Origin: Dysgonomonas sp. HDW5A
GTDB lineage: Bacteria; Bacteroidota; Bacteroidia; Bacteroidales; Dysgonomonadaceae
Length of the DNA: 64,000 nt
Assembly: GCF_011299555.1 (NCBI RefSeq)
Contig: NZ_CP049857.1
Location: 2,046,001-2,110,000 of the forward strand
Direction: 5' to 3'
Part shown: piece by piece, positions 1 to 64,000 of the stretch
Position numbering within the stretch: the first letter of the stretch is position 1
Layout: every line of letters starts with the position of its first letter
Notes under the pieces: model-generated
Databases searched by the model: none
What the model was told of the DNA's origin: nothing
Seen by the model: only the letters and a program-made list of their open reading frames with translations
Translations under genes and position numbers: made by a program

Positions 1-995
1 TCTATTCTATGGCGATAATGATCACGAGTCGTAAAGTCCATTTGCGCATAGATATGGGCAGGATCTTTGCGAAGGGTTATTTCTACTAGACTCAGTGCTT
101 CTACGAAAATCTTCCAGTCGGTGACAGCCAATGCCCGAAGGCTTCCGATACTGTGGCTTACAGACAACTGATTGGCTGCTTGAGATTGACCTTCTAAATG
201 GATCAGCTCTTCAATAGATAGGCCTTCCTCCGCTAATCTTTGCTCCAGCCATCTACGGGCAATATGCAACATTGGATTTTGTGACGATAGTCGTTGACAA
301 AATTCAGAAACAAAGGCACTTGATAGCGGAATATTGGACTTTGCCATATCGGCAACCACTTCGATAAGTCTCGAAGGTCTTTTCTTTGCCATCAATTGAA
401 GCTTATCAACCCATGCATTTGCAATATCCCTATCAGATTGCTTCTTCTCCAAACCACTAACAATACGTTGCAGGTTTTCTATAAGGGCTAGTCGAAGCAT
501 AATAGGGATTGCCCAAAGTTCGCCTAATTTCAGTGGCGATTCTGTTTGATATGCCTCTATAAATGCTTTGAGCGATTCTTTATCTATTTGTGCATCTACA
601 TGCGATAGTAGTTCCAGAACGATACTATATACACGCGGTAGTCGTTTGGATACTCCTGTTGCAAGGCAGGGTAATTCTTGGCTGTATTTTTTAGGGAAAT
701 GCCTCCGAGCCAACTGTATATGCTCTTCAACCAGATAAAAGTTATCCACTAACCATTTGGTTGCAGGCGTTATATTGTCCGGCTTTTTGAGAATAAGAGT
801 TGCTTTATTAAAATCGCGTAATACCTTATCATTATAATTAAGACGCTCAAGCAAAAAATTATCTTTTCTTCCACTGGTTAGTTTTTCATCTGATGCCAGT
901 TGTTTAGCATGCTGAACGAGCTGTTCAATAGTGAATAGTTCATCCCGTAAAGGCTGTTCTTCTATTTTTTTATGCAAATACCTTAATTTATCCAT
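1..995 (-). CDS. Cyclic beta-1,2-glucan synthase-like protein, N-terminal part (cut by window edge)
   Basis: The reading frame runs unbroken from an ATG at 995 to the left edge of the window, so about 330 N-terminal residues are visible. The stretch LPRVYSIVLELLSHVDA followed by KLGELWAIPIMLRLALIENL, and the final FTTRDHYRHR, are typical of the N-terminal region of the very large NdvB/ChvB-type proteins. Those proteins join a glycosyltransferase (GT84) to a GH94-like phosphorylase domain and make or remodel beta-1,2-glucans. Neither catalytic domain lies in the window, so the activity is inferred from the N-terminal region only. The ATG at 995 is the only in-frame start: a stop lies in frame upstream at 1032-1034. 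The gene follows the AraC-type regulator on the same strand after a 66-bp gap. Confidence 0.7.
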   Translation of the reverse strand, partial: MDKLRYLHKKIEEQPLRDELFTIEQLVQHAKQLASDEKLTSGRKDNFLLERLNYNDKVLRDFNKATLILKKPDNITPATKWLVDNFYLVEEHIQLARRHFPKKYSQELPCLATGVSKRLPRVYSIVLELLSHVDAQIDKESLKAFIEAYQTESPLKLGELWAIPIMLRLALIENLQRIVSGLEKKQSDRDIANAWVDKLQLMAKKRPSRLIEVVADMAKSNIPLSSAFVSEFCQRLSSQNPMLHIARRWLEQRLAEEGLSIEELIHLEGQSQAANQLSVSHSIGSLRALAVTDWKIFVEALSLVEITLRKDPAHIYAQMDFTTRDHYRHRI

Positions 996-1061
996 ATCTT
1001 TTAAAGTTACGTTTTCAGCCGTGAGATAGTGTTACACTACTTTAGCTGGATGTTACATAAT

Positions 1062-1622
1062 TCACAGGTTCTCGAGATTTGTATGTCTCATACATTTTCT
1101 TGTTCTGTACGAAGAAAGAGTAGAACCTGTTACCTTTTTAAATTGGTTAGATAAATGACCAATACTGCTATAATGCAGCTTGAATGCTATTTCGGAGAAA
1201 GTTAGTTCGTTGTAAGATATAAGCTCTTTGACCCGTTCTATTTTGTGAGTAATAATAAAATGCTCAATAGTAATGCCCTGTGCATCGGTAAACAGGTTTG
1301 AGAGGTATGTATAATTATAATTAAGTGTATTACTCAGGTAATCTGAAAAATTAATTCTCGGCTGATCATCCGAGTAATGTATCAATTTGATAATTGCCGT
1401 CTTTATTTGTTCAATTAATATTTCCTTGTGATCCTCTATTAATTCTAATCCGGATCCTTGTAAGGCAATACTTATCAGAGTTTTTTGTTCTTTTGTTATA
1501 TGTCCTGTTACATCAATTACACCGAGATCAACCGTAAGATACCGAATCTGCAATTTGTCTAGTTCTTCCATTACAAGCATTTTGCAACGATTGCTCACCA
1601 TGTGTTTGACATATAGTTTCAT
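1062..1622 (-). CDS. AraC-type helix-turn-helix transcriptional regulator
   Basis: This is a 186-residue protein. Its C-terminal half (about 85-180) has the two helix-turn-helix pattern of AraC/XylS DNA-binding domains, including KIERVKELI, LTFSEIAFKLHYSS and LSNQFKKVTGSTLSSYR. The N-terminus (MKLYVKHMVSNRCKML) resembles the small HMA-like domain found in some Bacteroidetes AraC proteins, which commonly carries a CxxC pair. Here only one cysteine of such a pair remains (SNRC), so metal binding by this route is doubtful. It lies 9 bp after fumC and 66 bp before the glucan synthase gene on the same strand. It may regulate either or itself; the target is not shown by the sequence. Confidence 0.85.
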   Translation of the reverse strand: MKLYVKHMVSNRCKMLVMEELDKLQIRYLTVDLGVIDVTGHITKEQKTLISIALQGSGLELIEDHKEILIEQIKTAIIKLIHYSDDQPRINFSDYLSNTLNYNYTYLSNLFTDAQGITIEHFIITHKIERVKELISYNELTFSEIAFKLHYSSIGHLSNQFKKVTGSTLSSYRTRKCMRHTNLENL

Positions 1623-1631
1623 AAGCTAGAT

Positions 1632-3032
1632 TTAAGTTATCATTCCCACCATATTTTCAGGGTTCACCCACTCATCAAATTCTTCGGAGGTTACATAGCC
1701 TGATTCAACAGCCGCTTGTTTCAAAGTCGTATTATCCTGATAGGCTTTTTGAGCAATAGCCGCGGCCTTATAATATCCTATTTTTGAGTTTAACGCAGTT
1801 ACAAGCATTAAAGAATTGTCCAGATTTCGCTTTATGGTATCCGGAACAGGTTCTATACCAACAGCACAATGATCATTGAAGCTCACACATCCCTCACCTA
1901 TCAAACGAGCACTATGCAGAAAATTATAAATAATCATAGGTTTAAATACATTAAGTTCGAAATGACCTGTAGCACCACCTATGGTTATCGCAACATCATT
2001 ACCCATAACCTGTGCAGCTATCATAGTTAAAGCCTCGCATTGAGTCGGGTTTACTTTACCCGGCATAATAGACGAGCCCGGTTCATTCTCCGGGATATGT
2101 ATTTCTCCAATACCCGATCGGGGACCCGAACTAAGCATACGAATATCATTTGCGATCTTCATTAAACTAACTGCCACGGTTTTCAAAGCTCCATGAGTTT
2201 CAACAATTGCATCATGAGTGGCCAAAGCTTCAAACTTATTGGGAGCAGTAACAAATGGGAGTCCGGTTAATTCGGCAATCTTTGCAGCAACATTCTCCGA
2301 ATAATTCTTAGGAGTGTTGATTCCTGTTCCTACGGCAGTTCCTCCTAATGCCAATTCAGCCAAATGAGGTAAAGCATTCTTGATTGTTCTTAATCCATGA
2401 TCGAGTTGTGCAACATATCCGCTAAATTCTTGTCCGAGAGTAAGCGGGGTTGCATCCATAAAATGTGTACGCCCTATTTTTACCACCGACATATATTGTT
2501 TACTTTTATCGGCAAGAGTCGCACGAAGCTTCTCTATTCCGGGAATTGTTTTTTCAATCAACATTTTGTAGGCAGCAATGTGCATCGCCGTTGGAAACGT
2601 ATCGTTAGATGATTGCGATTTATTTATATCATCGTTAGGTAACAGCACTTTCTCCTTATCGGTAAGCTTCCCGCCATTCAACACATGTCCCCGATTAGCA
2701 ATTACTTCGTTTACATTCATGTTCGATTGCGTTCCACTACCTGTTTGCCATACTACAAGAGGAAAAGAGTTATCGAGTTTACCTTCTAATATTTCGTCGC
2801 AAACCTTTGAAATCAGATCGCATTTCTCAGCAGGTAATACACCTGCTCCTTTATTGGTTATTGCGGCTGCTTTTTTGAGGAAAGCAAAAGCATAAATGAC
2901 TTCTTTCGGTATGCGATTTATGTCCTCTGCAATCTTAAAGTTGTCGATACTACGTTGTGTTTGTGCTCCATAGTATGCATCTGATGGAACTTTGACTTCT
3001 CCTAAAGTATCTTTCTCGATTCTATAGTCCAT
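1632..3032 (-). CDS. fumC: Fumarate hydratase, class II
   Basis: This 466-residue protein matches the usual length of class II fumarases, which reversibly hydrate fumarate to L-malate in the TCA cycle or the reductive succinate branch. Hallmarks are [10 protein letters not shown] near residue 97, [11 protein letters not shown] near 185 with the catalytic histidine, and the superfamily signature [10 protein letters not shown] near 317 with the catalytic serine. The iron-sulfur cysteines of class I enzymes are not expected and not seen. Argininosuccinate lyase and aspartase share the fold. The SSNDTFPTA and [10 protein letters not shown] segments favour fumarase. The upstream region is shared with a divergent Crp/Fnr gene. 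Confidence 0.96.
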
Positions 3033-3374
3033 ATATCTTAATTTTAGAGTTTATAGCCCAGTACAATTTAAAGGATCAGTTTTTGTGTTTCCCGTGTCAG
3101 TATTGTTATATTTTGCATAAGTAGCAAATGACCCTTTTAAGGATAAGAGTCGTTTACTCCCACACTTAAAAAAGGTATAACAATAGAAATATGAAGTATA
3201 TACTATATTAAACAATAATAAGCAGGTATTGTTTACCCGAACCATCCCTTTAGAGACCGATATGAAATTAAAAATGAACTACTTATTTTATTTTCCATAA
3301 ATAGAGCCTATCTTTGACAAACAAGAATCAGTTGTTAATATCATCTATTAAACACTTAATAATAAGCTGTTAAT
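3033..3374. other. Intergenic region between fumC and a divergent Crp/Fnr gene
   Basis: This 342-bp stretch must hold the promoters of both divergent genes. It contains one 64-codon minus frame (3051-3245) with a cysteine- and tyrosine-rich composition that looks non-coding. I see no convincing hairpin, tRNA or operator. Confidence 0.6.
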
Positions 3375-3953
3375 ATGTATCCGGCTCTCATCAATCATAT
3401 TCGCAATTACATTGAACTGGATGAAGATCAGATTCAGATCATTTATAAATATTTCCGACGATTAAATCTCAAAAACAAAGAGTATTTATTGGAAGAGGGG
3501 CAAATCTGCAAATCCTATTTTTTTATAGAAAAAGGATGTACTAGAATGTTCTTCTATACAGATAAAGGGGCAGAACAGATAACCCAATTTGCACTTGAAA
3601 ATTGGTGGATTGCGGATTATTTCAGCTTCGCAGATCAAAGCGTTTCCGAATATAACATACAAGTGATTGAGAAATCAGAAATACTGGCAATCGATCATCG
3701 TTCGTTCGATAAGTTACTTGAAGAATTGCCCGCTTTGGAACGGTATTTCCGGATAATTATGCAACGAGCAGTTGCCGCATCACAACTCAGAATTAAACTT
3801 CTTTACGATTTATCAAAAGAGGAACTTTATTTGCATTTCAGCTCTTATTTCCCGGACTTTGCACAGCGAGTCCCCCAATACATGCTTGCTTCTTATTTAG
3901 GGCTTACACCTGAATATTTGAGCGAAATTCGAAAAAAGAATGCTAATCTCTGA
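3375..3953 (+). CDS. Crp/Fnr family transcriptional regulator
   Basis: The 192-residue protein has a cyclic-nucleotide-binding-type beta-barrel in roughly residues 20-115 (YFFIEKGCTRMFFYTDKGAEQ is the ligand-pocket strand region) and a short C-terminal helix-turn-helix (YMLASYLGLTPEYLSEIRKK, 168-189). This compact architecture is common in Bacteroidetes. The barrel lacks the classical cAMP-binding arginine-serine pattern and there is no FNR-type cysteine cluster, so the signal is unknown. The next gene on the same strand encodes a flavin-binding protein, and regulator plus adjacent small redox protein is a frequent pairing, so 4091-4483 is a reasonable target. Confidence 0.85.
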   Translation: MYPALINHIRNYIELDEDQIQIIYKYFRRLNLKNKEYLLEEGQICKSYFFIEKGCTRMFFYTDKGAEQITQFALENWWIADYFSFADQSVSEYNIQVIEKSEILAIDHRSFDKLLEELPALERYFRIIMQRAVAASQLRIKLLYDLSKEELYLHFSSYFPDFAQRVPQYMLASYLGLTPEYLSEIRKKNANL

Positions 3954-3993
3954 TTTCTTAAACCAGCTTAATTTTTTCCGAATTCTTTATCCA

Positions 3994-4001
3994 TAATTTT
4001 G
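3994..4001 (+). promoter_or_regulatory. Candidate -7 box (TAnnTTTG) of the flavoprotein gene
   Basis: TAATTTTG fits the Bacteroidetes primary sigma factor -7 consensus and lies about 90 bp before the ATG at 4091. No clear TTTG -33 box stands 19-21 bp upstream, so this is tentative. Confidence 0.35.
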
Positions 4002-4090
4002 TATTAGAAAATTAAGATCTCAAACCTATCTATTGCTTTGGTAAGCATAATAGCAAGAGTCAGTTATAATTAAAGATAAATAGTAGAATT

Positions 4091-4483
4091 ATGGATAAAC
4101 CAATGCTAACCGAAAAGTTTTTTGATGTAATCAATCATGAAGGAGTTGTATCGATTGTTTCTTGGGGAATTGATGAACCGCACATTGCCAATACTTGGAA
4201 TTCTTATATTGTAGTTACAGAAGACGGGCGAATTCTAATTCCCGCATATGGTCTGCGTAAAACGCAAAAAAATATAGAGGCAGAAGCAAACCACAAAGTA
4301 AAACTTGCACTCGGCACTCGCGAAGTTCTGGGGTATAAGGATTATCAAGGGACAGGCTTTGTCGTCACAGGGACCGGGAACTACCTCAGCGAGGGAGCGG
4401 ATTACGATATGATGAAAGAAAAATTTTCGTTTCTAACAAGGGTATTAGAAGTGACAGTTATATCAGCAAAACAAACACTGTAA
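4091..4483 (+). CDS. Pyridoxamine 5'-phosphate oxidase-like FMN-binding protein
   Basis: The 130-residue product has the split-barrel flavin-binding pattern of the PNPOx-like superfamily: an N-terminal strand-helix region with VVSIVSWGIDEPHIANTWNSY, then YIVVTEDGRILIPAYGLRKTQKNIEAE and GTGFVVTGTGNYL. Proteins of this size usually bind FMN or heme as dimers and act as small redox enzymes; the substrate is not predictable. True biosynthetic PdxH is longer (about 210 residues), so this is not PdxH. It follows the Crp/Fnr gene by 137 bp and is closed by a strong hairpin terminator. Confidence 0.8.
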   Translation: MDKPMLTEKFFDVINHEGVVSIVSWGIDEPHIANTWNSYIVVTEDGRILIPAYGLRKTQKNIEAEANHKVKLALGTREVLGYKDYQGTGFVVTGTGNYLSEGADYDMMKEKFSFLTRVLEVTVISAKQTL

Positions 4484-4501
4484 TAAACCTTATAAGTAAT
4501 A

Positions 4502-4530
4502 AAAAGAGGAGATTAAGAATCTCCTCTTTT
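4502..4530. terminator. Bidirectional hairpin terminator
   Basis: A perfect 13-bp stem (AAAAGAGGAGATT, loop AAG, AATCTCCTCTTTT) sits between the convergent ends of the flavoprotein gene (4483, plus) and the M6 peptidase gene (4559, minus). A and T runs at both feet let it serve both genes. Confidence 0.9.
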
Positions 4531-4558
4531 ATATTTACTATCAAATAGTACTCTTACG

Positions 4559-7500
4559 TTAATCTTTTTTGATTTTATGGGTACTAATTCCTTGGGGTGT
4601 TGTTACTTTTACAATATATACCCCTGTATGCAGATTATTTAAAGAAAAGCGGGAATCTTGATTCACTTTTTTCACTAAAACTCCTTGCATATTATATATT
4701 TCGCTTTGTATAACCTCTGTAGGTGCATAAATCGACAAGATATCGGAAGCCTTTTCAAATACAACCGATACGCTCGTATTTTTATCAGCTCCTTCTGAGA
4801 AAGCAACTTTTAAAGATGTATCTGCCCAAATATCGTCTCCCCAGATATCTACTTCATTTACTTTAACAGGTAAACGGTCCATCAGCTTACTTCCCATTAT
4901 ACGTTCTACCACTTTAATCTTCCCTTCATGTTTTATATAGGGCATAATTATATAATTACCATCTTGTACTTCATCTGTTATTTCGCATGTGTAAGTATAG
5001 GTACTTCGAGTATTGGTAATATCTGTATAGAATGTTCCATTCGGGTAAAACAAACCAATACGTGCTTCGGCAGGAGCAGTAGTCGGCATATACACTTTAA
5101 ATGGCACAAACTGATCTATTTCAAATAACTCGTTTACTTTATTATTGATATTCAACTGAATATATTTGTTTGCACTTACATCTTCGCTTGGAGCATATGA
5201 TGTTAAAGAACGTCCCCAAATATCTTCATTTACTTTGATTGGCAACTTATCTATCCAAGGTGAAGATGCTGAGCGTTCAATATCTTTTCGTTCGCCAAGT
5301 TCGTAAGTATAAGGCATTAGCATATAAGACCCATAATTTGTTTGAGAACGTAATTGGCAGGTAAATACATTATTTGTTTTAGATACAACTATTAATGAGT
5401 CTCTTAAATCTCCGTTAGCCGGGTTGTATAAACCAAAACGCAACTCATCTGGATTGGCAATATTTGTATTGGCATATATCTGAAAAGTTTGATTTTTATT
5501 AATCGAATGAATATTCTCAAGATTTACTTTTAGATGATCTTTTAACTCAATAGGAATACTCGAAGTCTTTACAATACGGTATTGTATTGTTAGATCAGGA
5601 AAAGTTGCATTTTTCATAGAACAAGCAACACTATAAGTTTGATCATTCTTTGCTATAAATTTGCCATCGGCCGAGTAAAGAGGAGTAACTTCTCCATCAA
5701 ACCAATGATATGTTGTGATATTACCATTTATATTATATTCGCTACTTAAATCTATAATTTGATTTGATGGATTTTCTGCCCAAATTGGTTTTTGAGGGCT
5801 ATAAGAATATGCATATCCATAAGGTAACTGTTCAGATGAGCCTAATTTAAATATCGGTAATCCTGAAAATGTCATATAATTATTATCACAAAGTAGGACT
5901 AATAGATTTTTGTTGTTAGATATATCTAGTCTTGTTAATTCATTATTAGAACAATCAAGATATTCTAATTCTTTATTTTCTGATACATCCAGTATCTTTA
6001 ATTTATTTGCATGACAATCTAAAGACTTAAGCTTTTTGTTATTAGATATATCTATTTCTTTAAAATTGAGATTTACTGATAGATCAAGTACCTCTAATAA
6101 AAGATTCTTTGTTAAATCAATTTTGGATAAACGGCTTGCATTGCAGTGTAAAATCACTAAAGCCTCATTATTTGTTACATCTAGCTCTGTCAGTCCATAA
6201 CCATAAAATCTTAAATCTTTTAATTTCAAATTATTAGAAACATCTAATTGGGTTATCTTGTCGTAAGAGAAGCATGCCAGAGTTGTTAGTTCTTTATTTT
6301 TAGAAATATCTAATTGATATATACTAGTACCATTATTAACTAAAGATTCTAATTTAGTAAACCTGCTACAATCTAAAAAACCGGATATCTTGTCTACTGC
6401 GCTTAAATACACCACTTGAATTCGTCTAGGCGATTCTTCATTCCATTGTACAGAAGTATAAGGCTGAGAGGTATTAATTTTATTTACCCAATCTTCCGAT
6501 ATATACCAATTAACTGTATCGGTTACAGAGATTCCGAGTAGTTCCAGATTTAATTTATTTATCATTGCAGATGGCTGTCTCAAGAACTGACGTAAGCCTT
6601 CTTTGTCATCCTCGTGGTATTGTTGTATCTTAAAATTTGGATTGTCAAACCTAAAAGTCACAATACCATCTTGATTCACAATATGGGTTAAAGGTTTCCC
6701 TGTTTCGGTAGCACTAGTAACACTTCCGTTAGAATATTCTAAAATAGTTTTGGCCGAAGGTAGGGTTTCATCAGTGAATGAAGTATATTCATTTCCGAAA
6801 ACACAACCAATATTATTTATATCTCCATAAGAATCAACAATATTCCCACCTTCTATCTGACCCGGAAAAGCATACGTAGATGATGCACATACCGGATATA
6901 TTCTTTGAGGATAAGTGTAATTCGGACCGGAACTATTTCTTATATTTTTGTCGACACGATATATCAGTAAGCCTCCTTGAAATAAAGGACCGTTGTATTG
7001 AGGACCATTTAATAATCCGGCATCAAAACCTTTCTTTTGACGGTTTTCAAGAATAAAAAAGTCGTCCTGAACATTTTCCAGAGAAGTAAAATCAGTGAGA
7101 TTATTTCCCTTTTGATATATATATGCAACCGGATTCTCTGCAGCATTTTCGAGACTAAAAGAACCCGAAGTAGTTAAAACCTGAGGTTTAACCCATCCGA
7201 GCCGGATTTTTTCGTACATATTCATATGTGCCGGGCTATTACCATAAAACATGGATGTATAAAAATTATCTGTAATATAATTATGAGAGCCACCCGCCAT
7301 CAGATCCCATTGTCCTGTACCCTTATATACGCCATTTCCATCGTAAAAATCTTTTGATTCAAAAAGAAGATGGGCAAGCTCATGAGTCGGAGTACCAATT
7401 GTCGAAACTTTTCTCTCATCTCTGTTTCGCATATTGGGGCTTAATTCGGCTGAACAAGAATATCTCTTAAATGTATATGTCTGCCCGTCTTTAGAACTCA

Positions 7501-8401
7501 CACAATCATAATCGTCCGGATTTCCGGGTTCTAAAGAACCTCCCATCCCAAAACCATATTGATGTGACCAGGCAAATCCATTGGCAAGACCAGCAAAAGC
7601 CTGATCTTCTCCTGCATAAATAATATGCAATCGGTTTATCTCACCCGAAGGATCTGCATATAAAGACAAGTCTAATTCGGATTCATTTTGTATTTTATTT
7701 TTTATTAGGAATTTGCCCAGTTTACTCAAGTTTGTTACCTTATATACCCCAGCTCCTCTGTAATTGGACATTTCTTCGGCACGATAAGGACCAACCACAT
7801 CGAAAGTAATATTTACCTTTCCATAAGAATTTTCCCAAAAGTAATCTTTGACACTGCCATAAGCGGGATTTCCTAATGTTCCGGTGTAGCCCCTCTGATT
7901 TAATAGCATCTCAAATTTAGATTTTACATTTTCAGTAGTCATCGGGTTATCGGCAAAATCAACCAATACGCAAAGTACACGGAATTCACCTGTATAAGGT
8001 CGGGTTCCAAGTGCACGACCTTTGACTTGCTCTTTTTCGATATTCCATATTTGGAGCATACTGTTAACCTGAGAAGTACTGTAAAATAACTTCTGAGGTA
8101 TCGCATTTATCCGGGGATCAAATGACCTTTTCAGTTGTGTATTTTTATAAATAATATCTGATGGCTCGAGATCTCCCTCACTATTTTTAAGGGCATAAAC
8201 AATACGTCCATCATTGTCTAATAAAAGTGTATGCCCATCGGGAGATTCCATCCAATTGATTTTCTCATCACCTCTTAAATAATACTCGATAACTGTACCA
8301 TCGGGTTGTGTGTCTTTGATTAATTGAGGTTGAGCAGGACCTGCACTCGTACTCATGGATATAAGAAATATACCCAGAAATAATAATAATAGTCTTTTCA
8401 T
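4559..8401 (-). CDS. Secreted M6 family metallopeptidase with leucine-rich repeats and T9SS sorting domain
   Basis: This 1280-residue multidomain exoprotein starts with a signal peptide (MKRLLLLFLGIFLISMSTSAG). The region around 130-470 is an M6 (immune-inhibitor-A-like) zinc peptidase domain with the motif HELAH near residue 342; the two histidines bind zinc and the glutamate is catalytic. Residues of about 665-850 form leucine-rich repeats of the short Bacteroidetes type (LDISNNKKLKSLDC and similar, roughly every 21 residues). Two related repeats of about 115 residues follow, each ending near LPIKVNE. The last 75 residues (SIYNMQGVLV-like core, GVYIVKV, HKIKKD) are a type A T9SS sorting domain, so the protein is probably exported by the type IX system and attached to the cell surface. 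Likely a host- or food-protein-degrading or adhesive factor; the target is unknown. Confidence 0.9.
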   Translation of the reverse strand: MKRLLLLFLGIFLISMSTSAGPAQPQLIKDTQPDGTVIEYYLRGDEKINWMESPDGHTLLLDNDGRIVYALKNSEGDLEPSDIIYKNTQLKRSFDPRINAIPQKLFYSTSQVNSMLQIWNIEKEQVKGRALGTRPYTGEFRVLCVLVDFADNPMTTENVKSKFEMLLNQRGYTGTLGNPAYGSVKDYFWENSYGKVNITFDVVGPYRAEEMSNYRGAGVYKVTNLSKLGKFLIKNKIQNESELDLSLYADPSGEINRLHIIYAGEDQAFAGLANGFAWSHQYGFGMGGSLEPGNPDDYDCVSSKDGQTYTFKRYSCSAELSPNMRNRDERKVSTIGTPTHELAHLLFESKDFYDGNGVYKGTGQWDLMAGGSHNYITDNFYTSMFYGNSPAHMNMYEKIRLGWVKPQVLTTSGSFSLENAAENPVAYIYQKGNNLTDFTSLENVQDDFFILENRQKKGFDAGLLNGPQYNGPLFQGGLLIYRVDKNIRNSSGPNYTYPQRIYPVCASSTYAFPGQIEGGNIVDSYGDINNIGCVFGNEYTSFTDETLPSAKTILEYSNGSVTSATETGKPLTHIVNQDGIVTFRFDNPNFKIQQYHEDDKEGLRQFLRQPSAMINKLNLELLGISVTDTVNWYISEDWVNKINTSQPYTSVQWNEESPRRIQVVYLSAVDKISGFLDCSRFTKLESLVNNGTSIYQLDISKNKELTTLACFSYDKITQLDVSNNLKLKDLRFYGYGLTELDVTNNEALVILHCNASRLSKIDLTKNLLLEVLDLSVNLNFKEIDISNNKKLKSLDCHANKLKILDVSENKELEYLDCSNNELTRLDISNNKNLLVLLCDNNYMTFSGLPIFKLGSSEQLPYGYAYSYSPQKPIWAENPSNQIIDLSSEYNINGNITTYHWFDGEVTPLYSADGKFIAKNDQTYSVACSMKNATFPDLTIQYRIVKTSSIPIELKDHLKVNLENIHSINKNQTFQIYANTNIANPDELRFGLYNPANGDLRDSLIVVSKTNNVFTCQLRSQTNYGSYMLMPYTYELGERKDIERSASSPWIDKLPIKVNEDIWGRSLTSYAPSEDVSANKYIQLNINNKVNELFEIDQFVPFKVYMPTTAPAEARIGLFYPNGTFYTDITNTRSTYTYTCEITDEVQDGNYIIMPYIKHEGKIKVVERIMGSKLMDRLPVKVNEVDIWGDDIWADTSLKVAFSEGADKNTSVSVVFEKASDILSIYAPTEVIQSEIYNMQGVLVKKVNQDSRFSLNNLHTGVYIVKVTTPQGISTHKIKKD

Positions 8402-8776
8402 AATAATTTTGTGTATAATAAGTGTATAGTTGTTTAAGTTTATTCATTGCTAAGAAACCGCTAAATTAACATTTCTTCTCATGAAAACATAAAATTCATA
8501 AACTAAAATAAAATTAGATCATTAGAATATCACTCTTTTGACGCAATCATTTCCCCTATTTTTATAAAACACGAATTATATTATCTTATTATTAATTACA
8601 TTTGTAGTATCAGCTTAAGCTATCAAACCTTTATTATTACTAAGATTAATATATAAAACAGTTGACTCTTTAACAGGTACACAAATAAACCGGCATCTGT
8701 TTCCTGTAAGCTTGTTTACCACTAACTATTAAGCTTAAAATAATAAATATTTCGCATTACCTAATGAACTCTAAAA
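8402..8776. promoter_or_regulatory. Divergent intergenic region with TTAAGCT palindromes
   Basis: This 375-bp region separates the minus-strand peptidase from the plus-strand response regulator. It contains a -7-like TACATTTG (8597-8604, plus) and palindromes with a shared core: AGCTTAAGCT (8612-8621) and TTAAGCTTAA (8729-8738), plus TAAGCTT at 8707. These could be operator sites, but palindromes of this AT-rich kind also arise by chance. No coding sequence is seen. Confidence 0.35.
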
Positions 8777-10141
8777 ATGAAAAAAGGAAGTATTCTTGTT
8801 GTGGATGATAATAAAAATGTACTGAGTGCATTACGTATCTTGTTAGATGGCTATTTCGAAAACGTCTATTTATTATCTACTCCCAACATGCTTATTTCTA
8901 TGCTAAGGGAGAAAAATCCCGATATTGTTCTGTTAGATATGAATTATTCAGCTGGAATAAATTCGGGTAACGAAGGGTTATACTGGCTATCAGAGGTAAA
9001 AAAGATAGATCCCGAACTACCCGTTGTACTTTTTACAGCATATGCAGATATAGAATTAGCGGTGAAAGCGCTAAAAGAAGGAGCCTCCGATTTTGTTGTT
9101 AAGCCTTGGGATAATACAAAACTGTTGGCTACATTACAAGCCGCTTTTTCGTTACGACAATCACGGAAAGAGGTGAAGAAGCTCCGAGAGAAGCAAAACG
9201 TACTGAATTCTGAATTGAATAAAGAAGAAGATGTCTGCTGGGGAAAATCAGAAGTAATGCAGAACCTTTTGAACCTGATGAAAAAAGTGGCAAGTACCGA
9301 TGCCAATGTTTTGATAACGGGAGAAAATGGAACGGGAAAAGAACTCATCGCAAAAAAGATACATCACCTATCATTACGAGCTAATGAAACTCTGGTAAGT
9401 GTAGACATGGGAGCTGTAACCGAGAGTTTGTTTGAAAGTGAATTGTTCGGACATACCAAGGGGTCGTTTACTGATGCAAAAACCGATAGAGCAGGAAAAT
9501 TTGAAGCTGCTGACAAAGGTTCTCTTTTTCTCGATGAAATCGGCAATCTTAGTTATACTTTACAGGCTAAGTTATTGACCGCTTTGCAGTCAAGATATAT
9601 AATAAGAGTGGGAAGCAATACCCCTATTCCGGTGGATATAAGACTTATTTGTGCCACAAACCGAAACTTATTTAAAGCTGTGCAGGACGGTGAATTCCGT
9701 GAAGATTTACTATACCGTATTGATACCATACAGATAGAAGTGCCCCCTTTACGTGAACGACGTGAGGATATATTGCAACTTGCCAATTTTTTCCTCAATA
9801 AATTCACAAAGAAATACAACAAAAAAGCATTAACGATAAGCGATAAAGCCGCTGCAAAACTAGAAAGCTATTCCTGGCCGGGTAATGTCCGTGAATTACA
9901 ACATGCCATAGAAAAAGCTGTGATATTAAGCGATGGAACCGAACTGCAACCAACAGACTTTTATATGCGTCCGATGGAAAACAAAGCAGCCGTAATAGAG
10001 TCGATGAATCTCGAAGAAATGGAGAAAATCTTAATAGAAAAAGCCCTTACAAAGTACGATAAAAACATATCGGCAATCGCCGCCGAATTAGGCATAACAA
10101 GACCTACTTTATATAGTAAAATGAAAAAGTACGGATTATAA
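8777..10141 (+). CDS. Sigma-54-dependent response regulator (NtrC family)
   Basis: The 454-residue protein has three domains. Residues 5-125 form a receiver with the phosphoacceptor Asp54 (VLLDMN) and the acidic pair DD at 10-11. Residues of about 150-390 form an AAA+ domain with Walker A GENGTGKE and Walker B-like SLFLDEIG. The C-terminus (about 410-454) is a Fis-type helix-turn-helix ([21 protein letters not shown]). The sigma-54 contact loop, GAFTGA in the classic family, reads GSFTDA here. It is 28 bp from the sensor kinase gene that follows and the pair forms a two-component system. The MacB-type export operon nearby has a sigma-54-like promoter, so it is the likely target. Confidence 0.93.
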
Positions 10142-10169
10142 GATCTTTTAATCTTATCCTTTAGAAAAT

Positions 10170-11501
10170 ATGTTTAAATCTATCGAATACAAACTTATTA
10201 TTTTTGTTTTGTTGCTGATTTTATCAGTAGCCTTAACCACTTATCTGATAACTCAGAGAGAATATGTATACATTGGAGTATCTGTTCTGCTTATGCTGTA
10301 TTCTTTGAAAAGTTTATATAGCCATTATAAGAAGTTCAATCAGAATATCCTTTTTTTGCTGAATGCATTAGATAATGGAGATTATTCGTTCCATTTTACC
10401 GAAGCCAAAACCTCGAAAAGGGAAAAAGAACTGAACCAAATGATGAACAGGATCAAGGATATATTAACACGAGCACGAAAAGAGGTCATAGAAAATGAAA
10501 AATTCCTGAGTCTTATTATCGAAAGTGTTTCGACCGGTATTATAATACTCGATCCTAATAATAATGTACATGCCACCAATCATGCCACCAATCAGTTGCT
10601 GGGATTACCCGTATTTACGCATCTTAATCAGCTAAAACCGATTGATGAATCGTTACCCGAGTTATTTAAGAACTTAGAGGTAAAAGATAATGCCCAAATA
10701 AAAATAGCTAACGAACGGGAAGAAATCCAGATAAGCCTGAATGTCTCCAAGATTACATTGAAGAAAGGTACGATGAAGGTTATCACCCTCAATAACATCG
10801 GCAATGAACTGGAAGCTAAAGAAATGGAGTCGTGGATACGGTTGATCCGTGTAATGACTCACGAAATAATGAATTCGATAGCACCGATTACTTCTTTAAC
10901 CGAAACTTTACTCTTTTCTTATAAAATGCAATCGGCCGAAGCGCCCGGTGATTCACTCAGAAGAAATACGGTAGACGCACTTGAAACTATCAGTTCTACA
11001 GCTAAAGGGCTGATTACATTTGTTGATTCTTACCGTAAATTTACAGGAGTTCCAACCCCTCAGTTCCGTAAATTCGAGCTGGTACCTTTACTCGAAAAAG
11101 TATTACATCTCGAATCATCCAATATGGAGGAAAAAGGCATTGAATCAAGCATTATTTATACGAATAAACATATTGAGCTAAATGCCGATGAGGGACAAAT
11201 CACTCAAATATTAGTCAATATAATAAAGAATGCAGTCGAAGCTATAAATAATTCTAAAGGGAAAATTGAAATAAGAGTATCGGAGTCTGAAAACAAAGTC
11301 TCTATCGACATCTACAATAACGGAGACCCCATTCCATCGGAAATTGCAGCCCATATATTTATTCCGTTTTTTACCACAAAAGATTATGGAACAGGTATCG
11401 GACTTAGTGTATCGCGCTATATCATGCGATTGCATGGAGGAAATCTAAAGCATCATACATCCAATGAGTGGACTGTTTTCAGTCTTATTTTTAATATCTA
11501 A
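10170..11501 (+). CDS. Sensor histidine kinase, NtrY-like
   Basis: The 443-residue protein has two membrane-spanning segments near the N-terminus (about 8-27 and 32-50) with almost no periplasmic loop. A linker follows, then a PAS-like domain (about 110-210), a dimerisation/phosphotransfer helix with His231 (RVMTHEIMNSIAPI) and an HATPase domain with the N-box NIIKNAVEAI and G-box GTGIGLSVSRYIM. The small periplasmic loop suggests it senses a membrane or cytoplasmic signal such as envelope stress. It is the cognate partner of the sigma-54 response regulator encoded just upstream. Confidence 0.93.
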   Translation: MFKSIEYKLIIFVLLLILSVALTTYLITQREYVYIGVSVLLMLYSLKSLYSHYKKFNQNILFLLNALDNGDYSFHFTEAKTSKREKELNQMMNRIKDILTRARKEVIENEKFLSLIIESVSTGIIILDPNNNVHATNHATNQLLGLPVFTHLNQLKPIDESLPELFKNLEVKDNAQIKIANEREEIQISLNVSKITLKKGTMKVITLNNIGNELEAKEMESWIRLIRVMTHEIMNSIAPITSLTETLLFSYKMQSAEAPGDSLRRNTVDALETISSTAKGLITFVDSYRKFTGVPTPQFRKFELVPLLEKVLHLESSNMEEKGIESSIIYTNKHIELNADEGQITQILVNIIKNAVEAINNSKGKIEIRVSESENKVSIDIYNNGDPIPSEIAAHIFIPFFTTKDYGTGIGLSVSRYIMRLHGGNLKHHTSNEWTVFSLIFNI

Positions 11502-11513
11502 TTCGAACAAAAT

Positions 11514-12347
11514 ATGAGTAAAAAATTAATCTTAAGTTTGTGTTTTCTATTATCTACAATAGCAGTTATTACAGCTCAAAGCTCTATTGGCAGTAATTAT
11601 ACGCTAAAAGAGAATATATCTTACATCAGTAATTCAGAAAAAGATACTTATAAATTAGAGCGTTGCAAACTGGATATTTATTATCCGGTTGACAAGAAAA
11701 ACTTTTCTACGGTTATCTGGTTTCATGGAGGAGGACTAGAAGGTGGAGAAAAAGGCATCCCCGACGAATTGAAGAATAAAGGTATAGCAGTTGTAGCAGT
11801 CAATTATCGCTTAAGTCCCAGAGCCAAGAATCCGGCATACATCGAAGATGCAGCAGAATCGGTAGCATGGGTTTTCAACAATATTGCATCCTTTGGTGGT
11901 AATCCTGATGACATTTATATTGCGGGACATTCGGCAGGAGGATATTTGGCTCTTATGGTCGGACTCGATAAAAGTTATTTGAATAAGTATAATATAGATG
12001 CAAACAGAATAAAAGGATTGATACCGATCAGCGGACAAACAAATACACATTATACAATAAAAAAAGAGCGGGGACTTCCTTTCGAAATACCTTATATCGA
12101 TAATTACGCACCATTGACCCATGCCCGAAAAGATGTTCCGCCGACACTTCTTGTTACAGGAGACAGGAGACTTGAATTACCTGCACGTTATGAAGAAAAC
12201 GCACATTTAGATGCAATTCTAAGAACATTAGGCAACAAGGAAATTACCTTATATGAATTACAAGGGTTCGATCATGGAGCGGTGTATGCTCCTGGTTGTT
12301 ATCTGATTATAGACTGGATTAAAAAATATAGTAATAGTAAAGAATAA
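11514..12347 (+). CDS. Secreted alpha/beta hydrolase (carboxylesterase-like)
   Basis: This 277-residue protein carries a signal peptide (first 22 residues, ending ITAQ), so it acts in the periplasm or outside. The oxyanion motif HGGG near residue 69 and the nucleophile elbow GHSAGG near 142 place it in the hormone-sensitive-lipase/esterase branch of alpha/beta hydrolases. A late Asp (VTGDRRLELPARY) and His (GFDHGAVY) complete the triad. Substrate unknown. It starts 12 bp after the kinase gene and ends at a strong terminator, so it is the last gene of the two-component operon and may act on the compound that the system senses or exports. Confidence 0.85.
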   Translation: MSKKLILSLCFLLSTIAVITAQSSIGSNYTLKENISYISNSEKDTYKLERCKLDIYYPVDKKNFSTVIWFHGGGLEGGEKGIPDELKNKGIAVVAVNYRLSPRAKNPAYIEDAAESVAWVFNNIASFGGNPDDIYIAGHSAGGYLALMVGLDKSYLNKYNIDANRIKGLIPISGQTNTHYTIKKERGLPFEIPYIDNYAPLTHARKDVPPTLLVTGDRRLELPARYEENAHLDAILRTLGNKEITLYELQGFDHGAVYAPGCYLIIDWIKKYSNSKE

Positions 12348-12377
12348 AAAGGAGCGGAAAAAATTCCGCTCCTTTTT
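12346..12377. terminator. Bidirectional hairpin terminator
   Basis: A perfect 14-bp stem (AAAAAGGAGCGGAA and TTCCGCTCCTTTTT, loop of four A) begins inside the esterase stop region and separates this operon from the convergent export operon ending at 12440. Confidence 0.92.
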
Positions 12378-12439
12378 ATACAGAAGTGATTTTCAAAGTA
12401 AAGATTGTAAATTTCAAATCAGAATTGATCTCTTTTTCA

Positions 12440-14824
12440 TTAGCTGTTTTTTACTGAATTGACCGGATTTATCTTTGCTGCCTTCCAGCTTTGAAAGCTA
12501 ACAGCAATCAGAGAGAGCAGAGCAACAAAAATACTTGCAGCAATATACATCCACCAGCCAAGATTTGCCTTATATGCAAAATTTTCCAGCCATTTATCTA
12601 TTATAAACCAGGCTATAGGTATAGCTATACAGACAGAGAGTAGAACCCATTTTAGCAGACTTAAATTAAGCATTTCGATAATTTCCCAATTGGTAGCTCC
12701 GTTTACTTTCCTTATCCCGATTTCTTTTGTACGCGATTTTATCATAAATGCCATAAAAACAATCAATCCGAGAATCGTTATGATTAAGCATAATACCGAA
12801 AAGAATTTAATGGCTTTTCCGGCATTCAACTCATTCTTGTATACAACATTGTAGCTGTCACTAAGAAACTTGTAATTGAGCGGATAATCGGGGTTTACTT
12901 TTTTCCAAACCGAATTCAGGGTTTGCATAGCTTGATTCTCCTGTCCCGGAACGAATTTGATCATAAAACAATTCATAAACATATTGCGTTGAAGTATGAT
13001 CATTGGAACAGCATCTTCATAAACATTAGTGTAAGTAAAATCTTCTACTACTCCCGATATTACCGCCGATTGGGTATAATCGAGCATACCATGCTCGATC
13101 TTTATTTCTTTACCGATTGCCTCTTCGGGTGAAGAGAATCCAAACACTTGCAAAGCTTTTTTATTGACAATAATATCTTCTTTTAGATTCGAAAATATTT
13201 TTTCGTCCATTCGTTTGAAAACAAGATATTCCTCTTCTTTTAGAGTCATCTTCAGAGGAGGAAAAATCTCTCCGCCAACCAATCTGATCCCATAAAAAGA
13301 AAAGAAATCCTCACCGACTACTAATACAGGCAAATGTATTTGCTCTTTGCCGTCTATAGATGCACCAACCATATCTCTTACTGCCGATCCGGGTAACTGC
13401 ATCGCTCCGGTTACCGATTCTATTTCTGGATGATTTAGTAGCTCTTCTCTCAATGAAGAATAGTTACTAATCACTTCTGCAGGCTGTTCTTCGAGAACAG
13501 CAATATTACTTTCGTTGCCCCCGATTTGAGTGTTTTTGATCAAAGAGATCTGGTTATTTATGCCTATAGTTACAATAATGATAAAAATAACGATACTATA
13601 TTGTATGATAAGCATATACTTTACATTGGAAAAAGAAAAACGGGTCATCCGTAAATCAATACGATCATTGAAGAAGAATGTAGATGAGATATTCAATAAA
13701 ACAGGTAATAGGGAGACAAAGAGAGTAAAGAACAGAAAGAGCAGGCTCAGTATTACCTCCTCACTAATAGTAATAGCATCAAACGAAATTGAAAAATAAT
13801 CTGCTACAAATACAGATATCAATTTACCGATCAATATTCCTGTAACAGCCAACCAAAGTACCACTTGAAATTCATCTTTAGCGACTAGTAACGATGATGC
13901 TCCATTAAGCCTCAACAATTGATAATACCTTTTATTGTAGGCGAAAATAACAGTCCCGTTGAGCCATAAATTAAACATCACAATGATGAAAAGTAGTACA
14001 TTAGCCCCAATAATAAGATAGATATAGTATATATTTCCATTGGACTCCATTTCCCTCAAAACATGACTATGCAAATGTATGTCGGTCATAGGCATGAGAC
14101 TTATTTTAGCACTTGGTCTTTGCGGATTGTCTTTCAAAAAGATATCGGTTATTTTCTGCTCCAACTGCGAATAATTCTGTCCCTTTGCTATTAATAGATA
14201 AGCGTAAAAGAACGAATTGTCGAAGTCTGTTTCACTAACAATAATATTTGTATGAAAATGCGTGTTATCAGGCAAATCTTTAAAGACCCCATTTATTGAG
14301 CACGTCATATCAGGAAATTTACGTCCACTCAATTCTATCTTTGATCCGATGATATCCGTTGTTCCGAATAATTGATTGGCTAGTTTTTCACTGATTACAA
14401 CACTATTCGGAGATGCGAACACAGTTTTAGCATCTCCTTTCAGTAAAGGAATATCAAGTATCTGAAAAAGGTTTTCGCTCGAAAAGTATAGGTCGTTTAT
14501 TACCTGCTTCGTTCCATTGAGTTTTAATATTGCAGGCGTTACTTTCGACAATTTTAGTCCATCCTCAATTTCGGATACGCTTTCCAGTATTTGATTAAAG
14601 TTGGTTCCATACATACGTCCATCAGCCTGTTGCCCGTCATAGCTCACCGCCATACGGACAATGCGGTCTGCATTGGAATAAAACCGATCATAACTAAGTT
14701 CTCTTTTCACATAAGTGTACGAAACAAGTATACAGGCAAACATCAAAGCCAAGCCTAATAAGTTGACAATCCTAAGGTTTTTACTTTTCAGAAAACGTCT
14801 TATTACAAATGGAATATTATACAT
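12440..14824 (-). CDS. MacB/FtsX-type ABC transporter permease 1 (most distal gene)
   Basis: This 794-residue inner-membrane protein has an N-terminal transmembrane helix, a large MacB-type periplasmic domain, a central group of helices, a second helix-plus-periplasmic domain unit and three C-terminal FtsX helices. It ends in KAAKINPVNSVKNS, the conserved cytoplasmic tail of these permeases. EIGIRKVNGAT is the coupling region that contacts the ATPase. It is the last gene of the operon that starts at the TolC gene, 10 bp after the next permease. The MacB class moves substrates from the periplasm out through TolC by mechanotransmission; the substrate here (peptide, lipid or drug) is unknown. 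Confidence 0.9.
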   Translation of the reverse strand: MYNIPFVIRRFLKSKNLRIVNLLGLALMFACILVSYTYVKRELSYDRFYSNADRIVRMAVSYDGQQADGRMYGTNFNQILESVSEIEDGLKLSKVTPAILKLNGTKQVINDLYFSSENLFQILDIPLLKGDAKTVFASPNSVVISEKLANQLFGTTDIIGSKIELSGRKFPDMTCSINGVFKDLPDNTHFHTNIIVSETDFDNSFFYAYLLIAKGQNYSQLEQKITDIFLKDNPQRPSAKISLMPMTDIHLHSHVLREMESNGNIYYIYLIIGANVLLFIIVMFNLWLNGTVIFAYNKRYYQLLRLNGASSLLVAKDEFQVVLWLAVTGILIGKLISVFVADYFSISFDAITISEEVILSLLFLFFTLFVSLLPVLLNISSTFFFNDRIDLRMTRFSFSNVKYMLIIQYSIVIFIIIVTIGINNQISLIKNTQIGGNESNIAVLEEQPAEVISNYSSLREELLNHPEIESVTGAMQLPGSAVRDMVGASIDGKEQIHLPVLVVGEDFFSFYGIRLVGGEIFPPLKMTLKEEEYLVFKRMDEKIFSNLKEDIIVNKKALQVFGFSSPEEAIGKEIKIEHGMLDYTQSAVISGVVEDFTYTNVYEDAVPMIILQRNMFMNCFMIKFVPGQENQAMQTLNSVWKKVNPDYPLNYKFLSDSYNVVYKNELNAGKAIKFFSVLCLIITILGLIVFMAFMIKSRTKEIGIRKVNGATNWEIIEMLNLSLLKWVLLSVCIAIPIAWFIIDKWLENFAYKANLGWWMYIAASIFVALLSLIAVSFQSWKAAKINPVNSVKNS

Positions 14825-14834
14825 ATTATATCTT

Positions 14835-17159
14835 TTACTCGCTTTTTAATGAATCAACCGGATTGGCTCGTGCCGCCTTTAAACTCTGCCAACTTACCGA
14901 AAGAAGCGATAGCACCAATACTATCAGACCGGCTGCTGCAAATACCCACCAGCTAAGTTCTATTTTATAAGCAAATCCTTCCAGCCAACGGTTCATAGCA
15001 TAATAAGCAATTGGACAGGCAAATACAAAAGCAACGAACACTCTGACAAAAGAGTCAAAATTGAGCATTCTTAAAATCTCACTTTCAGTAGCTCCATTTA
15101 CTTTCCTTATACCAATCTCTTTTTCTTTTTGTCGAATCAAGTAAAGCGACATAGCAAAGACACCCATCACCATAATAACAATAGTCAGTATAGTAAATGC
15201 AGATATTATCTGCGAAGTCTTTTTTTCTTTCTCATATGCCTGTTGTACAGTATCATCAACGAATCGAGATTCGAAGAATTCTCCTCCGGAGTACTTCGAG
15301 TACGTATCTTTTATTTGATCTGCTGTTTGATTCAAATCGGCTCCTTTGGCGATCTTTACAACAATATTCCAAGGGATATGCCCGTGAGGAAGATTCCTTA
15401 TTCGCATCAAGCTAATAGGTTCTCTAAGCGATTTGAAGTTAAAATCACTAACAATTCCGGCAATTTGATTATAATTATTATGTCCAAAATTTGCACGAAA
15501 CGAAACCGAATCGGGATGTAAGGCATTAAACGCAAACTGATTTACCCAATAGGTGTCATTGGTTGGCTCAATGCCGGTAGGAAATATCTTGATTCCAAAT
15601 ATTTTAAAAAACTCAGGGTCAACTGCTAATTCCTGAAAACTATACTGTATACCGTCTACCTCAAAAGAGTAATTATTACTTCCTGTCACGGGAGTTCCAC
15701 GAGAATAAGAGACTAGTTCGACACCCGATATTGATTTTAGTTTATCCTTGAATCCATCGAGCTGGATACTGTCCAAAACATTATTCATAACCAAAATACC
15801 ATCACGGTTAAATCCCTGATCGTAATTTACGAGAAAATCAGATTGTTGCTTGATGAAAAAACTACAGATGAGGAGGGTTATTGCAACAATATACTGGAAT
15901 ACAATAAGAACTTTAGAATACTTTGCTTTTACCTTCCGTGCAAAAGTACCTTTCACTATTTCCAATGGATTAAATCCTGAAATAATTATTGCCGGGATAA
16001 AACCGGCGACAATCGAAATAAGCAATACAAAAATAACAGCTATAAAGATTAACGAGGGAGTAAACTGACTGAATAAGTTTAAATTGGTATTTAGGAGATT
16101 ATTGAAAAATGGCTCTATCAGAAATGCCATAAAGAGCCCCAGAATAAAAGTGAAAGAAGTCATTAGAAATGACTCTGTCAACAATTGCAGAACTATTTGT
16201 CTCCGACTACAACCCAGCAGCTTCTTCATGGCGGCTTCCTTCCCTCTGAATCCGGCCTGAGCAACAGTCATGTTAATATAATTAAGCAAAGCAATAACCA
16301 ATATAAGTATAACAATACCCGTATATACAGTAATAAGTGTCTTGCTATTTTTTCTAATCGGAGAGTATGACTCATCTATTTTGAAGTAAGCATCTTCGAG
16401 AGGTATAAATTTAAGGTCTTCGGTAAAACCGTTTTTATAGAACCAGAATTCTTTCTTGAAAAGTTCTAACAGCATAGATGTTTTAGCAGGGAGATCACTC
16501 CCTTCTTTTTCAACAAAATACATAGTAAAGCCAAAATTATCAGCAGTGTTCAATATCCAATCTCCACCCCAAAGTTGAGTAATAGACTTATAATTGACAA
16601 CGAAATCAGCCTGAGGTATCTGTGTGTTCTGAGGTATATCTTCCATTACGCCCGTAATAGTATGCTCTGTATTATTAATACTAAGACGAGCCCCTAACGG
16701 GTTTTTACCTGCAAACATTTTATTCGCAAATGATTTGGTTACCACCACAGACTTTAATGGAACCAATACCTGAGAAGGGGTACCTTCAATAAGTTTGAAT
16801 GAGAAAGTATCGAAAAAGCTTGGATCTGCAAATAATGCATCTGCTTTTATTCTAGATTGTCCTTTTTCCCCCAGTACTACCGGTGTATAATGTATGCGGG
16901 TATACGATTCGACCTCAGGACATTTGTCTTTTACAAAATCGGCAACCGGATTACCAAAAGAAGATGCCGTATCGTGTGCAAGAAGAAATATCCGATCTTT
17001 TTTCGTGTGAAAACTATCCACCGATAACTCTTGCTTCACATATATACCCAATAGTATCACAAATGTAAGTGATACTGCAAAGCCAACAATCGACACTAAA
17101 GTGTACAACTTATTTCTGAACAGAAATTTCTGATATACTTTCAAATCTGATATTCTCAT
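14835..17159 (-). CDS. MacB/FtsX-type ABC transporter permease 2
   Basis: A 774-residue permease built like its four neighbours: N-terminal helix (about 15-38), MacB periplasmic domain, mid-protein helices, second loop and C-terminal FtsX helices. The coupling motif is KEIGIRKVNGAT and the tail SLKAARANPVDSLKSE. It is separated from the upstream permease gene by 121 bp, the longest gap in the permease section, and that gap holds a 12-bp inverted repeat. It may therefore be regulated partly on its own. Confidence 0.9.
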   Translation of the reverse strand: MRISDLKVYQKFLFRNKLYTLVSIVGFAVSLTFVILLGIYVKQELSVDSFHTKKDRIFLLAHDTASSFGNPVADFVKDKCPEVESYTRIHYTPVVLGEKGQSRIKADALFADPSFFDTFSFKLIEGTPSQVLVPLKSVVVTKSFANKMFAGKNPLGARLSINNTEHTITGVMEDIPQNTQIPQADFVVNYKSITQLWGGDWILNTADNFGFTMYFVEKEGSDLPAKTSMLLELFKKEFWFYKNGFTEDLKFIPLEDAYFKIDESYSPIRKNSKTLITVYTGIVILILVIALLNYINMTVAQAGFRGKEAAMKKLLGCSRRQIVLQLLTESFLMTSFTFILGLFMAFLIEPFFNNLLNTNLNLFSQFTPSLIFIAVIFVLLISIVAGFIPAIIISGFNPLEIVKGTFARKVKAKYSKVLIVFQYIVAITLLICSFFIKQQSDFLVNYDQGFNRDGILVMNNVLDSIQLDGFKDKLKSISGVELVSYSRGTPVTGSNNYSFEVDGIQYSFQELAVDPEFFKIFGIKIFPTGIEPTNDTYWVNQFAFNALHPDSVSFRANFGHNNYNQIAGIVSDFNFKSLREPISLMRIRNLPHGHIPWNIVVKIAKGADLNQTADQIKDTYSKYSGGEFFESRFVDDTVQQAYEKEKKTSQIISAFTILTIVIMVMGVFAMSLYLIRQKEKEIGIRKVNGATESEILRMLNFDSFVRVFVAFVFACPIAYYAMNRWLEGFAYKIELSWWVFAAAGLIVLVLSLLSVSWQSLKAARANPVDSLKSE

Positions 17160-17187
17160 TCTCGTATTTGTTTAAATTTTCGATAAA

Positions 17188-17259
17188 ACGAAGGAGAAGC
17201 TTTATCTAACTAATAATCACTTTGCACATGAAAAAATATAAACTAGACTTCTCCTTCGT
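17188..17259. promoter_or_regulatory. Perfect 12-bp inverted repeat inside the export operon
   Basis: ACGAAGGAGAAG (17188-17199) and CTTCTCCTTCGT (17248-17259) are exact reverse complements 48 bp apart, in the 121-bp gap between two permease genes. On mRNA this could form a stem with a long loop. It could act as a processing or attenuation element or, as DNA, as an operator. There is no U-run directly after the 3' arm, so it is not a classic terminator. Confidence 0.5.
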
Positions 17260-17280
17260 GACTTAATATGGAAACAGAAA

Positions 17281-19671
17281 TTATTCGTTTTTAACAGAAT
17301 CCACAGGATTGGCTCTTGCGGCCTTCCAACTTTGCACAGTAACAATTATCACTGTTAATAATAAAATTAGCAACCCACTAAGCACAAATACCCACCAATA
17401 TATTGGAGTTTTATAAGCAAACCGTTCCAACCACTTAAATATTCCGTAATAAACAAGTGGAGTAGCTATGGCAAAACAAATAAGCGTAATCCTGATATAT
17501 GATTGATTCAGCATAACCAGTATTTCGCTGATAGTGGCTCCATGAACTTTACGGATTCCGATTTCTTTACGTTTCGAGTTTGTTTCGAAAATAACAAGTC
17601 CAAATACTCCTACGATAGAAATAACTATTGCTAATATGCAAAATGCAGTAATCATCTGACGCAAGTTTTCCTCTTTATGATACAATTGATTAAAGACGGT
17701 ATCATAAAATTCTATTTTGAAAGGATAAGAAGGATCTATACTTGCAACCACTTCACGTATATGATTTGTTGCAGCGACTGGGTCACTACCTGCCTGCAAA
17801 CGTATGTAAGAAACAGGAAGGGGATAACTCTGACTCATTATGAATCCAATATTATCATCGCCGGATCGAAGAGACGTAATCTTTACATTATCAACAATTC
17901 CAATTATCAGATTGGGCTTTGTTTTGAAAGACTCTAATGAAGTACCGGCTTCTATGTTATATTTCTGTTGAGCATGCTTATTAAAGAAAAATGTATTTCT
18001 ATCCTCCCTATTATCGTCTTCAGTCGGCTCTTTTCCTTCAAGAATAGGAATACCCAAGACTTCGAAAAAATTCCAAGACACAGGCAACATAAAGAAACTG
18101 ATCATCTCTTCATTATACTTAGCACCCGTAGTTGCATAGTGATCTTGTGCTCCTAGTTTCTGATACGAAAAAGCAACACCTTCTATTTCAGGGGATTTTT
18201 CGAGTCGACTGATATATTCTTTATGATGTTTTTTGTATAAATCGGAATTCAATTCTACAATTGCAATTTGCTCTTTATCGAAACCAAGAGAAAAATCGCG
18301 TATATATTTATTTTGTAACCATACAAAAGATGCAGACATAATCAGCCCAATAGATATTACAAACTGAAAACCAATCAATATCGTCCTTAGTTTCCTTCCG
18401 GACGGAGACAGTCCAAAATTACTCTTCAATACCATAACTGCAGGAAAAGAGGTCATATAAAGTACCGGATATATACTTACTAAACAGCCTATAACGAGAG
18501 ATATACCTGCACACAATACAACTAAAGGTAAATTCCCGCTTAAACTGAGATCGGCTTCAATAAAAGATAACTCTCCTGTCTGATGTATTATCCACACATA
18601 GAAAATGCCTAATATGAAAGACAAACTGGTTATGGCAATAGTTTCAACAAACAATGTCATCCTTAATAACGAGGTTGGGCAGCCTAATACTTTTTGGGTA
18701 TTGATGCTCCTGATTCGCAGAGGAGCTAAAGAAGCATTAAAGTTCATGAAATTAATAGCCGCAATTGCTATAATAAGAATAGCTATGGCTACAATCAGTT
18801 TGGTAATTTCCTCATTCCCGCTTTTAGTAATATTACCATCTTGAGTCTCATTTAGAAAATAAATATCGGTCAAAGGTGTTAAAGCCATGCTCTCTTTTAT
18901 ATCATTATAACCTTCTACATTTATTTTCGAGAAGTCGAAATTCGTATTAAAGTTTTCACAAACAGTCTGTACCGAACTTTTATCATCAAGAAGCAGGTAG
19001 CATAAATAGTTACTCGAATACCAATTCGACATGTCATAATTATCATCTATTGCTGTGAAAATTACATTTTTGATTTGTGTATTCTCCGGAACGTCTTTAT
19101 AGACTGCACCAATAACAAAATCAAGGCGGTCTTTACTCCATATCGGTTCTTCGCAATGTAGCGATTTGCCTACAGCCGATTCCTCTCCAAACAATGTACG
19201 AGCCAGACTCTGTGGTATAATAACACTTTCGGGTTTCTTGAGGCAATCTTTTTCCCCTTCTATAACTATGAAGTCAAAAACATCAGTTATAGAGGGGCTA
19301 CAAGTCATAAATTGATGGCGAAAGCCATTCTTTCCATCTTCCTTATTTACCGAGAAGTAAATTTTTCCTATATAAGGATTCAATATGGTCCCGGCTTTAA
19401 TATGAGGTGAAGAATGAATAACATCTTCAATAAAGGGACGAGACAGTATAATTGAGAATTCACCATTATTGGGGAGTGTTACTCGAAAAACCTTGTCTGA
19501 TGTAGAGTAACACCTGTCGAAATTACGTTCGTAATTTACCTGCATCAGAATAATAATGAAAGCAGCAAAAGCAACACTCAAGCCTAAAATATTAAAGGTT
19601 GTAGCAAGCCGAAATCGTTTTAGGGTATTGATTAAATTCTTTATTATTTTTTTCATTATTATAGTTCTCAT
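17281..19671 (-). CDS. MacB/FtsX-type ABC transporter permease 3
   Basis: A 796-residue permease with the same two-unit MacB/FtsX layout. The coupling segment is KEIGIRKVHGAT, and the tail is SWKAARANPVDSVKNE. Two in-frame ATGs lie near the start (19671 and 19656). The second, giving MKKIIKNLINTLKRF, resembles the starts of the sister proteins and may be the true one. It follows the ATPase gene by 32 bp in the operon. Confidence 0.9.
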   Translation of the reverse strand: MRTIIMKKIIKNLINTLKRFRLATTFNILGLSVAFAAFIIILMQVNYERNFDRCYSTSDKVFRVTLPNNGEFSIILSRPFIEDVIHSSPHIKAGTILNPYIGKIYFSVNKEDGKNGFRHQFMTCSPSITDVFDFIVIEGEKDCLKKPESVIIPQSLARTLFGEESAVGKSLHCEEPIWSKDRLDFVIGAVYKDVPENTQIKNVIFTAIDDNYDMSNWYSSNYLCYLLLDDKSSVQTVCENFNTNFDFSKINVEGYNDIKESMALTPLTDIYFLNETQDGNITKSGNEEITKLIVAIAILIIAIAAINFMNFNASLAPLRIRSINTQKVLGCPTSLLRMTLFVETIAITSLSFILGIFYVWIIHQTGELSFIEADLSLSGNLPLVVLCAGISLVIGCLVSIYPVLYMTSFPAVMVLKSNFGLSPSGRKLRTILIGFQFVISIGLIMSASFVWLQNKYIRDFSLGFDKEQIAIVELNSDLYKKHHKEYISRLEKSPEIEGVAFSYQKLGAQDHYATTGAKYNEEMISFFMLPVSWNFFEVLGIPILEGKEPTEDDNREDRNTFFFNKHAQQKYNIEAGTSLESFKTKPNLIIGIVDNVKITSLRSGDDNIGFIMSQSYPLPVSYIRLQAGSDPVAATNHIREVVASIDPSYPFKIEFYDTVFNQLYHKEENLRQMITAFCILAIVISIVGVFGLVIFETNSKRKEIGIRKVHGATISEILVMLNQSYIRITLICFAIATPLVYYGIFKWLERFAYKTPIYWWVFVLSGLLILLLTVIIVTVQSWKAARANPVDSVKNE

Positions 19672-19703
19672 AATTAATAGTAAGCACTTGTATCTGCTGT
19701 AAT

Positions 19704-20384
19704 TTACATTTTGCTTTCTACTTCTGTAATAATCTGCCCGTCAAACAAGTTTATTGTACGGTGAGCAAATGAAGCATCATGCTGAGAGTGTGTTACCATA
19801 ACGATTGTAGCACCTTCCTGATTAAGCTCGGTAAGCAAATCCATCACATCTTTTCCGTTCTTAGAATCCAGATTACCTGTAGGCTCATCGGCTAGAATCA
19901 ACTTCGGATTTGCAATTACCGCACGGGCAATTGCCACACGTTGTTGTTGACCTCCCGATAGCTGGTTGGGAAAATGATTGGCTCTATGACTGATACTCAT
20001 CTTCCGAAGCGTTTCCTCAACACGTTTTTTACGATCCGATGCTTTCACTTTTAAATAAGTTAAGGGTAACTCTACATTTTCAAAAACAGTCATCTCTTCT
20101 ATCAGATTGAAGCTCTGAAATACAAATCCAATATTTCCTTTTCGAGATTGTGTACGTTCTTTTTCTTTCAGGTTACCTACTTCTTTTCCATCAAGAAGGT
20201 ATTGCCCGGAAGTAGGGTTATCTAGCAATCCGAGGATATTGAGCAATGTCGATTTTCCACATCCCGATGGCCCCATAATAGCAATAAATTCACCTTGGGT
20301 AACATGCATCGAAATTCCATTTAATGCAACCGTTTCGACTTCTTCGGTACGGAATACTTTTTTTAGATCTTTAATTTGTAACAT
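19704..20384 (-). CDS. ABC transporter ATP-binding protein (MacB/LolD type)
   Basis: This 226-residue protein is a complete nucleotide-binding domain: Walker [11 protein letters not shown]-loop FQSFNL, signature [14 protein letters not shown], Walker B LILADEPT and H-loop VTHSQHDA. The length and the sequence class are those of LolD/MacB/FtsE ATPases that pair with FtsX-fold permeases. It is the only ATPase in a nine-gene operon with five permeases, so it presumably powers several or all of them. It lies between permeases 3 and 4. Confidence 0.96.
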
Positions 20385-20443
20385 AATATTGATTTTTAAT
20401 TGTTTTATTTTTAACTATATCTGACGATAAAAGGTCTGCGAAA

Positions 20444-22813
20444 TTAATCTCTTTTGAGAGTCTCTACCGGATTTCGATTTGCTGTCTGCAAACAATTTAA
20501 ACATACTACAGACAATACTATTATTAAGACGCCAACTCCACACGAAATGAATAACAAAGGGGATAAAGGTGCTTTTTCCGAAAAGTCTTCCATCCATTTT
20601 GCAGCAGCAATAGACGCAGCTAATGCACCGCAAATAAGAGCAGGAATAGTAATCCACAGATTATCTTTAAGGAATAGTCTTAAAATATCAGCCAGAGTAG
20701 CCCCATTTACTTTACGTATTGCGATTTCCGACTTACGGCGATTCACCTCGTTATTAGTATAACCAATCAAACCGATAAGAGTTATTACCAAAGTAACGAT
20801 GCCTCCTATGGTTATTGCATTCATAAAACGTCGCGAATTACTGTATAATTTTATCATACTGTCTCTATACAGAGAAAGCGTAATATCTTTATCCGGAAAC
20901 GATCTTTTGAATACATCATACACACTCTGAATATTATCTGAGTTCAAATCCTTAAGCTTTACTATAATAGTTGAGGCCGGTTCATTTGAGTAGAAGATAA
21001 CAGAGGGTCGAGTGTCTTCACTTCCTATAGAGCCTAATCGGATGTCTGGATAAACTCCTATTATACGTGATGCTCCATTCTTCTGTTGATGCTCCGAGAT
21101 GAGGATTTCTTTACCAATCACACCATCCTGCCAGTTTGCCAATGCAGATATTTTATCTGCAAACTTCTTACTGATCAGGATGTCATTACCTGATACCGAT
21201 TCTTCATCAAAATCCTTACCTTCAATTACCGGTATTCCCATTAGTGTCAGATAATTCTCGTCTGCGCCATACATATCTGCAACATTAAAAAGCTCTTGGT
21301 CATTATTCGGAATATATACATTATTGCCCGAGGCAAAATTGAATGGTAGATTATCGGCAGTAGCAACTATCTCGACTTGAGGGATAGTACGAAGCTCATC
21401 TATTATTTTTTGCCTTTCGTTATTATTCACTCCTTTGGTGTTGTAGTAAAGCAGACTCTCGTAATTGTAGCCCGGATTGTCATTAACCATAACATCATAT
21501 TGTCGTGCTACTATAATAAGCAGTGTAACAAGGAAAGTAGTAGTCACCAGTTGAAAAAACAAAAGTGCCATTTTCCAGCCACGCTTGGTCATAGTCAGAC
21601 TACGGAAGACAGAAGATACAGGAATGCGTGAAAATAAATAAGCAGGTATAATTCCTATAATCAATGAAATAATTATGCAGACAACCAGCAGGATCAAACA
21701 AGTTTGAAGAGAAAACAAGGAATAAACAGAAGCCGATAAAATATCTTCCGCCGTACTTCTAAAACAGAAAATTAGAAATAGGGAAATTATCAAAGAAATA
21801 GCCAGATGCAGCGATGTTTCTCCAAATATTAGCTTCGAGATGTCTTTCTGCTCAGCTCCGTAACATTTATATACTGCAATTACTTTTCCTCGATTTACCA
21901 GTGTTGATATCAGAATCAGAATATAATTCATAATAGACGTAAATATCAGGGCAAAGGCTATCGCCGACAATAAAAGGGTCATACGCTTCGTCTCAGGCGT
22001 ATCGCTATGTAATTGTGTGAGTGGCGATAAAGTATATGAAAGTTCAACACCTGCTTTCTTTAAATCTTCCATCGGTTGGTTGCGTTCCTGCATCTTACGC
22101 ATAGCAGGAGTAAGACTCGCCGGATCGGTACCGGGTATTAGTTTCACATATCCCAAATAACGGTCGTTGCCTACCCAGTTTTGAGTACCATCCCACATGA
22201 AATTTGTTATAGATGCCAGTGATATTACAAGATCATATCTTAAATGTGCATTTTCGGGTACATCTTTAAAAACACCTCCAATAGTAATTATACGTCCGGG
22301 ATAATTATCGAGCTGAATAGATTGTCCTATAACATTATTGCCCATTTTTTCGGCGATAGATTCGGATACCAATCCATATAAGGGTCTCGATAGTATTTCT
22401 TTTGCATCTCCACTAACCATCGGACGAGGTAATACATCAAAGAGACAGCTGTCTGCCATAATAAATGTACCCGTGTAACGTTTTTTGTCGGGGGTAAAGA
22501 ATGATGCATCCCATCCCATGTATGTCAGTCGTGTGGCAACTTCTACCCCGGGCACTTCAGCTTTCATTCCGGGAGCTATAGCACCACTTACCTGCCCAAA
22601 TTCGTTTGGTTCTTCGTTCCCGACTATCGCATGCGATTGTATCTGATAGATACGATCGGCATCCGGATAGAAATCGTCGTAGCTAAGCTCAAAGAATACT
22701 TTGGATATGATGATTAACCCCACAGCCAAGCCTGTCCCCAAAGACAAGATTTTGATGAAGTTATTTTCTTTCTTCTTCAATAAAGAGCGAAATATTAATT
22801 TAAAGTTATTCAT
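20444..22813 (-). CDS. MacB/FtsX-type ABC transporter permease 4
   Basis: A 789-residue permease of the same architecture; coupling segment SEIAIRKVNGAT, tail NRNPVETLKRD. It overlaps the 3' end of the GIN-domain gene by 8 bp, which points to translational coupling. Its sequence is more distant from the other four permeases (for example ERSKxI-type variation in the first loop), so it may form a different heteromeric pair. Substrate unknown. Confidence 0.9.
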   Translation of the reverse strand: MNNFKLIFRSLLKKKENNFIKILSLGTGLAVGLIIISKVFFELSYDDFYPDADRIYQIQSHAIVGNEEPNEFGQVSGAIAPGMKAEVPGVEVATRLTYMGWDASFFTPDKKRYTGTFIMADSCLFDVLPRPMVSGDAKEILSRPLYGLVSESIAEKMGNNVIGQSIQLDNYPGRIITIGGVFKDVPENAHLRYDLVISLASITNFMWDGTQNWVGNDRYLGYVKLIPGTDPASLTPAMRKMQERNQPMEDLKKAGVELSYTLSPLTQLHSDTPETKRMTLLLSAIAFALIFTSIMNYILILISTLVNRGKVIAVYKCYGAEQKDISKLIFGETSLHLAISLIISLFLIFCFRSTAEDILSASVYSLFSLQTCLILLVVCIIISLIIGIIPAYLFSRIPVSSVFRSLTMTKRGWKMALLFFQLVTTTFLVTLLIIVARQYDVMVNDNPGYNYESLLYYNTKGVNNNERQKIIDELRTIPQVEIVATADNLPFNFASGNNVYIPNNDQELFNVADMYGADENYLTLMGIPVIEGKDFDEESVSGNDILISKKFADKISALANWQDGVIGKEILISEHQQKNGASRIIGVYPDIRLGSIGSEDTRPSVIFYSNEPASTIIVKLKDLNSDNIQSVYDVFKRSFPDKDITLSLYRDSMIKLYSNSRRFMNAITIGGIVTLVITLIGLIGYTNNEVNRRKSEIAIRKVNGATLADILRLFLKDNLWITIPALICGALAASIAAAKWMEDFSEKAPLSPLLFISCGVGVLIIVLSVVCLNCLQTANRNPVETLKRD

Positions 22814-23387
22814 AATAATTTTTCACATTAGTATTTTCAACCTTCGATTTTATTATCTCTTTTGCATTCAAAGATAGATTACTGTATCCCATGGCATTGA
22901 CAGTCGCTTTTTCGGCCAGCAAGTTTTTGGATTGTAATGTACTGCCTGCACCTACAGCACAATCGTAGAATTTGGTTTCTCCTTCAATTTTAAAATTACT
23001 TCCGGCTCCTATATTGACTGAAAGGTAATCTGAATTGATTTTCAGTGTACCAAAAGATGATGCTGTAACTATAGTCAAAGAATCAGCTATTATTGGACTG
23101 GCCATTTCCAATTGACAATTGTGCAAACTCAAATAATTCAACTGATCGGTATATATTGTAATCTCACTCTTCGGTACTCTACCCGTTTGATCCAAAACTC
23201 TAATTTCGAGAATACCATCTTCAACTACTCTTTCTATTCCAACTGAGTCATCAAGGTGAATAGAAGGTGTTTCAGAAGGTGTAAGGTTTACTTTAAACCC
23301 TGATAAACTGAGCTGTCTAAAGCTACTCTGTGCTTGAGTCATGATGAGACTGAGAATAATCAGAATCAGTGTAAATATATTTCTCAT
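22806..23387 (-). CDS. Exported GIN-domain (DUF2807-like) protein
   Basis: This 193-residue protein has a signal peptide (first 19 residues, ending TQAQ) and a repetitive beta-rich body with serine-, asparagine- and glycine-rich turns (VNIGAGSNFKIEGETKFYDCAVGAGSTLQSKNL). This is the pattern of the putative auto-transporter adhesin head GIN domain, a short right-handed beta-helix. These proteins are periplasmic or outer-membrane-associated and often occur in envelope-stress operons. Its place between two permease genes, overlapping one, suggests a periplasmic part of the exporter. The function is not established. Confidence 0.7.
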   Translation of the reverse strand: MRNIFTLILIILSLIMTQAQSSFRQLSLSGFKVNLTPSETPSIHLDDSVGIERVVEDGILEIRVLDQTGRVPKSEITIYTDQLNYLSLHNCQLEMASPIIADSLTIVTASSFGTLKINSDYLSVNIGAGSNFKIEGETKFYDCAVGAGSTLQSKNLLAEKATVNAMGYSNLSLNAKEIIKSKVENTNVKNYYE

Positions 23388-23407
23388 AATCTTTGAATTG
23401 AAGGTTA

Positions 23408-25747
23408 TTATTCGTTTTTAATCGCTTCTACCGGATTTAGTGTAGCTGCTTTCCAGCTCTGCCAGCTTACTGTTATAGCAGATATTACCAAAACAAGCAT
23501 GCCTGCACTCAGGAACAGCCACCAGGGTATAGGCGCTTTGTAAGCAAACTGATCGAGCCACTGTTGTATAATATAATAAGCTATCGGAACGGCTATCACA
23601 TAAGATATGAAGAGCTGTAGTAAAAGGTTTTTGTTGAGTAAGATCATTATCTCTTCAATAGTAGACCCGTTTACTTTACGTATGGCAATCTCTCTTTGCT
23701 TATATCTTGTATTGAATGACACCAAACCATATACTCCCATAATGGCAATAACAACAGTGATTATACCAAATAGACCAATCAGTTTTGCCATATTATTCTC
23801 ATTTTTATATAAGTCATTTAAACGGGAATTAAGGAAAGTGAGGTTGAACTCTTCATCACTGAATTTCTTGCATGTATGCCGGATATATTCTATATTTTGA
23901 GGCATATTTTCTCCTGATACTTTAATAAAAATAAAGTCCAGCATATTGGTTCCGTTCAGAATTACAAATGCCATCGGGCGAATAGGGTTTCGTAACGACT
24001 GAAAATTGATATCACTGGCTACACCTACTATTGTTCCCTTATTGAAACATTCGAAGTCCTTGCCGATTATTGAATTGTCGAATTCGTACTTTTTCATGAA
24101 CTCATTGTTAAATACAATTTGCTCTAACCCCGATGGATTCTCTTCAGAGAAATCGTTTCCTTCGATAATCTTAACCCCGAAAAATTTCAGGAAATTGGGT
24201 GTAACAGGCCAAGATGAAAAATTAACCTGCTTTCCTTCCAGACCACGTGTCCAGCCCATACCGATATATCCAGGGATAAATTGTGATGCTGTATAATCTA
24301 TAATATGGCTATTTTGAGTCAACTCTTTACCAAATGTATTATAGTCGGTTTTCAGTCCTCGAAGTGGCAAATAAGCAACATTCTCTTTTTCGATACCCAA
24401 ATCATAATTCTGCATATAGTTTTGCTGTATCTTAATAAAACCCGAAATAATGATTAAGACAATAGCAACTATAAACTGTATGGTAATCAACACATTTCTG
24501 ATCTGATTTCCTTTAGCTGATAAACTGAATGAGCCTTTTATCGCAGCATCCATCTTAAAAGAAGTTGCATATATGGCTGGGTATAAGTTTACCAAAAAAG
24601 TAATCAGCAGGAGTGATACCCCAATAGTCAATATTATCCATATGTTAGATGATAATGCTATATCTGCCTGAAAGAATTCGGCTAATACCGATTCACTAAA
24701 GAATTGAATATATATCAGAGCAAGTATGAAAGAAATCAGAGCCAGAAAGGTTCCTTCCAGAGCCAATCCCAATCTCAACAGGCCTGTATTAATCCCCAAT
24801 ATTCTATGTGTATTTAATGTCTTGATACGGGAAGGCACCATAGCCATAGAAATATTCAACAGATTAATAAATGCTATTATCAAAATTAAAATACCGATAG
24901 CGAGCAATGATAAGGTCGTGTTTATATTTCCATCTCGTAAATCTTCAACATATAGGTGTAAATCATAAAAGGGTATTAATTGAAGTTCAACTTTGTTATC
25001 GGGTTGCTCCTCCATAAACTTAATGAAGTCTTCTCCCAGAAATTCTTTGCTATTTAGTTTCTCTTGCAGAGAAGCGGCAGTATTGGGTTCCAACTCAAGG
25101 TACATAAAGTAATTGCTATTCTCTCTGCTATTATCCGGTTGATAAGTGTAACATGCATTTACTATAGTACTATTTTTAGGAAAATCCTTATAAACGGCTG
25201 CTATAGTATATTCTTTCTTTGAGAAATGTCCGAAAACGGTTTTTCCTACTGCATTTTCTGTTCCGAATAGTTTTATAGCCGTTTTTGCCGGAATCAATAA
25301 TCTACCATCTGAAACTAGAGCATCCGCTGCATTTCCATGCAAAATATGCGGAGTAAACACATCTAAAAAACCGGGAGAGGCAGATCGAATAGGCACTTCA
25401 AACATTTGCAGATTACCATCCTCTGTTTTTACATCAATTTGAGGTGCAATACTTCCTTCCAAAGATACGGTAGTGTAACTTTTTACTTCCGGAAATTTTG
25501 CTGCCATATCTTTAGCATTCGGAATACTGATCCAGGGAGACCGAACCTTCTCTGTCGATTTGTAATAACTAAAGAAGTATGTGTTATCAGCTTTCTCAAA
25601 AGATCTATTGTATGTAAAATCGTAATACACCTGTATCGCAACCACTATAAATACTGCAAACGAAACAGATAGCCCCAAGATGTTTATTACAGACGACATC
25701 TTATAATGCTTCAGCAGGTGTTTGATATTTTTCAGTATGAAATTCAT
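23408..25747 (-). CDS. MacB/FtsX-type ABC transporter permease 5 (first in operon)
   Basis: A 779-residue permease; the N-terminal helix (about 17-40) is followed by a MacB periplasmic domain, central helices, second loop and C-terminal helices. Coupling segment is REIAIRKVNGST, tail KAATLNPVEAIKNE. It is the first of the five permeases in transcription order, 13 bp after the HlyD-type adaptor gene, so it is the best candidate to contact that adaptor directly. Confidence 0.9.
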   Translation of the reverse strand: MNFILKNIKHLLKHYKMSSVINILGLSVSFAVFIVVAIQVYYDFTYNRSFEKADNTYFFSYYKSTEKVRSPWISIPNAKDMAAKFPEVKSYTTVSLEGSIAPQIDVKTEDGNLQMFEVPIRSASPGFLDVFTPHILHGNAADALVSDGRLLIPAKTAIKLFGTENAVGKTVFGHFSKKEYTIAAVYKDFPKNSTIVNACYTYQPDNSRENSNYFMYLELEPNTAASLQEKLNSKEFLGEDFIKFMEEQPDNKVELQLIPFYDLHLYVEDLRDGNINTTLSLLAIGILILIIAFINLLNISMAMVPSRIKTLNTHRILGINTGLLRLGLALEGTFLALISFILALIYIQFFSESVLAEFFQADIALSSNIWIILTIGVSLLLITFLVNLYPAIYATSFKMDAAIKGSFSLSAKGNQIRNVLITIQFIVAIVLIIISGFIKIQQNYMQNYDLGIEKENVAYLPLRGLKTDYNTFGKELTQNSHIIDYTASQFIPGYIGMGWTRGLEGKQVNFSSWPVTPNFLKFFGVKIIEGNDFSEENPSGLEQIVFNNEFMKKYEFDNSIIGKDFECFNKGTIVGVASDINFQSLRNPIRPMAFVILNGTNMLDFIFIKVSGENMPQNIEYIRHTCKKFSDEEFNLTFLNSRLNDLYKNENNMAKLIGLFGIITVVIAIMGVYGLVSFNTRYKQREIAIRKVNGSTIEEIMILLNKNLLLQLFISYVIAVPIAYYIIQQWLDQFAYKAPIPWWLFLSAGMLVLVISAITVSWQSWKAATLNPVEAIKNE

Positions 25748-25760
25748 AATAGTAGTATTT

Positions 25761-27011
25761 TTACTTTAAGATTAATTCTTGTACATCTCCATAAGTGTCA
25801 TAAGACGATGTGATTACTTTCTCACCGGATTCCAGTCCACTTATGACTTCATAGTAATTAGGGTTTTGGCGACCTATAGTTATTTTCCTTTTTATTGCAC
25901 GGCTTCCATCGGCAGTAACCACAAATATCCATTGCCCACCCGTTGCCTGATAAAAGGCTCCTCTTGGTATTAGTATCGCATCTACAGGTTGTCCTAATTG
26001 GAGGTTGATATAATAGGTTTGTCCTGCTCTGATATTATCCGGGCGTTCGCCTTCGAATATAAAATCGGTTTTGAATTGTTTTTCTCTCACTTCTGGATAT
26101 ACTTTACGAACACGCAGGGCAAAGTTTTTATCCTGACGTTCGAAAGTGGCGTCTAATCCGGTTCTCACCCTATCAATGTAATGCTCATCAATCAGTGCTT
26201 CTACTTTGTAATCCGATAGAACACTGATTTGACCTACACGCCCACCTGTTGCAACCGTTTGTCCGATCTCTACATCCAACAATCCCAATTGTCCGTCAAC
26301 AGGAGCTTTTACATTTAGGTTATCAACGCGTTGACGCACAAGCATAAGATTCCGGCGAATATTAGATAAACTTTCTTCCATCTGATTTATTTGGATGCCT
26401 CTGTACAGCGAGTCTTGTTTCTGACGTTCAACAACTAAGTTTCTGCCATCCACAGCATATTGATAATCTTCCTGTGCCTGAAGGTATTCCTCCTTGGATG
26501 TCAGGTTTTCTGAATATAGTTGCTTGTATTGCTGATATTTTCTCCTCTTTCGTTCCACATCCATATCCAGTTGAAGCTTTTCCTTTTTTAAGTTTAGCTT
26601 CTCCTGCTCCATCGCAACTTGCGTATTTCGGAGAAAGTTTTGCTTTTCGGCTAACTGAGCTTCACTATCCAGAATATTAAGGCTCAACATAGGGTTGGTC
26701 AGTTGTACAATGACTTCTCCGGCATGCACTTCCGACCCTTCTTCTATTAGTTTTTGTGCAACCATTCCTCCTTCAATAGCACTCAGTTGAATCGTATTGA
26801 TGGGTTGTACCTGCCCGCTGATACGCACATAGTCATTAAACTGCCCTTTTGTTACAGATTGGATGCTTAACTTTTGCTTATCAACATTCAATTTCGAAGC
26901 ATGGTTGCCAAAAATCAACCAGCATATCGCAGCCAGTACGATTACTCCTCCAATCACAAAGGGGATATGTTTTTTCTTTAACCCTTTTTTCTTTTCTATA
27001 ATTGTATCCAT
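25761..27011 (-). CDS. Periplasmic adaptor subunit (HlyD/MacA family)
   Basis: The 416-residue protein has one N-terminal membrane anchor (about 16-33), a barrel-sandwich half-motif, a long alpha-helical hairpin (about 110-215, rich in Q, E, K and L) that docks to a TolC-like channel, and beta-barrel and membrane-proximal domains (VKAPVDGQLGLLDVEIGQTV, IRAGQTYYINLQLGQ). This is the MacA-like bridge between inner-membrane permeases and an outer-membrane channel. It lies between the TolC-like gene and the first permease gene. Confidence 0.93.
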   Translation of the reverse strand: MDTIIEKKKGLKKKHIPFVIGGVIVLAAICWLIFGNHASKLNVDKQKLSIQSVTKGQFNDYVRISGQVQPINTIQLSAIEGGMVAQKLIEEGSEVHAGEVIVQLTNPMLSLNILDSEAQLAEKQNFLRNTQVAMEQEKLNLKKEKLQLDMDVERKRRKYQQYKQLYSENLTSKEEYLQAQEDYQYAVDGRNLVVERQKQDSLYRGIQINQMEESLSNIRRNLMLVRQRVDNLNVKAPVDGQLGLLDVEIGQTVATGGRVGQISVLSDYKVEALIDEHYIDRVRTGLDATFERQDKNFALRVRKVYPEVREKQFKTDFIFEGERPDNIRAGQTYYINLQLGQPVDAILIPRGAFYQATGGQWIFVVTADGSRAIKRKITIGRQNPNYYEVISGLESGEKVITSSYDTYGDVQELILK

Positions 27012-27121
27012 ATCAATATATTAAATTCACTGAACTATTTGTTGCTTTGGCGAGTGTAATCACAATAGATAGTTCTGGTTGTAAGATGTATTACTAAATG
27101 TTTACTATTGCTTATTCTTTA

Positions 27122-28447
27122 TTATCTAACAACAAATGGTTCTCCCTTATAATAAAGAACTAATTCGTGCTTTAGTTGAAATTTAAGTCTGGAATTTAGC
27201 TCTTCTGCTCTCGCCTGAAGCAAGCGGTTAGCACTTGTGTGGAGCTCTATTGCGCTGATGAGTCCTTCTGAAAATTTCCGTTCATTTACTCTTTGAGCAA
27301 CCTCCATTGCCTCCGTTTGTTTTTTTGCCTGATAATATTCGTCTACCTGACCATTCATATCGGCAACAGCCTGCTCTATTTCGCTATATAATACCCGTAA
27401 TGTTTCCTCCTGTTGGGTTTGAGCTATCACAACCTGAGCTTTTCCCCGTCTCATTTCAGCTGTACGAGAGAAGCCATTGAAAATAGGTATCCGAAGAGAG
27501 AAACCGATATATCGACCCATCTTGTTTTTGAATTGATAATCGAATGACGAATAATCACTGCCATCCATATAACGGGAGAAATTGGTAGAATACCCGCCCT
27601 CCACGGCTATCGATGGAAACAATCCTCCTTTGGCAGCCTTATAGGCTAATTGTTTAGCTTCTACAGTAGTTTCGGCGACTAGAGCCTGAGGCAAGTACGT
27701 TTTAGCCTGTTCAAAAATAGTATAAGCTGATTCTTCCGACTTTGCAATTATTGCCAGCGGATCCGAGTCTTCTATTTCGAAAGTTTCATCAATCGGGAAA
27801 TTCATTTTTTCTTTAAGTAATATAAATCCGATGGTTAAGATATTTTTTTGCCGTGTCAGATTATAAGTATTGGCTGCCTCCTGAGCAGTCATCTCTGCCA
27901 CTTCGGGAAATCCTTTTACACCTAATTCCATCATTCTTTGTACTTGCTTTAAATTGGCGGTACTCTCGGCTAGCTCTTGTTCGGCAAGTTTAACTCTTTC
28001 TATATTATATAAGACATTATAAAAAGCTTCCATAACTTCAAAAGCGATCATATCTTCGGTATATTCGAGTTGATGCTTCCCCATAAGCTTACTCATTTTC
28101 TGCATTTTTAATCTGTTTATATTTCCAAGTCCATCAAAAAGGGTTAAGGATGAATATAGATTATAACTATTGCTGAAAGAGTTTACATTTGTATAGGTAT
28201 TCGTTTCAGAATCAAGTCCACGACCAAAATTAAATGATGCTGAAGTATTTGCATTTATGGATGGCAATAGCTGCCCGATGGCCTCCAGATAATTCTGATG
28301 ATAAATGCTGTTTTGTGCTTCTTGTTTATTTCTTCTGGGGCTGTGTTTTATTCCATATTCCATACACTCCATAAGAGTCCATTTTTTTTCTTGAGAATAA
28401 GCTGTCAGGCTTATCAGAATAAAGAGTATAGCAGCTAAGTATTTCAT
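27122..28447 (-). CDS. TolC-family outer membrane channel
   Basis: This 441-residue protein has a signal peptide (first 18 residues, ending AYS) and two repeats of long amphipathic helices with short beta strands, the outer-membrane efflux protein pattern. Motifs such as LPSINANTSASFNFGRGLD and GRYIGFSLRIPIFNGFSRTAEMRRGKAQ are typical. It is the first gene of the export operon, directly after the sigma-54-like promoter. It provides the outer-membrane exit for the substrates of the MacB-type permeases. Confidence 0.93.
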   Translation of the reverse strand: MKYLAAILFILISLTAYSQEKKWTLMECMEYGIKHSPRRNKQEAQNSIYHQNYLEAIGQLLPSINANTSASFNFGRGLDSETNTYTNVNSFSNSYNLYSSLTLFDGLGNINRLKMQKMSKLMGKHQLEYTEDMIAFEVMEAFYNVLYNIERVKLAEQELAESTANLKQVQRMMELGVKGFPEVAEMTAQEAANTYNLTRQKNILTIGFILLKEKMNFPIDETFEIEDSDPLAIIAKSEESAYTIFEQAKTYLPQALVAETTVEAKQLAYKAAKGGLFPSIAVEGGYSTNFSRYMDGSDYSSFDYQFKNKMGRYIGFSLRIPIFNGFSRTAEMRRGKAQVVIAQTQQEETLRVLYSEIEQAVADMNGQVDEYYQAKKQTEAMEVAQRVNERKFSEGLISAIELHTSANRLLQARAEELNSRLKFQLKHELVLYYKGEPFVVR

Positions 28448-28476
28448 AATAATATTTACAGTTTTACTTATTTATA

Positions 28477-28492
28477 GACCAATTTCATGCCA
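28477..28492 (-). promoter_or_regulatory. Sigma-54-like -24/-12 promoter of the export operon
   Basis: Read on the minus strand the element is TGGCATGAAATTGGTC. It has the -24 TGGCA and, ten bases after its GG, a GT in place of the usual GC (TTGC consensus). It would start transcription about 18 bp before the TolC ATG at 28447, a normal spacing. A sigma-54 activator is encoded in the same region of the chromosome, which supports the call. The -12 half is imperfect. Confidence 0.5.
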
Positions 28493-28501
28493 AAACATAT
28501 A

Positions 28502-28532
28502 AAAACATGTAATAAAGACTATTACATGTTTT
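28502..28532 (-). terminator. Hairpin terminator (probably for the porin transcript)
   Basis: A perfect 13-bp stem (AAAACATGTAATA, loop AAGAC, TATTACATGTTTT) is followed on the minus strand by a T-rich run. It lies between the porin stop and the sigma-54-like promoter, so it would insulate the export operon from porin read-through. Confidence 0.75.
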
Positions 28533-28546
28533 CTGCTTTTTTATTA

Positions 28547-28565
28547 GTGTAAAATTATTTTACAC
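28547..28565. promoter_or_regulatory. Perfect 19-bp palindrome, possible operator
   Basis: GTGTAAAATTATTTTACAC is an exact palindrome around a central T. It lies about 55-70 bp upstream of the sigma-54-like element, where an activator of the NtrC class often binds as a dimer. It could also form a weak AT-rich hairpin. Confidence 0.4.
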
Positions 28566-28768
28566 GAGATGTTTAATTTCTTTATTACTTTTCAGTAAAA
28601 AAGAACAACTCTGTTCGATAAATACAATTATGAAGGTTTATTTCTCTTATCGAAAATAGCTTTTAGACAAGAAATAGGAGGGATATATTTTAAAGTATAA
28701 ACAAATAACAATACAGCTCTTTTTATAGATTAGATAAAAGAGACTTCACCGACAGAAGATTATTTTGA

Positions 28769-30037
28769 TTAATATCGGAATTGAAGAGTTAAAGTAAACG
28801 CATTGTCTTTTAAATCATTCTCGAAACCAAGAAGATTAGCGGATGTTTCATTTCTAATTATTTCATAGTAAGCTTGTAGTTCTACATTTTTGTAAGCATG
28901 CCAAATAGCACCGAATCCCACCGTACTATATTTGACGTCAGCTCTGTTTGTGCCATTCAATCCAATATTATTGCCCGATACTTTTGTGTTCGGATCGTAC
29001 CAGTCGTACTTAAGCAGGGCTTCGAACGGTAATTTACCAATATCCTGAATTAAGAAAATATACGCTCCCGTGAAATTTCGCAGATAAGTATCATGCGACG
29101 GGCGTACAGAAGATTGGGGACTTACTGTTCCTGTTGCCGAACCGGGTTGCTTACCAAATATATATTCAGCTCTTAGCTGTGTTCCTCCAAATGAGTTTGT
29201 CCAATTTGTTTGAAGATCAAAACCAAGATATTCACGTCGGGCAAATCGACCTAAGTTTTGAGGGTTTGAGTTCAAGACAAAACCACCATCTTGCATTCTG
29301 TATACATTTTGTGTTCCTTGATATACGCTACCCAGATAATAAGAAGTTCCGACTGTGAGGGAAGCATTTTTTCCAATTTTAGGAGATGCAGTCAAGTGAC
29401 CGATAAAATCCCGTCGGTTATCACTTTCCATAGATATACCATTTCCGGCGACTAAAGCTGTTTCCAAAGAAAATATATCAAGAGGAGACCCATCTTTTGC
29501 TCTGAATTGTATACTCGCCCCTAAATCACGTTCGCCCGGAAACAAAGTGGTAATAACTCTCGAACGTTCGGGGGACTCTCTGCGTGAAGATGAATATCCT
29601 ATTTCGTGCCCGAAAGGACGGAAGAAAAGTCCTGCCTGAATAAAGCTGGTTTTAAACCAAGGGTCTTTTATTTTCAGATAAGCATCTCTGGGTGCAATAC
29701 CTCTTTCTGTAATGTCAATTTGAAATACTACAGAGGTTAAACCTTCTTCGTAAGTCGTTTTTATACGCCCCCTTCGGATACCTACACGGTTAAAACTTTT
29801 GTCAGGATTTTCATTGGGTCCGCCTATTCGTATATTAGCGTCTTTTTGAGCCGATATAAATTGAGGTTGGAAGTACCCACTTAGCTTGATATTATTGAGT
29901 CGGTTAACGATTCGCTCTAAATTCTCTACTCGATGTTGAAGTTGTTCATTATCATTTATACTATCTTTTTGGGCAAAAAGATAACTCGACAATGTCAAGC
30001 ACAGGACAATGAGGAGAATGCGTTTAGTAATCTTCAT
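28769..30037 (-). CDS. Outer-membrane porin (phosphate-selective porin O/P-like)
   Basis: The 422-residue protein starts with a signal peptide (first 22 residues, ending LFAQ). A short coiled coil (about 28-48, EQLQHRVENLERIVNRLNN) follows, then a beta-barrel ending in the aromatic LQFRY that BAM recognises. The segments GYFQPQF, RRGRIKTTYEEG and FFRPFGHEIGYSSS match the OprO/OprP-like porins of Bacteroidetes. It probably lets small anions or phosphate-like solutes through the outer membrane; selectivity cannot be read from the sequence. Single-gene transcript. Confidence 0.85.
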   Translation of the reverse strand: MKITKRILLIVLCLTLSSYLFAQKDSINDNEQLQHRVENLERIVNRLNNIKLSGYFQPQFISAQKDANIRIGGPNENPDKSFNRVGIRRGRIKTTYEEGLTSVVFQIDITERGIAPRDAYLKIKDPWFKTSFIQAGLFFRPFGHEIGYSSSRRESPERSRVITTLFPGERDLGASIQFRAKDGSPLDIFSLETALVAGNGISMESDNRRDFIGHLTASPKIGKNASLTVGTSYYLGSVYQGTQNVYRMQDGGFVLNSNPQNLGRFARREYLGFDLQTNWTNSFGGTQLRAEYIFGKQPGSATGTVSPQSSVRPSHDTYLRNFTGAYIFLIQDIGKLPFEALLKYDWYDPNTKVSGNNIGLNGTNRADVKYSTVGFGAIWHAYKNVELQAYYEIIRNETSANLLGFENDLKDNAFTLTLQFRY

Positions 30038-30077
30038 ATGATAATAAATAACAAAACAACTTATTTTTATGTATTTA

Positions 30078-30085
30078 CAAATATA
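30078..30085 (-). promoter_or_regulatory. Candidate -7 box of the porin gene
   Basis: On the minus strand TATATTTG fits the TAnnTTTG -7 consensus, about 40 bp before the ATG at 30037. The -33 region reads AGTG rather than TTTG, so support is partial. Confidence 0.4.
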
Positions 30086-30155
30086 TCTTTTAATTATTAG
30101 ATATCACTTTATGACTCCTTTTTTTTGACACAATGTAAAATTCTGCTCCTTTATA

Positions 30156-30812
30156 TTATTGCAGAAATTCTGCCACATATGGATATAGAACGTCATTATT
30201 CACAACATAACTTCCATGATCATGTCCTTTTATTATCTTTAATACTGCATTAGGCATTGCGTTGACAATATTTTGAAAGCTATCTTCATAATACAGGTCA
30301 TCTTCTGCTCCGATAACCAGGGTCGGGGTATTGATTTCTTTTAAATCGTCTAATTCGATATTCGGTTGCTCCAGCATCATTTTAAATAATGGATCTTGCG
30401 TCTTTTCGTATTCTTCAGCAATCGAGTTATATATATCCAATTTAAAATCGCTAGGTTTTAGATTCACTCCAAGTAACACCATTCGGTTGAACGTCTGAGG
30501 ATATTTTAAAGTAAGTAATAAGCTTATAATTGCTCCGTCACTAAATCCTATTACTGACACATGTTTCAATTCTAGTTTTTCGATAAATTGATGAATGTCT
30601 TCGGCCATAGTTTCATAAGTAAAATCTTCGGTTCTTGTACTGGCACCGTGGTTACGGCTATCAATAGCATATACCGTAAATTGTTTTTCTAATTTACTTA
30701 CCAGTTTATCGAATATTTGTAAATCTTCTCCATTGCCATGCAATAAAATGAGCGGATTTCCATTTCCTTTTACAAGGTAGTTAAGCGTAATATTATTGAC
30801 ATTTATTTCCAT
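30156..30812 (-). CDS. Alpha/beta hydrolase
   Basis: A 218-residue cytoplasmic alpha/beta hydrolase: oxyanion region LILLHGNGED, strand AIDSRNHGAS, nucleophile elbow GFSDGA (Ser near 95), acid GAEDDLYY and histidine GHDHGSY. No signal peptide. The size and HGNG motif fit the small esterase/haloperoxidase-like group; substrate unknown. It is flanked by an oppositely oriented helicase gene and by the porin gene, and seems to be a single-gene unit. Confidence 0.85.
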   Translation of the reverse strand: MEINVNNITLNYLVKGNGNPLILLHGNGEDLQIFDKLVSKLEKQFTVYAIDSRNHGASTRTEDFTYETMAEDIHQFIEKLELKHVSVIGFSDGAIISLLLTLKYPQTFNRMVLLGVNLKPSDFKLDIYNSIAEEYEKTQDPLFKMMLEQPNIELDDLKEINTPTLVIGAEDDLYYEDSFQNIVNAMPNAVLKIIKGHDHGSYVVNNDVLYPYVAEFLQ

Positions 30813-30991
30813 GTGTTTTGATAATTAAGGTCTAAAACCTGTTTTTTTACTCTAATAATTAAATAGTAAGTAAAAGAAAGTATTTAATGAAATGTATCAT
30901 TCAATACTTTCATTGAGATATGTATAATGAACTGATTGTACTCTACACATTGTTTACTATCTGTTGGCTAGGTATACAACTCTAATATAAT

Positions 30992-30999
30992 TATATTTG
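30992..30999 (+). promoter_or_regulatory. Candidate -7 box of the helicase gene
   Basis: TATATTTG matches TAnnTTTG and stands 20 bp before the ATG at 31019, a plausible short leader. A TTG lies 25 bp upstream, a longer spacing than usual. Confidence 0.4.
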
Positions 31000-31018
31000 T
31001 AAGAATAATGACTAATTA

Positions 31019-33187
31019 ATGGGAAATTCATCACCAAACGAAATATTTACTCTTGCAGCCGATATTGTGCTTAATACGTCGCAATCGGTTTTTCTGACAG
31101 GTAAAGCGGGTACAGGTAAGACAACATTCCTGCATTATATCCGTGAGCATGCAAATAAAAATGTAATAGTGGCTGCTCCAACAGGAGTAGCATCAATAAA
31201 TGCAGGGGGAGTAACTCTACATTCTTTATTACAGCTTCCATTCGAGCCGTTTATTCCGAACCTTGAGGGTAAAAAGAAACTTGAATTTCATTTCAAATTG
31301 CGTAAGTCGAAGATTGAGATGTTACGCGAACTCGATCTGCTCATTATAGATGAAGTCAGTATGCTTAGAGCAGATATGCTCGATGCTATAGACTATTTAT
31401 TGAAACGTTATCGCAATAATCAGCAATTATTTGGCGGTGTACAAATTCTCTTCATAGGAGATATGTATCAACTTCCACCGGTGGTACAACAGCATGAGTG
31501 GGATCAAATGAAAGAGTATTATCCGTCCCCATTCTTTTTTCATGCTCAGGCACTGCAAAATAATATGCCTTTGTATATAGAGTTAAAGACTATTTACAGG
31601 CAAAGCGATCAGATTTTTATCGATATCCTTAATCGTATTCGCAATAGCTGCACAACGTCTGCTGACCTACAAATACTGAATAAGCGTTATGATCCTTCTT
31701 TTAAGCTAACAGAGGAAAACAGATATATTGTTCTTTGTACTCATAACTATAAAGCTGATAAAATAAATAATGATGAGCTGGCTCGTCTGACTGCAAAAGC
31801 TGTATCTTTTTCGGGGAAGATAAGTGGCGATTTTGCGGAGAACTCTTTACCTACCGACTTTAATCTATTGCTAAAGGTTGGGGCACAGGTTATGTTTGTG
31901 AAAAACGATGCAGGAGAGAAACGTCGTTATTACAATGGAAAACTGGCAGTCGTTAGTTTTTTATCAGAAAAAAAGATAATCGTCCGGTTCGAAAACGGTC
32001 ATGAAATGGAGCTGGAGGAAGAAACATGGCGCAATGTACGTTATTCGTTAAACGAAGACTCCGGAGATATTCAAGAAGAGGAGCTTGGAGCATTTACTCA
32101 ATATCCGATCCGATTAGCTTGGGCTATTACCATACATAAGAGTCAGGGCTTAACTTTCGACCGTGTTGTAATCGATGCAGGACATGCTTTTGCTGCCGGT
32201 CAGGTGTACGTGGCACTCAGCCGCTGTACTTCTCTGGATGGGATAGTATTGTTTTCTCGTATTGCGGCAGACAGTATTCGCACGGATGAGGGAGCTATAG
32301 CTTTTAGCCGTAAAGAGTTGAAGCAAGACTACCTACAACAAATATTAGAGCAGGAAAAACCTTATTATTGTGCTGAACGATTAAAAAAGGCATTCGACTG
32401 GTCACCCGTAGTCCGTAGTTTGCGTTCGTTCTATGAATTAGTCTCAAGCAAGACCATTCCCAACAAAGAGGAGGTTCAAAAATTAGTTTCACAATTGTAT
32501 TGTAAGGCTGAAGAACAAGAAAAGATATCCCAAAACTTCAGAAAGGAACTTCATTCCATATTATATACATCCAACCCTGATATCTATTTAATAAAAGATA
32601 GGGTAAATAAGGCTGTCTCTTATTTTCATAAAGATCTGCAACAAAACATTATTCTACCAATAGAGAATCACATTAACAGTTTAAAGAATGCTTCTAAGGT
32701 AAAAGCGTATTTGAAAGGGATACGTGAGATTGATGCTACTTTATTATCATTTCTGGCTAAGTTAGAGCATATACGCTATGGTAATATTAACCTCACTGAA
32801 AATATTATTTTTGACAAAGTAATCATTCAAAAAGCAGAAGAGGTACAAGTTGCTGAAAAGAAAGAGAAAGCTCAAAAAGGAGATAGTCAACGTATTACTC
32901 TTTCGTTATTTAATGAAGGAAAATCGGTAAAAGAGATTGTAGCTGAACGTAATTTATCCACTACTACAATTGAAGGGCATTTATCGGGTTTTATCCTTAC
33001 TGGTGATTTGTCTGTTGATAAATTAATCTCTAAAGACAAGCAGGATTATCTCATCCCCCGATTAAAGGAGATACCATTTAATACTCCTTTATCGAGTATC
33101 AAAGAGAACTTACCAAAAGAATATAGCTATCTGGATATTAAATCAATAATCAATCATCTGAGATGGTTGAAAAGCTCTTCCGAATAA
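31019..33187 (+). CDS. PIF1-like SF1B DNA helicase with C-terminal helix-turn-helix
   Basis: The 722-residue protein has Walker A GKAGTGKTT near residue 25, Walker B LLIIDEVSML near 116, the PIF1 pattern GGVQILFIGDMYQLPPVV, motif V/VI-like AWAITIHKSQGLTFDRVV and GQVYVALSRCTSLDG. The last 95 residues carry a RecQ/PIF1-associated helix-turn-helix (VKEIVAERNLSTTTIEGHLSG). It unwinds 5'-3' and probably resolves replication barriers such as G-quadruplexes or R-loops. The ATG at 31019 follows a stop and is the first usable start. A paralogue is encoded in the island at 53580-55607. Confidence 0.92.
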   Translation: MGNSSPNEIFTLAADIVLNTSQSVFLTGKAGTGKTTFLHYIREHANKNVIVAAPTGVASINAGGVTLHSLLQLPFEPFIPNLEGKKKLEFHFKLRKSKIEMLRELDLLIIDEVSMLRADMLDAIDYLLKRYRNNQQLFGGVQILFIGDMYQLPPVVQQHEWDQMKEYYPSPFFFHAQALQNNMPLYIELKTIYRQSDQIFIDILNRIRNSCTTSADLQILNKRYDPSFKLTEENRYIVLCTHNYKADKINNDELARLTAKAVSFSGKISGDFAENSLPTDFNLLLKVGAQVMFVKNDAGEKRRYYNGKLAVVSFLSEKKIIVRFENGHEMELEEETWRNVRYSLNEDSGDIQEEELGAFTQYPIRLAWAITIHKSQGLTFDRVVIDAGHAFAAGQVYVALSRCTSLDGIVLFSRIAADSIRTDEGAIAFSRKELKQDYLQQILEQEKPYYCAERLKKAFDWSPVVRSLRSFYELVSSKTIPNKEEVQKLVSQLYCKAEEQEKISQNFRKELHSILYTSNPDIYLIKDRVNKAVSYFHKDLQQNIILPIENHINSLKNASKVKAYLKGIREIDATLLSFLAKLEHIRYGNINLTENIIFDKVIIQKAEEVQVAEKKEKAQKGDSQRITLSLFNEGKSVKEIVAERNLSTTTIEGHLSGFILTGDLSVDKLISKDKQDYLIPRLKEIPFNTPLSSIKENLPKEYSYLDIKSIINHLRWLKSSSE

Positions 33188-33231
33188 AAAGGGAAAGGAG
33201 TTGGATGAAATGATGATGGGTTGCTAAAATT

Positions 33232-33738
33232 TTATTCTTGTATGATTGAATACATTTTCATATCTATAACAGCACCATTCTTTACTGCATTTTTTCTTAA
33301 AGTGCCTTCGCATTTAAAGCCACATTTTTCAAGTATACGGCATGAGCCCGTATTATGGGCAAATGGTTCTGCAAAAATTCTGATAATATCAGTATTCTGA
33401 AAAACATAGTCACATATTTGTTTTACCGCACTTGTTCCAATCCCTTTGCCCCAGTACGGTTCTGCAATATAATATCCTAATTCGGCTGTTTTTGAATGTA
33501 TATTTGTCTGGCGAAATATGCCTATACTGCCTACTGCCTTGTCTTCAATAGTTATTGCAAAAGCATACACCATTTCGTCATCTGCAGTAAGCATTGTAGT
33601 AATGTATTCTTTGGCATCTTCCGGTGTATAAGGAAAAGGTATACCATCTCTTAAATTATCAAGAATCTTTTTGTTGTTTAGAGCTTCCGAAAGATCATCT
33701 GTATCTTCTATTTTCCATCGGCGTATTTTACATTCCAT
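33232..33738 (-). CDS. GNAT family N-acetyltransferase (RimJ/RimL-like)
   Basis: The 168-residue protein fits the acetyl-CoA-binding GNAT fold. The segment AELGYYIAEPYWGKGIGTSAVKQICDYVF carries the pyrophosphate-binding loop (GKGIGT), and IFAEPFAHNTGSCRILEKCGFKCEG is the typical C-terminal part. It probably acetylates a protein N-terminus or small amine; target unknown. It is a single gene, convergent with the helicase gene. Confidence 0.88.
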   Translation of the reverse strand: MECKIRRWKIEDTDDLSEALNNKKILDNLRDGIPFPYTPEDAKEYITTMLTADDEMVYAFAITIEDKAVGSIGIFRQTNIHSKTAELGYYIAEPYWGKGIGTSAVKQICDYVFQNTDIIRIFAEPFAHNTGSCRILEKCGFKCEGTLRKNAVKNGAVIDMKMYSIIQE

Positions 33739-33808
33739 TTTATTTTCTATTTATCTAGTCTCGCTAAGATAAATATTCTATTAGTATAAATCGGCAATAA
33801 TGATATAA

Positions 33809-33838
33809 AAAAAGCCTCTCAGAAATGAGAGGCTTTTT
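33809..33838. terminator. Hairpin terminator between tRNA-Lys and the GNAT gene
   Basis: A perfect 13-bp stem (AAAAAGCCTCTCA, loop GAAA, TGAGAGGCTTTTT). On the minus strand it stands just after tRNA-Lys and would terminate that transcript. Confidence 0.92.
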
Positions 33839-33844
33839 ATCTAG

Positions 33845-33917
33845 TGATCCTGCTGGGGCTCGAACCCAGGACCCCATCATTAAAAGTGATGTGCTCTACC
33901 AACTGAGCTACAGAATC
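33845..33917 (-). tRNA. tRNA-Lys (anticodon TTT)
   Basis: A 73-base cloverleaf on the minus strand: acceptor GATTCTG pairs with CAGGATC, the D-loop has AGCTCAGTTGGTAGAGC, the anticodon loop is CTTTTAA (TTT, lysine) and the T-arm is CTGGGTTCGAGCCCCAG. CCA is not encoded, which is usual in this phylum. No island is visible next to it. Confidence 0.97.
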
Positions 33918-34033
33918 TACCTATTTGCTTTTCTTTCAAAGCGAGTGCAAAGGTAGTATAATAAATTATATATCCAATAGCATATTGTAAATTTTTGCTA
34001 AATTTGTCACTGATTGATCTTCATCCTGAGGTT

Positions 34034-36829
34034 TTATAAAGGGCGTGGAGGTCTTCCTCCACCTCCCGGAGGACCGAATCTGGGCCCAGAATCATTACCC
34101 ATATCACTCATTTTGGCACCACCTTTGAATATTTGAAAGCGATATATAAAGCTAAACATAAAATAACTTTCTAAAACATTAGTTCTCGATTCGCTTGTAG
34201 ATTCTGTTGAGAAGGATTGAGATATATTCGTTTTTTGATGTAGTATATCGTAAATGCTGAGTTTCAGCGTGCCGTTTTTAGCTTTGAAAACTTGTTTTGA
34301 TACAGAAGCATTCCATAACCATTCATTCAGTTCAAAGCCTTGTGTTGTTCCCGCATTTGCCGAATAATTGAGATCGGTATCCACCACAAAGTTGTATGGT
34401 AGATATAATGTCGTATTAAAGGTGCCTCCATAGTTATAAACAGTACGGTCTTGAAGGTTTCCTAAACTGTTATTTGTTGTTGTGTATCTAATGTTACCTC
34501 GAAGCCCAAAATCAACTAAATCAGATCTGTATTGCAGACCTAAACTTTCTGCAAGGTTCAGGTTATTTGCTGTATTTCTTAGTGTATCTATATAAGCGTT
34601 ATTGCGTGCATAGCTCACAAAAGACATGGAGTTTATTGAAAACTTTTTGTTTTTTAGAGGTCTGTTCATTATCAGTCGTAAATTTGTACTCCAATTGCCA
34701 TTTATATTGTCAAAAGTGCGTTCTTGCCTACCTCCAGATAGTGTTGTTGTTCGTGAAACGATGTCATTTGAAGCAAAATTAAACCCTCCGAATACCATAA
34801 TTGCACTGGCTTTCTCCGGATTAAATTTTTGATAGCGCATTCTGAACCTATTGCTGAAGGTTGGTTTCAGATTGGGATTACCATAACTTATATTCAATGG
34901 ATCCGATTCGTCTCTTACGCTCGATAATTGGGTGGTTGTTGGCTGAGTAGTTGACCCTGAATAATCGATACGAAGATTATGTCTTTTATCCCAAAGATAG
35001 TTAAATTGGGCAACAGGTGCATAGTTGAGAACATTGTTGGATATTTCGGCACTTTCTTTAGGTGTAATAATCCAGTTATTCATTCTGGAAGGTTGCAGCA
35101 TAACTCCAATTGTATAATTGTATTTTGCTCTTACCGATTTGAAATTGATTCCTATTTCCTGATTTATGAAGTCATTCTTCAGATTCTTTGTCGCTGTAGA
35201 GTCGATGATTGTGTAGTTTCCGGAACCATCGTTTCTGAATGTATTTTGGTCAGCAACAGAATAATTTTTTCTGAAGCTATAATTAAACTGAATAAAGTTA
35301 TTTCGACCGATAGGCTCTACATATGACAGATAGGCTCTCCAATTATGGCCGTTGTTTTTTTGTTTGGTATGTATATCAATAATTGAAATGGAATCGGGTT
35401 TGAGATCTTCTCTTGTGGCTTTCTTCGACCAACTGTCGATGTCATTATCCAAATCATTGAAGCCTCCTGACAAACTTAAGCTAACTACTCGTCCTTTTTT
35501 ACCCAATTTACGGCTTATTTCTAGTCTCGCATTTGCCGATCTGGTTTCTCCTTCCGAAAAATAAGTAGAGTTACCCCAGTTGATACTATCATTTACATCT
35601 TCATAAGAGCTGATGAATTCACTAACATTGGATGTCCTATTTTTACCATATTGCAAATTGGGTGAAAATATGATTTTAGTTAATGAGTCGGGGGTCCACT
35701 CGAAACGAAAATCTACTCCATAGTTATCACTTTTGTTTTCGCCTTTATTGTTTGTGTTTTGAAATAAGTTTCCTTTTGGATTATTGGGTGTGAATCGTTC
35801 CACATGTTTTGAGGTTATTACATCATTTTCTGTTCTTCCCGCACGGGTGTTACCTCCCCATTTTAATTTATCAGAAGGAGTTATAGAGAAGTTAAAGCCT
35901 CCACTTGTCGATTTTATAATTCCATTTCCACCACCAAAGTTAATTCCGCTCGGGCGAAAACCTCGAAATGAATTTCCTGCATTATCCGTGAATCCTTCGT
36001 TATTGGTGTTGTTTGATCCCCCCATCAATGTAAATTGACTATCATTATGCATATAGTTGGCTATACCACTTACGCCATATCTGTCGTCACTCCCTAATCC
36101 TGAAGTTGTACTTCCGTACAACCCCTGTTTCATATTCTTTTTTATGGTTAAATTAATAACGGTTTCATCGTCGCCATCATCAAATCCGGTCATTTGAGCC
36201 ATATCCGATTTCCTGTCTAAGACCTGTAGTTTATCGACCATTGCTGCGGGAAGGTTCTTTGAAGCTACTTTCGGATCATCGCTAAAGAATTCTTTACCAT
36301 CTACCAATATTTTTTTTATCTCCTTGCCGTTCACTGTTATTTTTCCTTCGGAGTCTACCTCTGCTCCCGGCATTTTCTTTAGTAAATCTTCAACAACAGC
36401 ACTGGGTTGTACTTTGTATGAATCGGCATTATATTCTACGGTATCTCCTTTTATCGCAATTTCGGCGGCTTTGGCTGTTACAATCGCTTCGCTCAACATA
36501 ATTCCATCGGCACTCAGTAGTATATTGTCCATTACGACCGATTTTTTGCTTGCATCAACATTGGTAAAGCTTTCTTTGTAACCTAAATAAGACACACTAA
36601 CAATGTATTTTCCCGGATTCACTGTAATTAAGAACTTTCCGGCATCATCCGTTGCCAGTCCTGTTACATAAGTACTATCTCTTTCTTTTAGAATTCTGAT
36701 GCTGGCTTGCTCAATAGGACTATTATCGGTCTTATCCAAAACTGTCCCTGTAATTCTGGTATTATTTTGTGCGGCAAGAGGTAGTAGAATACATATTACC
36801 ATTGCAAATGCGAGCAGAAGTTTTTTCAT
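34034..36829 (-). CDS. Outer-membrane beta-barrel protein with carboxypeptidase-regulatory domain (TonB receptor-like)
   Basis: The 931-residue protein has a signal peptide (first 20 residues, ending AAQ), a CarboxypepD-regulatory-like domain (about 22-110, ITGTVLDKTDNSPIEQASIRI), a plug-like domain (about 125-220, VVEDLLKKMPGAEVDSEGKITVNG) and a long barrel of the OMP_b-brl_3 type. The C-terminal tail is rich in Gly and Pro (GPRFGPPGGGGRPPRPL), not a normal barrel end. There is no SusD-type partner nearby, so it is not a polysaccharide-utilisation SusC pair. It probably imports or binds a ligand at the outer membrane. Confidence 0.85.
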   Translation of the reverse strand: MKKLLLAFAMVICILLPLAAQNNTRITGTVLDKTDNSPIEQASIRILKERDSTYVTGLATDDAGKFLITVNPGKYIVSVSYLGYKESFTNVDASKKSVVMDNILLSADGIMLSEAIVTAKAAEIAIKGDTVEYNADSYKVQPSAVVEDLLKKMPGAEVDSEGKITVNGKEIKKILVDGKEFFSDDPKVASKNLPAAMVDKLQVLDRKSDMAQMTGFDDGDDETVINLTIKKNMKQGLYGSTTSGLGSDDRYGVSGIANYMHNDSQFTLMGGSNNTNNEGFTDNAGNSFRGFRPSGINFGGGNGIIKSTSGGFNFSITPSDKLKWGGNTRAGRTENDVITSKHVERFTPNNPKGNLFQNTNNKGENKSDNYGVDFRFEWTPDSLTKIIFSPNLQYGKNRTSNVSEFISSYEDVNDSINWGNSTYFSEGETRSANARLEISRKLGKKGRVVSLSLSGGFNDLDNDIDSWSKKATREDLKPDSISIIDIHTKQKNNGHNWRAYLSYVEPIGRNNFIQFNYSFRKNYSVADQNTFRNDGSGNYTIIDSTATKNLKNDFINQEIGINFKSVRAKYNYTIGVMLQPSRMNNWIITPKESAEISNNVLNYAPVAQFNYLWDKRHNLRIDYSGSTTQPTTTQLSSVRDESDPLNISYGNPNLKPTFSNRFRMRYQKFNPEKASAIMVFGGFNFASNDIVSRTTTLSGGRQERTFDNINGNWSTNLRLIMNRPLKNKKFSINSMSFVSYARNNAYIDTLRNTANNLNLAESLGLQYRSDLVDFGLRGNIRYTTTNNSLGNLQDRTVYNYGGTFNTTLYLPYNFVVDTDLNYSANAGTTQGFELNEWLWNASVSKQVFKAKNGTLKLSIYDILHQKTNISQSFSTESTSESRTNVLESYFMFSFIYRFQIFKGGAKMSDMGNDSGPRFGPPGGGGRPPRPL

Positions 36830-37145
36830 TGATCAAAAAAGCATTATTGTTGAGAGGTTTTAAGCACTATGTATCATAAGACAACAGTTGAGAAGAAAGG
36901 TTTAATCGGCAATCTTCTTTTTTTATATTTTTTTGTAGATAATTCGCAATATCATCATATTTACGAATTATTAATTTTTTAGAATCTCCTAAAAGTTTAT
37001 TTATTAGCTAAATTTGGAGTTTAAACTAATACTGCTTTGTTTAAAGGCAGAGTGTTTGTTTGTCCTCTTGTTGTTCTTTGTTAACAGATGAAGATTATCA
37101 GTTCACTCTTATAATTATTGCAGTTATTACAATTAATAATTATTT
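36830..37145. other. Divergent intergenic region
   Basis: This 316-bp region lies between the minus-strand barrel gene and the plus-strand nucleotidase genes. It has one -7-like TAAATTTG (37009-37016, plus) without a matching -33 box. No gene, tRNA or hairpin is seen. Confidence 0.5.
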
Positions 37146-37898
37146 ATGAAGAAGATGATTGGGGGTGCAATGTTGCTTACATTGTGTTTTTCCTGCTCCC
37201 ACCAGCAGTATGTTGCTACCGGTTTGCAAGCTCAACGATATCCAATTGTGGCGGCAGACTATTCTCAGACCAATAATGAGATGCAATCTCTTGTAGATCA
37301 CTATAAGATGAAGCTTGATAATGAAATGAATCAGGTTATAGGTGTTTCGACTCAGGATATGACTTATGGACGTCCCGAAAGTTTGTTGACAAATCTTACC
37401 TCGGATGTGATGGAAGCATATGGTAATAAGTATACCGATGATGCCTGTGATTTAGCTTGCATGAATGTACATGGACATCGGGCGAATTTGTCGAAGGGTA
37501 ATATTACGATTGGTAATATTTTTGAAATATATTCATTTGAGAATACCTTAGTTTTAATCAAGCTAAAAGGAAGTGATCTGTTAGATGCTTTTGAGTCTTA
37601 TGCAAAAATGGGAGGATCGGGCATATCTTCTACAGTTAAATTGCTGATAAAAGATGGAAAGTTAGAAAGTGCAACCGTGAAAGGCTTGCCCGTGGATAAA
37701 GATAAAGTATATACAATTATTACGCTTGATTATCTGGCTGACGGTAATGACGGATTGGATGCTTTTAAAAACTCGATTGAAGTTATAGAACCCGGATTGA
37801 CGCTTCGTGATGCTATGATGCAATATGTGAAAGATCAAACGGCAAACGGTAAAGAAATATCATCTGTATTAGACGGGCGAATAATTATTGAAAAATGA
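37146..37898 (+). CDS. Lipoprotein with 5'-nucleotidase C-terminal domain
   Basis: The 250-residue protein has a lipoprotein signal (LCFSC, lipid on Cys17). The body matches the substrate-binding C-terminal domain of UshA-type 5'-nucleotidases: NLTSDVMEAY, ACMNVHGHRANLSKGNITIGNIFEIYSFENTLVLIKLKG and GNDGLDAFKNS. The catalytic metallophosphatase domain is absent from this protein and is encoded by the next gene, 63 bp downstream. The two gene products probably work together in the periplasm to salvage nucleotides. This split layout in reversed order is known from other Bacteroidetes. Confidence 0.88.
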   Translation: MKKMIGGAMLLTLCFSCSHQQYVATGLQAQRYPIVAADYSQTNNEMQSLVDHYKMKLDNEMNQVIGVSTQDMTYGRPESLLTNLTSDVMEAYGNKYTDDACDLACMNVHGHRANLSKGNITIGNIFEIYSFENTLVLIKLKGSDLLDAFESYAKMGGSGISSTVKLLIKDGKLESATVKGLPVDKDKVYTIITLDYLADGNDGLDAFKNSIEVIEPGLTLRDAMMQYVKDQTANGKEISSVLDGRIIIEK

Positions 37899-37961
37899 GA
37901 TAGTAAACCTCTTGATTATTAAATGCAAAGTTTGAATTACTGTAAAAGATAAAGATTTAAG

Positions 37962-38789
37962 ATGAAATTAAGAAATATATTACTATTCTCACTATTGTTT
38001 ATAGGGTTGATGGTAAACGCCCAAAAGAAGATTGTGATTTTAGGCACAAATGATACTCATAGTCGTATAGAGCCGATTCCCGAGAATGATAAAAGTTACG
38101 GAGGAATGGGAGGTGTTGTTGCTCGTGAAGCTTTTATTGAAGGGATAAGAAATCAAAATAAGAATGTACTGTTGTTTGATGCAGGAGACTTTGTGCAAGG
38201 CACACCTTATTTTAATCTTTTTCATGGACGAGTTGAGGCTCAGGCTATGAATCTGATGAAGTATGATGCCGGAACATTGGGTAATCATGAGTTTGATTAC
38301 GGTCTGGATACGCTGAAAATGATTGTAAAGAAGCTAAACTTCCCTATACTGAATTGTAATTACGATTTTTCGAAGACGGTGCTCAAAGATGATATAAAGC
38401 CTTATGTTATTTTGAAGCGATTCGGTCTGAAAATAGGAGTCCTGGGAGTCGGTGTAGATCCCGAGGGATTGGTTCAAAAAAATAAATATGAAGGAATGGA
38501 GTTTAAGCCAGCTATAAGCAGTGTAAACTTTTATGCTAAAATTCTCAAGGATTCTAAAAAATGCGACTTGGTAGTTTGCTTGTCACACTTGGGATACAAT
38601 GACGATATAAAGTTGGCGGAGCAGTCTAAAAATGTAGATATTATTATTGGAGGACATTCGCATACTTATATGGAAAAACCTGATATGCGTACGAATCTGG
38701 ATGGAAAAGAGGTTTTGATTTTCCAAACAGGAAAGAGTGGGGCGTATGTAAATAAAATTGAGGTAGAATTAGATAAAATCAAAAAATAA
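37962..38789 (+). CDS. 5'-nucleotidase-type metallophosphatase (catalytic domain)
   Basis: The 275-residue protein has a signal peptide (first 20 residues, ending VNAQ) and the five metal-binding motifs of calcineurin-like phosphatases: GTNDTHSR, DAGDFVQG, GNHEFDYG, CLSHLGY and GGHSHTYM. This is the N-terminal, catalytic half of UshA-like 5'-nucleotidases, while the substrate-binding half is the preceding gene. It removes phosphate from nucleotides in the periplasm. Its stop overlaps the start of the GH3 gene (TAATG), so translation is coupled. Confidence 0.92.
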   Translation: MKLRNILLFSLLFIGLMVNAQKKIVILGTNDTHSRIEPIPENDKSYGGMGGVVAREAFIEGIRNQNKNVLLFDAGDFVQGTPYFNLFHGRVEAQAMNLMKYDAGTLGNHEFDYGLDTLKMIVKKLNFPILNCNYDFSKTVLKDDIKPYVILKRFGLKIGVLGVGVDPEGLVQKNKYEGMEFKPAISSVNFYAKILKDSKKCDLVVCLSHLGYNDDIKLAEQSKNVDIIIGGHSHTYMEKPDMRTNLDGKEVLIFQTGKSGAYVNKIEVELDKIKK

Positions 38790-41770
38790 TGAGGAAAGGG
38801 ATCATTTTTAGTTTTGTAGCATGTCTGTTTCTTTCGGTTTTTTCTTCTTTTTCGAAAGAACGGATAGAGCCTTCGATGATGAAAAATGCAGACAAACTGA
38901 AAATGCGACAATGGGTTGACTCTGTATATAACCAGATGTCATTGGATGAACGCATCGGGCAGTTAATTATTATTCATGTAAATGGTGATAATGGTGCGGC
39001 TAATCGTCAGAAATTGGTCAGTTTAATTAGAGATCAGCATGTCGGAGGTGTTTTGTTTTCAAAAGGAACCCCCGAAAATCAGGCTAGGCTTACTAATTTA
39101 GCTCAAGAGAACGCCCGTGTACCTTTGATGATGACTTTTGATGGAGAATGGGGGTTGTCGATGCGTTTGGCTAATACCACCCGTTTCCCTAAAAATATGA
39201 TGCTTGGTGCAGTCAAAAATGATTCCCTTATTTATTATTATGGAAGAGAAGTTGCCCGTCAGTGCCGATTGGCAGGTATACAAGTTAATTTTGCACCTGA
39301 CATAGATGTAAACAGTAATCCGTCTAATCCGGTAATTGGTATTCGTTCTTTTGGCGAAGACCCCAAGCGTGTAGCTAAACTGGGAGTGGCTTATGCCAGT
39401 GGACTTGAAGCAGGAAAAGTAATGGCAGTAGCTAAGCATTTCCCTGGTCATGGTGATACTTCTACTGATTCGCATAAAGTACTTCCTCTGATAGATCATA
39501 GCAGAGAGCGATTGGATGATGTAGAGTTGGTACCTTTCAAAAAGTATATTGATGCCGGTTTAGCTAGTGTTATGACCGGGCACTTAAATATCCCTGCTTT
39601 AGATAATAGTGGAGTTCCAAGCTCATTGTCAAAGCCGATTGTGACAGATTTGTTGCAGAACGAATTAGGCTTTGGTGGTCTTATTTTTACTGATGGGCTT
39701 GCGATGAAAGGCGTATCTGTAGAAAAAGATATGAGTGTAAGAGCTATTCTGGCAGGTAACGATTTGCTTTTGGGACCTCTAAATGCAAAAAAAGAATATG
39801 AAGCTTTGAAGGCTGCTGTGGCGGATGGTATGCTGAGCGATTCACTGATAAATGTAAGATGTCGAAAGATACTCGAATATAAATATATATTGGGATTAAA
39901 TAAATTGAAGCCGGTTGATGTTGATAATCTTTCATCTCGATTAAATATACCTTATGCCGAATGGCTGTGTCGTAAATTGAATGAAGAAGCAATCACCTTG
40001 TTGAAAAATGAAGACAAAATTGTTCCTTTAAAATCTTTGGATAAAAAGAAGATTGCAGCAGTCTCTTTAGGTGCACCGCATAACAGCCCCTTTCAGATGA
40101 CTTTGAGGTTATATGGTGATGTTACCTGCTTTAATGCTATGAGCATTGCCGAATTAAAGAAGTTACAACCTGAGTTGAGCCAATATAATACAATATTAGT
40201 TTCGGTTCATTCCAATAGAGTTTTTTCAAGTGATGATATTCAAAGTGTTGTAGAAGGAAAAAATAGTGTGATCACTTTTTTTACATCACCCTATAGCATG
40301 TCTCGATTCAATAACGTTATAAAAAATACAGATGCTGTTGTTTTAGCTTATGAAAATACCCCATTTGCACAGGAATATGCTGCTCAGGCAATCTTTGGCG
40401 GAACTAACATATCCGGAAAATTACCTGTTACGGTAAGGGGGCTTTATGCCGTTGGTGACGGAATAGAAACTGAGAAAACAAGACTGGGCTATAATCTGCC
40501 GGAAGAGGTTGGTATAAAATCATCGGATTTAGATCAAATAGAAGCAATAGTAAAGGAGGGTATTGCACAGCAAGCGTTTCCGGGTTGTCAGGTTTTGATA
40601 GCTAAAGATGGAGTCGTTATTTACAATCAATCATTCGGATCGTTTGAGTATAATCAAGCTCAAGCGGTGACTAATGAAGATTTATATGATCTGGCCTCTA
40701 TGTCTAAAGCATCGGGAACTATTCCTGCAATAATGAAATTGTATGATGAGAAAAAAATAACCCTTCAATCTCCATTGAGTAAGTATGTTCCGCAATTGAG
40801 GGATACAGATAAAGAGAATCTGACGATTCGTCAAGCATTGTTCCATGAAACAGGCTTGCCTTCCATTATTCAATACTATATGCCTGCTATAGATACTGAC
40901 AGTTATGAGGGGAGATTGATTAGTTATAAGCCTTTAGACTCATATCCTGCTCTTATTGATAATGGTGCATGGGCAAGAACGGACTTTAAGTATAAGTCAA
41001 ATTTGATTTCGGATGTACCTAAACCCGGTTTTTCAAAGAGAATTTCTGAAAATCTATATATAAGCGATAGTTATCAGGATACAATTCTTTATCGTATTGC
41101 CGAAAGTAAATTGCGACCTAATAAATCGTACCTCTATAGCTGCTTAAACTTTATGCTTCTCAAAGAAGTGGTAGAGCAGGTGAGTGATAGCGACCTGAAT
41201 ACATTTTTGCAAAATAATTTTTATCGTAAGCTCGGTGCAGTAACAAGTACGTATAATCCGTTGACGAAGTTTGATAAGAATATGATCGCTCCTACTGAGC
41301 AAGATGATTTTTTGAGAAAACAACTGTTGCAAGGTTATGTACATGATGAGGGTGCGGCTTTCTTGGGTGGAATATCAGGTAATGCCGGATTATTTTCAAA
41401 TGCTAATGATTTAGCTAAGCTTTATCAAATGTGGCTCAATTTGGGAAGTTATGGAGGCGAGAAATATTTAAGTAAGGAAACTACCCGTTTGTTTACGACA
41501 ACTAAAAGCCCAAACAGTAGGAGAGGTCTAGGCTTCGATAAGCCCGATCCTAGAAATAACCGTTCGAGTCCAACGGCTCCACAAGCTCCGATAAGTGTGT
41601 ATGGACATACGGGTTTTACAGGGACATGTTTTTGGATAGATCCGGACAATAATATGATCTATATCTTCTTGTCTAACAGGGTGAATCCCTCTCGTACACA
41701 CAAAAAACTGATGACTTTGAATATTCGCCCGCGTATACAATCGGTAATATATAATGCAATGAAAAAGTAA
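38789..41770 (+). CDS. GH3 beta-N-acetylhexosaminidase fused to a serine beta-lactamase-family domain
   Basis: The 993-residue secreted protein (signal peptide in first 24 residues) joins two domains. Residues of about 35-370 are a GH3 domain with KHFPGHGDTSTDSHK (NagZ signature, acid/base His-Asp) and the nucleophile region FTDGLAMKGV. After a GH3 C-terminal part, residues of about 590-990 form a serine hydrolase with the SxxK motif SMSK and YSCLNF as the second motif. NagZ-type enzymes cut GlcNAc-MurNAc links in muropeptides and the AmpC-like domain may act as an esterase or peptidase on peptidoglycan. It is the third gene of the nucleotidase operon, which fits a salvage role. Confidence 0.93.
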   Translation: MRKGIIFSFVACLFLSVFSSFSKERIEPSMMKNADKLKMRQWVDSVYNQMSLDERIGQLIIIHVNGDNGAANRQKLVSLIRDQHVGGVLFSKGTPENQARLTNLAQENARVPLMMTFDGEWGLSMRLANTTRFPKNMMLGAVKNDSLIYYYGREVARQCRLAGIQVNFAPDIDVNSNPSNPVIGIRSFGEDPKRVAKLGVAYASGLEAGKVMAVAKHFPGHGDTSTDSHKVLPLIDHSRERLDDVELVPFKKYIDAGLASVMTGHLNIPALDNSGVPSSLSKPIVTDLLQNELGFGGLIFTDGLAMKGVSVEKDMSVRAILAGNDLLLGPLNAKKEYEALKAAVADGMLSDSLINVRCRKILEYKYILGLNKLKPVDVDNLSSRLNIPYAEWLCRKLNEEAITLLKNEDKIVPLKSLDKKKIAAVSLGAPHNSPFQMTLRLYGDVTCFNAMSIAELKKLQPELSQYNTILVSVHSNRVFSSDDIQSVVEGKNSVITFFTSPYSMSRFNNVIKNTDAVVLAYENTPFAQEYAAQAIFGGTNISGKLPVTVRGLYAVGDGIETEKTRLGYNLPEEVGIKSSDLDQIEAIVKEGIAQQAFPGCQVLIAKDGVVIYNQSFGSFEYNQAQAVTNEDLYDLASMSKASGTIPAIMKLYDEKKITLQSPLSKYVPQLRDTDKENLTIRQALFHETGLPSIIQYYMPAIDTDSYEGRLISYKPLDSYPALIDNGAWARTDFKYKSNLISDVPKPGFSKRISENLYISDSYQDTILYRIAESKLRPNKSYLYSCLNFMLLKEVVEQVSDSDLNTFLQNNFYRKLGAVTSTYNPLTKFDKNMIAPTEQDDFLRKQLLQGYVHDEGAAFLGGISGNAGLFSNANDLAKLYQMWLNLGSYGGEKYLSKETTRLFTTTKSPNSRRGLGFDKPDPRNNRSSPTAPQAPISVYGHTGFTGTCFWIDPDNNMIYIFLSNRVNPSRTHKKLMTLNIRPRIQSVIYNAMKK

Positions 41771-41773
41771 AAA

Positions 41774-41789
41774 AAGTGCGGTAGCACTT
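41774..41789 (+). terminator. Short hairpin after the GH3 gene, overlapping the tRNA -33 box
   Basis: AAGTGC, loop GGTA, GCACTT forms a 6-bp stem just after the stop at 41770. It has no T-run behind it, so it is a weak terminator at best. Its 3' arm overlaps the -33 box of tRNA-Phe. Confidence 0.35.
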
Positions 41790-41817
41790 GCAGATATAGA
41801 AAATTGTTTTACCTTTG
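41788..41817 (+). promoter_or_regulatory. Promoter of the left tRNA-Phe gene
   Basis: TTG (41788-41790) and TACCTTTG (41810-41817) are 19 bp apart and match the -33/-7 pattern of the Bacteroidetes primary sigma factor. The tRNA starts 18 bp further on. Only the -7 half lies inside the 159-bp repeat (it begins at 41803); the -33 box is chromosomal. Confidence 0.75.
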
Positions 41818-41835
41818 CACACGCAATGCGATAAT

Positions 41836-41908
<73 letters not shown>

Positions 41909-41927
41909 CTTCAAAATGATAAAAACG

Positions 41928-41959
41928 AAAGAGTTACATGAAAATGTAACTCTTTTTTT
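41928..41959 (+). terminator. tRNA-Phe terminator, left copy
   Basis: A perfect 12-bp stem (AAAGAGTTACAT, loop GAAA, ATGTAACTCTTT) followed by T residues. It lies inside the attachment repeat, only about 22 bp before the integrase start codon. Confidence 0.9.
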
Positions 41960-41981
41960 GTGCATAGAATTGTAGGTTTTG

Positions 41982-43217
41982 ATGGTTTTAGAGGACAAAG
42001 TTAAACCAAGAGTTAAACCGAAATTTATGGTTAATGTCTTGTGTTACAAATCAAAAACGTTAGCAAATGGCGAACATCCTTTAGTAATTCGTGTTTGCAA
42101 AGATGGAAAGAAGAAATATCAGAGTTTAGGCATTTCAATTAAGGCGGAATATTGGGATTTCAGTAAGAATCAACCCAAGCGGAACTGTCCTAATAAAGAA
42201 GCAATTCAGCAAATTATTATCCAGAAAACCAAAGAGTACCAAGAGCAAATCTTAGAGTATAAAGTTGAGAATAGAGATTTTACCGCAAGAGCGTTAGTCG
42301 ATAAAGTAAGTAATCCTGTTACAGCAAAAACGGTTAAGGATGTATTTGATTTACAGATAAAACGGTTAATCGATACGAAAAGATTACGTTATGCAGAGAT
42401 GCATGAACTTGTAATGAGGTCTTTAATTAAATTCAATAGTCATTTAGATATTTATTTTTCTGATATTGATATTACTTGGTTAAAAGGATATGAAAATTGG
42501 CTACGTGCAAACAATCTGAAAGAAAATACAATAGGCTTACGATTCAGAACATTACGCACACTTTTTAATATAGCCATTGAAGAAAAAATTGTTAAATCAG
42601 AATATTACCCTTTCGATACATTCAAAGTATCTAAGTTAAGCCAAAAGACAGCAAAACGTTCTATCTCAAAAGATAAAGTGTTAGATGTGTTAAGTTATAA
42701 AGGCAAAACACTTTATGAATGTTTGGCTATTGATCTATTTACATTCTCCTATTTCTCAGCAGGAATAAATTTTGTCGATATGGCACAATTAACAAAGGAT
42801 AATTTACTTGATAATAGGATTGTTTATGTCCGTAAAAAGACAAAGAAACTGATAAATGTACCATTGCAACCACTAGCTATTAAATTGATTGATAAATATT
42901 CAGATGCTAATAGTCCTTATTTATTCCCTATTTTAAGCAAGTTGCATAAAACAGAACAACAAAAAGCAAATAGGATTCATAAGGTTATCAGTAAGGTAAA
43001 TAAGAATCTAAAAGACATAGGAAAAGAACTTAATCTACCGATTGACTTAACAACCTATGTCGCACGCCATACTTATGCAACCGTTTTGAAGCGTTCAGGT
43101 GTTAATACTTCTATCATATCTGAATCATTAGGTCATAGTTCAGAGAAAGTGACTCAAATCTATTTAGATAGCTTTGAAAATAGTCAGATTGATGAAGCAA
43201 TGAAGAATTTGTTGTGA
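41982..43217 (+). CDS. Tyrosine recombinase (island integrase)
   Basis: This protein of about 411 residues has the Bacteroidetes integrase plan: an N-terminal arm-binding domain (VNVLCYKSKTLANGEHPLVIRVCKDG, AEYWDF), a SAM-like core-binding domain (about 105-200) and a catalytic domain with ARHTYAT (box II His-xxx-Arg region), LGHSSEKVTQIYLD (His and the Tyr nucleophile). It should insert and excise the element at tRNA-Phe. I chose the ATG at 41982; a TTG lies one codon before it and a second ATG at 42027. No promoter fits in the 20 bp between the tRNA terminator and the start, so it may depend on read-through from the tRNA. The tandem AGTTAAACC motif lies in its first codons. Confidence 0.95.
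   Translation: MVLEDKVKPRVKPKFMVNVLCYKSKTLANGEHPLVIRVCKDGKKKYQSLGISIKAEYWDFSKNQPKRNCPNKEAIQQIIIQKTKEYQEQILEYKVENRDFTARALVDKVSNPVTAKTVKDVFDLQIKRLIDTKRLRYAEMHELVMRSLIKFNSHLDIYFSDIDITWLKGYENWLRANNLKENTIGLRFRTLRTLFNIAIEEKIVKSEYYPFDTFKVSKLSQKTAKRSISKDKVLDVLSYKGKTLYECLAIDLFTFSYFSAGINFVDMAQLTKDNLLDNRIVYVRKKTKKLINVPLQPLAIKLIDKYSDANSPYLFPILSKLHKTEQQKANRIHKVISKVNKNLKDIGKELNLPIDLTTYVARHTYATVLKRSGVNTSIISESLGHSSEKVTQIYLDSFENSQIDEAMKNLL
41999..42020 (+). promoter_or_regulatory. Candidate left arm-type integrase binding sites
   Basis: AGTTAAACCA (41999-42008) and AGTTAAACCG (42011-42020) form two direct repeats 12 bp apart, about 40 bp inside the left attachment repeat. The same tandem pair in the same orientation occurs at 60409-60430, near the right end. 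Confidence 0.65.
43185..43215 (+). repeat. Integrase 3' end, copy shared with 45406-45436
   Basis: This 31-bp segment codes for the integrase end (SQIDEAMKNL-like). The copy at 45406-45436 matches 29 of 31 bases, and both differences are silent (CAG to CAA, TTG to TTA). Confidence 0.85.
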
Positions 43218-43250
43218 GAAAATAATGCTAATCATATTAAATTAAATACA

Positions 43251-43291
43251 AATAGAATGGACTGAAAGATGAATATTCAGTCCATTCTATT
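43251..43291. terminator. Bidirectional terminator between integrase and OLD nuclease genes
   Basis: A perfect 16-bp stem (43251-43266 with 43276-43291, 9-base loop) between two convergent genes. Confidence 0.88.
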
Positions 43292-43318
43292 TGAATAGAA
43301 AGTTGTTAAATGAATTAT

Positions 43319-45121
43319 TTAAATATAATCTCCAAAAACTTCAACCATTTTATTTCTCCAATTTTCAGGTAAATCCGCCCAAGTATCACCCCATTCTTCT
43401 GATTTTTTATAGGCTTGATATGGTTTTTCATATGTGGCTGTGTAACCAAGTTCTTGTTCCACATTATTTACCATCATAATTATTTTACCATTTTCGCCTA
43501 AAGCTTCGAAAATAGGTTGATTGAATCTTTCGGCATTGGGTTCATTTGAATCTTGATCATGAACTACTATTGGATTTATTCCCATTGATGTTAAGTACTT
43601 TACTAAACTAATAATAGCAGCTTTGCCTCTTGCTTTGATTATTTCAAAATCAGACAAAAGCTTTAAATATTTAGTCTTATCAAGCCTTTTTAGAGTTTCC
43701 TTAATTAAGATATCTTCAGTGTCACCTTCAATTATAACCACATATTTAGTAAAGAATATTCTTGAAATATAATTGTCTATTTTTAGAATCATCTTTACAT
43801 AATGCTTTTCGTCAGCTTGTAGCTCTTTAAATTTCTCGCTAACACTAAAAGTATTACACTCAACATAATTCCCACAGCTATAAAGTCTATTTAATACTTG
43901 TTTAGGTTTTTTCGAGATGTCAATAATATAAGGAGAATGTGTGGACGCAATGATTTGAGAACTTTGAGAACTTAATTCATAAATAGCATCTCGCATTTGA
44001 TTTGCAGCACTAGGATGTAAATAAGTTTCTGGCTCTTCAAAACATATAATTAAAGACCTAGTATGTTCATCTTCTTTTTGAGATAACCACATTTGTCTAA
44101 ATCTAAGCATACCGAAAACGGCGGCTCTAACCATCCCTGTTCCTTGATTATCGACAGAGGTTCTTATGTTACTAGACATTTCAACATTAAAGGAAGGTTT
44201 TAAACTTGTAGGATCACTTAAGTTTGTAATTGCATGGAGCTTTGAATCTGGAAAGACAGATGATAAGATATTGTTTAAATCTTTCATCATTTTGCCAAAC
44301 TCAGAATCTTCATCATTAGGGTCAAGTTCTTTTTCTAGATTTTTTAAATGAGTTTGTGCTTTCTCGAAATTATCAGAAGTTTCCCGCACTGTTTCAAAAA
44401 GTTCACTAAGTGTTTTACTTAAGACACCACTACCTGTTCCTTGTATTTCATGCATGCCTACGTCTACAGGAATTAATAGAAATCGAGGTAACATTTTTAG
44501 TACATTACCAGGAATGCCTCCTGGATTCTGAAACCAAGTTTCTTCATCAGAAATATCCCAAATCTCATCTATTTGTTCAAGCTTTTCTAATGCCGCCTTA
44601 CTGACCCCTATACTCTTATCTAGATCTGGAAAAAATTGAGTCATTATTTCTTCTGACAAACCTTTATCTATATATTCTTGAGGCTTTTTACAGTCTGAAT
44701 ATTCTTCTTTTAGAATTCTTACTTTAGATTTAAATTCTACTATTACGTCTTTGCCTAATTCGTAGGTTTTTCTATAAATTACAGATAACCCAGTTTCTTG
44801 GCTACCATCTGGAATTTCATAGCTGAAAATTCGCCCTTTAAAGCCTCTCCAAATTCGTGCTTCTTCGGGGAGATTTCTAAATTCAGCTTCTAGTACTACA
44901 ATATTAGTGTCAACCTTAGTTTCATTTGTATCTTCATCTAATATCGAATGATACTCGAATGTCGTAAGTTGTTTCTTTGCGGAAAGTAATGTTTCTATGG
45001 CTCTAATTACAGAACTTTTTCCACAATTGTTTTGACCAATTAGAAAGGTTGCATCTCCAAATAAAATTTCGATTTCTTTCAATCTTTTATATCCAGAAAT
45101 TTTCAAAGAGTGTAGCTTCAT
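43319..45121 (-). CDS. OLD-family ATP-dependent endonuclease (ABC-ATPase plus TOPRIM)
   Basis: The 600-residue protein joins an SMC/RecF-like ATPase to a TOPRIM nuclease. Walker A is GQNNCGKSS (29-37), a signature-like QGTGMVRAA follows the middle, and Walker B with catalytic glutamate is LIICFEEPETYLHP near 358; the H-loop is IIASTHSPYII. The TOPRIM domain has VVIIEGDTED near 460 and VVHDQDSN near 520, the metal-binding Glu and Asp-x-Asp. This is the layout of phage P2 Old and of GajA. There is no adjacent GajB-like UvrD helicase, so it looks like a stand-alone class 1 OLD nuclease with a likely anti-phage role. It is the only cargo gene on the minus strand, and a remnant of an integrase 3' end lies beyond it. 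Confidence 0.88.
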   Translation of the reverse strand: MKLHSLKISGYKRLKEIEILFGDATFLIGQNNCGKSSVIRAIETLLSAKKQLTTFEYHSILDEDTNETKVDTNIVVLEAEFRNLPEEARIWRGFKGRIFSYEIPDGSQETGLSVIYRKTYELGKDVIVEFKSKVRILKEEYSDCKKPQEYIDKGLSEEIMTQFFPDLDKSIGVSKAALEKLEQIDEIWDISDEETWFQNPGGIPGNVLKMLPRFLLIPVDVGMHEIQGTGSGVLSKTLSELFETVRETSDNFEKAQTHLKNLEKELDPNDEDSEFGKMMKDLNNILSSVFPDSKLHAITNLSDPTSLKPSFNVEMSSNIRTSVDNQGTGMVRAAVFGMLRFRQMWLSQKEDEHTRSLIICFEEPETYLHPSAANQMRDAIYELSSQSSQIIASTHSPYIIDISKKPKQVLNRLYSCGNYVECNTFSVSEKFKELQADEKHYVKMILKIDNYISRIFFTKYVVIIEGDTEDILIKETLKRLDKTKYLKLLSDFEIIKARGKAAIISLVKYLTSMGINPIVVHDQDSNEPNAERFNQPIFEALGENGKIIMMVNNVEQELGYTATYEKPYQAYKKSEEWGDTWADLPENWRNKMVEVFGDYI

Positions 45122-45247
45122 AGTGTTATTCGTTTTGATATGTTTTTGTTAATTAGAAACAATTATACGAAAAATATTTCAACTATATAGCTAGAAAACA
45201 AATCCTCATTTAAGAATATCTTCTTTTTTGCCTAAAATGAATAATCA

Positions 45248-45388
45248 ATGAACACAGACAATCCTTTTTACATTAAATCCGAACATTTACAATTCGTAGA
45301 ATCCTTAATAAAACAATACTATGATTTTCATTCAAGTATGTTCATAGATGAAATCCAAAAAGGAGTTGAAAATAGTAACATAGGGTAA
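45248..45388 (+). pseudogene. Short 46-codon frame, probably the start of a truncated gene
   Basis: The frame begins MNTDNPFYIKSEHLQF and continues with ordinary amino-acid use (IKQYYDFHSSMFIDEIQKGV) before stopping right ahead of the integrase remnant. It reads like the N-terminus of a real protein cut short by recombination. I do not recognise the family. Confidence 0.35.
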
Positions 45389-45399
45389 AAAACTTCTAA

Positions 45400-45438
45400 G
45401 ATAGCCAAATTGATGAAGCAATGAAGAATTTATTGTAG
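45400..45438 (+). pseudogene. Remnant of an integrase gene 3' end
   Basis: The sequence translates as the last residues of the island integrase (QIDEAMKNLL, stop). The last 31 bp match the intact gene except for two silent changes, so it comes from a related but different integrase allele rather than from a fresh duplication. Confidence 0.75.
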
Positions 45439-45440
45439 TT

Positions 45441-45464
45441 ATCAATCACAATTATAATGGGGAT
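45441..45464 (+). repeat. Element X, copy 1
   Basis: ATCAATCACA followed by ATTATAATGGGGAT. It recurs with two single-base gaps at 49507-49528. Copy 1 lies before repeat R copy A, copy 2 after repeat R copy B. Confidence 0.55.
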
Positions 45465-45511
45465 ATTTTTTGAGAAATATAGATTTTATATACCCTACTC
45501 ACATTTTATCC
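45463..45511 (+). repeat. Dispersed 49-bp repeat R, copy A
   Basis: The most divergent of four gap-free copies. All share ATATT near the start, a core like AATAATACTTTTATA, then an ACC- or CC-containing spacer and a TCC near the end. This copy follows the integrase remnant. Confidence 0.7.
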
Positions 45512-45716
45512 TCTATACTATATTGAAAAAAGAAAGGTTTATCATAAGGTTTTATTTCAATAAAAGTAATTTGATAATAAACGTTGATTATATCAATAAG
45601 TAGTTAATGAGTCGAATTTTTAATTTTTAATAAAAGATAAATTACTTTTTTTGTGTATTGTATTGATTAAGTCGTTAAATTTACGAAAAACAAACTGTTA
45701 ATTAAAACTATAGATT

Positions 45717-46004
45717 ATGAAAGACCAAATTTTCGAAGCGATTGAAAATCAAAACTTATTAGAATTTAACTATGAAGGATACTCTAGGACAGTTGAACCT
45801 CATTGTTATGGACTTACAACTAAAGGAAATGAAGCAATAAGAGCATATCAGGTTGATGGGTATAGTTCTTCTGGTAAAATGGGGTGGAAATTATATGATT
45901 TATCAAAAGCTGATAATTTAGAGATTTTAGATGATATTTTTGAAACAAGAGATGATTATAAGCGAGGGGATAAAGGAATGTCTAAAATTTTTATAGAAAT
46001 CTAA
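45717..46004 (+). CDS. Small WYL-domain-like protein
   Basis: The 95-residue protein resembles the N-terminal half of WYL domains: AIENQNLLEFNYEGYSRTVEPHCYGLTTKGNEAIRAYQVDGYSSSG. WYL domains bind nucleic acid or nucleotide ligands and often regulate phage-defence operons. A DNA-binding helix-turn-helix is absent, so it is not a full WYL regulator. It is the first gene of the block that contains the KTSC-like frame, the ATPase and the nuclease, all on the same strand, and may modulate them. Family assignment is from pattern only. Confidence 0.6.
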   Translation: MKDQIFEAIENQNLLEFNYEGYSRTVEPHCYGLTTKGNEAIRAYQVDGYSSSGKMGWKLYDLSKADNLEILDDIFETRDDYKRGDKGMSKIFIEI

Positions 46005-46016
46005 ATTTATGACTCA

Positions 46017-46231
46017 ATGGGGCACTATACAAATAGGAATGAAAATTCTCCGATTCTATATTATAAAATAGAAGAAGATAATATAACTGTTTGGTTTAAG
46101 GGGGGAAATCGTATACTTATAGCTATAGAGAAGCAGGGAGAGGTCATGTTGAAGCAATGAAATCTTTATCTCTTAGTGGTTCTGGATTAAGTGCATATAT
46201 TACGAGAAATGTGAGATTTGATTATGATTGA
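46017..46231 (+). pseudogene. Frameshifted KTSC-like small gene with a G6 tract
   Basis: The first part reads MGHYTNRNENSP to WFKGG, the second part, one frame away, reads YTYSYREAGRGHVEAMKSL to VRFDYD and ends at the stop at 46229-46231. The shift falls at a run of six G (46100-46105); seven G would restore one frame of about 71 residues. In the present state translation stops at 46160. The pattern (I-x-V-x-F-x-G-G, Y-x-Y, then a helix and a closing aromatic Y) resembles small KTSC-type domain proteins of mobile elements. The restored frame would end 2 bp before the ATG of the ATPase gene (46234), suited to translational coupling. Either a decayed gene or a phase-variable one. Confidence 0.6.
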
Positions 46232-46233
46232 AT

Positions 46234-48405
46234 ATGAATAAATTATCTATTAATTTTGAAAATTGTTATGGTATTGGAAAATTAATAAAGGAGTTTGACC
46301 TCTCAACTTCAAATACTATACTCATATATGCTCCAAATGGAACAATGAAGACTTCGTTTGCTAACACCTTCGAATGTTTTGCTAAAGAGCCCCGAAAAAT
46401 GCCTAAAGACAGGTTATACCTTGATAGAGAAACTATTTGTCAAATATTAATTGATGATATGGAAATAGAAAGTAGCTCTATTCTCGTAGTCAATGCAGAA
46501 AATAATTCTTTTGATAGAAGTGATAAGATAAGTTCCTTCATTGCAAGTAGATCATTAAAAGAAAAGTATGATGCTATTTATTCGGAGTTAAACTCTTTTA
46601 AAGATAAGTTCATAAAGGAGTTAAAGGTGATTTCTCAAAGTACAGATTGCGAGAGTGAGTTTATTACGACATTTTTGAGAGATAAGGATGACACATTTTT
46701 CACACTTCTTTTATTTATTCGAGAACAGCTTAGTAATAAATTTAAAAAATTTGACTTTAGGTATAATGATATATTTGATAAAAAAGGAAATGTTAAAAAA
46801 TTCTTAGAGAAAAATCATGTTTTACTAAATGAATACTTTGAAAGTTATCAGGAACTTATATCAAACTCGACATTTTTTAAACAGTCTATTAACAATACCT
46901 TTGGAACACTACAAGCAAATGAAATAATAAAATCGACAGATGATAATGCTTTCTTTGAAGCAGGACATAAGCTCGTGTTAGATGGGAATATTGATATTGA
47001 TTCTGCTGAAAAACTAAAAAAAATAGTAGAGGAAGAGATAAAAAAGATCATAAATGATGAGAATTTAAAGAAAACTTTCGATCGGGTTGATAAAGCTATT
47101 GGAGCAAATGTTGAGTTAAGAGCATTTAAAGTTGTAATAGAAAAAAACAATTTACTCTTAGTTGAATTACAGGATTATGAGGCTTTCAAAAAGAAAATCT
47201 GGATAAATTATTTTTCTGAACTTATAGATGATGTAGATATATTGATAAATCTTTATAATGAGAAAAAAGGAGAACTTGAAAAAATAGTAGAAGAGGCAAA
47301 AAAGGAGATCGATACATGGCAAACTATTATAGGAATCTTTAATTCAAGATTTTATGTCCCATTTAAAGTAAAACTCACAAACCAAGAAGATATAATATTA
47401 AAGCAAGAAACAGCAAACCTCGAATTTGAGTACAAAGATAAGACTGATGCTCTTCTAATTATAAAAGATAGAGCGGGGTTATTACAAGTTTTAAGCAAAG
47501 GAGAACAACGAGCATATTATATTCTTCAAGTTCTATTTGATATAGAAGCACGGAAATCTCTAAATACAGAAAGTCTGTTAGTCTTCGATGATATTGCAGA
47601 TTCTTTTGATTATAAAAACAAATATGCAATAATAGAATACCTCAAAGATGTCCATGAATCTAATCTATTTAAATCAATTATCTTAACTCATAATTTTGAT
47701 TTTTATAGAACTGTTTCATCTCGTTTAAATTTGGGGGGAGCTGTATTGATGTCTATAAAAGATAAAAATCGTGAAATTAGATTGGTTAGAGGACAATACC
47801 GAAAAGATGTATTTAGCCATTTTACACAGAATGCCAATGATGTGAAAGTTTTCATTAGTTTAATATCATTTGTCCGAAATATAGTTGAATATATAAAAGG
47901 TCAAGAATCAGATGATTATAAAAGTTTAACTTGTTGTTTGCATATAAAAGATAAAAGCACAGGTATAAAAGCTAATGATATATTAAACATATATAAGACT
48001 AATCTAAATAATTGTATAGATATTTCTATTGATTTTGGTGATAAAAATATAATTGAATTAACCTTAGATACTGCTGAAAATATTGTATTAGAAAATGCTA
48101 TAGATGAAATTTTACTAGAAAATAAGATCGTTTTATCTATTGCTATACGCTTAAAAGCAGAATTGTACATGAAAAGATTTCTGCCTGAATTTGATTCTAA
48201 TATTTTAAGATCAAATCAAACGAGAGAACTATTTAAAGAATTTAAGAAGAATAATGGTGAAAAGGATATTCTTTTAGTATTGGACAAAGTGAATCTGATG
48301 ACTCCAGAAAATATTCATATGAACGCCTTTATGTATGAACCATTAATTGATATGTCTGTTGGACATTTGACTAGTCTATATAATGAGATAAAAAAATTGC
48401 AATAA
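46234..48405 (+). CDS. SMC/ABC-like ATPase of a candidate two-gene defence system
   Basis: This protein of about 723 residues (ATG at 46234; a TTG two codons earlier is possible) has an ABC/SMC-type ATP-binding fold split by a long helical, coiled-coil-rich middle (about 100-400). Walker A is APNGTMKTS near 35, with Met where the second Gly of GxxxxGK normally stands. The ABC signature is LSKGEQ near 422, Walker B with the catalytic acid is LLVFDDIADSFD near 450, and the H-loop is IILTHNFDFY near 483. The last 200 residues are an unassigned helical domain. The closest known design is the PrrC/RloC-like AAA_13 group, but the anticodon-nuclease part is not recognised. The nuclease gene begins at the base after its stop. 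Confidence 0.8.
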   Translation: MNKLSINFENCYGIGKLIKEFDLSTSNTILIYAPNGTMKTSFANTFECFAKEPRKMPKDRLYLDRETICQILIDDMEIESSSILVVNAENNSFDRSDKISSFIASRSLKEKYDAIYSELNSFKDKFIKELKVISQSTDCESEFITTFLRDKDDTFFTLLLFIREQLSNKFKKFDFRYNDIFDKKGNVKKFLEKNHVLLNEYFESYQELISNSTFFKQSINNTFGTLQANEIIKSTDDNAFFEAGHKLVLDGNIDIDSAEKLKKIVEEEIKKIINDENLKKTFDRVDKAIGANVELRAFKVVIEKNNLLLVELQDYEAFKKKIWINYFSELIDDVDILINLYNEKKGELEKIVEEAKKEIDTWQTIIGIFNSRFYVPFKVKLTNQEDIILKQETANLEFEYKDKTDALLIIKDRAGLLQVLSKGEQRAYYILQVLFDIEARKSLNTESLLVFDDIADSFDYKNKYAIIEYLKDVHESNLFKSIILTHNFDFYRTVSSRLNLGGAVLMSIKDKNREIRLVRGQYRKDVFSHFTQNANDVKVFISLISFVRNIVEYIKGQESDDYKSLTCCLHIKDKSTGIKANDILNIYKTNLNNCIDISIDFGDKNIIELTLDTAENIVLENAIDEILLENKIVLSIAIRLKAELYMKRFLPEFDSNILRSNQTRELFKEFKKNNGEKDILLVLDKVNLMTPENIHMNAFMYEPLIDMSVGHLTSLYNEIKKLQ

Positions 48406-49437
48406 ATGTCAACAATAAAATTAAATCAACAACTCAATCGAGTTGAAATAAAAGAATTTGAAATAGGAAATTCCATCGTATTTAATTACTTCAATAATAT
48501 TCCAGCAAATGAACGAGATGGAAAACTTCTACGTGCAATATATATAGGAGTGTTGGCAATGATGGAGGATCGAATTTCGGCATTTCTTTCTAAAACTTCT
48601 AATGAATTGGGAACAGAATTAGAAAGTTTAAAAATGATTTTCGAGATGAAAAAAGAACTTTTCTATAAAAGTACAATTAAAGGAATACTTGCGGAAGATG
48701 AAATTGCGGAATATTTAAATAGTTATTTTCAAGAAAAGAAACTGAAAGATAAAGCAGTATTAACAGGGAATACTACAGGACTCCTAAATAAAAATAAAAC
48801 AGGGGATATAATATGTGAAATTGATGGAAGTAATGAACTCAAAATTGTTCTTGAATGCAAGTTTGATAAGAGTATAAAACTAGGAGATATAGAATCGAAA
48901 GATATTTTTACCCGAAAAACTGATACCGCATGGAGTCAATTGATAGAATCAAAGGCTAATCGAGATGCTAAAGTTAGTATTATTGTTTTGGATATATCAT
49001 TAATTGATAATTCAATATTACGGAATTTCGATAATGTTGGATTCATTCCATCAGTAGGTTTTGTTTGTATAATTGACTCACAAAAAGGAGACTATTCTAA
49101 TCTTGCTATTGCATATATGCTAGCTAGGGATATTGCAGTCAATGCTAAAGATGTTGAACTGGATAAAGATTTATTGGCGATTCTTATTAATCGAATAATA
49201 AAAGACACCAATGAAGTTCTTACGATAAAAAGTTTAGTCCTAAATAATATAGAAAATAATAAAGCAATATTACGACAACTAGAAAAGTCATTACTTTTAG
49301 TAGAATTTAATCAAGAGTATATGAAAAAATTTCTGGAAGAAGGAACGCTATCTAAAAAAGACCTATTAGATTTTTATATGGCAGAGGATGTTAAGGACAA
49401 ATACAAATTGATAGAAAAAGAAATAAAAGAAATTTGA
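48406..49437 (+). CDS. PD-(D/E)XK nuclease-like protein, partner of the ATPase
   Basis: The 343-residue protein has a nuclease core in the middle: a helix with ILAEDEIAEYL (Glu near 97-99), then TGD134 (KTGDIICEID) and E150-C-K152 (IVLECKFDKS), the D and ExK triad of PD-(D/E)XK enzymes. A helix with a possible Gln (WSQLIES) follows. N- and C-terminal regions are helical and not recognised. It starts directly after the ATPase stop with no gap, so the two proteins are almost certainly made together and probably form a complex. DNA cleavage triggered by the ATPase is the natural hypothesis. The block ends at repeat R copy B, 14 bp after the stop. Confidence 0.75.
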   Translation: MSTIKLNQQLNRVEIKEFEIGNSIVFNYFNNIPANERDGKLLRAIYIGVLAMMEDRISAFLSKTSNELGTELESLKMIFEMKKELFYKSTIKGILAEDEIAEYLNSYFQEKKLKDKAVLTGNTTGLLNKNKTGDIICEIDGSNELKIVLECKFDKSIKLGDIESKDIFTRKTDTAWSQLIESKANRDAKVSIIVLDISLIDNSILRNFDNVGFIPSVGFVCIIDSQKGDYSNLAIAYMLARDIAVNAKDVELDKDLLAILINRIIKDTNEVLTIKSLVLNNIENNKAILRQLEKSLLLVEFNQEYMKKFLEEGTLSKKDLLDFYMAEDVKDKYKLIEKEIKEI

Positions 49438-49450
49438 CATTTTTTGAAGG

Positions 49451-49499
49451 ATATTATTTTCCAAATAATACTTTTATATACCATCTTCAAATTTTTCCC
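49451..49499 (+). repeat. Dispersed 49-bp repeat R, copy B
   Basis: It shares AATAATACTTTTATA and the TACC box with copies C and D and lies 13 bp after the nuclease gene. It is followed by element X copy 2. Confidence 0.75.
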
Positions 49500-49506
49500 T
49501 CAATAT

Positions 49507-49528
49507 ATCAATCACATTATATGGGGAT
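49507..49528 (+). repeat. Element X, copy 2
   Basis: ATCAATCACA followed by TTATATGGGGAT. It equals copy 1 (45441-45464) apart from two missing single bases. Confidence 0.55.
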
Positions 49529-49657
49529 CATTTATTAAAACATTATGATACAAAGAATATATTGGGGTTTAGAGTCAAGTCTATCAAACTAGTTGCCTAA
49601 AATACAGTGTCTTTTTTTCTTGATGTTTTTTTTTACGAATATTGAAATATATAATAA

Positions 49658-50563
49658 ATGAAGGCTATAACCGAACCGATTTATCAACTACCCCTTCCTG
49701 CAAGTTATTATCAAATAGCGGAACCCTATCTAAATAAATATTTTAATATTGAAAGAAGAAATATAAATAAACAGATATTTGCAGCAGTAGCAGAATCCTC
49801 CGAACAAATACCATCAGAAGACTTCTATAACCAAGATCATTTAGAGTTTCTAATAAAACATGATTTAAAAATAGAGTTTGAAGTCTATAATCCACAAATA
49901 ATAAGTGAGTGGCTTAAAATATATAATATTACAGAAAAAGTTGAATTTAATACTACAATAATAATCGCAACTCACTTTTATATTCAAATTACTAAAGCCC
50001 CAAGTTTAGAAGATAATGATTTGGAAAGAGTCTACATGGAAGACCGAGACATTTATAAACACTATGTTCGTCCAGATATGCTTCAACTTTATAGCTTTAT
50101 TAATGACTGGAAGAAAACTCCAACAGAAGCTCCCATTACAATAATTTGTGGAAATAAGAAGTTACAACTAGACAATAAATCGAATTGGATATTCACAGCA
50201 ATAAATAATCATTTAGAGCAATACCTAAGAGGAATTAAAAATGTTGACCAAGCTCAGCTAGAATTAGAAGAAAAGTACTCTAAGAAAACAGGTCGAAAAT
50301 CCAATAAATTCCAGAATATATTAATTAATGGAATAGACAAGCTATTCCAAGACTTAACAAATAACACTGAAATAAGCAACGAGCAATGTCGATTTGTGAG
50401 GGATTATTTGAAATATGTGGATATGCCTATCTCAGAAGAAGAATTTGATCATGAAGATGATATAAAAAACATAAGATCAAGAATTCGATATTTACGAAAG
50501 TTAGACTATCAAGCAAATTGGATAGATGAAAATAATCTACCATATGCATTTGAATATTGGTAA
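49658..50563 (+). CDS. Unknown protein, 301 residues
   Basis: I do not recognise the family. There is no signal peptide and no membrane helix. The sequence is acidic and helix-rich. Residues 205-225 (YSKKTGRKSNKFQNILI) are basic, and the C-terminal 40 residues are charged (ISEEEFDHEDDIKNIRSRIRYLRKL). It stands alone between repeat R copy B and a strong hairpin terminator that overlaps its stop codon, so it is its own transcript. It could be a replication, regulation or defence factor of the island. Confidence 0.75.
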   Translation: MKAITEPIYQLPLPASYYQIAEPYLNKYFNIERRNINKQIFAAVAESSEQIPSEDFYNQDHLEFLIKHDLKIEFEVYNPQIISEWLKIYNITEKVEFNTTIIIATHFYIQITKAPSLEDNDLERVYMEDRDIYKHYVRPDMLQLYSFINDWKKTPTEAPITIICGNKKLQLDNKSNWIFTAINNHLEQYLRGIKNVDQAQLELEEKYSKKTGRKSNKFQNILINGIDKLFQDLTNNTEISNEQCRFVRDYLKYVDMPISEEEFDHEDDIKNIRSRIRYLRKLDYQANWIDENNLPYAFEYW

Positions 50564-50590
50564 CGAGAAGATTTAGTCTTCTCGTTTTTT
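50563..50590 (+). terminator. Terminator after the 301-residue protein gene
   Basis: A perfect 9-bp stem (ACGAGAAGA, loop TTTAG, TCTTCTCGT) followed by six T. The stem begins in the stop codon. Confidence 0.92.
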
Positions 50591-51029
50591 TATTTTAATA
50601 ATTTGCTTATCTCTAGTGATATAAAAAATAACCTCCATTTTAACATCAATTCTTTTCCTATCGACCCCTTCGTATTACCCCACTTTTGCACTGCGTTTCA
50701 GAAAAAATACTGAATGCAAGTGCTCTTTGACGTATTGTCTATTTTCCTATTTAAATACCATACTATATGAGGTAGAAAACGAATCTCATTTTAACTATTG
50801 TTGTTTTCCTATCAAAGTTTTCAAAGTCACACATCTTTGTATCGTAATCATAACGATAAATGTTACAGCGGTCTTTGAAATACTGAAACAAAAACAAACT
50901 TCTAAAAAATTGGCATCGAGTTTTTCAGAATAAGTTCTATCGGTGCAATAAAATGAGCTAAGAACGAGAAGGCGCTAAAGTTCGAAGCTACGAAAAAACA
51001 ATTTTATAAATATTAAAAAATAAATTAAG
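50564..51029 (+). other. 466-bp non-coding region with a structured segment
   Basis: After the terminator no credible gene is seen. A segment at about 50684-50721 has an imperfect inverted repeat (TTTTGCACTGCGTTTCAG against CTGAATGCAAGTGC) followed by TCTTTGACG. This GC-richer patch stands out in an AT-rich region. It may be a leader RNA, promoter or replication origin for the genes at 51030-53408. A 68-codon frame at 50727-50933 has unlikely codon use and I do not accept it. Confidence 0.45.
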
Positions 51030-51530
51030 ATGTCCACAAATAATTTTTCTTTAGACTTGAATTTTGTAGCTGAATCTGAATTATTTACCGTAAATAAAAA
51101 TGAAGAATCTTGTAAAAAGCTACAAGAGGTGATGGAAGAGGGTGCTCGATTGATAATTAAGGCTTACACAGATAAAAAAGGTTATCCTACTTTTTGGATT
51201 GAAGCTATTCATCAAAAAAGAACTGATACATTCTCAGTTCCCGCTTACAACTTAATTATGCAAACTGTTTATAACTATCTCCGCAAAGGAACTATAGCAG
51301 AAATAAACTTTGTAGAAGGAGACTATGAGAAAAGTAAAACAGAAATGAACTTCTCTTTAAGATTATTTAAGGCAGAAGTTGAAAATGGAATTCGAATCAA
51401 TACAGTTTCTGCATTTAAAGGAAGCAAGTATTTAAAAGCAATGACAAATCATAAGAAAGGGCAAATCCATTACAACTTAGAGCGAAACGAAGAGTTTGAA
51501 GGTTATCTTCTGGAAAAGAACCTTATTTAA
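51030..51530 (+). CDS. Unknown protein, 166 residues, upstream of the helicase-like gene
   Basis: I do not recognise the family. It is soluble and mixed alpha/beta, with segments EGARLIIKAYTDKKGYPTFWIEAIHQ and TEMNFSLRLFKAEVENGIRI. There is no signal peptide. It is separated from the helicase-like gene by only 57 bp, which contain a hairpin (51537-51557), so they probably share a promoter with partial attenuation between them. It is likely to work with that protein in DNA replication or maintenance of the element; this is inferred from position. Confidence 0.75.
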   Translation: MSTNNFSLDLNFVAESELFTVNKNEESCKKLQEVMEEGARLIIKAYTDKKGYPTFWIEAIHQKRTDTFSVPAYNLIMQTVYNYLRKGTIAEINFVEGDYEKSKTEMNFSLRLFKAEVENGIRINTVSAFKGSKYLKAMTNHKKGQIHYNLERNEEFEGYLLEKNLI

Positions 51531-51536
51531 TAAAAG

Positions 51537-51557
51537 TGGGGAGCAACAGGCTCCCCA
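51537..51557 (+). terminator. Hairpin between the 166-residue and helicase-like genes
   Basis: An 8-bp stem (TGGGGAGC, loop AACAG, GCTCCCCA) followed by TTAAATTTTT. It could terminate part of the transcripts or stabilise the upstream mRNA. Confidence 0.7.
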
Positions 51558-51587
51558 TTAAATTTTTAACCACAAAAAAATAAAATA

Positions 51588-53408
51588 ATGAAAAAGCCAG
51601 ATCCTATAAAAATAAATAAAGGTCAATATCTTAAAGATGTTTTGCCCGAAATACCCACTAATACTATTTTAAATAAAACCCTTACAGGATTAGGTGCAAC
51701 ATACGGAGAACTTAAATCTGATAGGCATTCTATAATAATAGAACCTAACGTCCCTGTTATAGTCGGGAAAATGAAAGATAAAAAGCATAAAAATATTTTC
51801 GGGGTTTATGAAGGAATATATGCAGAAGATATTTTAAATTATCTAGAGAAAAATAATGGTAAGCATAAGTTTAAAATATTGACTACTCCTGAGAGTTTAA
51901 GAAAAGTCAAAGATGCTTTTTTTGAATTTGGGATGAATATTTACAAAGAATGTTTCTTATTATTCGATGAGTGTCAGAAAATAGTTCAAGATGTTTGCTA
52001 CAGACAGGATATAGCCTTACCAATAGATGATTTTTTCAGATTTGAGAATAAGGCTTTTGTCTCTGCAACACCGATATATCCAAAAGACCCAAGATTTAAA
52101 AAACAGGGCTTTCAGATATTAGAGATTGAACCAACATTTGATTTTAAAAAGCAAATGTATCTCGTTACTACAAATAATGCGTTGCAGGCACTAAAGACGG
52201 TTTTAGAAACACTTTGCAAAAATAATTACTCTAAAGATGAAGAAAGGGATATTTGCATATTCTTAAATTCAACAGATACAATTGAGGCGATCATTAAGCA
52301 GTTAGAAATAATAAGTGAATCTACAGTTTTTTGTTCCGAGAAGAGCGTTAAGAAATTAAATAAGCGAGGATTTAAATCGGCATATGAACATTGGGATAAA
52401 AAGAAGATGAAGAAATACAACTTCTTTACTAGTCGTTTTTATTCAGCTTTCGATATTGAACTCGATGAAGCAGTAGACTTGATAATGATAAGTGATTTGT
52501 TTTATGCAGAACATTCAATGATTGACCCTAACACCGAAGCTCCTCAGATAATCGGGAGATTCAGAAAAGAGAACGGAGTTGCAAATATTGTTCATATTAC
52601 CAACCTTAAGTCTGATTTACCAGTACGAACTAGGGAAGAGTTGCAACTATATCTTGATTGTAGTGAATCTATATACAATAAGATATATGAATTACACAAT
52701 ACAACCTCTGATTTAAGTTATAGACAAGCTTATAAAGCTGCATTAGCTGTAATACCCTATTCTAAATATATAGATAAAAACGGAAAAAAGAACTATTTTG
52801 CATTAGAGAACTATATAGATGAAGAGATAGTTAAGGGGTTCTATAACAATTCCCAATTTCTACTACAAGCTTATAAATCAAGTAATCGATTTGAAATCAA
52901 TTATCAGCCAGTTTACTTTCCTTTAGGAGACTTTGAGCGATTACAACGAGAGCGAGATAATAAAAGTCTGAAAGAAAGAAATATCGAAACAGTTCGACAA
53001 CTTGACCTTTTAATGGAGAGTGGAGATTATAACTCCGAAACTATACAAGAATATAGAAACGAACTTTATAAATATAATAAGTTATACGTTGAAGCATATG
53101 AATTTATTGGAAAGGAAGGAATTATAAAACTTAATTATTCGAGACCAAAAATAAGGGAAGCTATGATATTAAAAAAATATAAAGATGGAGTTTCTGGTTT
53201 AGGATTTCAAGAATTGCTTGTAAATTCATTTGTTGTAGGAAAAAAATATACTCGCAAATTCATAAAAGAAGAATTGAGTCGGATTTATTCAATATTTGAG
53301 ATCAAACCCAAAAGGAAAATAACAGCAGAGACAATTCGTGAGTATTTTGAAGTAATAGAAGTTAAACAAAAAGGAGATGCAGCTTTTCAATTAATGGCTA
53401 GGTTATAA
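51588..53408 (+). CDS. SF2 helicase-like protein with degenerate P-loop
   Basis: The 606-residue protein has helicase superfamily 2 landmarks: motif II as LLFDECQ near 127, motif III as SATP near 155 and motif VI as QIIGRFR near 319. The place of motif I reads TGLGATYGE (about 33-41), without the usual GKT/S, so ATP binding may be altered or lost. The C-terminal 250 residues are helical and unassigned. Proteins of this kind are found on Bacteroidetes phages and mobile elements, probably in replication. It is closed by a large hairpin terminator, and the PIF1-like gene follows. Confidence 0.65.
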   Translation: MKKPDPIKINKGQYLKDVLPEIPTNTILNKTLTGLGATYGELKSDRHSIIIEPNVPVIVGKMKDKKHKNIFGVYEGIYAEDILNYLEKNNGKHKFKILTTPESLRKVKDAFFEFGMNIYKECFLLFDECQKIVQDVCYRQDIALPIDDFFRFENKAFVSATPIYPKDPRFKKQGFQILEIEPTFDFKKQMYLVTTNNALQALKTVLETLCKNNYSKDEERDICIFLNSTDTIEAIIKQLEIISESTVFCSEKSVKKLNKRGFKSAYEHWDKKKMKKYNFFTSRFYSAFDIELDEAVDLIMISDLFYAEHSMIDPNTEAPQIIGRFRKENGVANIVHITNLKSDLPVRTREELQLYLDCSESIYNKIYELHNTTSDLSYRQAYKAALAVIPYSKYIDKNGKKNYFALENYIDEEIVKGFYNNSQFLLQAYKSSNRFEINYQPVYFPLGDFERLQRERDNKSLKERNIETVRQLDLLMESGDYNSETIQEYRNELYKYNKLYVEAYEFIGKEGIIKLNYSRPKIREAMILKKYKDGVSGLGFQELLVNSFVVGKKYTRKFIKEELSRIYSIFEIKPKRKITAETIREYFEVIEVKQKGDAAFQLMARL

Positions 53409-53451
53409 ATTGACTGGTGAATTAAAGATCGTTACATATAATAATTAATAT

Positions 53452-53496
53452 GCCCTCTTCCAAAGTATTTCTATTGAAATATTGAGTGAAGAGGGC
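53452..53496 (+). terminator. Terminator after the helicase-like gene
   Basis: GCCCTCTTC (53452-53460) pairs with GAAGAGGGC (53488-53496). Inside it a second arm AGTATTTC/GAAATATT extends the structure. T-rich sequence follows. Confidence 0.8.
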
Positions 53497-53541
53497 TTCT
53501 GTTTTGGTATAACGATATCTCAGATCTCTTTAATTTTTTGT

Positions 53542-53549
53542 TATATTTG
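53542..53549 (+). promoter_or_regulatory. Candidate -7 box of the island PIF1-like gene
   Basis: TATATTTG fits TAnnTTTG and lies 30 bp before the ATG at 53580. No clear -33 box. Confidence 0.4.
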
Positions 53550-53579
53550 ATAAATATAATATGACAAACTTAAATAACT

Positions 53580-55607
53580 ATGGCAGATGCTTTAACTGTT
53601 GATGATATTGTCCTTGATGAAAGCAATAAACTGTTTTTTAATGCAGCAAAATTAGTTTTAGAAACAGAGAAGCAAATTATCTATCTTACAGGAAAAGCGG
53701 GAACTGGTAAAACCACTTTTCTTAAATTTATAAGACAAAGTTTTAAAGGGAATTGTGTGGTTCTTGCATCCACTGGAATAGCAGCGATTAATGCAGGGGG
53801 GCAGACAATTCATTCATTCTTTAAATTGAATTATGCTCCTTGTCCTCCCGATGATACAAGATTATCTCCACCTGAAATTTATGACGTTTTAAAATATAAA
53901 AAAGATCATATTGAACTAATTAATAATTTATCATTAATTATATTAGATGAGGTTTCTATGGTTAGAGGTGATGTGTTGGATTCTATAGATCGAGTTCTAA
54001 AAGTATATAGGAAGAATAAAGCACCATTTGGAGGAGTTAAAATCTTACTGATTGGAGATACTTTCCAGTTGCCTCCAGTAGTAGATGACTCTACATGGAA
54101 TGTTTTAAAACTTTTTTATCCTACGCCTTATTTTTTTAGCTCTATTGTATATTCTAATTGTAATCCTATATACCTAGAACTAGAAAAGCCATATAGACAA
54201 AGCGAATTGGAATTTATTAATATTCTAAATAAAATCAGAGTTAATAAAATATCAGATGAAGAATTGAGCCTTTTAAATCAAAGAGTATCCCCAATTGCTG
54301 TATCGGATATTCAAGAAGGCAAAGAAGAACCCATTTTATTAGCTCCAACAAATTATCTAGTTAATAATTATAATACTTCGAGATTTGAAGTCCTAACATC
54401 GGATATATATCCTTTTGAAGGAGTAGTTCAGGGAGATTTTCCTGAAAAAATGATGATGGCAGAAAAGATGCTGAAGCTAAGAGTTGGCGCACAAGTTATG
54501 ATCCTGAGAAATAAAAGGAGAGAGGGTTCTCTAGAATATGAATATCACAATGGAGCAATAGGGATTATTGAGAAAATAAATTTAGAACTAAAAACTATTA
54601 CAGTTAAATTGTCACAGAAAACAGTAGAAATAGAAACTGTTATATGGGAAAATTTGGAATATACATGGAGTAAAGAAGAGAAAAGATGTAGAATAAAAGT
54701 AAAAGGAACATATGTACAAATTCCTCTAAAGTTGGCATGGGCAATTACGATACACAAGAGCCAAGGTTTAACTTTTGATAATGTCAATGCTGATCTTGCA
54801 AATTGCTTCGATTATGGTCAGGTATATGTTGCATTAAGTCGATGTAGGAAATTGAGTGGTCTAAAGCTGAAGTCTCCCATTCAAAGAAATGCAATCAAAA
54901 CAGATCATAGGATATTAAGTTTTGTTGAAACAAAAACCCCTCATACATTAATTGTAGAAGAACTCCAAAAAGGAAAGGCTGATGGTTTGTATAAAAAGAC
55001 TAGACAAGCTTTAGATAATAATTTCGTTGAAGAAATGTTTGATTCCTTAAATGAAGCAATTAAAATTAGAGATGATAGAGGCACCCCCGAATTTAAAAGA
55101 TATATAAAAACGAAACTACAACAATTTCATGATAACAAAAATAAAGTAATAAGACAAAGTGAAATGATCGGCTATCTAGAGACTGATATTCTTTGTCTTG
55201 AAGAAGCAGAGTCTATCTTAACAAGTGAAGTAGACGATTTAAACGAAGAATACCAAAAGCTAATAGATGTAGTCGTATCTCAAAAACAAGAGTCAGCTAA
55301 AATAATTAAGAACTTATCAACTTCTGAGCAACAACTTAAGCGAGAGAATAATGAATTAAAAGAGAAAGTTCGGGATTCGACATTAAGAATCAACGAGCAA
55401 AATGAAAAATATGAAAATTTAAAGAAAGAATTTACAATAAAGGATATTTTATTAGAATCAGTTAGGGATAAACTTTTCAAAATGGAAGGATCTTTAAATA
55501 AGGAGATATTAGAACTAAAAAAACAATTAAGTGATGCTTCTATAGAAATATGTATTCTTCAAAATGTTACTTGGTGGCAAAAACTTTTCACAAAGAGACA
55601 TCTCTAA
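53580..55607 (+). CDS. Island-borne PIF1-like SF1B helicase with coiled-coil tail
   Basis: The 675-residue protein shares the helicase core with the chromosomal 31019-33187 product: Walker A GKAGTGKTTF near 40, Walker B IILDEVSMVRGD near 121, GGVKILLIGDTFQLPPVV, AWAITIHKSQGLTFDNV and GQVYVALSRCRKLSG. The C-terminal helix-turn-helix of the chromosomal protein is replaced by a coiled coil (about 530-660, rich in E, K, L and Q) that ends in WWQKLFTKRHL, a hydrophobic, basic tail that could be a membrane-binding amphipath. It may help replicate or maintain the element, or act as the effector of a defence module. Repeat R copy C follows 33 bp later. Confidence 0.88.
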   Translation: MADALTVDDIVLDESNKLFFNAAKLVLETEKQIIYLTGKAGTGKTTFLKFIRQSFKGNCVVLASTGIAAINAGGQTIHSFFKLNYAPCPPDDTRLSPPEIYDVLKYKKDHIELINNLSLIILDEVSMVRGDVLDSIDRVLKVYRKNKAPFGGVKILLIGDTFQLPPVVDDSTWNVLKLFYPTPYFFSSIVYSNCNPIYLELEKPYRQSELEFINILNKIRVNKISDEELSLLNQRVSPIAVSDIQEGKEEPILLAPTNYLVNNYNTSRFEVLTSDIYPFEGVVQGDFPEKMMMAEKMLKLRVGAQVMILRNKRREGSLEYEYHNGAIGIIEKINLELKTITVKLSQKTVEIETVIWENLEYTWSKEEKRCRIKVKGTYVQIPLKLAWAITIHKSQGLTFDNVNADLANCFDYGQVYVALSRCRKLSGLKLKSPIQRNAIKTDHRILSFVETKTPHTLIVEELQKGKADGLYKKTRQALDNNFVEEMFDSLNEAIKIRDDRGTPEFKRYIKTKLQQFHDNKNKVIRQSEMIGYLETDILCLEEAESILTSEVDDLNEEYQKLIDVVVSQKQESAKIIKNLSTSEQQLKRENNELKEKVRDSTLRINEQNEKYENLKKEFTIKDILLESVRDKLFKMEGSLNKEILELKKQLSDASIEICILQNVTWWQKLFTKRHL

Positions 55608-55640
55608 TTATGATACTTCGTATTTGTATTATATAGGTAG

Positions 55641-55689
55641 ATATTTTTCAAGAAATAATACTTTTATAATCCACTTTTAGATTTTATCC
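55641..55689 (+). repeat. Dispersed 49-bp repeat R, copy C
   Basis: Nearly identical to copy D in its first 30 bp (ATATTTTTCAAGAAATAATA then CTTTTATA). It lies 33 bp after the PIF1-like gene. Confidence 0.8.
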
Positions 55690-55998
55690 TAGTTGAACAT
55701 TGATTGAATCAGAAATACATATAATCTTAAAATAAACTCATTACAAAATTCTAAAAATATATTTTACGCGCTGTACGGTCGTGTTAGCAATTCTACGCCC
55801 CCATCCATCAGATTGGAAAGTAATATTTTAGGCACAACGGTATAGGAGCGAACAACCCTAAATTTAGAGAAACATCTTGAACAAAATAAGCTAACCTATA
55901 ATACTTTATAGCTAAACCCAAAAAGTTGAGAAGAATCCGAAAACTTTAAGCAAACCCATACTGCCTAAAACCAATTACAATCCAAACATCCCAATAAG

Positions 55999-56030
55999 AG
56001 AGCCATAGACTTTAACTAGTCTGTGGTTCT
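55999..56030 (+). terminator. Hairpin before ardA
   Basis: AGAGCCATAGACT (55999-56011) pairs with AGTCTGTGGTTCT (56018-56030), one G-T pair included, followed by TTTC. It could end a small RNA or attenuate ardA. Confidence 0.7.
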
Positions 56031-56064
56031 TTTCATTTATAAACCCTTTAATCACTAACAAGAT

Positions 56065-56607
56065 ATGGATGCAAACGATCTGATAGAAGCTAAAGTTTAC
56101 GTTGGAACATATAAGAAATACAATGAAGGCTCACTATTTGGTAAATGGCTAGAATTATCAAATTACACAGACAAAGAAGAATTCTATCAAGATTGCCTAG
56201 AACTACATGAGGATGAACAAGATCCCGAACTGATGTTTCAAGACTATGAAGGAATACCACAAGGATTGATTAATGAGAGTTGGATAAGCGAAGCCATTTT
56301 TGAACTGATCCATAAAGCCAATGATATAAACGATTTCGATGCTTTCCTTTCATTTCTTGATCTTACAGGATACAATTTAGAAGATGAAGAAATAAGCTAC
56401 TTAGTTCAAAAATTCAGAGATAGTTTCTATGGGAAATTCATTAATGAAGAAGCATTTGCCAGTTTGTTAGTCGAAGATGGGTATTTAGGAGATATACCAG
56501 ACAATATAAAACACTATATAAACTACGGAAGTATAGCTAATGATCTATTCACTACAGACTATCATTACGACAATGAAACAAACGCAGTTTTTAGTCGGAA
56601 TTATTGA
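56065..56607 (+). CDS. ardA: Antirestriction protein ArdA
   Basis: The 180-residue acidic protein matches ArdA, an elongated dimer that imitates B-form DNA and blocks type I restriction enzymes. Acidic surface stretches (ELHEDEQDPELMFQDYEGIP, NDINDFDAFLSFLDLTGYNLEDEEISYLV) and the conserved C-terminal YGSIANDLFTTDYHY are characteristic. The length of 180 is slightly above the 165-residue type form. ArdA protects incoming DNA, so it marks this island as mobile. It opens the block that ends at repeat R copy D. Confidence 0.88.
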   Translation: MDANDLIEAKVYVGTYKKYNEGSLFGKWLELSNYTDKEEFYQDCLELHEDEQDPELMFQDYEGIPQGLINESWISEAIFELIHKANDINDFDAFLSFLDLTGYNLEDEEISYLVQKFRDSFYGKFINEEAFASLLVEDGYLGDIPDNIKHYINYGSIANDLFTTDYHYDNETNAVFSRNY

Positions 56608-56963
56608 TTTAAAATATTTTGATTGGACATGCTTTTCAGCTAAATTTGTGACAATTCCTAAAAGTCAAAGAGTTGATATTGGAAGGACATTTTATTTACG
56701 GAAAGCGTTAACGTATTATCCTTGATTTGAAAATCTCGACAATTTTTAATCACCCAAGGATAGTAGCAAATAGCTTTCCACGTCATTGTACATATATACC
56801 AGAGAAGGTTTTATATAAACATGGGCGTGGGAGCATTTGTCTATTATCGGTGTGATTGGGCAGTCGAGAGCCTTCAAATCAGATAGTAGTTCAAGTGCCT
56901 CACGCTTTTTTATGTTTATAATCGTCATCCAAGGGCACAGGAAGGCACAAAACCAAACTATTT
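56608..56963. other. 356-bp region between ardA and the secreted-protein operon
   Basis: It has one 60-codon minus frame (56746-56928) with fairly protein-like composition (MTIINIKKREALELLSDLKAL). It could be a fragment of a lost gene. Otherwise AT-rich sequence, presumably the promoter of the next operon. I see no terminator after ardA. Confidence 0.4.
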
Positions 56964-57284
56964 ATGAAGAAAATTATTTTCAGTATTTTTTTATTGAGCC
57001 TTTCAGTACACATGTCTCCACTAAAGGCAATAAACATTCAAACTATTTCTACACAACAAAGTGGTCATGTCATTGAAACATCCGCTTTTAAAGTAGGAGA
57101 TGAATACGGTCGAACTGTCCAAATCCGAATGAATTCCGATTCATATGGTCGTTATTTTACTGTTATTAAGGTGCAGGGAATGTCATGTGATCCTATTATA
57201 GTCACAAGAACAAAAAATAACACCTATTTTTCTCACAGCTTTGTCTATGGGAGTATTACTTATTATCTAAATCTTAATTTATAA
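56964..57284 (+). CDS. Small secreted protein 1 (unknown function)
   Basis: The 106-residue product has a signal peptide (MKKIIFSIFLLSLSVHMSP, cleavage near KA-INIQ), followed by a beta-rich body (TVQIRMNSDSYGRYFTVIKVQGM). There is no lipobox. I do not recognise the family. It is the first of three consecutive genes encoding small exported proteins, 5 bp before the next. Confidence 0.75.
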   Translation: MKKIIFSIFLLSLSVHMSPLKAINIQTISTQQSGHVIETSAFKVGDEYGRTVQIRMNSDSYGRYFTVIKVQGMSCDPIIVTRTKNNTYFSHSFVYGSITYYLNLNL

Positions 57285-57289
57285 TTAGC

Positions 57290-57691
57290 ATGAAAAAACA
57301 GTTATATATATTATTGCTGTGGCTTTGTGCTTATTCTGTACATGCACAAGGCTACATTCCTTTACCTCAATTTAATTATACTCCATTAGATACACAAGGA
57401 CATATTATTCAGTCATCTGTTTTAGAGAATGGAAATTATATTGCAAGAGTGAAGTATTATAATAGTAATACGAATACAGAATCTACTTATACTTTGAACG
57501 TTAATATTGTGAATGATAAAGTTGTCAGAATATACTTTGGTAATGGCGGATATATCCAAGTCGGAAGTAACAATTATACAGGAGGAAGTTTGAATTTCTA
57601 TACAGATCAATACGGAAATCTAGATAGTGCAGATACCACTGTTAAGATCTATCGAAATGGGAGATATGAATATTACTATGTTGAATTATAA
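57290..57691 (+). CDS. Small secreted protein 2 (unknown function)
   Basis: The 133-residue product has a signal peptide ending in VHAQ (first 19 residues). Its body is rich in Tyr, Asn, Thr and Gly with alternating strands (NNYTGGSLNFYTDQYGNLD, VKIYRNGRYEYYYVEL), suggesting a small beta-sandwich. Family unknown. Starts 5 bp after protein 1 and ends 11 bp before protein 3. Confidence 0.75.
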   Translation: MKKQLYILLLWLCAYSVHAQGYIPLPQFNYTPLDTQGHIIQSSVLENGNYIARVKYYNSNTNTESTYTLNVNIVNDKVVRIYFGNGGYIQVGSNNYTGGSLNFYTDQYGNLDSADTTVKIYRNGRYEYYYVEL

Positions 57692-57702
57692 TACAAATTA
57701 AA

Positions 57703-58077
57703 ATGAAACAGGTAATTATATTATTTACTCTATTAATGTTTGGTTCTTATATACAGGCACAAGAAGGAAATTCTAAAGTTAATTATAATGTACGATATAT
57801 TTTTGATGAAAAAGGCGATATATATAGAAGTGAAGCTAATCTTCAATTTGCATTAGGTAATTTATACGTACATCGGAATAACTATACAAAGAATTGGAAA
57901 TGCGATTATAAAGGAATCATCAAAAAGGACGATAATAAAGCATCCTTCTATTATCATCATTATTATTTACCGACAAAAAATATACATATGTATATCAGTA
58001 AGATTAAAGAAGTAAAGCACGAAGGCATATTTTATTATAGAATTATTTTCGACGGTCAAACACAATTAGCATTATAA
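57703..58077 (+). CDS. Small secreted protein 3 (unknown function)
   Basis: The 124-residue product has a signal peptide ending in IQAQ (first 19 residues) and a beta-rich body with many Tyr, Lys and His (SFYYHHYYLPTKNIHMYISKI). Family unknown. It is followed after 1 bp by the membrane-protein gene, so the whole set is one operon. Confidence 0.75.
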   Translation: MKQVIILFTLLMFGSYIQAQEGNSKVNYNVRYIFDEKGDIYRSEANLQFALGNLYVHRNNYTKNWKCDYKGIIKKDDNKASFYYHHYYLPTKNIHMYISKIKEVKHEGIFYYRIIFDGQTQLAL

Positions 58078-58078
58078 T

Positions 58079-58420
58079 ATGAAGGCACTAGCAACAATAG
58101 TAGGAATAGTAAGTTACTTTATTCTATCATGGATAGTAAAAGATATTTGGTATTCAATGGATAGAATAGAAGCTAAACCACATGAGGTAGAGTTATATTC
58201 AGCTACCATAGCTACAATATTATCAGCTTTGATTACCCAACTTATACGTTATGATTTTAATACGAATAGAATTGATATAACACCGATAATGGGAGGAATA
58301 GTGCTTTTCATTATTACTTATGGTATAATATTCTTACCTATATCAATGGGTTTAGCTATTTTATTCAATATCATAAATATAGCATTCATCGTTTATTTTG
58401 CTGTATTCTATGAAGAGTAA
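58079..58420 (+). CDS. Small membrane protein (unknown function)
   Basis: The 113-residue protein has about three hydrophobic segments (residues 3-20, 40-55 and 66-110) and so sits in the inner membrane. It could be an immunity-type protein or part of an envelope complex with the secreted proteins. Its last codons overlap the start of the next gene by 11 bp. Confidence 0.7.
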   Translation: MKALATIVGIVSYFILSWIVKDIWYSMDRIEAKPHEVELYSATIATILSALITQLIRYDFNTNRIDITPIMGGIVLFIITYGIIFLPISMGLAILFNIINIAFIVYFAVFYEE

Positions 58421-58805
58421 TATAGTATATAATTATATTGAAATATTGAATAGTAAAGGATTTGCTCCTCAATTAAAAGGGGAGCATATTAACTTTCTGA
58501 TTGAAGATACTCTAATGTCTATAACTAGAATCGATCGGTTCAGATATAAGTTAATGATCCCTGATGTTACCAATACAGAGAGAAAGAACAAAGCTTATAT
58601 CCAAAAGCTAATAAACGAAACATACGAAGATTGCCAAAATGGAGTTAAAATAACTATTGAGTCAGATACAGTTAATATGTTTGTCATAGGTCATATTTAC
58701 CCTAAAGAAGAATTCAAAAATAGTTTTAATCACTACATGGAGATATTACAAGACACTTATAATGTTTTCATGCAGAAAATCATCAATCGATATGAAACTA
58801 ATTAA
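58410..58805 (+). CDS. Small cytoplasmic protein, chaperone-like pattern (unknown function)
   Basis: The product from the ATG at 58410 has 131 residues (a TTG at 58398 is an alternative). It has an N-terminal helix, a short beta-sheet (FLIEDTLMSITRIDRFRYKLMIPDV) and C-terminal helices, a layout seen in type III chaperone-like or YbjN-like small proteins. This is a shape-based guess. It overlaps its neighbours on both sides. Confidence 0.65.
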   Translation: MKSNIVYNYIEILNSKGFAPQLKGEHINFLIEDTLMSITRIDRFRYKLMIPDVTNTERKNKAYIQKLINETYEDCQNGVKITIESDTVNMFVIGHIYPKEEFKNSFNHYMEILQDTYNVFMQKIINRYETN

Positions 58806-59742
58806 CAATATAAATCGAATCAGAGGTCTCATTTTCGGGCAAGCAATTGGTGATGGCTTAGGTCTAGCCTCAGAGTTTATGACTCGAAATGAGGTTTTAC
58901 ACTTTTATCCAAACGGAATAAAAGGTTACGATGATATAATTCAAGACAAACATAGAAGTCGTTGGCAAAAAGGAGCATGGACGGACGACACAGATCAGAT
59001 GCTTTGTATTCTTAATAGTCTATTGGAAAAGAAGTCTATTGACTTAAAAAATATAGCTCAACGCTTTGTTGAATGGAAAAAGTCAAATGGTATGGGAATA
59101 GGAAGGCACACTAACAATATCCTATCTGTTGGTAACTATGCAGATGAACCAATAAAAGTAGCTCAACTTATTTGGAATATGTCAGGCATGAAATCAGCCC
59201 CTAATGGAGCTATTATGCGAACCTCAATAGTTGGGTGTTGGAATTATTCTAATTGGGAACAAGTCCGCATAAATACAGAAAATATTTGCAAACTCACCCA
59301 TTATGACCCTCGCTGTGTTGGCTCATGTGTGATTATAAGCTATATAGTTAGCCAAACTATACAGGATAAAACAATATTAAAATCTGATATTTTAAATATA
59401 GGTGATCAATATGACTCACGAATAGCAGAATATATAGAATTATCCTATCAGTCAGATGTTAACTTGTTGAAACTGGATGAAGAGAGCAAAATAGGATATA
59501 CCTTGAAAACACTTAGTGCAGCATTATGGGCATATAATTATGCACCAGATTTCCATTTAGGACTAAGACTTATAATAGAACAAGGTGGAGATGCAGATAC
59601 CAACGGAGCAGTGGCAGGAGCGTTATTAGGTCTGAAATTTGGCTATATAGATATACCAAAGAACTTAAAAGAAAAGCTCATAGGAAAAGATATACTTGAA
59701 TATCAATCAGACCAATTCATTAATCTTATTTGCGAAAATTGA
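58792..59742 (+). CDS. ADP-ribosylglycohydrolase family protein
   Basis: The 316-residue protein (start ATG 58792, overlapping the previous gene by 14 bp) fits the DraG/ARH fold. GLIFGQAIGDGLGLASEF is the N-terminal motif. WTDDTDQM holds the first metal-binding acids and QGGDADTNGAVAGALLG the second magnesium-binding set. These enzymes remove ADP-ribose from proteins, DNA or small molecules. In an island it may reverse ADP-ribosylation by a toxin or phage enzyme. No ADP-ribosyltransferase is seen in the window. Repeat R copy D follows 30 bp later. Confidence 0.92.
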   Translation: MKLINNINRIRGLIFGQAIGDGLGLASEFMTRNEVLHFYPNGIKGYDDIIQDKHRSRWQKGAWTDDTDQMLCILNSLLEKKSIDLKNIAQRFVEWKKSNGMGIGRHTNNILSVGNYADEPIKVAQLIWNMSGMKSAPNGAIMRTSIVGCWNYSNWEQVRINTENICKLTHYDPRCVGSCVIISYIVSQTIQDKTILKSDILNIGDQYDSRIAEYIELSYQSDVNLLKLDEESKIGYTLKTLSAALWAYNYAPDFHLGLRLIIEQGGDADTNGAVAGALLGLKFGYIDIPKNLKEKLIGKDILEYQSDQFINLICEN

Positions 59743-59772
59743 TACGATTTAACTATCACTTTTACCAAGAGC

Positions 59773-59821
59773 ATATTTTTCAAGAAATAATACTTTTATA
59801 GTACCTCTCTAAATTATATCC
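59773..59821 (+). repeat. Dispersed 49-bp repeat R, copy D
   Basis: Nearly identical to copy C over the first 30 bp. It lies after the last gene of the ADP-ribosylglycohydrolase operon and 24 bp before the lipoprotein gene. Confidence 0.8.
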
Positions 59822-59845
59822 ATTAATATTAAAATTTAAAAGTAT

Positions 59846-60334
59846 ATGAATGATAAAGTGAAAATTTTACTGTTACTGATACCTATTACAATACTTGTTT
59901 CATGTTTAGAATCGAAAAAACGATCCGAACCCTTACTCGAAGTGAACACTAATAATTATATTTTAAGTTCAGCTAAGGAGTTGGAGCAAGAAAAATCAAT
60001 ACAAATCTATTTACCAAAATACAATGATTCGATAACGTTAAGATTAGGTCGTGACTATCCAAATGGGACAAGAATTGAAGCCATAAAAGGAAATCATAAA
60101 GAGAATTTAATATTCTCAATTTTACCCAATACGAGATCTAACTTTTTTGATGAATATGGTTATTTAAATGAGGAGTATTATATTCAGATGTCTTGTGTTG
60201 ATTTAGACAAAGATGCTGTAAGCGAAATTGTTGTTTCAATTGGAAACAAAGCAGCAGAATTGGAAAGCTATATATTCCAAATCCAAGATTCAGATACAAC
60301 TCCATTTGAATATATAGGATACGTTTATAAATAA
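59846..60334 (+). CDS. Lipoprotein of unknown function
   Basis: The 162-residue product has a lipoprotein signal peptide with lipobox LVSC (Cys20). The body is beta-rich with an acidic C-terminal segment (SCVDLDKDAVSEIVVSIGN). I do not recognise the family. It is the last cargo gene before the right attachment site. Surface lipoproteins on islands can serve as superinfection-exclusion or host-interaction factors; the sequence does not show which. Confidence 0.75.
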   Translation: MNDKVKILLLLIPITILVSCLESKKRSEPLLEVNTNNYILSSAKELEQEKSIQIYLPKYNDSITLRLGRDYPNGTRIEAIKGNHKENLIFSILPNTRSNFFDEYGYLNEEYYIQMSCVDLDKDAVSEIVVSIGNKAAELESYIFQIQDSDTTPFEYIGYVYK

Positions 60335-60408
60335 GTAGTTTGAAGTATATTTATAATTATAATAATCAATTAAAATTTAGTATTAATCACTCTTGAATTA
60401 ATGATGTC

Positions 60409-60430
60409 AGTTAAACCACTAGTTAAACCA
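60409..60430 (+). promoter_or_regulatory. Candidate right arm-type integrase binding sites
   Basis: AGTTAAACCA (60409-60418) and AGTTAAACCA (60421-60430), 12 bp apart. It matches the left pair (41999-42020) in sequence, spacing and orientation, and lies about 70 bp inside the right repeat. Confidence 0.65.
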
Positions 60431-60531
60431 GATACAATATTTCAGTGAAATCATACAACTAAGGATTTGTGTCGTAACTGCATAATGAATTGTATATGAT
60501 TGTTTTACCTTTGCACACGCAATGCGATAAT

Positions 60532-60604
<73 letters not shown>

Positions 60605-60623
60605 CTTCAAAATGATAAAAACG

Positions 60624-60655
60624 AAAGAGTTACATGAAAATGTAACTCTTTTTTT
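60624..60655 (+). terminator. tRNA-Phe terminator, right copy
   Basis: Same 12-bp stem and T-run as at 41928-41959. Confidence 0.9.
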
Positions 60656-60716
60656 GTATTTTTAAAGCTGTCTTTGGAGATGCTTAAGGGCAGATTGAAT
60701 GTAAATCGAATAATTT

Positions 60717-61292
60717 ATGCATCATTATCTATTGAAAGAAATCGCAGAACGCGAACATTTATCAGACCTTGATACTGAATTATGTATGAAATGTTCGGAG
60801 TCTGTTTCCGTACTCAAGAATACCATTTTGGAAGAGGCTGGGAAAATTCCTCAGTATCTTTATTATATTGTTTCCGGCTTTATGCGTTTATTTTACTATG
60901 ACGAAAATGGAGATGAGGCTACCATGCATATTAATTGTCCTCATGGCTTTTTTACAGCTTTCTCTCATTTTTCCAATCAGAGTATTTCTCCTGTAAATGT
61001 AGAATGTATAACCGATTGTGAATTGCTTAGGATATCTAAACCCAACTATGACATTTTAATGAAAGAGAGTGTCGTATGGAAAGACTACAGTTTGTTTGTA
61101 TTACAGGAATCAATGACTTATCATGAAAACAGATCAAAGGATCTTGCTACTCTTACTGCCGATCAGCGTTATCGTAAGCTCATGGAAACTCATCCCGAAA
61201 TTATACAAAATGTACCACTTCAATATATTGCATCCTTTTTGGGCATGAAGCCCGAAAGTTTAAGCCGAATCAGACGAAATTTGATTACCTAA
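60717..61292 (+). CDS. Crp/Fnr family transcriptional regulator
   Basis: The 191-residue protein has the cyclic-nucleotide-binding barrel (about 20-120, including YLYYIVSGFMRLFYYDENGDEATMH) and a C-terminal helix-turn-helix (LQYIASFLGMKPESLSRIRR). It is a distant relative of the regulator at 3375. There is no iron-sulfur cysteine cluster. It is the first chromosomal gene after the island and is followed by an NAD-dependent reductase gene, which may be its target. Its upstream region now partly consists of the attachment repeat. Confidence 0.85.
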   Translation: MHHYLLKEIAEREHLSDLDTELCMKCSESVSVLKNTILEEAGKIPQYLYYIVSGFMRLFYYDENGDEATMHINCPHGFFTAFSHFSNQSISPVNVECITDCELLRISKPNYDILMKESVVWKDYSLFVLQESMTYHENRSKDLATLTADQRYRKLMETHPEIIQNVPLQYIASFLGMKPESLSRIRRNLIT

Positions 61293-61355
61293 CAAATGTC
61301 AAGTAAAAGCAGCTAGTTATTTCCCAATTTTGCAGCATAATAATTAATATATTAT

Positions 61356-62372
61356 ATGATGCAAAATAATTTAGTTCTGGTTACTGGAGCAAACGGTCAT
61401 TTGGGGAATAATCTGGTTAGACTACTTATCGATAAAGGGTATAAAGTAAGAGCCTCGGTGCGTAATATCAAAAATAGTGAACCCTTTCTAGGACTAGATT
61501 GTGAGGTTAAACAAGCCGATATAACGGATAAACAGTCGATGGTTGAAGCTTTACAAGGAGTTGACACTTTTTATGCCGTAGGAGCTGTCTTTAAATTGTG
61601 GGCAAAAGATCCTCAAAAAGAAATTTATGATGTAAATATGATTGGTTGCAAGACTATGATTGAAGCAGCCGCTGAAGCAGGAGTGCGCCGTATTGTTTAT
61701 GTCAGTTCTATTGCGGCACTTGATTATTCTAAATTACCAATAACAGAAGATTCCGGATATAATCCAGATAGGAGAGATATGTATTATAATTCAAAAAATG
61801 ATGCAGAGAAGCTAGCTTTTAAATTGGCAGCCGAGCATAATATTGAATTAGTCTCGGTTATGCCCAGTGCTATGATTGGTAGTGTTATTGCAGATCGGTT
61901 GAGTAATTCCTGTATGATTTTACGTTCGGTTCTAAAAAACGAACTTTCAGTAGAAACCAATGTAGCTCTGAACTGGATAGATGTAAAAGATGTGGCTGAA
62001 GGGTGTTATTTAGCAGCAAAGAAAGGACGTAATGGAGAGCGTTATATTCTGGCAAATGAAAAGAGTCTTTCTATTACCGAAACTATGTCTATCGCAAATA
62101 ATCTTATTCCCGAATTAAAGTTGAAAAAGCCTGTTCGTGTTCCTAAATTTGTGCTTTACTCTGTAGCTTGGTTTATGGAGATGAGAGCAAAAATAACAGG
62201 AAACCCTCCCGTTTTAACGCCCAAAGAAGTTGGCATGTTTTGGGGATTGATTCCGGATTTTGATATCTCTAAAGCGAGAACCGAACTCGGATTTAATCCT
62301 AAACCCGGAAGAGAGGCTTTAGAAAATGCCTTAGTTTATATGTGGAATAATAAGGATCGGTTTTTAAACTAA
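61356..62372 (+). CDS. NAD(P)-dependent epimerase/dehydratase, dihydroflavonol-reductase-like
   Basis: The 338-residue protein is an extended short-chain dehydrogenase: nucleotide-binding GANGHLGNN near 11, catalytic Ser (VYVSSIAAL) and the YxxxK motif YYNSKNDAEK near 148. It resembles dihydroflavonol 4-reductase-like enzymes that reduce ketones or aldehydes with NAD(P)H; substrate unknown. The gene follows the Crp/Fnr regulator by 63 bp. Two ATGs lie in tandem at the start. Confidence 0.88.
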   Translation: MMQNNLVLVTGANGHLGNNLVRLLIDKGYKVRASVRNIKNSEPFLGLDCEVKQADITDKQSMVEALQGVDTFYAVGAVFKLWAKDPQKEIYDVNMIGCKTMIEAAAEAGVRRIVYVSSIAALDYSKLPITEDSGYNPDRRDMYYNSKNDAEKLAFKLAAEHNIELVSVMPSAMIGSVIADRLSNSCMILRSVLKNELSVETNVALNWIDVKDVAEGCYLAAKKGRNGERYILANEKSLSITETMSIANNLIPELKLKKPVRVPKFVLYSVAWFMEMRAKITGNPPVLTPKEVGMFWGLIPDFDISKARTELGFNPKPGREALENALVYMWNNKDRFLN

Positions 62373-62379
62373 AAGTCTA

Positions 62380-62784
62380 TTACTCTTTCTGAGGTGGTAT
62401 GGGCACCTGCTCTGTAAGCATTACTTTTCCATTTTTGTCATAATATGAACAGAGCATGCCCTTTATATCAACTGTCCATTTTTCAACTCCCGAAGCTGCC
62501 GAATGTTTGCAAAAAGTCATATAATTAGTCTGCCCCTGCTGATGAATAGTTAAAGCATGTTGTAGTCTTTCTATATCGCTTTCTTCAGCAATATGTAGCT
62601 CTGGATACTTAGGATCAGAGGTAAGTTGAAAATTGTCTTTCCCAGAATAAACGGTGTGTCCGTCATTCACGTAAATAGTATAACTTATTACTCCCAATTC
62701 AATCAGTTCCTGTATGTAATGGGGGAAGTCTGCACCACTTTTTACTTTGGCATGAATCTCTTCTATTGCATGAATTGTAAACAT
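62380..62784 (-). CDS. DUF1398 family protein
   Basis: The 134-residue cytoplasmic protein matches the DUF1398 family, sometimes labelled phage envelope-like protein. Typical parts are an N-terminal helix (IEEIHAKVKSGADFPHYIQELIELGVISYTIYVNDGHTVY) and a C-terminal DIKGMLCSYYDKNGKVM. The function is unknown. It is convergent with the epimerase gene. Confidence 0.8.
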   Translation of the reverse strand: MFTIHAIEEIHAKVKSGADFPHYIQELIELGVISYTIYVNDGHTVYSGKDNFQLTSDPKYPELHIAEESDIERLQHALTIHQQGQTNYMTFCKHSAASGVEKWTVDIKGMLCSYYDKNGKVMLTEQVPIPPQKE

Positions 62785-62950
62785 AATCTTATCGATTTAG
62801 ATTGTCCGTTTTAATTGATTACTAAATGAATATATGATATTAATAGCCTACTATTAATATAACATTCGTATTTCGTCTTTGTTTATGATTTGATCGGTTT
62901 TGTGAAGTGTATCAGTTGGTTAAATCTGATTGGTCTAAAAAGAAGACTGT

Positions 62951-63805
62951 TTATGACTCTTCAGTTTCTTGATTGGGAGATGATGATACGGAGGGAATAC
63001 CCGGTTCAGAAGTCTCAGATAAAGATAATTCAAGTTCTTTTTCTTTTAGAATGAAGATACTCTTGGTAAACTCTTTATCCATATTGATCTTATCCAAAGC
63101 TTCTTCTGCAGCCCTTTGCTGTGATTCTTTCTTTGAATAGCCACGACCTGTACCCGATTCTTGATCGTATATGTCAACAGCCGTATAGAATATCGGATTA
63201 TTATTGTCGTCTGTAAATGATTCGATAAGTCTGAACTCAATTGGAATTTTATTTTTTTGACTCCATTCAATCAGACGTGATTTGAAGTTTACTTCTTGTT
63301 GGGCAACCGTTTCAATATTCAGGTGTTCAACGATAAGCCTTTCATGTACAAATTTTTTGGCAATACGGTAGCCTTGATCAAGATAAATCGCACCGATTAA
63401 TGCTTCGAGAGCATTACCATACATGTGCGTTTTGTGATTGCCGGTTTTTGCAGAAGATTTTATAAGGCGATCCAGTCCTAAATTGAGTGCTAATTTGTTT
63501 AAAGTTTCGCGCTGAACAATCTTCGACCTCATATTGGTAAGGAAGCCTTCTTTCTTGTATTCGAATTCCTTAAATACGATATCAGCTACTATTGCATCGA
63601 GAATGGCATCTCCTAGAAACTCGAGACGCTCATTGTTGATCCATCTTCCGTCTTTCAGTTTGATAGACGATGATTTATGCAATAATGCTTGCTCATACAA
63701 TGTTATATTGTATGGATAGAAATTTAGTATCTTATAAAACGAAACATAAGGCTCTTTCCCTTTTTTAGGAAGAAGCCTTATATTTCGATATAGTTTCTTA
63801 AGCAC
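62951..63805 (-). CDS. rnc: Ribonuclease III
   Basis: The 284-residue protein has the RNase III signature NERLEFLGDAILDAIVADIV (about residue 58) and a second acidic site (NALEALIGAIYLD), with a double-stranded-RNA-binding domain near 170-240. The last 40 residues are an acidic/serine tail not present in all homologues. It cuts double-stranded RNA, including the rRNA precursor. The start codon is GTG at 63805, directly after the fabF stop (63808-63806), so the two genes are translationally coupled. The order fabF-rnc is conserved in this phylum. Confidence 0.94.
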   Translation of the reverse strand: MLKKLYRNIRLLPKKGKEPYVSFYKILNFYPYNITLYEQALLHKSSSIKLKDGRWINNERLEFLGDAILDAIVADIVFKEFEYKKEGFLTNMRSKIVQRETLNKLALNLGLDRLIKSSAKTGNHKTHMYGNALEALIGAIYLDQGYRIAKKFVHERLIVEHLNIETVAQQEVNFKSRLIEWSQKNKIPIEFRLIESFTDDNNNPIFYTAVDIYDQESGTGRGYSKKESQQRAAEEALDKINMDKEFTKSIFILKEKELELSLSETSEPGIPSVSSSPNQETEES

Positions 63806-64000
63806 TTACTTATTAAACTTCTTTACGATTACACATGCATTGTGTCCACCAAAACCAAATGTATTTGATAAGGCAGCTCTGACTTCTCTTTTTTGAGCTT
63901 TATTAAATGTCAGGTTCAATTTGTAATCAATTTCGGGATCTTCATCACCTTCAGTGAAGTTGATCGTTGGAGGTACGATATCATTTTGTACAGAAAGTAC
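63806..64000 (-). CDS. fabF: 3-oxoacyl-ACP synthase II, C-terminal part (cut by window edge)
   Basis: The visible 64 residues include SNTFGFGGHNACVIVKKF, the conserved C-terminal beta-ketoacyl synthase motif. The His needed for decarboxylation lies in the NxFGFGGHN loop. This enzyme condenses malonyl-ACP with acyl-ACP in fatty acid synthesis. The frame continues beyond the right edge. It comes just before rnc in the same direction. Confidence 0.93.
   Translation of the reverse strand, partial: VLSVQNDIVPPTINFTEGDEDPEIDYKLNLTFNKAQKREVRAALSNTFGFGGHNACVIVKKFNK

Follow-up and report, generated by a model that had tools for sequence, protein, structure and literature searches.

Gene content of the locus

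The window analysed here is a 64,000-nt stretch of DNA from Dysgonomonas sp. HDW5A. It carries an operon of four genes, encoding a WYL-like protein, a KTSC-like protein, the ATPase P0001 and the nuclease-like protein P0002, in this order; thus, the operon starts upstream of P0001. The features of the locus are as follows:

41803..41961, + strand: left copy of a perfect 159-nt direct repeat containing tRNA-Phe(gaa) (the right copy is at 60499-60657)
41979..43217, + strand: tyrosine integrase of the island (Pfam)
43319..45121, - strand: OLD-like ATPase-TOPRIM gene, lone and divergent, with 63% identity to the OLD partner of P0002 in locus L136
45463..45511, unstranded: 49-nt dispersed repeat to the left of the cassette, 71% to the reference copy
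45717..46004, + strand: WYL-like small protein (95 aa) encoded at the start of the cassette (PADLOC WYL, E = 5.6e-4)
46017..46231, + strand: KTSC-like small gene whose frame shifts by one base within the G-run 46100-46106 (L066 and L079 have intact homologues)
46234..48405, + strand: P0001, SMC/Rad50-like ABC ATPase of the PDC-S46 family, 723 aa (PADLOC, Foldseek, conserved motifs)
46330..46356, + strand: Walker A motif APNGTMKTS, P0001 residues 33-41 (sequence, homologue alignment)
47491..47610, + strand: ABC signature LSKGEQ (residues 420-425) to Walker B/D-loop LLVFDDIADSFD (residues 448-459) of P0001 (sequence, homologues)
48406..49437, + strand: P0002, predicted PD-(D/E)XK nuclease-like protein of 343 aa, constant 3' gene of the cassette (fold model, PDDEXK_15 in relatives, alignment)
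48802..48861, + strand: putative catalytic motif of P0002, G133-D134 ... E150-C-K152 (invariant in 79 sequences)
49451..49499, unstranded: 49-nt dispersed repeat 13 nt past the P0002 stop, 73% to the reference copy

The ATG of P0002 directly abuts the stop codon of P0001, leaving a zero-gap operon. A previous sequence-only reading of this DNA had described an operon that combines an SMC-like ATPase with a PD-(D/E)XK nuclease, in a defence context. Our analysis supports this description, and the gene coordinates, the stop/ATG abutment, the Walker A, LSKGEQ and Walker B motifs of the ATPase, and the TGD132-134 and E150-C-K152 motifs of the nuclease were recovered as that reading gave them. The pairing is not due to chance, since none of 79 relatives of P0002 departs from D134, E150 and K152, and a similar ATPase-P0002 pair is present in L066, where 3.4 kb align with the window at 74% DNA identity.

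The cassette is part of the cargo of an 18.7-kb integrative island located between the two perfect 159-nt repeats with tRNA-Phe, which also holds the integrase, the lone OLD gene, a PIF1-like helicase and ArdA. Only one tRNA-Phe is found at the corresponding site in congeners, and in two of these (L163 and L164) related integrases are located at the same tRNA. Dispersed 49-nt repeats lie between the cargo modules (45463-45511, 49451-49499, 55641-55689 and 59773-59821), and two of them flank the WYL-to-P0002 cassette. Comparable bracketing, with a different repeat, was observed in the Flavobacterium loci L064, L070 and L089. As a general feature, bracketing by direct repeats was rejected, as its excess over the controls was weak (6 of 70 loci vs 3 of 115). 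Additionally, the 3' end of the integrase is duplicated (43165-43215 and 45386-45436), with the second copy beyond the OLD gene. In the congener L163, the same integrase remnant and repeat directly follow the integrase; the OLD gene of the window looks as if it had been inserted between integrase and remnant.

The ATPase P0001

Residues 1-722 of the 723 residues of P0001 matched positions 1-718 of 719 of the PADLOC model PDC-S46 (E = 3e-247). By this full-length profile match P0001 belongs to PDC-S46, a candidate in which the "S" is the PADLOC label for single-gene candidates; the earlier statement that the pair could not be placed in a named system therefore does not hold for the ATPase. The same reading noted a Met in place of Gly in the Walker A of an ATPase that it called odd. 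The residue (Met38) is indeed present, but it is at least 90% conserved among 24 homologues and thus the family norm, which rules it out as a defect.

Using Foldseek, the neighbours of the P0001 model were found to be the heads of cohesin, condensin and Rad50 and the ATPases of retron Ec83, Septu and Lamassu. The C-terminal domain (approximately residues 535-723) is all-helical in the model, and in the family it contains invariant R548, H570, R639 and E643 and the motif PENIHxNSFMYEP. No OLD-like_TOPRIM domain was matched in P0001 with Pfam, no Lmu (LmuB/LmuA) match was obtained with PADLOC for P0001 or P0002 at E values up to 1, and a PDB sequence search with the profiles of both proteins returned no match. 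In the open-access literature, no paper on PDC-S46 was found.

PDC-S46 homologues were located on 25 plasmids, mostly without a partner in the neighbourhoods examined; the single-gene organisation thus occurs in most plasmids and does not occur in the window. In L022, the PDC-S46 gene lies between an HsdS-like gene and another gene 2 nt downstream. On two plasmids, a nuclease-like gene follows within 20 nt, namely a DUF4365 gene in L041 (6929-7924) and a CoiA gene in L047 (8214-8906). As PDC-S46 genes are mostly alone, the family could be a stand-alone defence gene, with P0002 as a mere neighbour. We consider this very improbable given the zero-gap operon, the conserved pair in L066 and the constant placement of P0002 in 83 loci.

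The nuclease-like protein P0002

P0002 alone gave no Pfam, NCBIfam or PHROG match, and a weak PADLOC match to CARF_RelE (E = 0.002) was discounted. Of 79 relatives of P0002, 22 matched Pfam PDDEXK_15 (best E = 3.4e-7). The structural model, of moderate quality (pLDDT 77, pTM 0.47), has a core of a helix at 97-110, strands at 116-119, 135-138 and 146-152, a helix at 175-185 and a strand at 190-196, which is the alpha-beta-beta-beta-alpha-beta arrangement of PD-(D/E)XK nucleases. Structural matches were mostly to such nucleases (Bax1, BstEII, MspJI and EcoT38I), with weaker ones to HamA of Hachiman, SduA and LmuA; none of the PDB matches was below E = 0.001, and a viral library gave an Mrr-like match (E = 3e-6). 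In the alignment of 79 relatives (59-84% identity), N130-K-T-G-D134-I, E150-C-K152-F-D-K, D173, W176, Q178 and N185-R186 are invariant. Based on alignment and model, P0002 forms a separate conserved family that carries no name, and it is a predicted PD-(D/E)XK nuclease in which both the fold and the active site are present.

A genome scan with two conserved peptide patterns detected at least 122 P0002 loci, of which the best 80 of 122 were kept; divergent P0002 proteins and rarer partners are missed for this reason. The loci belong mostly to Bacteroidota, and also to Ignavibacteriota, Cloacimonadota, Aminicenantes and Omnitrophota, and a Paracoccus plasmid carries a 59% homologue. P0002 was not found in phage records; one viral contig has it.

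Partner genes of P0002

P0002 closes a compact operon in nearly all of the 83 loci compared, with a median gap of 2 nt to the preceding gene and 67 gaps of 10 nt or less. Based on PADLOC and Pfam assignments in these 83 loci, the preceding partner is SIR2-HerA in 32 loci, OLD/GajA-like in 17, an RloC-type AAA_13 protein (PDC-S06) in 13 plus one truncated, an ATPase with a membrane protein in six, PDC-S46 in four, LmuB-like in three, and a UG39 reverse transcriptase (RT) with OLD in two. An AbiA-like RT, a Schlafen AlbA protein, a PIN protein and a HerA fragment were each found once, and one locus has no recognisable partner. ORFs were called with a simple script and some contigs are MAG fragments; these single-locus classes may be accidents. 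Judged from gene order, P0002 is the shared element of these loci, preceded in turn by defence modules of at least eight unrelated kinds. The fixed ATPase-nuclease pair proposed before is hence replaced by a constant nuclease with an exchangeable ATPase, itself mostly found alone; conserved pairing of PDC-S46 with P0002 does recur, in 4 of the 83 loci, while most loci have other partners.

In the AAA_13 partners, ten of which were aligned, the RloC triad (R682-x3-E686-x36-S723-H724) and the CxxC motif C286/C289 are invariant. The UG39 RT gene lies between the OLD gene and P0002 (L116, 6315-7994; L134, 6317-7996), a placement that is a possible clue to the function of UG39 RTs. The ATPase (approximately 820 aa) that occurs with a membrane protein (L077, 4573-7038; L082, 7022-8002) had no PADLOC match and just one sub-threshold Pfam match, and the two are a candidate unnamed defence pair. 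One Sphingobacterium genome (NZ_MU158698.1) contains two P0002 loci, L076 and L097, with different partners. No description of such a P0002 platform was found in the open-access literature.

These partners bear on whether P0002 might be the terminal effector, so that any DNA- or phage-sensing ATPase in the slot would recruit and license one DNA-cutting nuclease, which extends the inference of the sequence-only reading to all partners. Most slots are indeed occupied by an SMC/ABC or HerA ATPase, the active-site residues of P0002 do not vary, and lone PDC-S46 genes sometimes stand beside another nuclease-like gene (DUF4365 in L041, CoiA in L047). However, most partners bring their own toxic enzyme (SIR2, TOPRIM, the RloC triad R-x3-E-x37-H, RT, Schlafen or PIN), and partners also exist without P0002, which makes this explanation unlikely.

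The small KTSC and WYL genes

Upstream of P0002, KTSC, KTSC-like or WYL domains were detected in 73 of the 79 loci whose sequence extends far enough, including 32 of 32 SIR2-HerA and 4 of 4 PDC-S46 loci. The WYL gene of the window is intact, and its family was also located upstream of P0002 in 14 other loci. KTSC is additionally fused to HerA, Schlafen and PIN partners; the latter two fusions are with Schlafen AlbA_2 in L061 (3925-5778) and with a PIN_8 toxin-like protein in L067 (938-1909). Profile comparison linked the KTSC-like family only weakly to Pfam KTSC (hhalign Prob 63, E = 7e-5).

Intact 71-aa homologues of the KTSC-like protein are encoded in L066 and L079, and the window copy is one base short in the alignment. 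The shortened G-run at 46100-46106 may reflect mutation, base error or slippage. A programmed frameshift was rejected because the homologues are in frame without it; a mutation or a base error is likelier. Accordingly, the cassette of the window may work with WYL alone, may be decaying, or may have been miscalled at this base. This frameshifted gene counts against a platform that includes KTSC/WYL, as do 6 of the 79 loci with a long enough upstream stretch, in which neither KTSC nor WYL was detected.

Exchange of the slot

On the P0002 tree, at least 43 partner changes were counted, compared with an average of 46.5 for shuffled labels; in this tree, partner class and P0002 ancestry appear nearly uncorrelated. 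A single origin was rejected by the AU test for PDC-S46 (p = 1.5e-4), AAA_13 (p = 1e-25) and OLD (p = 2e-38), and the P0002-linked PDC-S46 proteins split into two clades (p = 2.5e-5), all from trees obtained by quick searches.

Allelic loci differ only in the slot, with gene-exact edges. Between L070 (OLD) and L089 (AAA_13), the flanks are 74-81%, the KTSC-like gene 85% and P0002 81% identical at the DNA level, with nothing similar between; identity restarts five bases ahead of the P0002 start. L096 and L097 have P0002 and downstream Wadjet genes in common and differ in their slots, and the window shares its WYL, KTSC-like and P0002 genes with L079 but not its ATPase. The extreme conservation of P0002 and the repeated partner exchange with sharp edges could be expected of a homing-type nuclease that drives cassette exchange and has no direct immune role. 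Nevertheless, no recombination-site motif was seen at the P0002 junction, which has no conserved DNA motif, and the edge at the P0002 start is explained by homologous recombination in the conserved flanks; a homing role is thus highly improbable.

Among ten stretches with SIR2-HerA units of the same subtype (two of them, L201 and L202, partial stretches), none contained P0002, and in four KTSC lies directly behind HerA. P0002 without a recognisable partner was found in 1 of 83 loci (L126), a damaged locus with transposase remnants. Since partners often occur without P0002 and P0002 without a partner only once, the partner units are autonomous and P0002 a dependent add-on. Several P0002 loci are flanked by type I HsdM/HsdS genes on one side and HsdR on the other, which is the position of prrC, or stand before Wadjet; these placements count in favour of the platform proposed below. 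The prrC position, together with the published logic of PrrC (PMC3710099), would also suit a guard, in which P0002 restrains a toxin that is silent until a phage disables P0002, on the model of EcoprrI and PrrC. Restraint is improbable, as partner units survive without P0002 and are therefore not lethal alone, and as one protein would have to restrain unrelated folds.

Proposed mechanism

The operon layout, the predicted fold and active site of P0002, their conservation and the repeated exchange of the slot are established as far as sequence comparison goes. The interpretation that we tentatively favour, at rather less than even confidence, is that the window pair represents a single allele of a plug-in defence platform, in which P0002 and KTSC/WYL would form a constant DNA-recognising module that controls an exchangeable ATPase-toxin. 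P0002 with KTSC/WYL would recognise, and probably cut or nick, invading DNA, and the resulting DNA end or occupied complex would activate the SMC/HerA-type ATPase in the plugged-in unit. The activated unit would then fire its toxic domain, i.e., an NADase, a TOPRIM nuclease, an anticodon nuclease or, in PDC-S46, the helical domain. KTSC and WYL, at the start of the operon or fused to the partner, would be small nucleic-acid- or ligand-binding domains, and KTSC may act as a shared adaptor through which a single nuclease serves unrelated partners. We infer this sequence of events from the frequency of DNA-engaging ATPases, the invariance of the active site, the fusions of KTSC to partners and the published finding that RloC is switched on by DNA breaks (PMC3874168).

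It is possible, though doubtful enough to be stated with reserve, that these loci represent an unnamed immunity class, in which a universal PD-(D/E)XK and KTSC/WYL module arms unrelated ATPase-toxins and the unit is swapped between alleles at one chromosomal site. If true, a lineage would keep its recognition module and change its weapon. The platform would link the separately listed SIR2-HerA, OLD, PDC-S06, PDC-S46, UG39 and AbiA-type RT systems via a shared P0002 that is unnamed in the libraries searched (Pfam, NCBIfam, PADLOC and PHROGs). KTSC, a widespread domain, would gain a testable role as an adaptor, and the natural part swaps could be used to ask what many toxins gain from one constant nuclease.

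Comparison with known systems

The window ATPase matches PDC-S46, a PADLOC candidate for single-gene phage defence, over its full length. However, the PDC-S46 model comprises one gene; P0002 and the KTSC/WYL genes are outside it and have no strong PADLOC model.

HerA, KTSC and an endoDNase have been mentioned together as an unpublished observation (PMC9503650). Part of the platform pattern has thus been seen before, while most exchange classes are absent there. The platform most often takes the form SIR2-HerA-KTSC-P0002 (32 of 83 loci), and in these loci SIR2 and PD-(D/E)XK occur together and not as alternatives, unlike in that report. SIR2 and HerA are absent from the window cassette.

With PrrC and RloC, P0001 shares an SMC-like ABC ATPase followed by a C-terminal helical domain, and some P0002 loci share the linkage to type I restriction-modification genes. 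The triad of these proteins is Arg-x3-Glu-x36-52-His (PMC2610378). Both the RloC triad and the CxxC motif occur in the AAA_13 partner class, whereas P0001 does not fit: R548-x3-E552 is present, the next conserved His follows 18 residues on and the spacing fails, and a profile comparison aligns the ATPase core only. PDC-S46 was therefore rejected as an RloC/PrrC-type protein.

Lamassu, Septu and retrons Ec83/Ec78 likewise combine an SMC-like ATPase with a nuclease and are structural neighbours. In contrast to these systems, the window has no LmuA/LmuC, HNH PtuB or RT, and across the P0002 loci it is the ATPase that changes while the nuclease stays the same. A constant module with exchangeable effectors is known from CBASS and retrons. 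Their constant module is a cyclase or an RT, whereas that of the platform would be a PD-(D/E)XK protein with KTSC/WYL.
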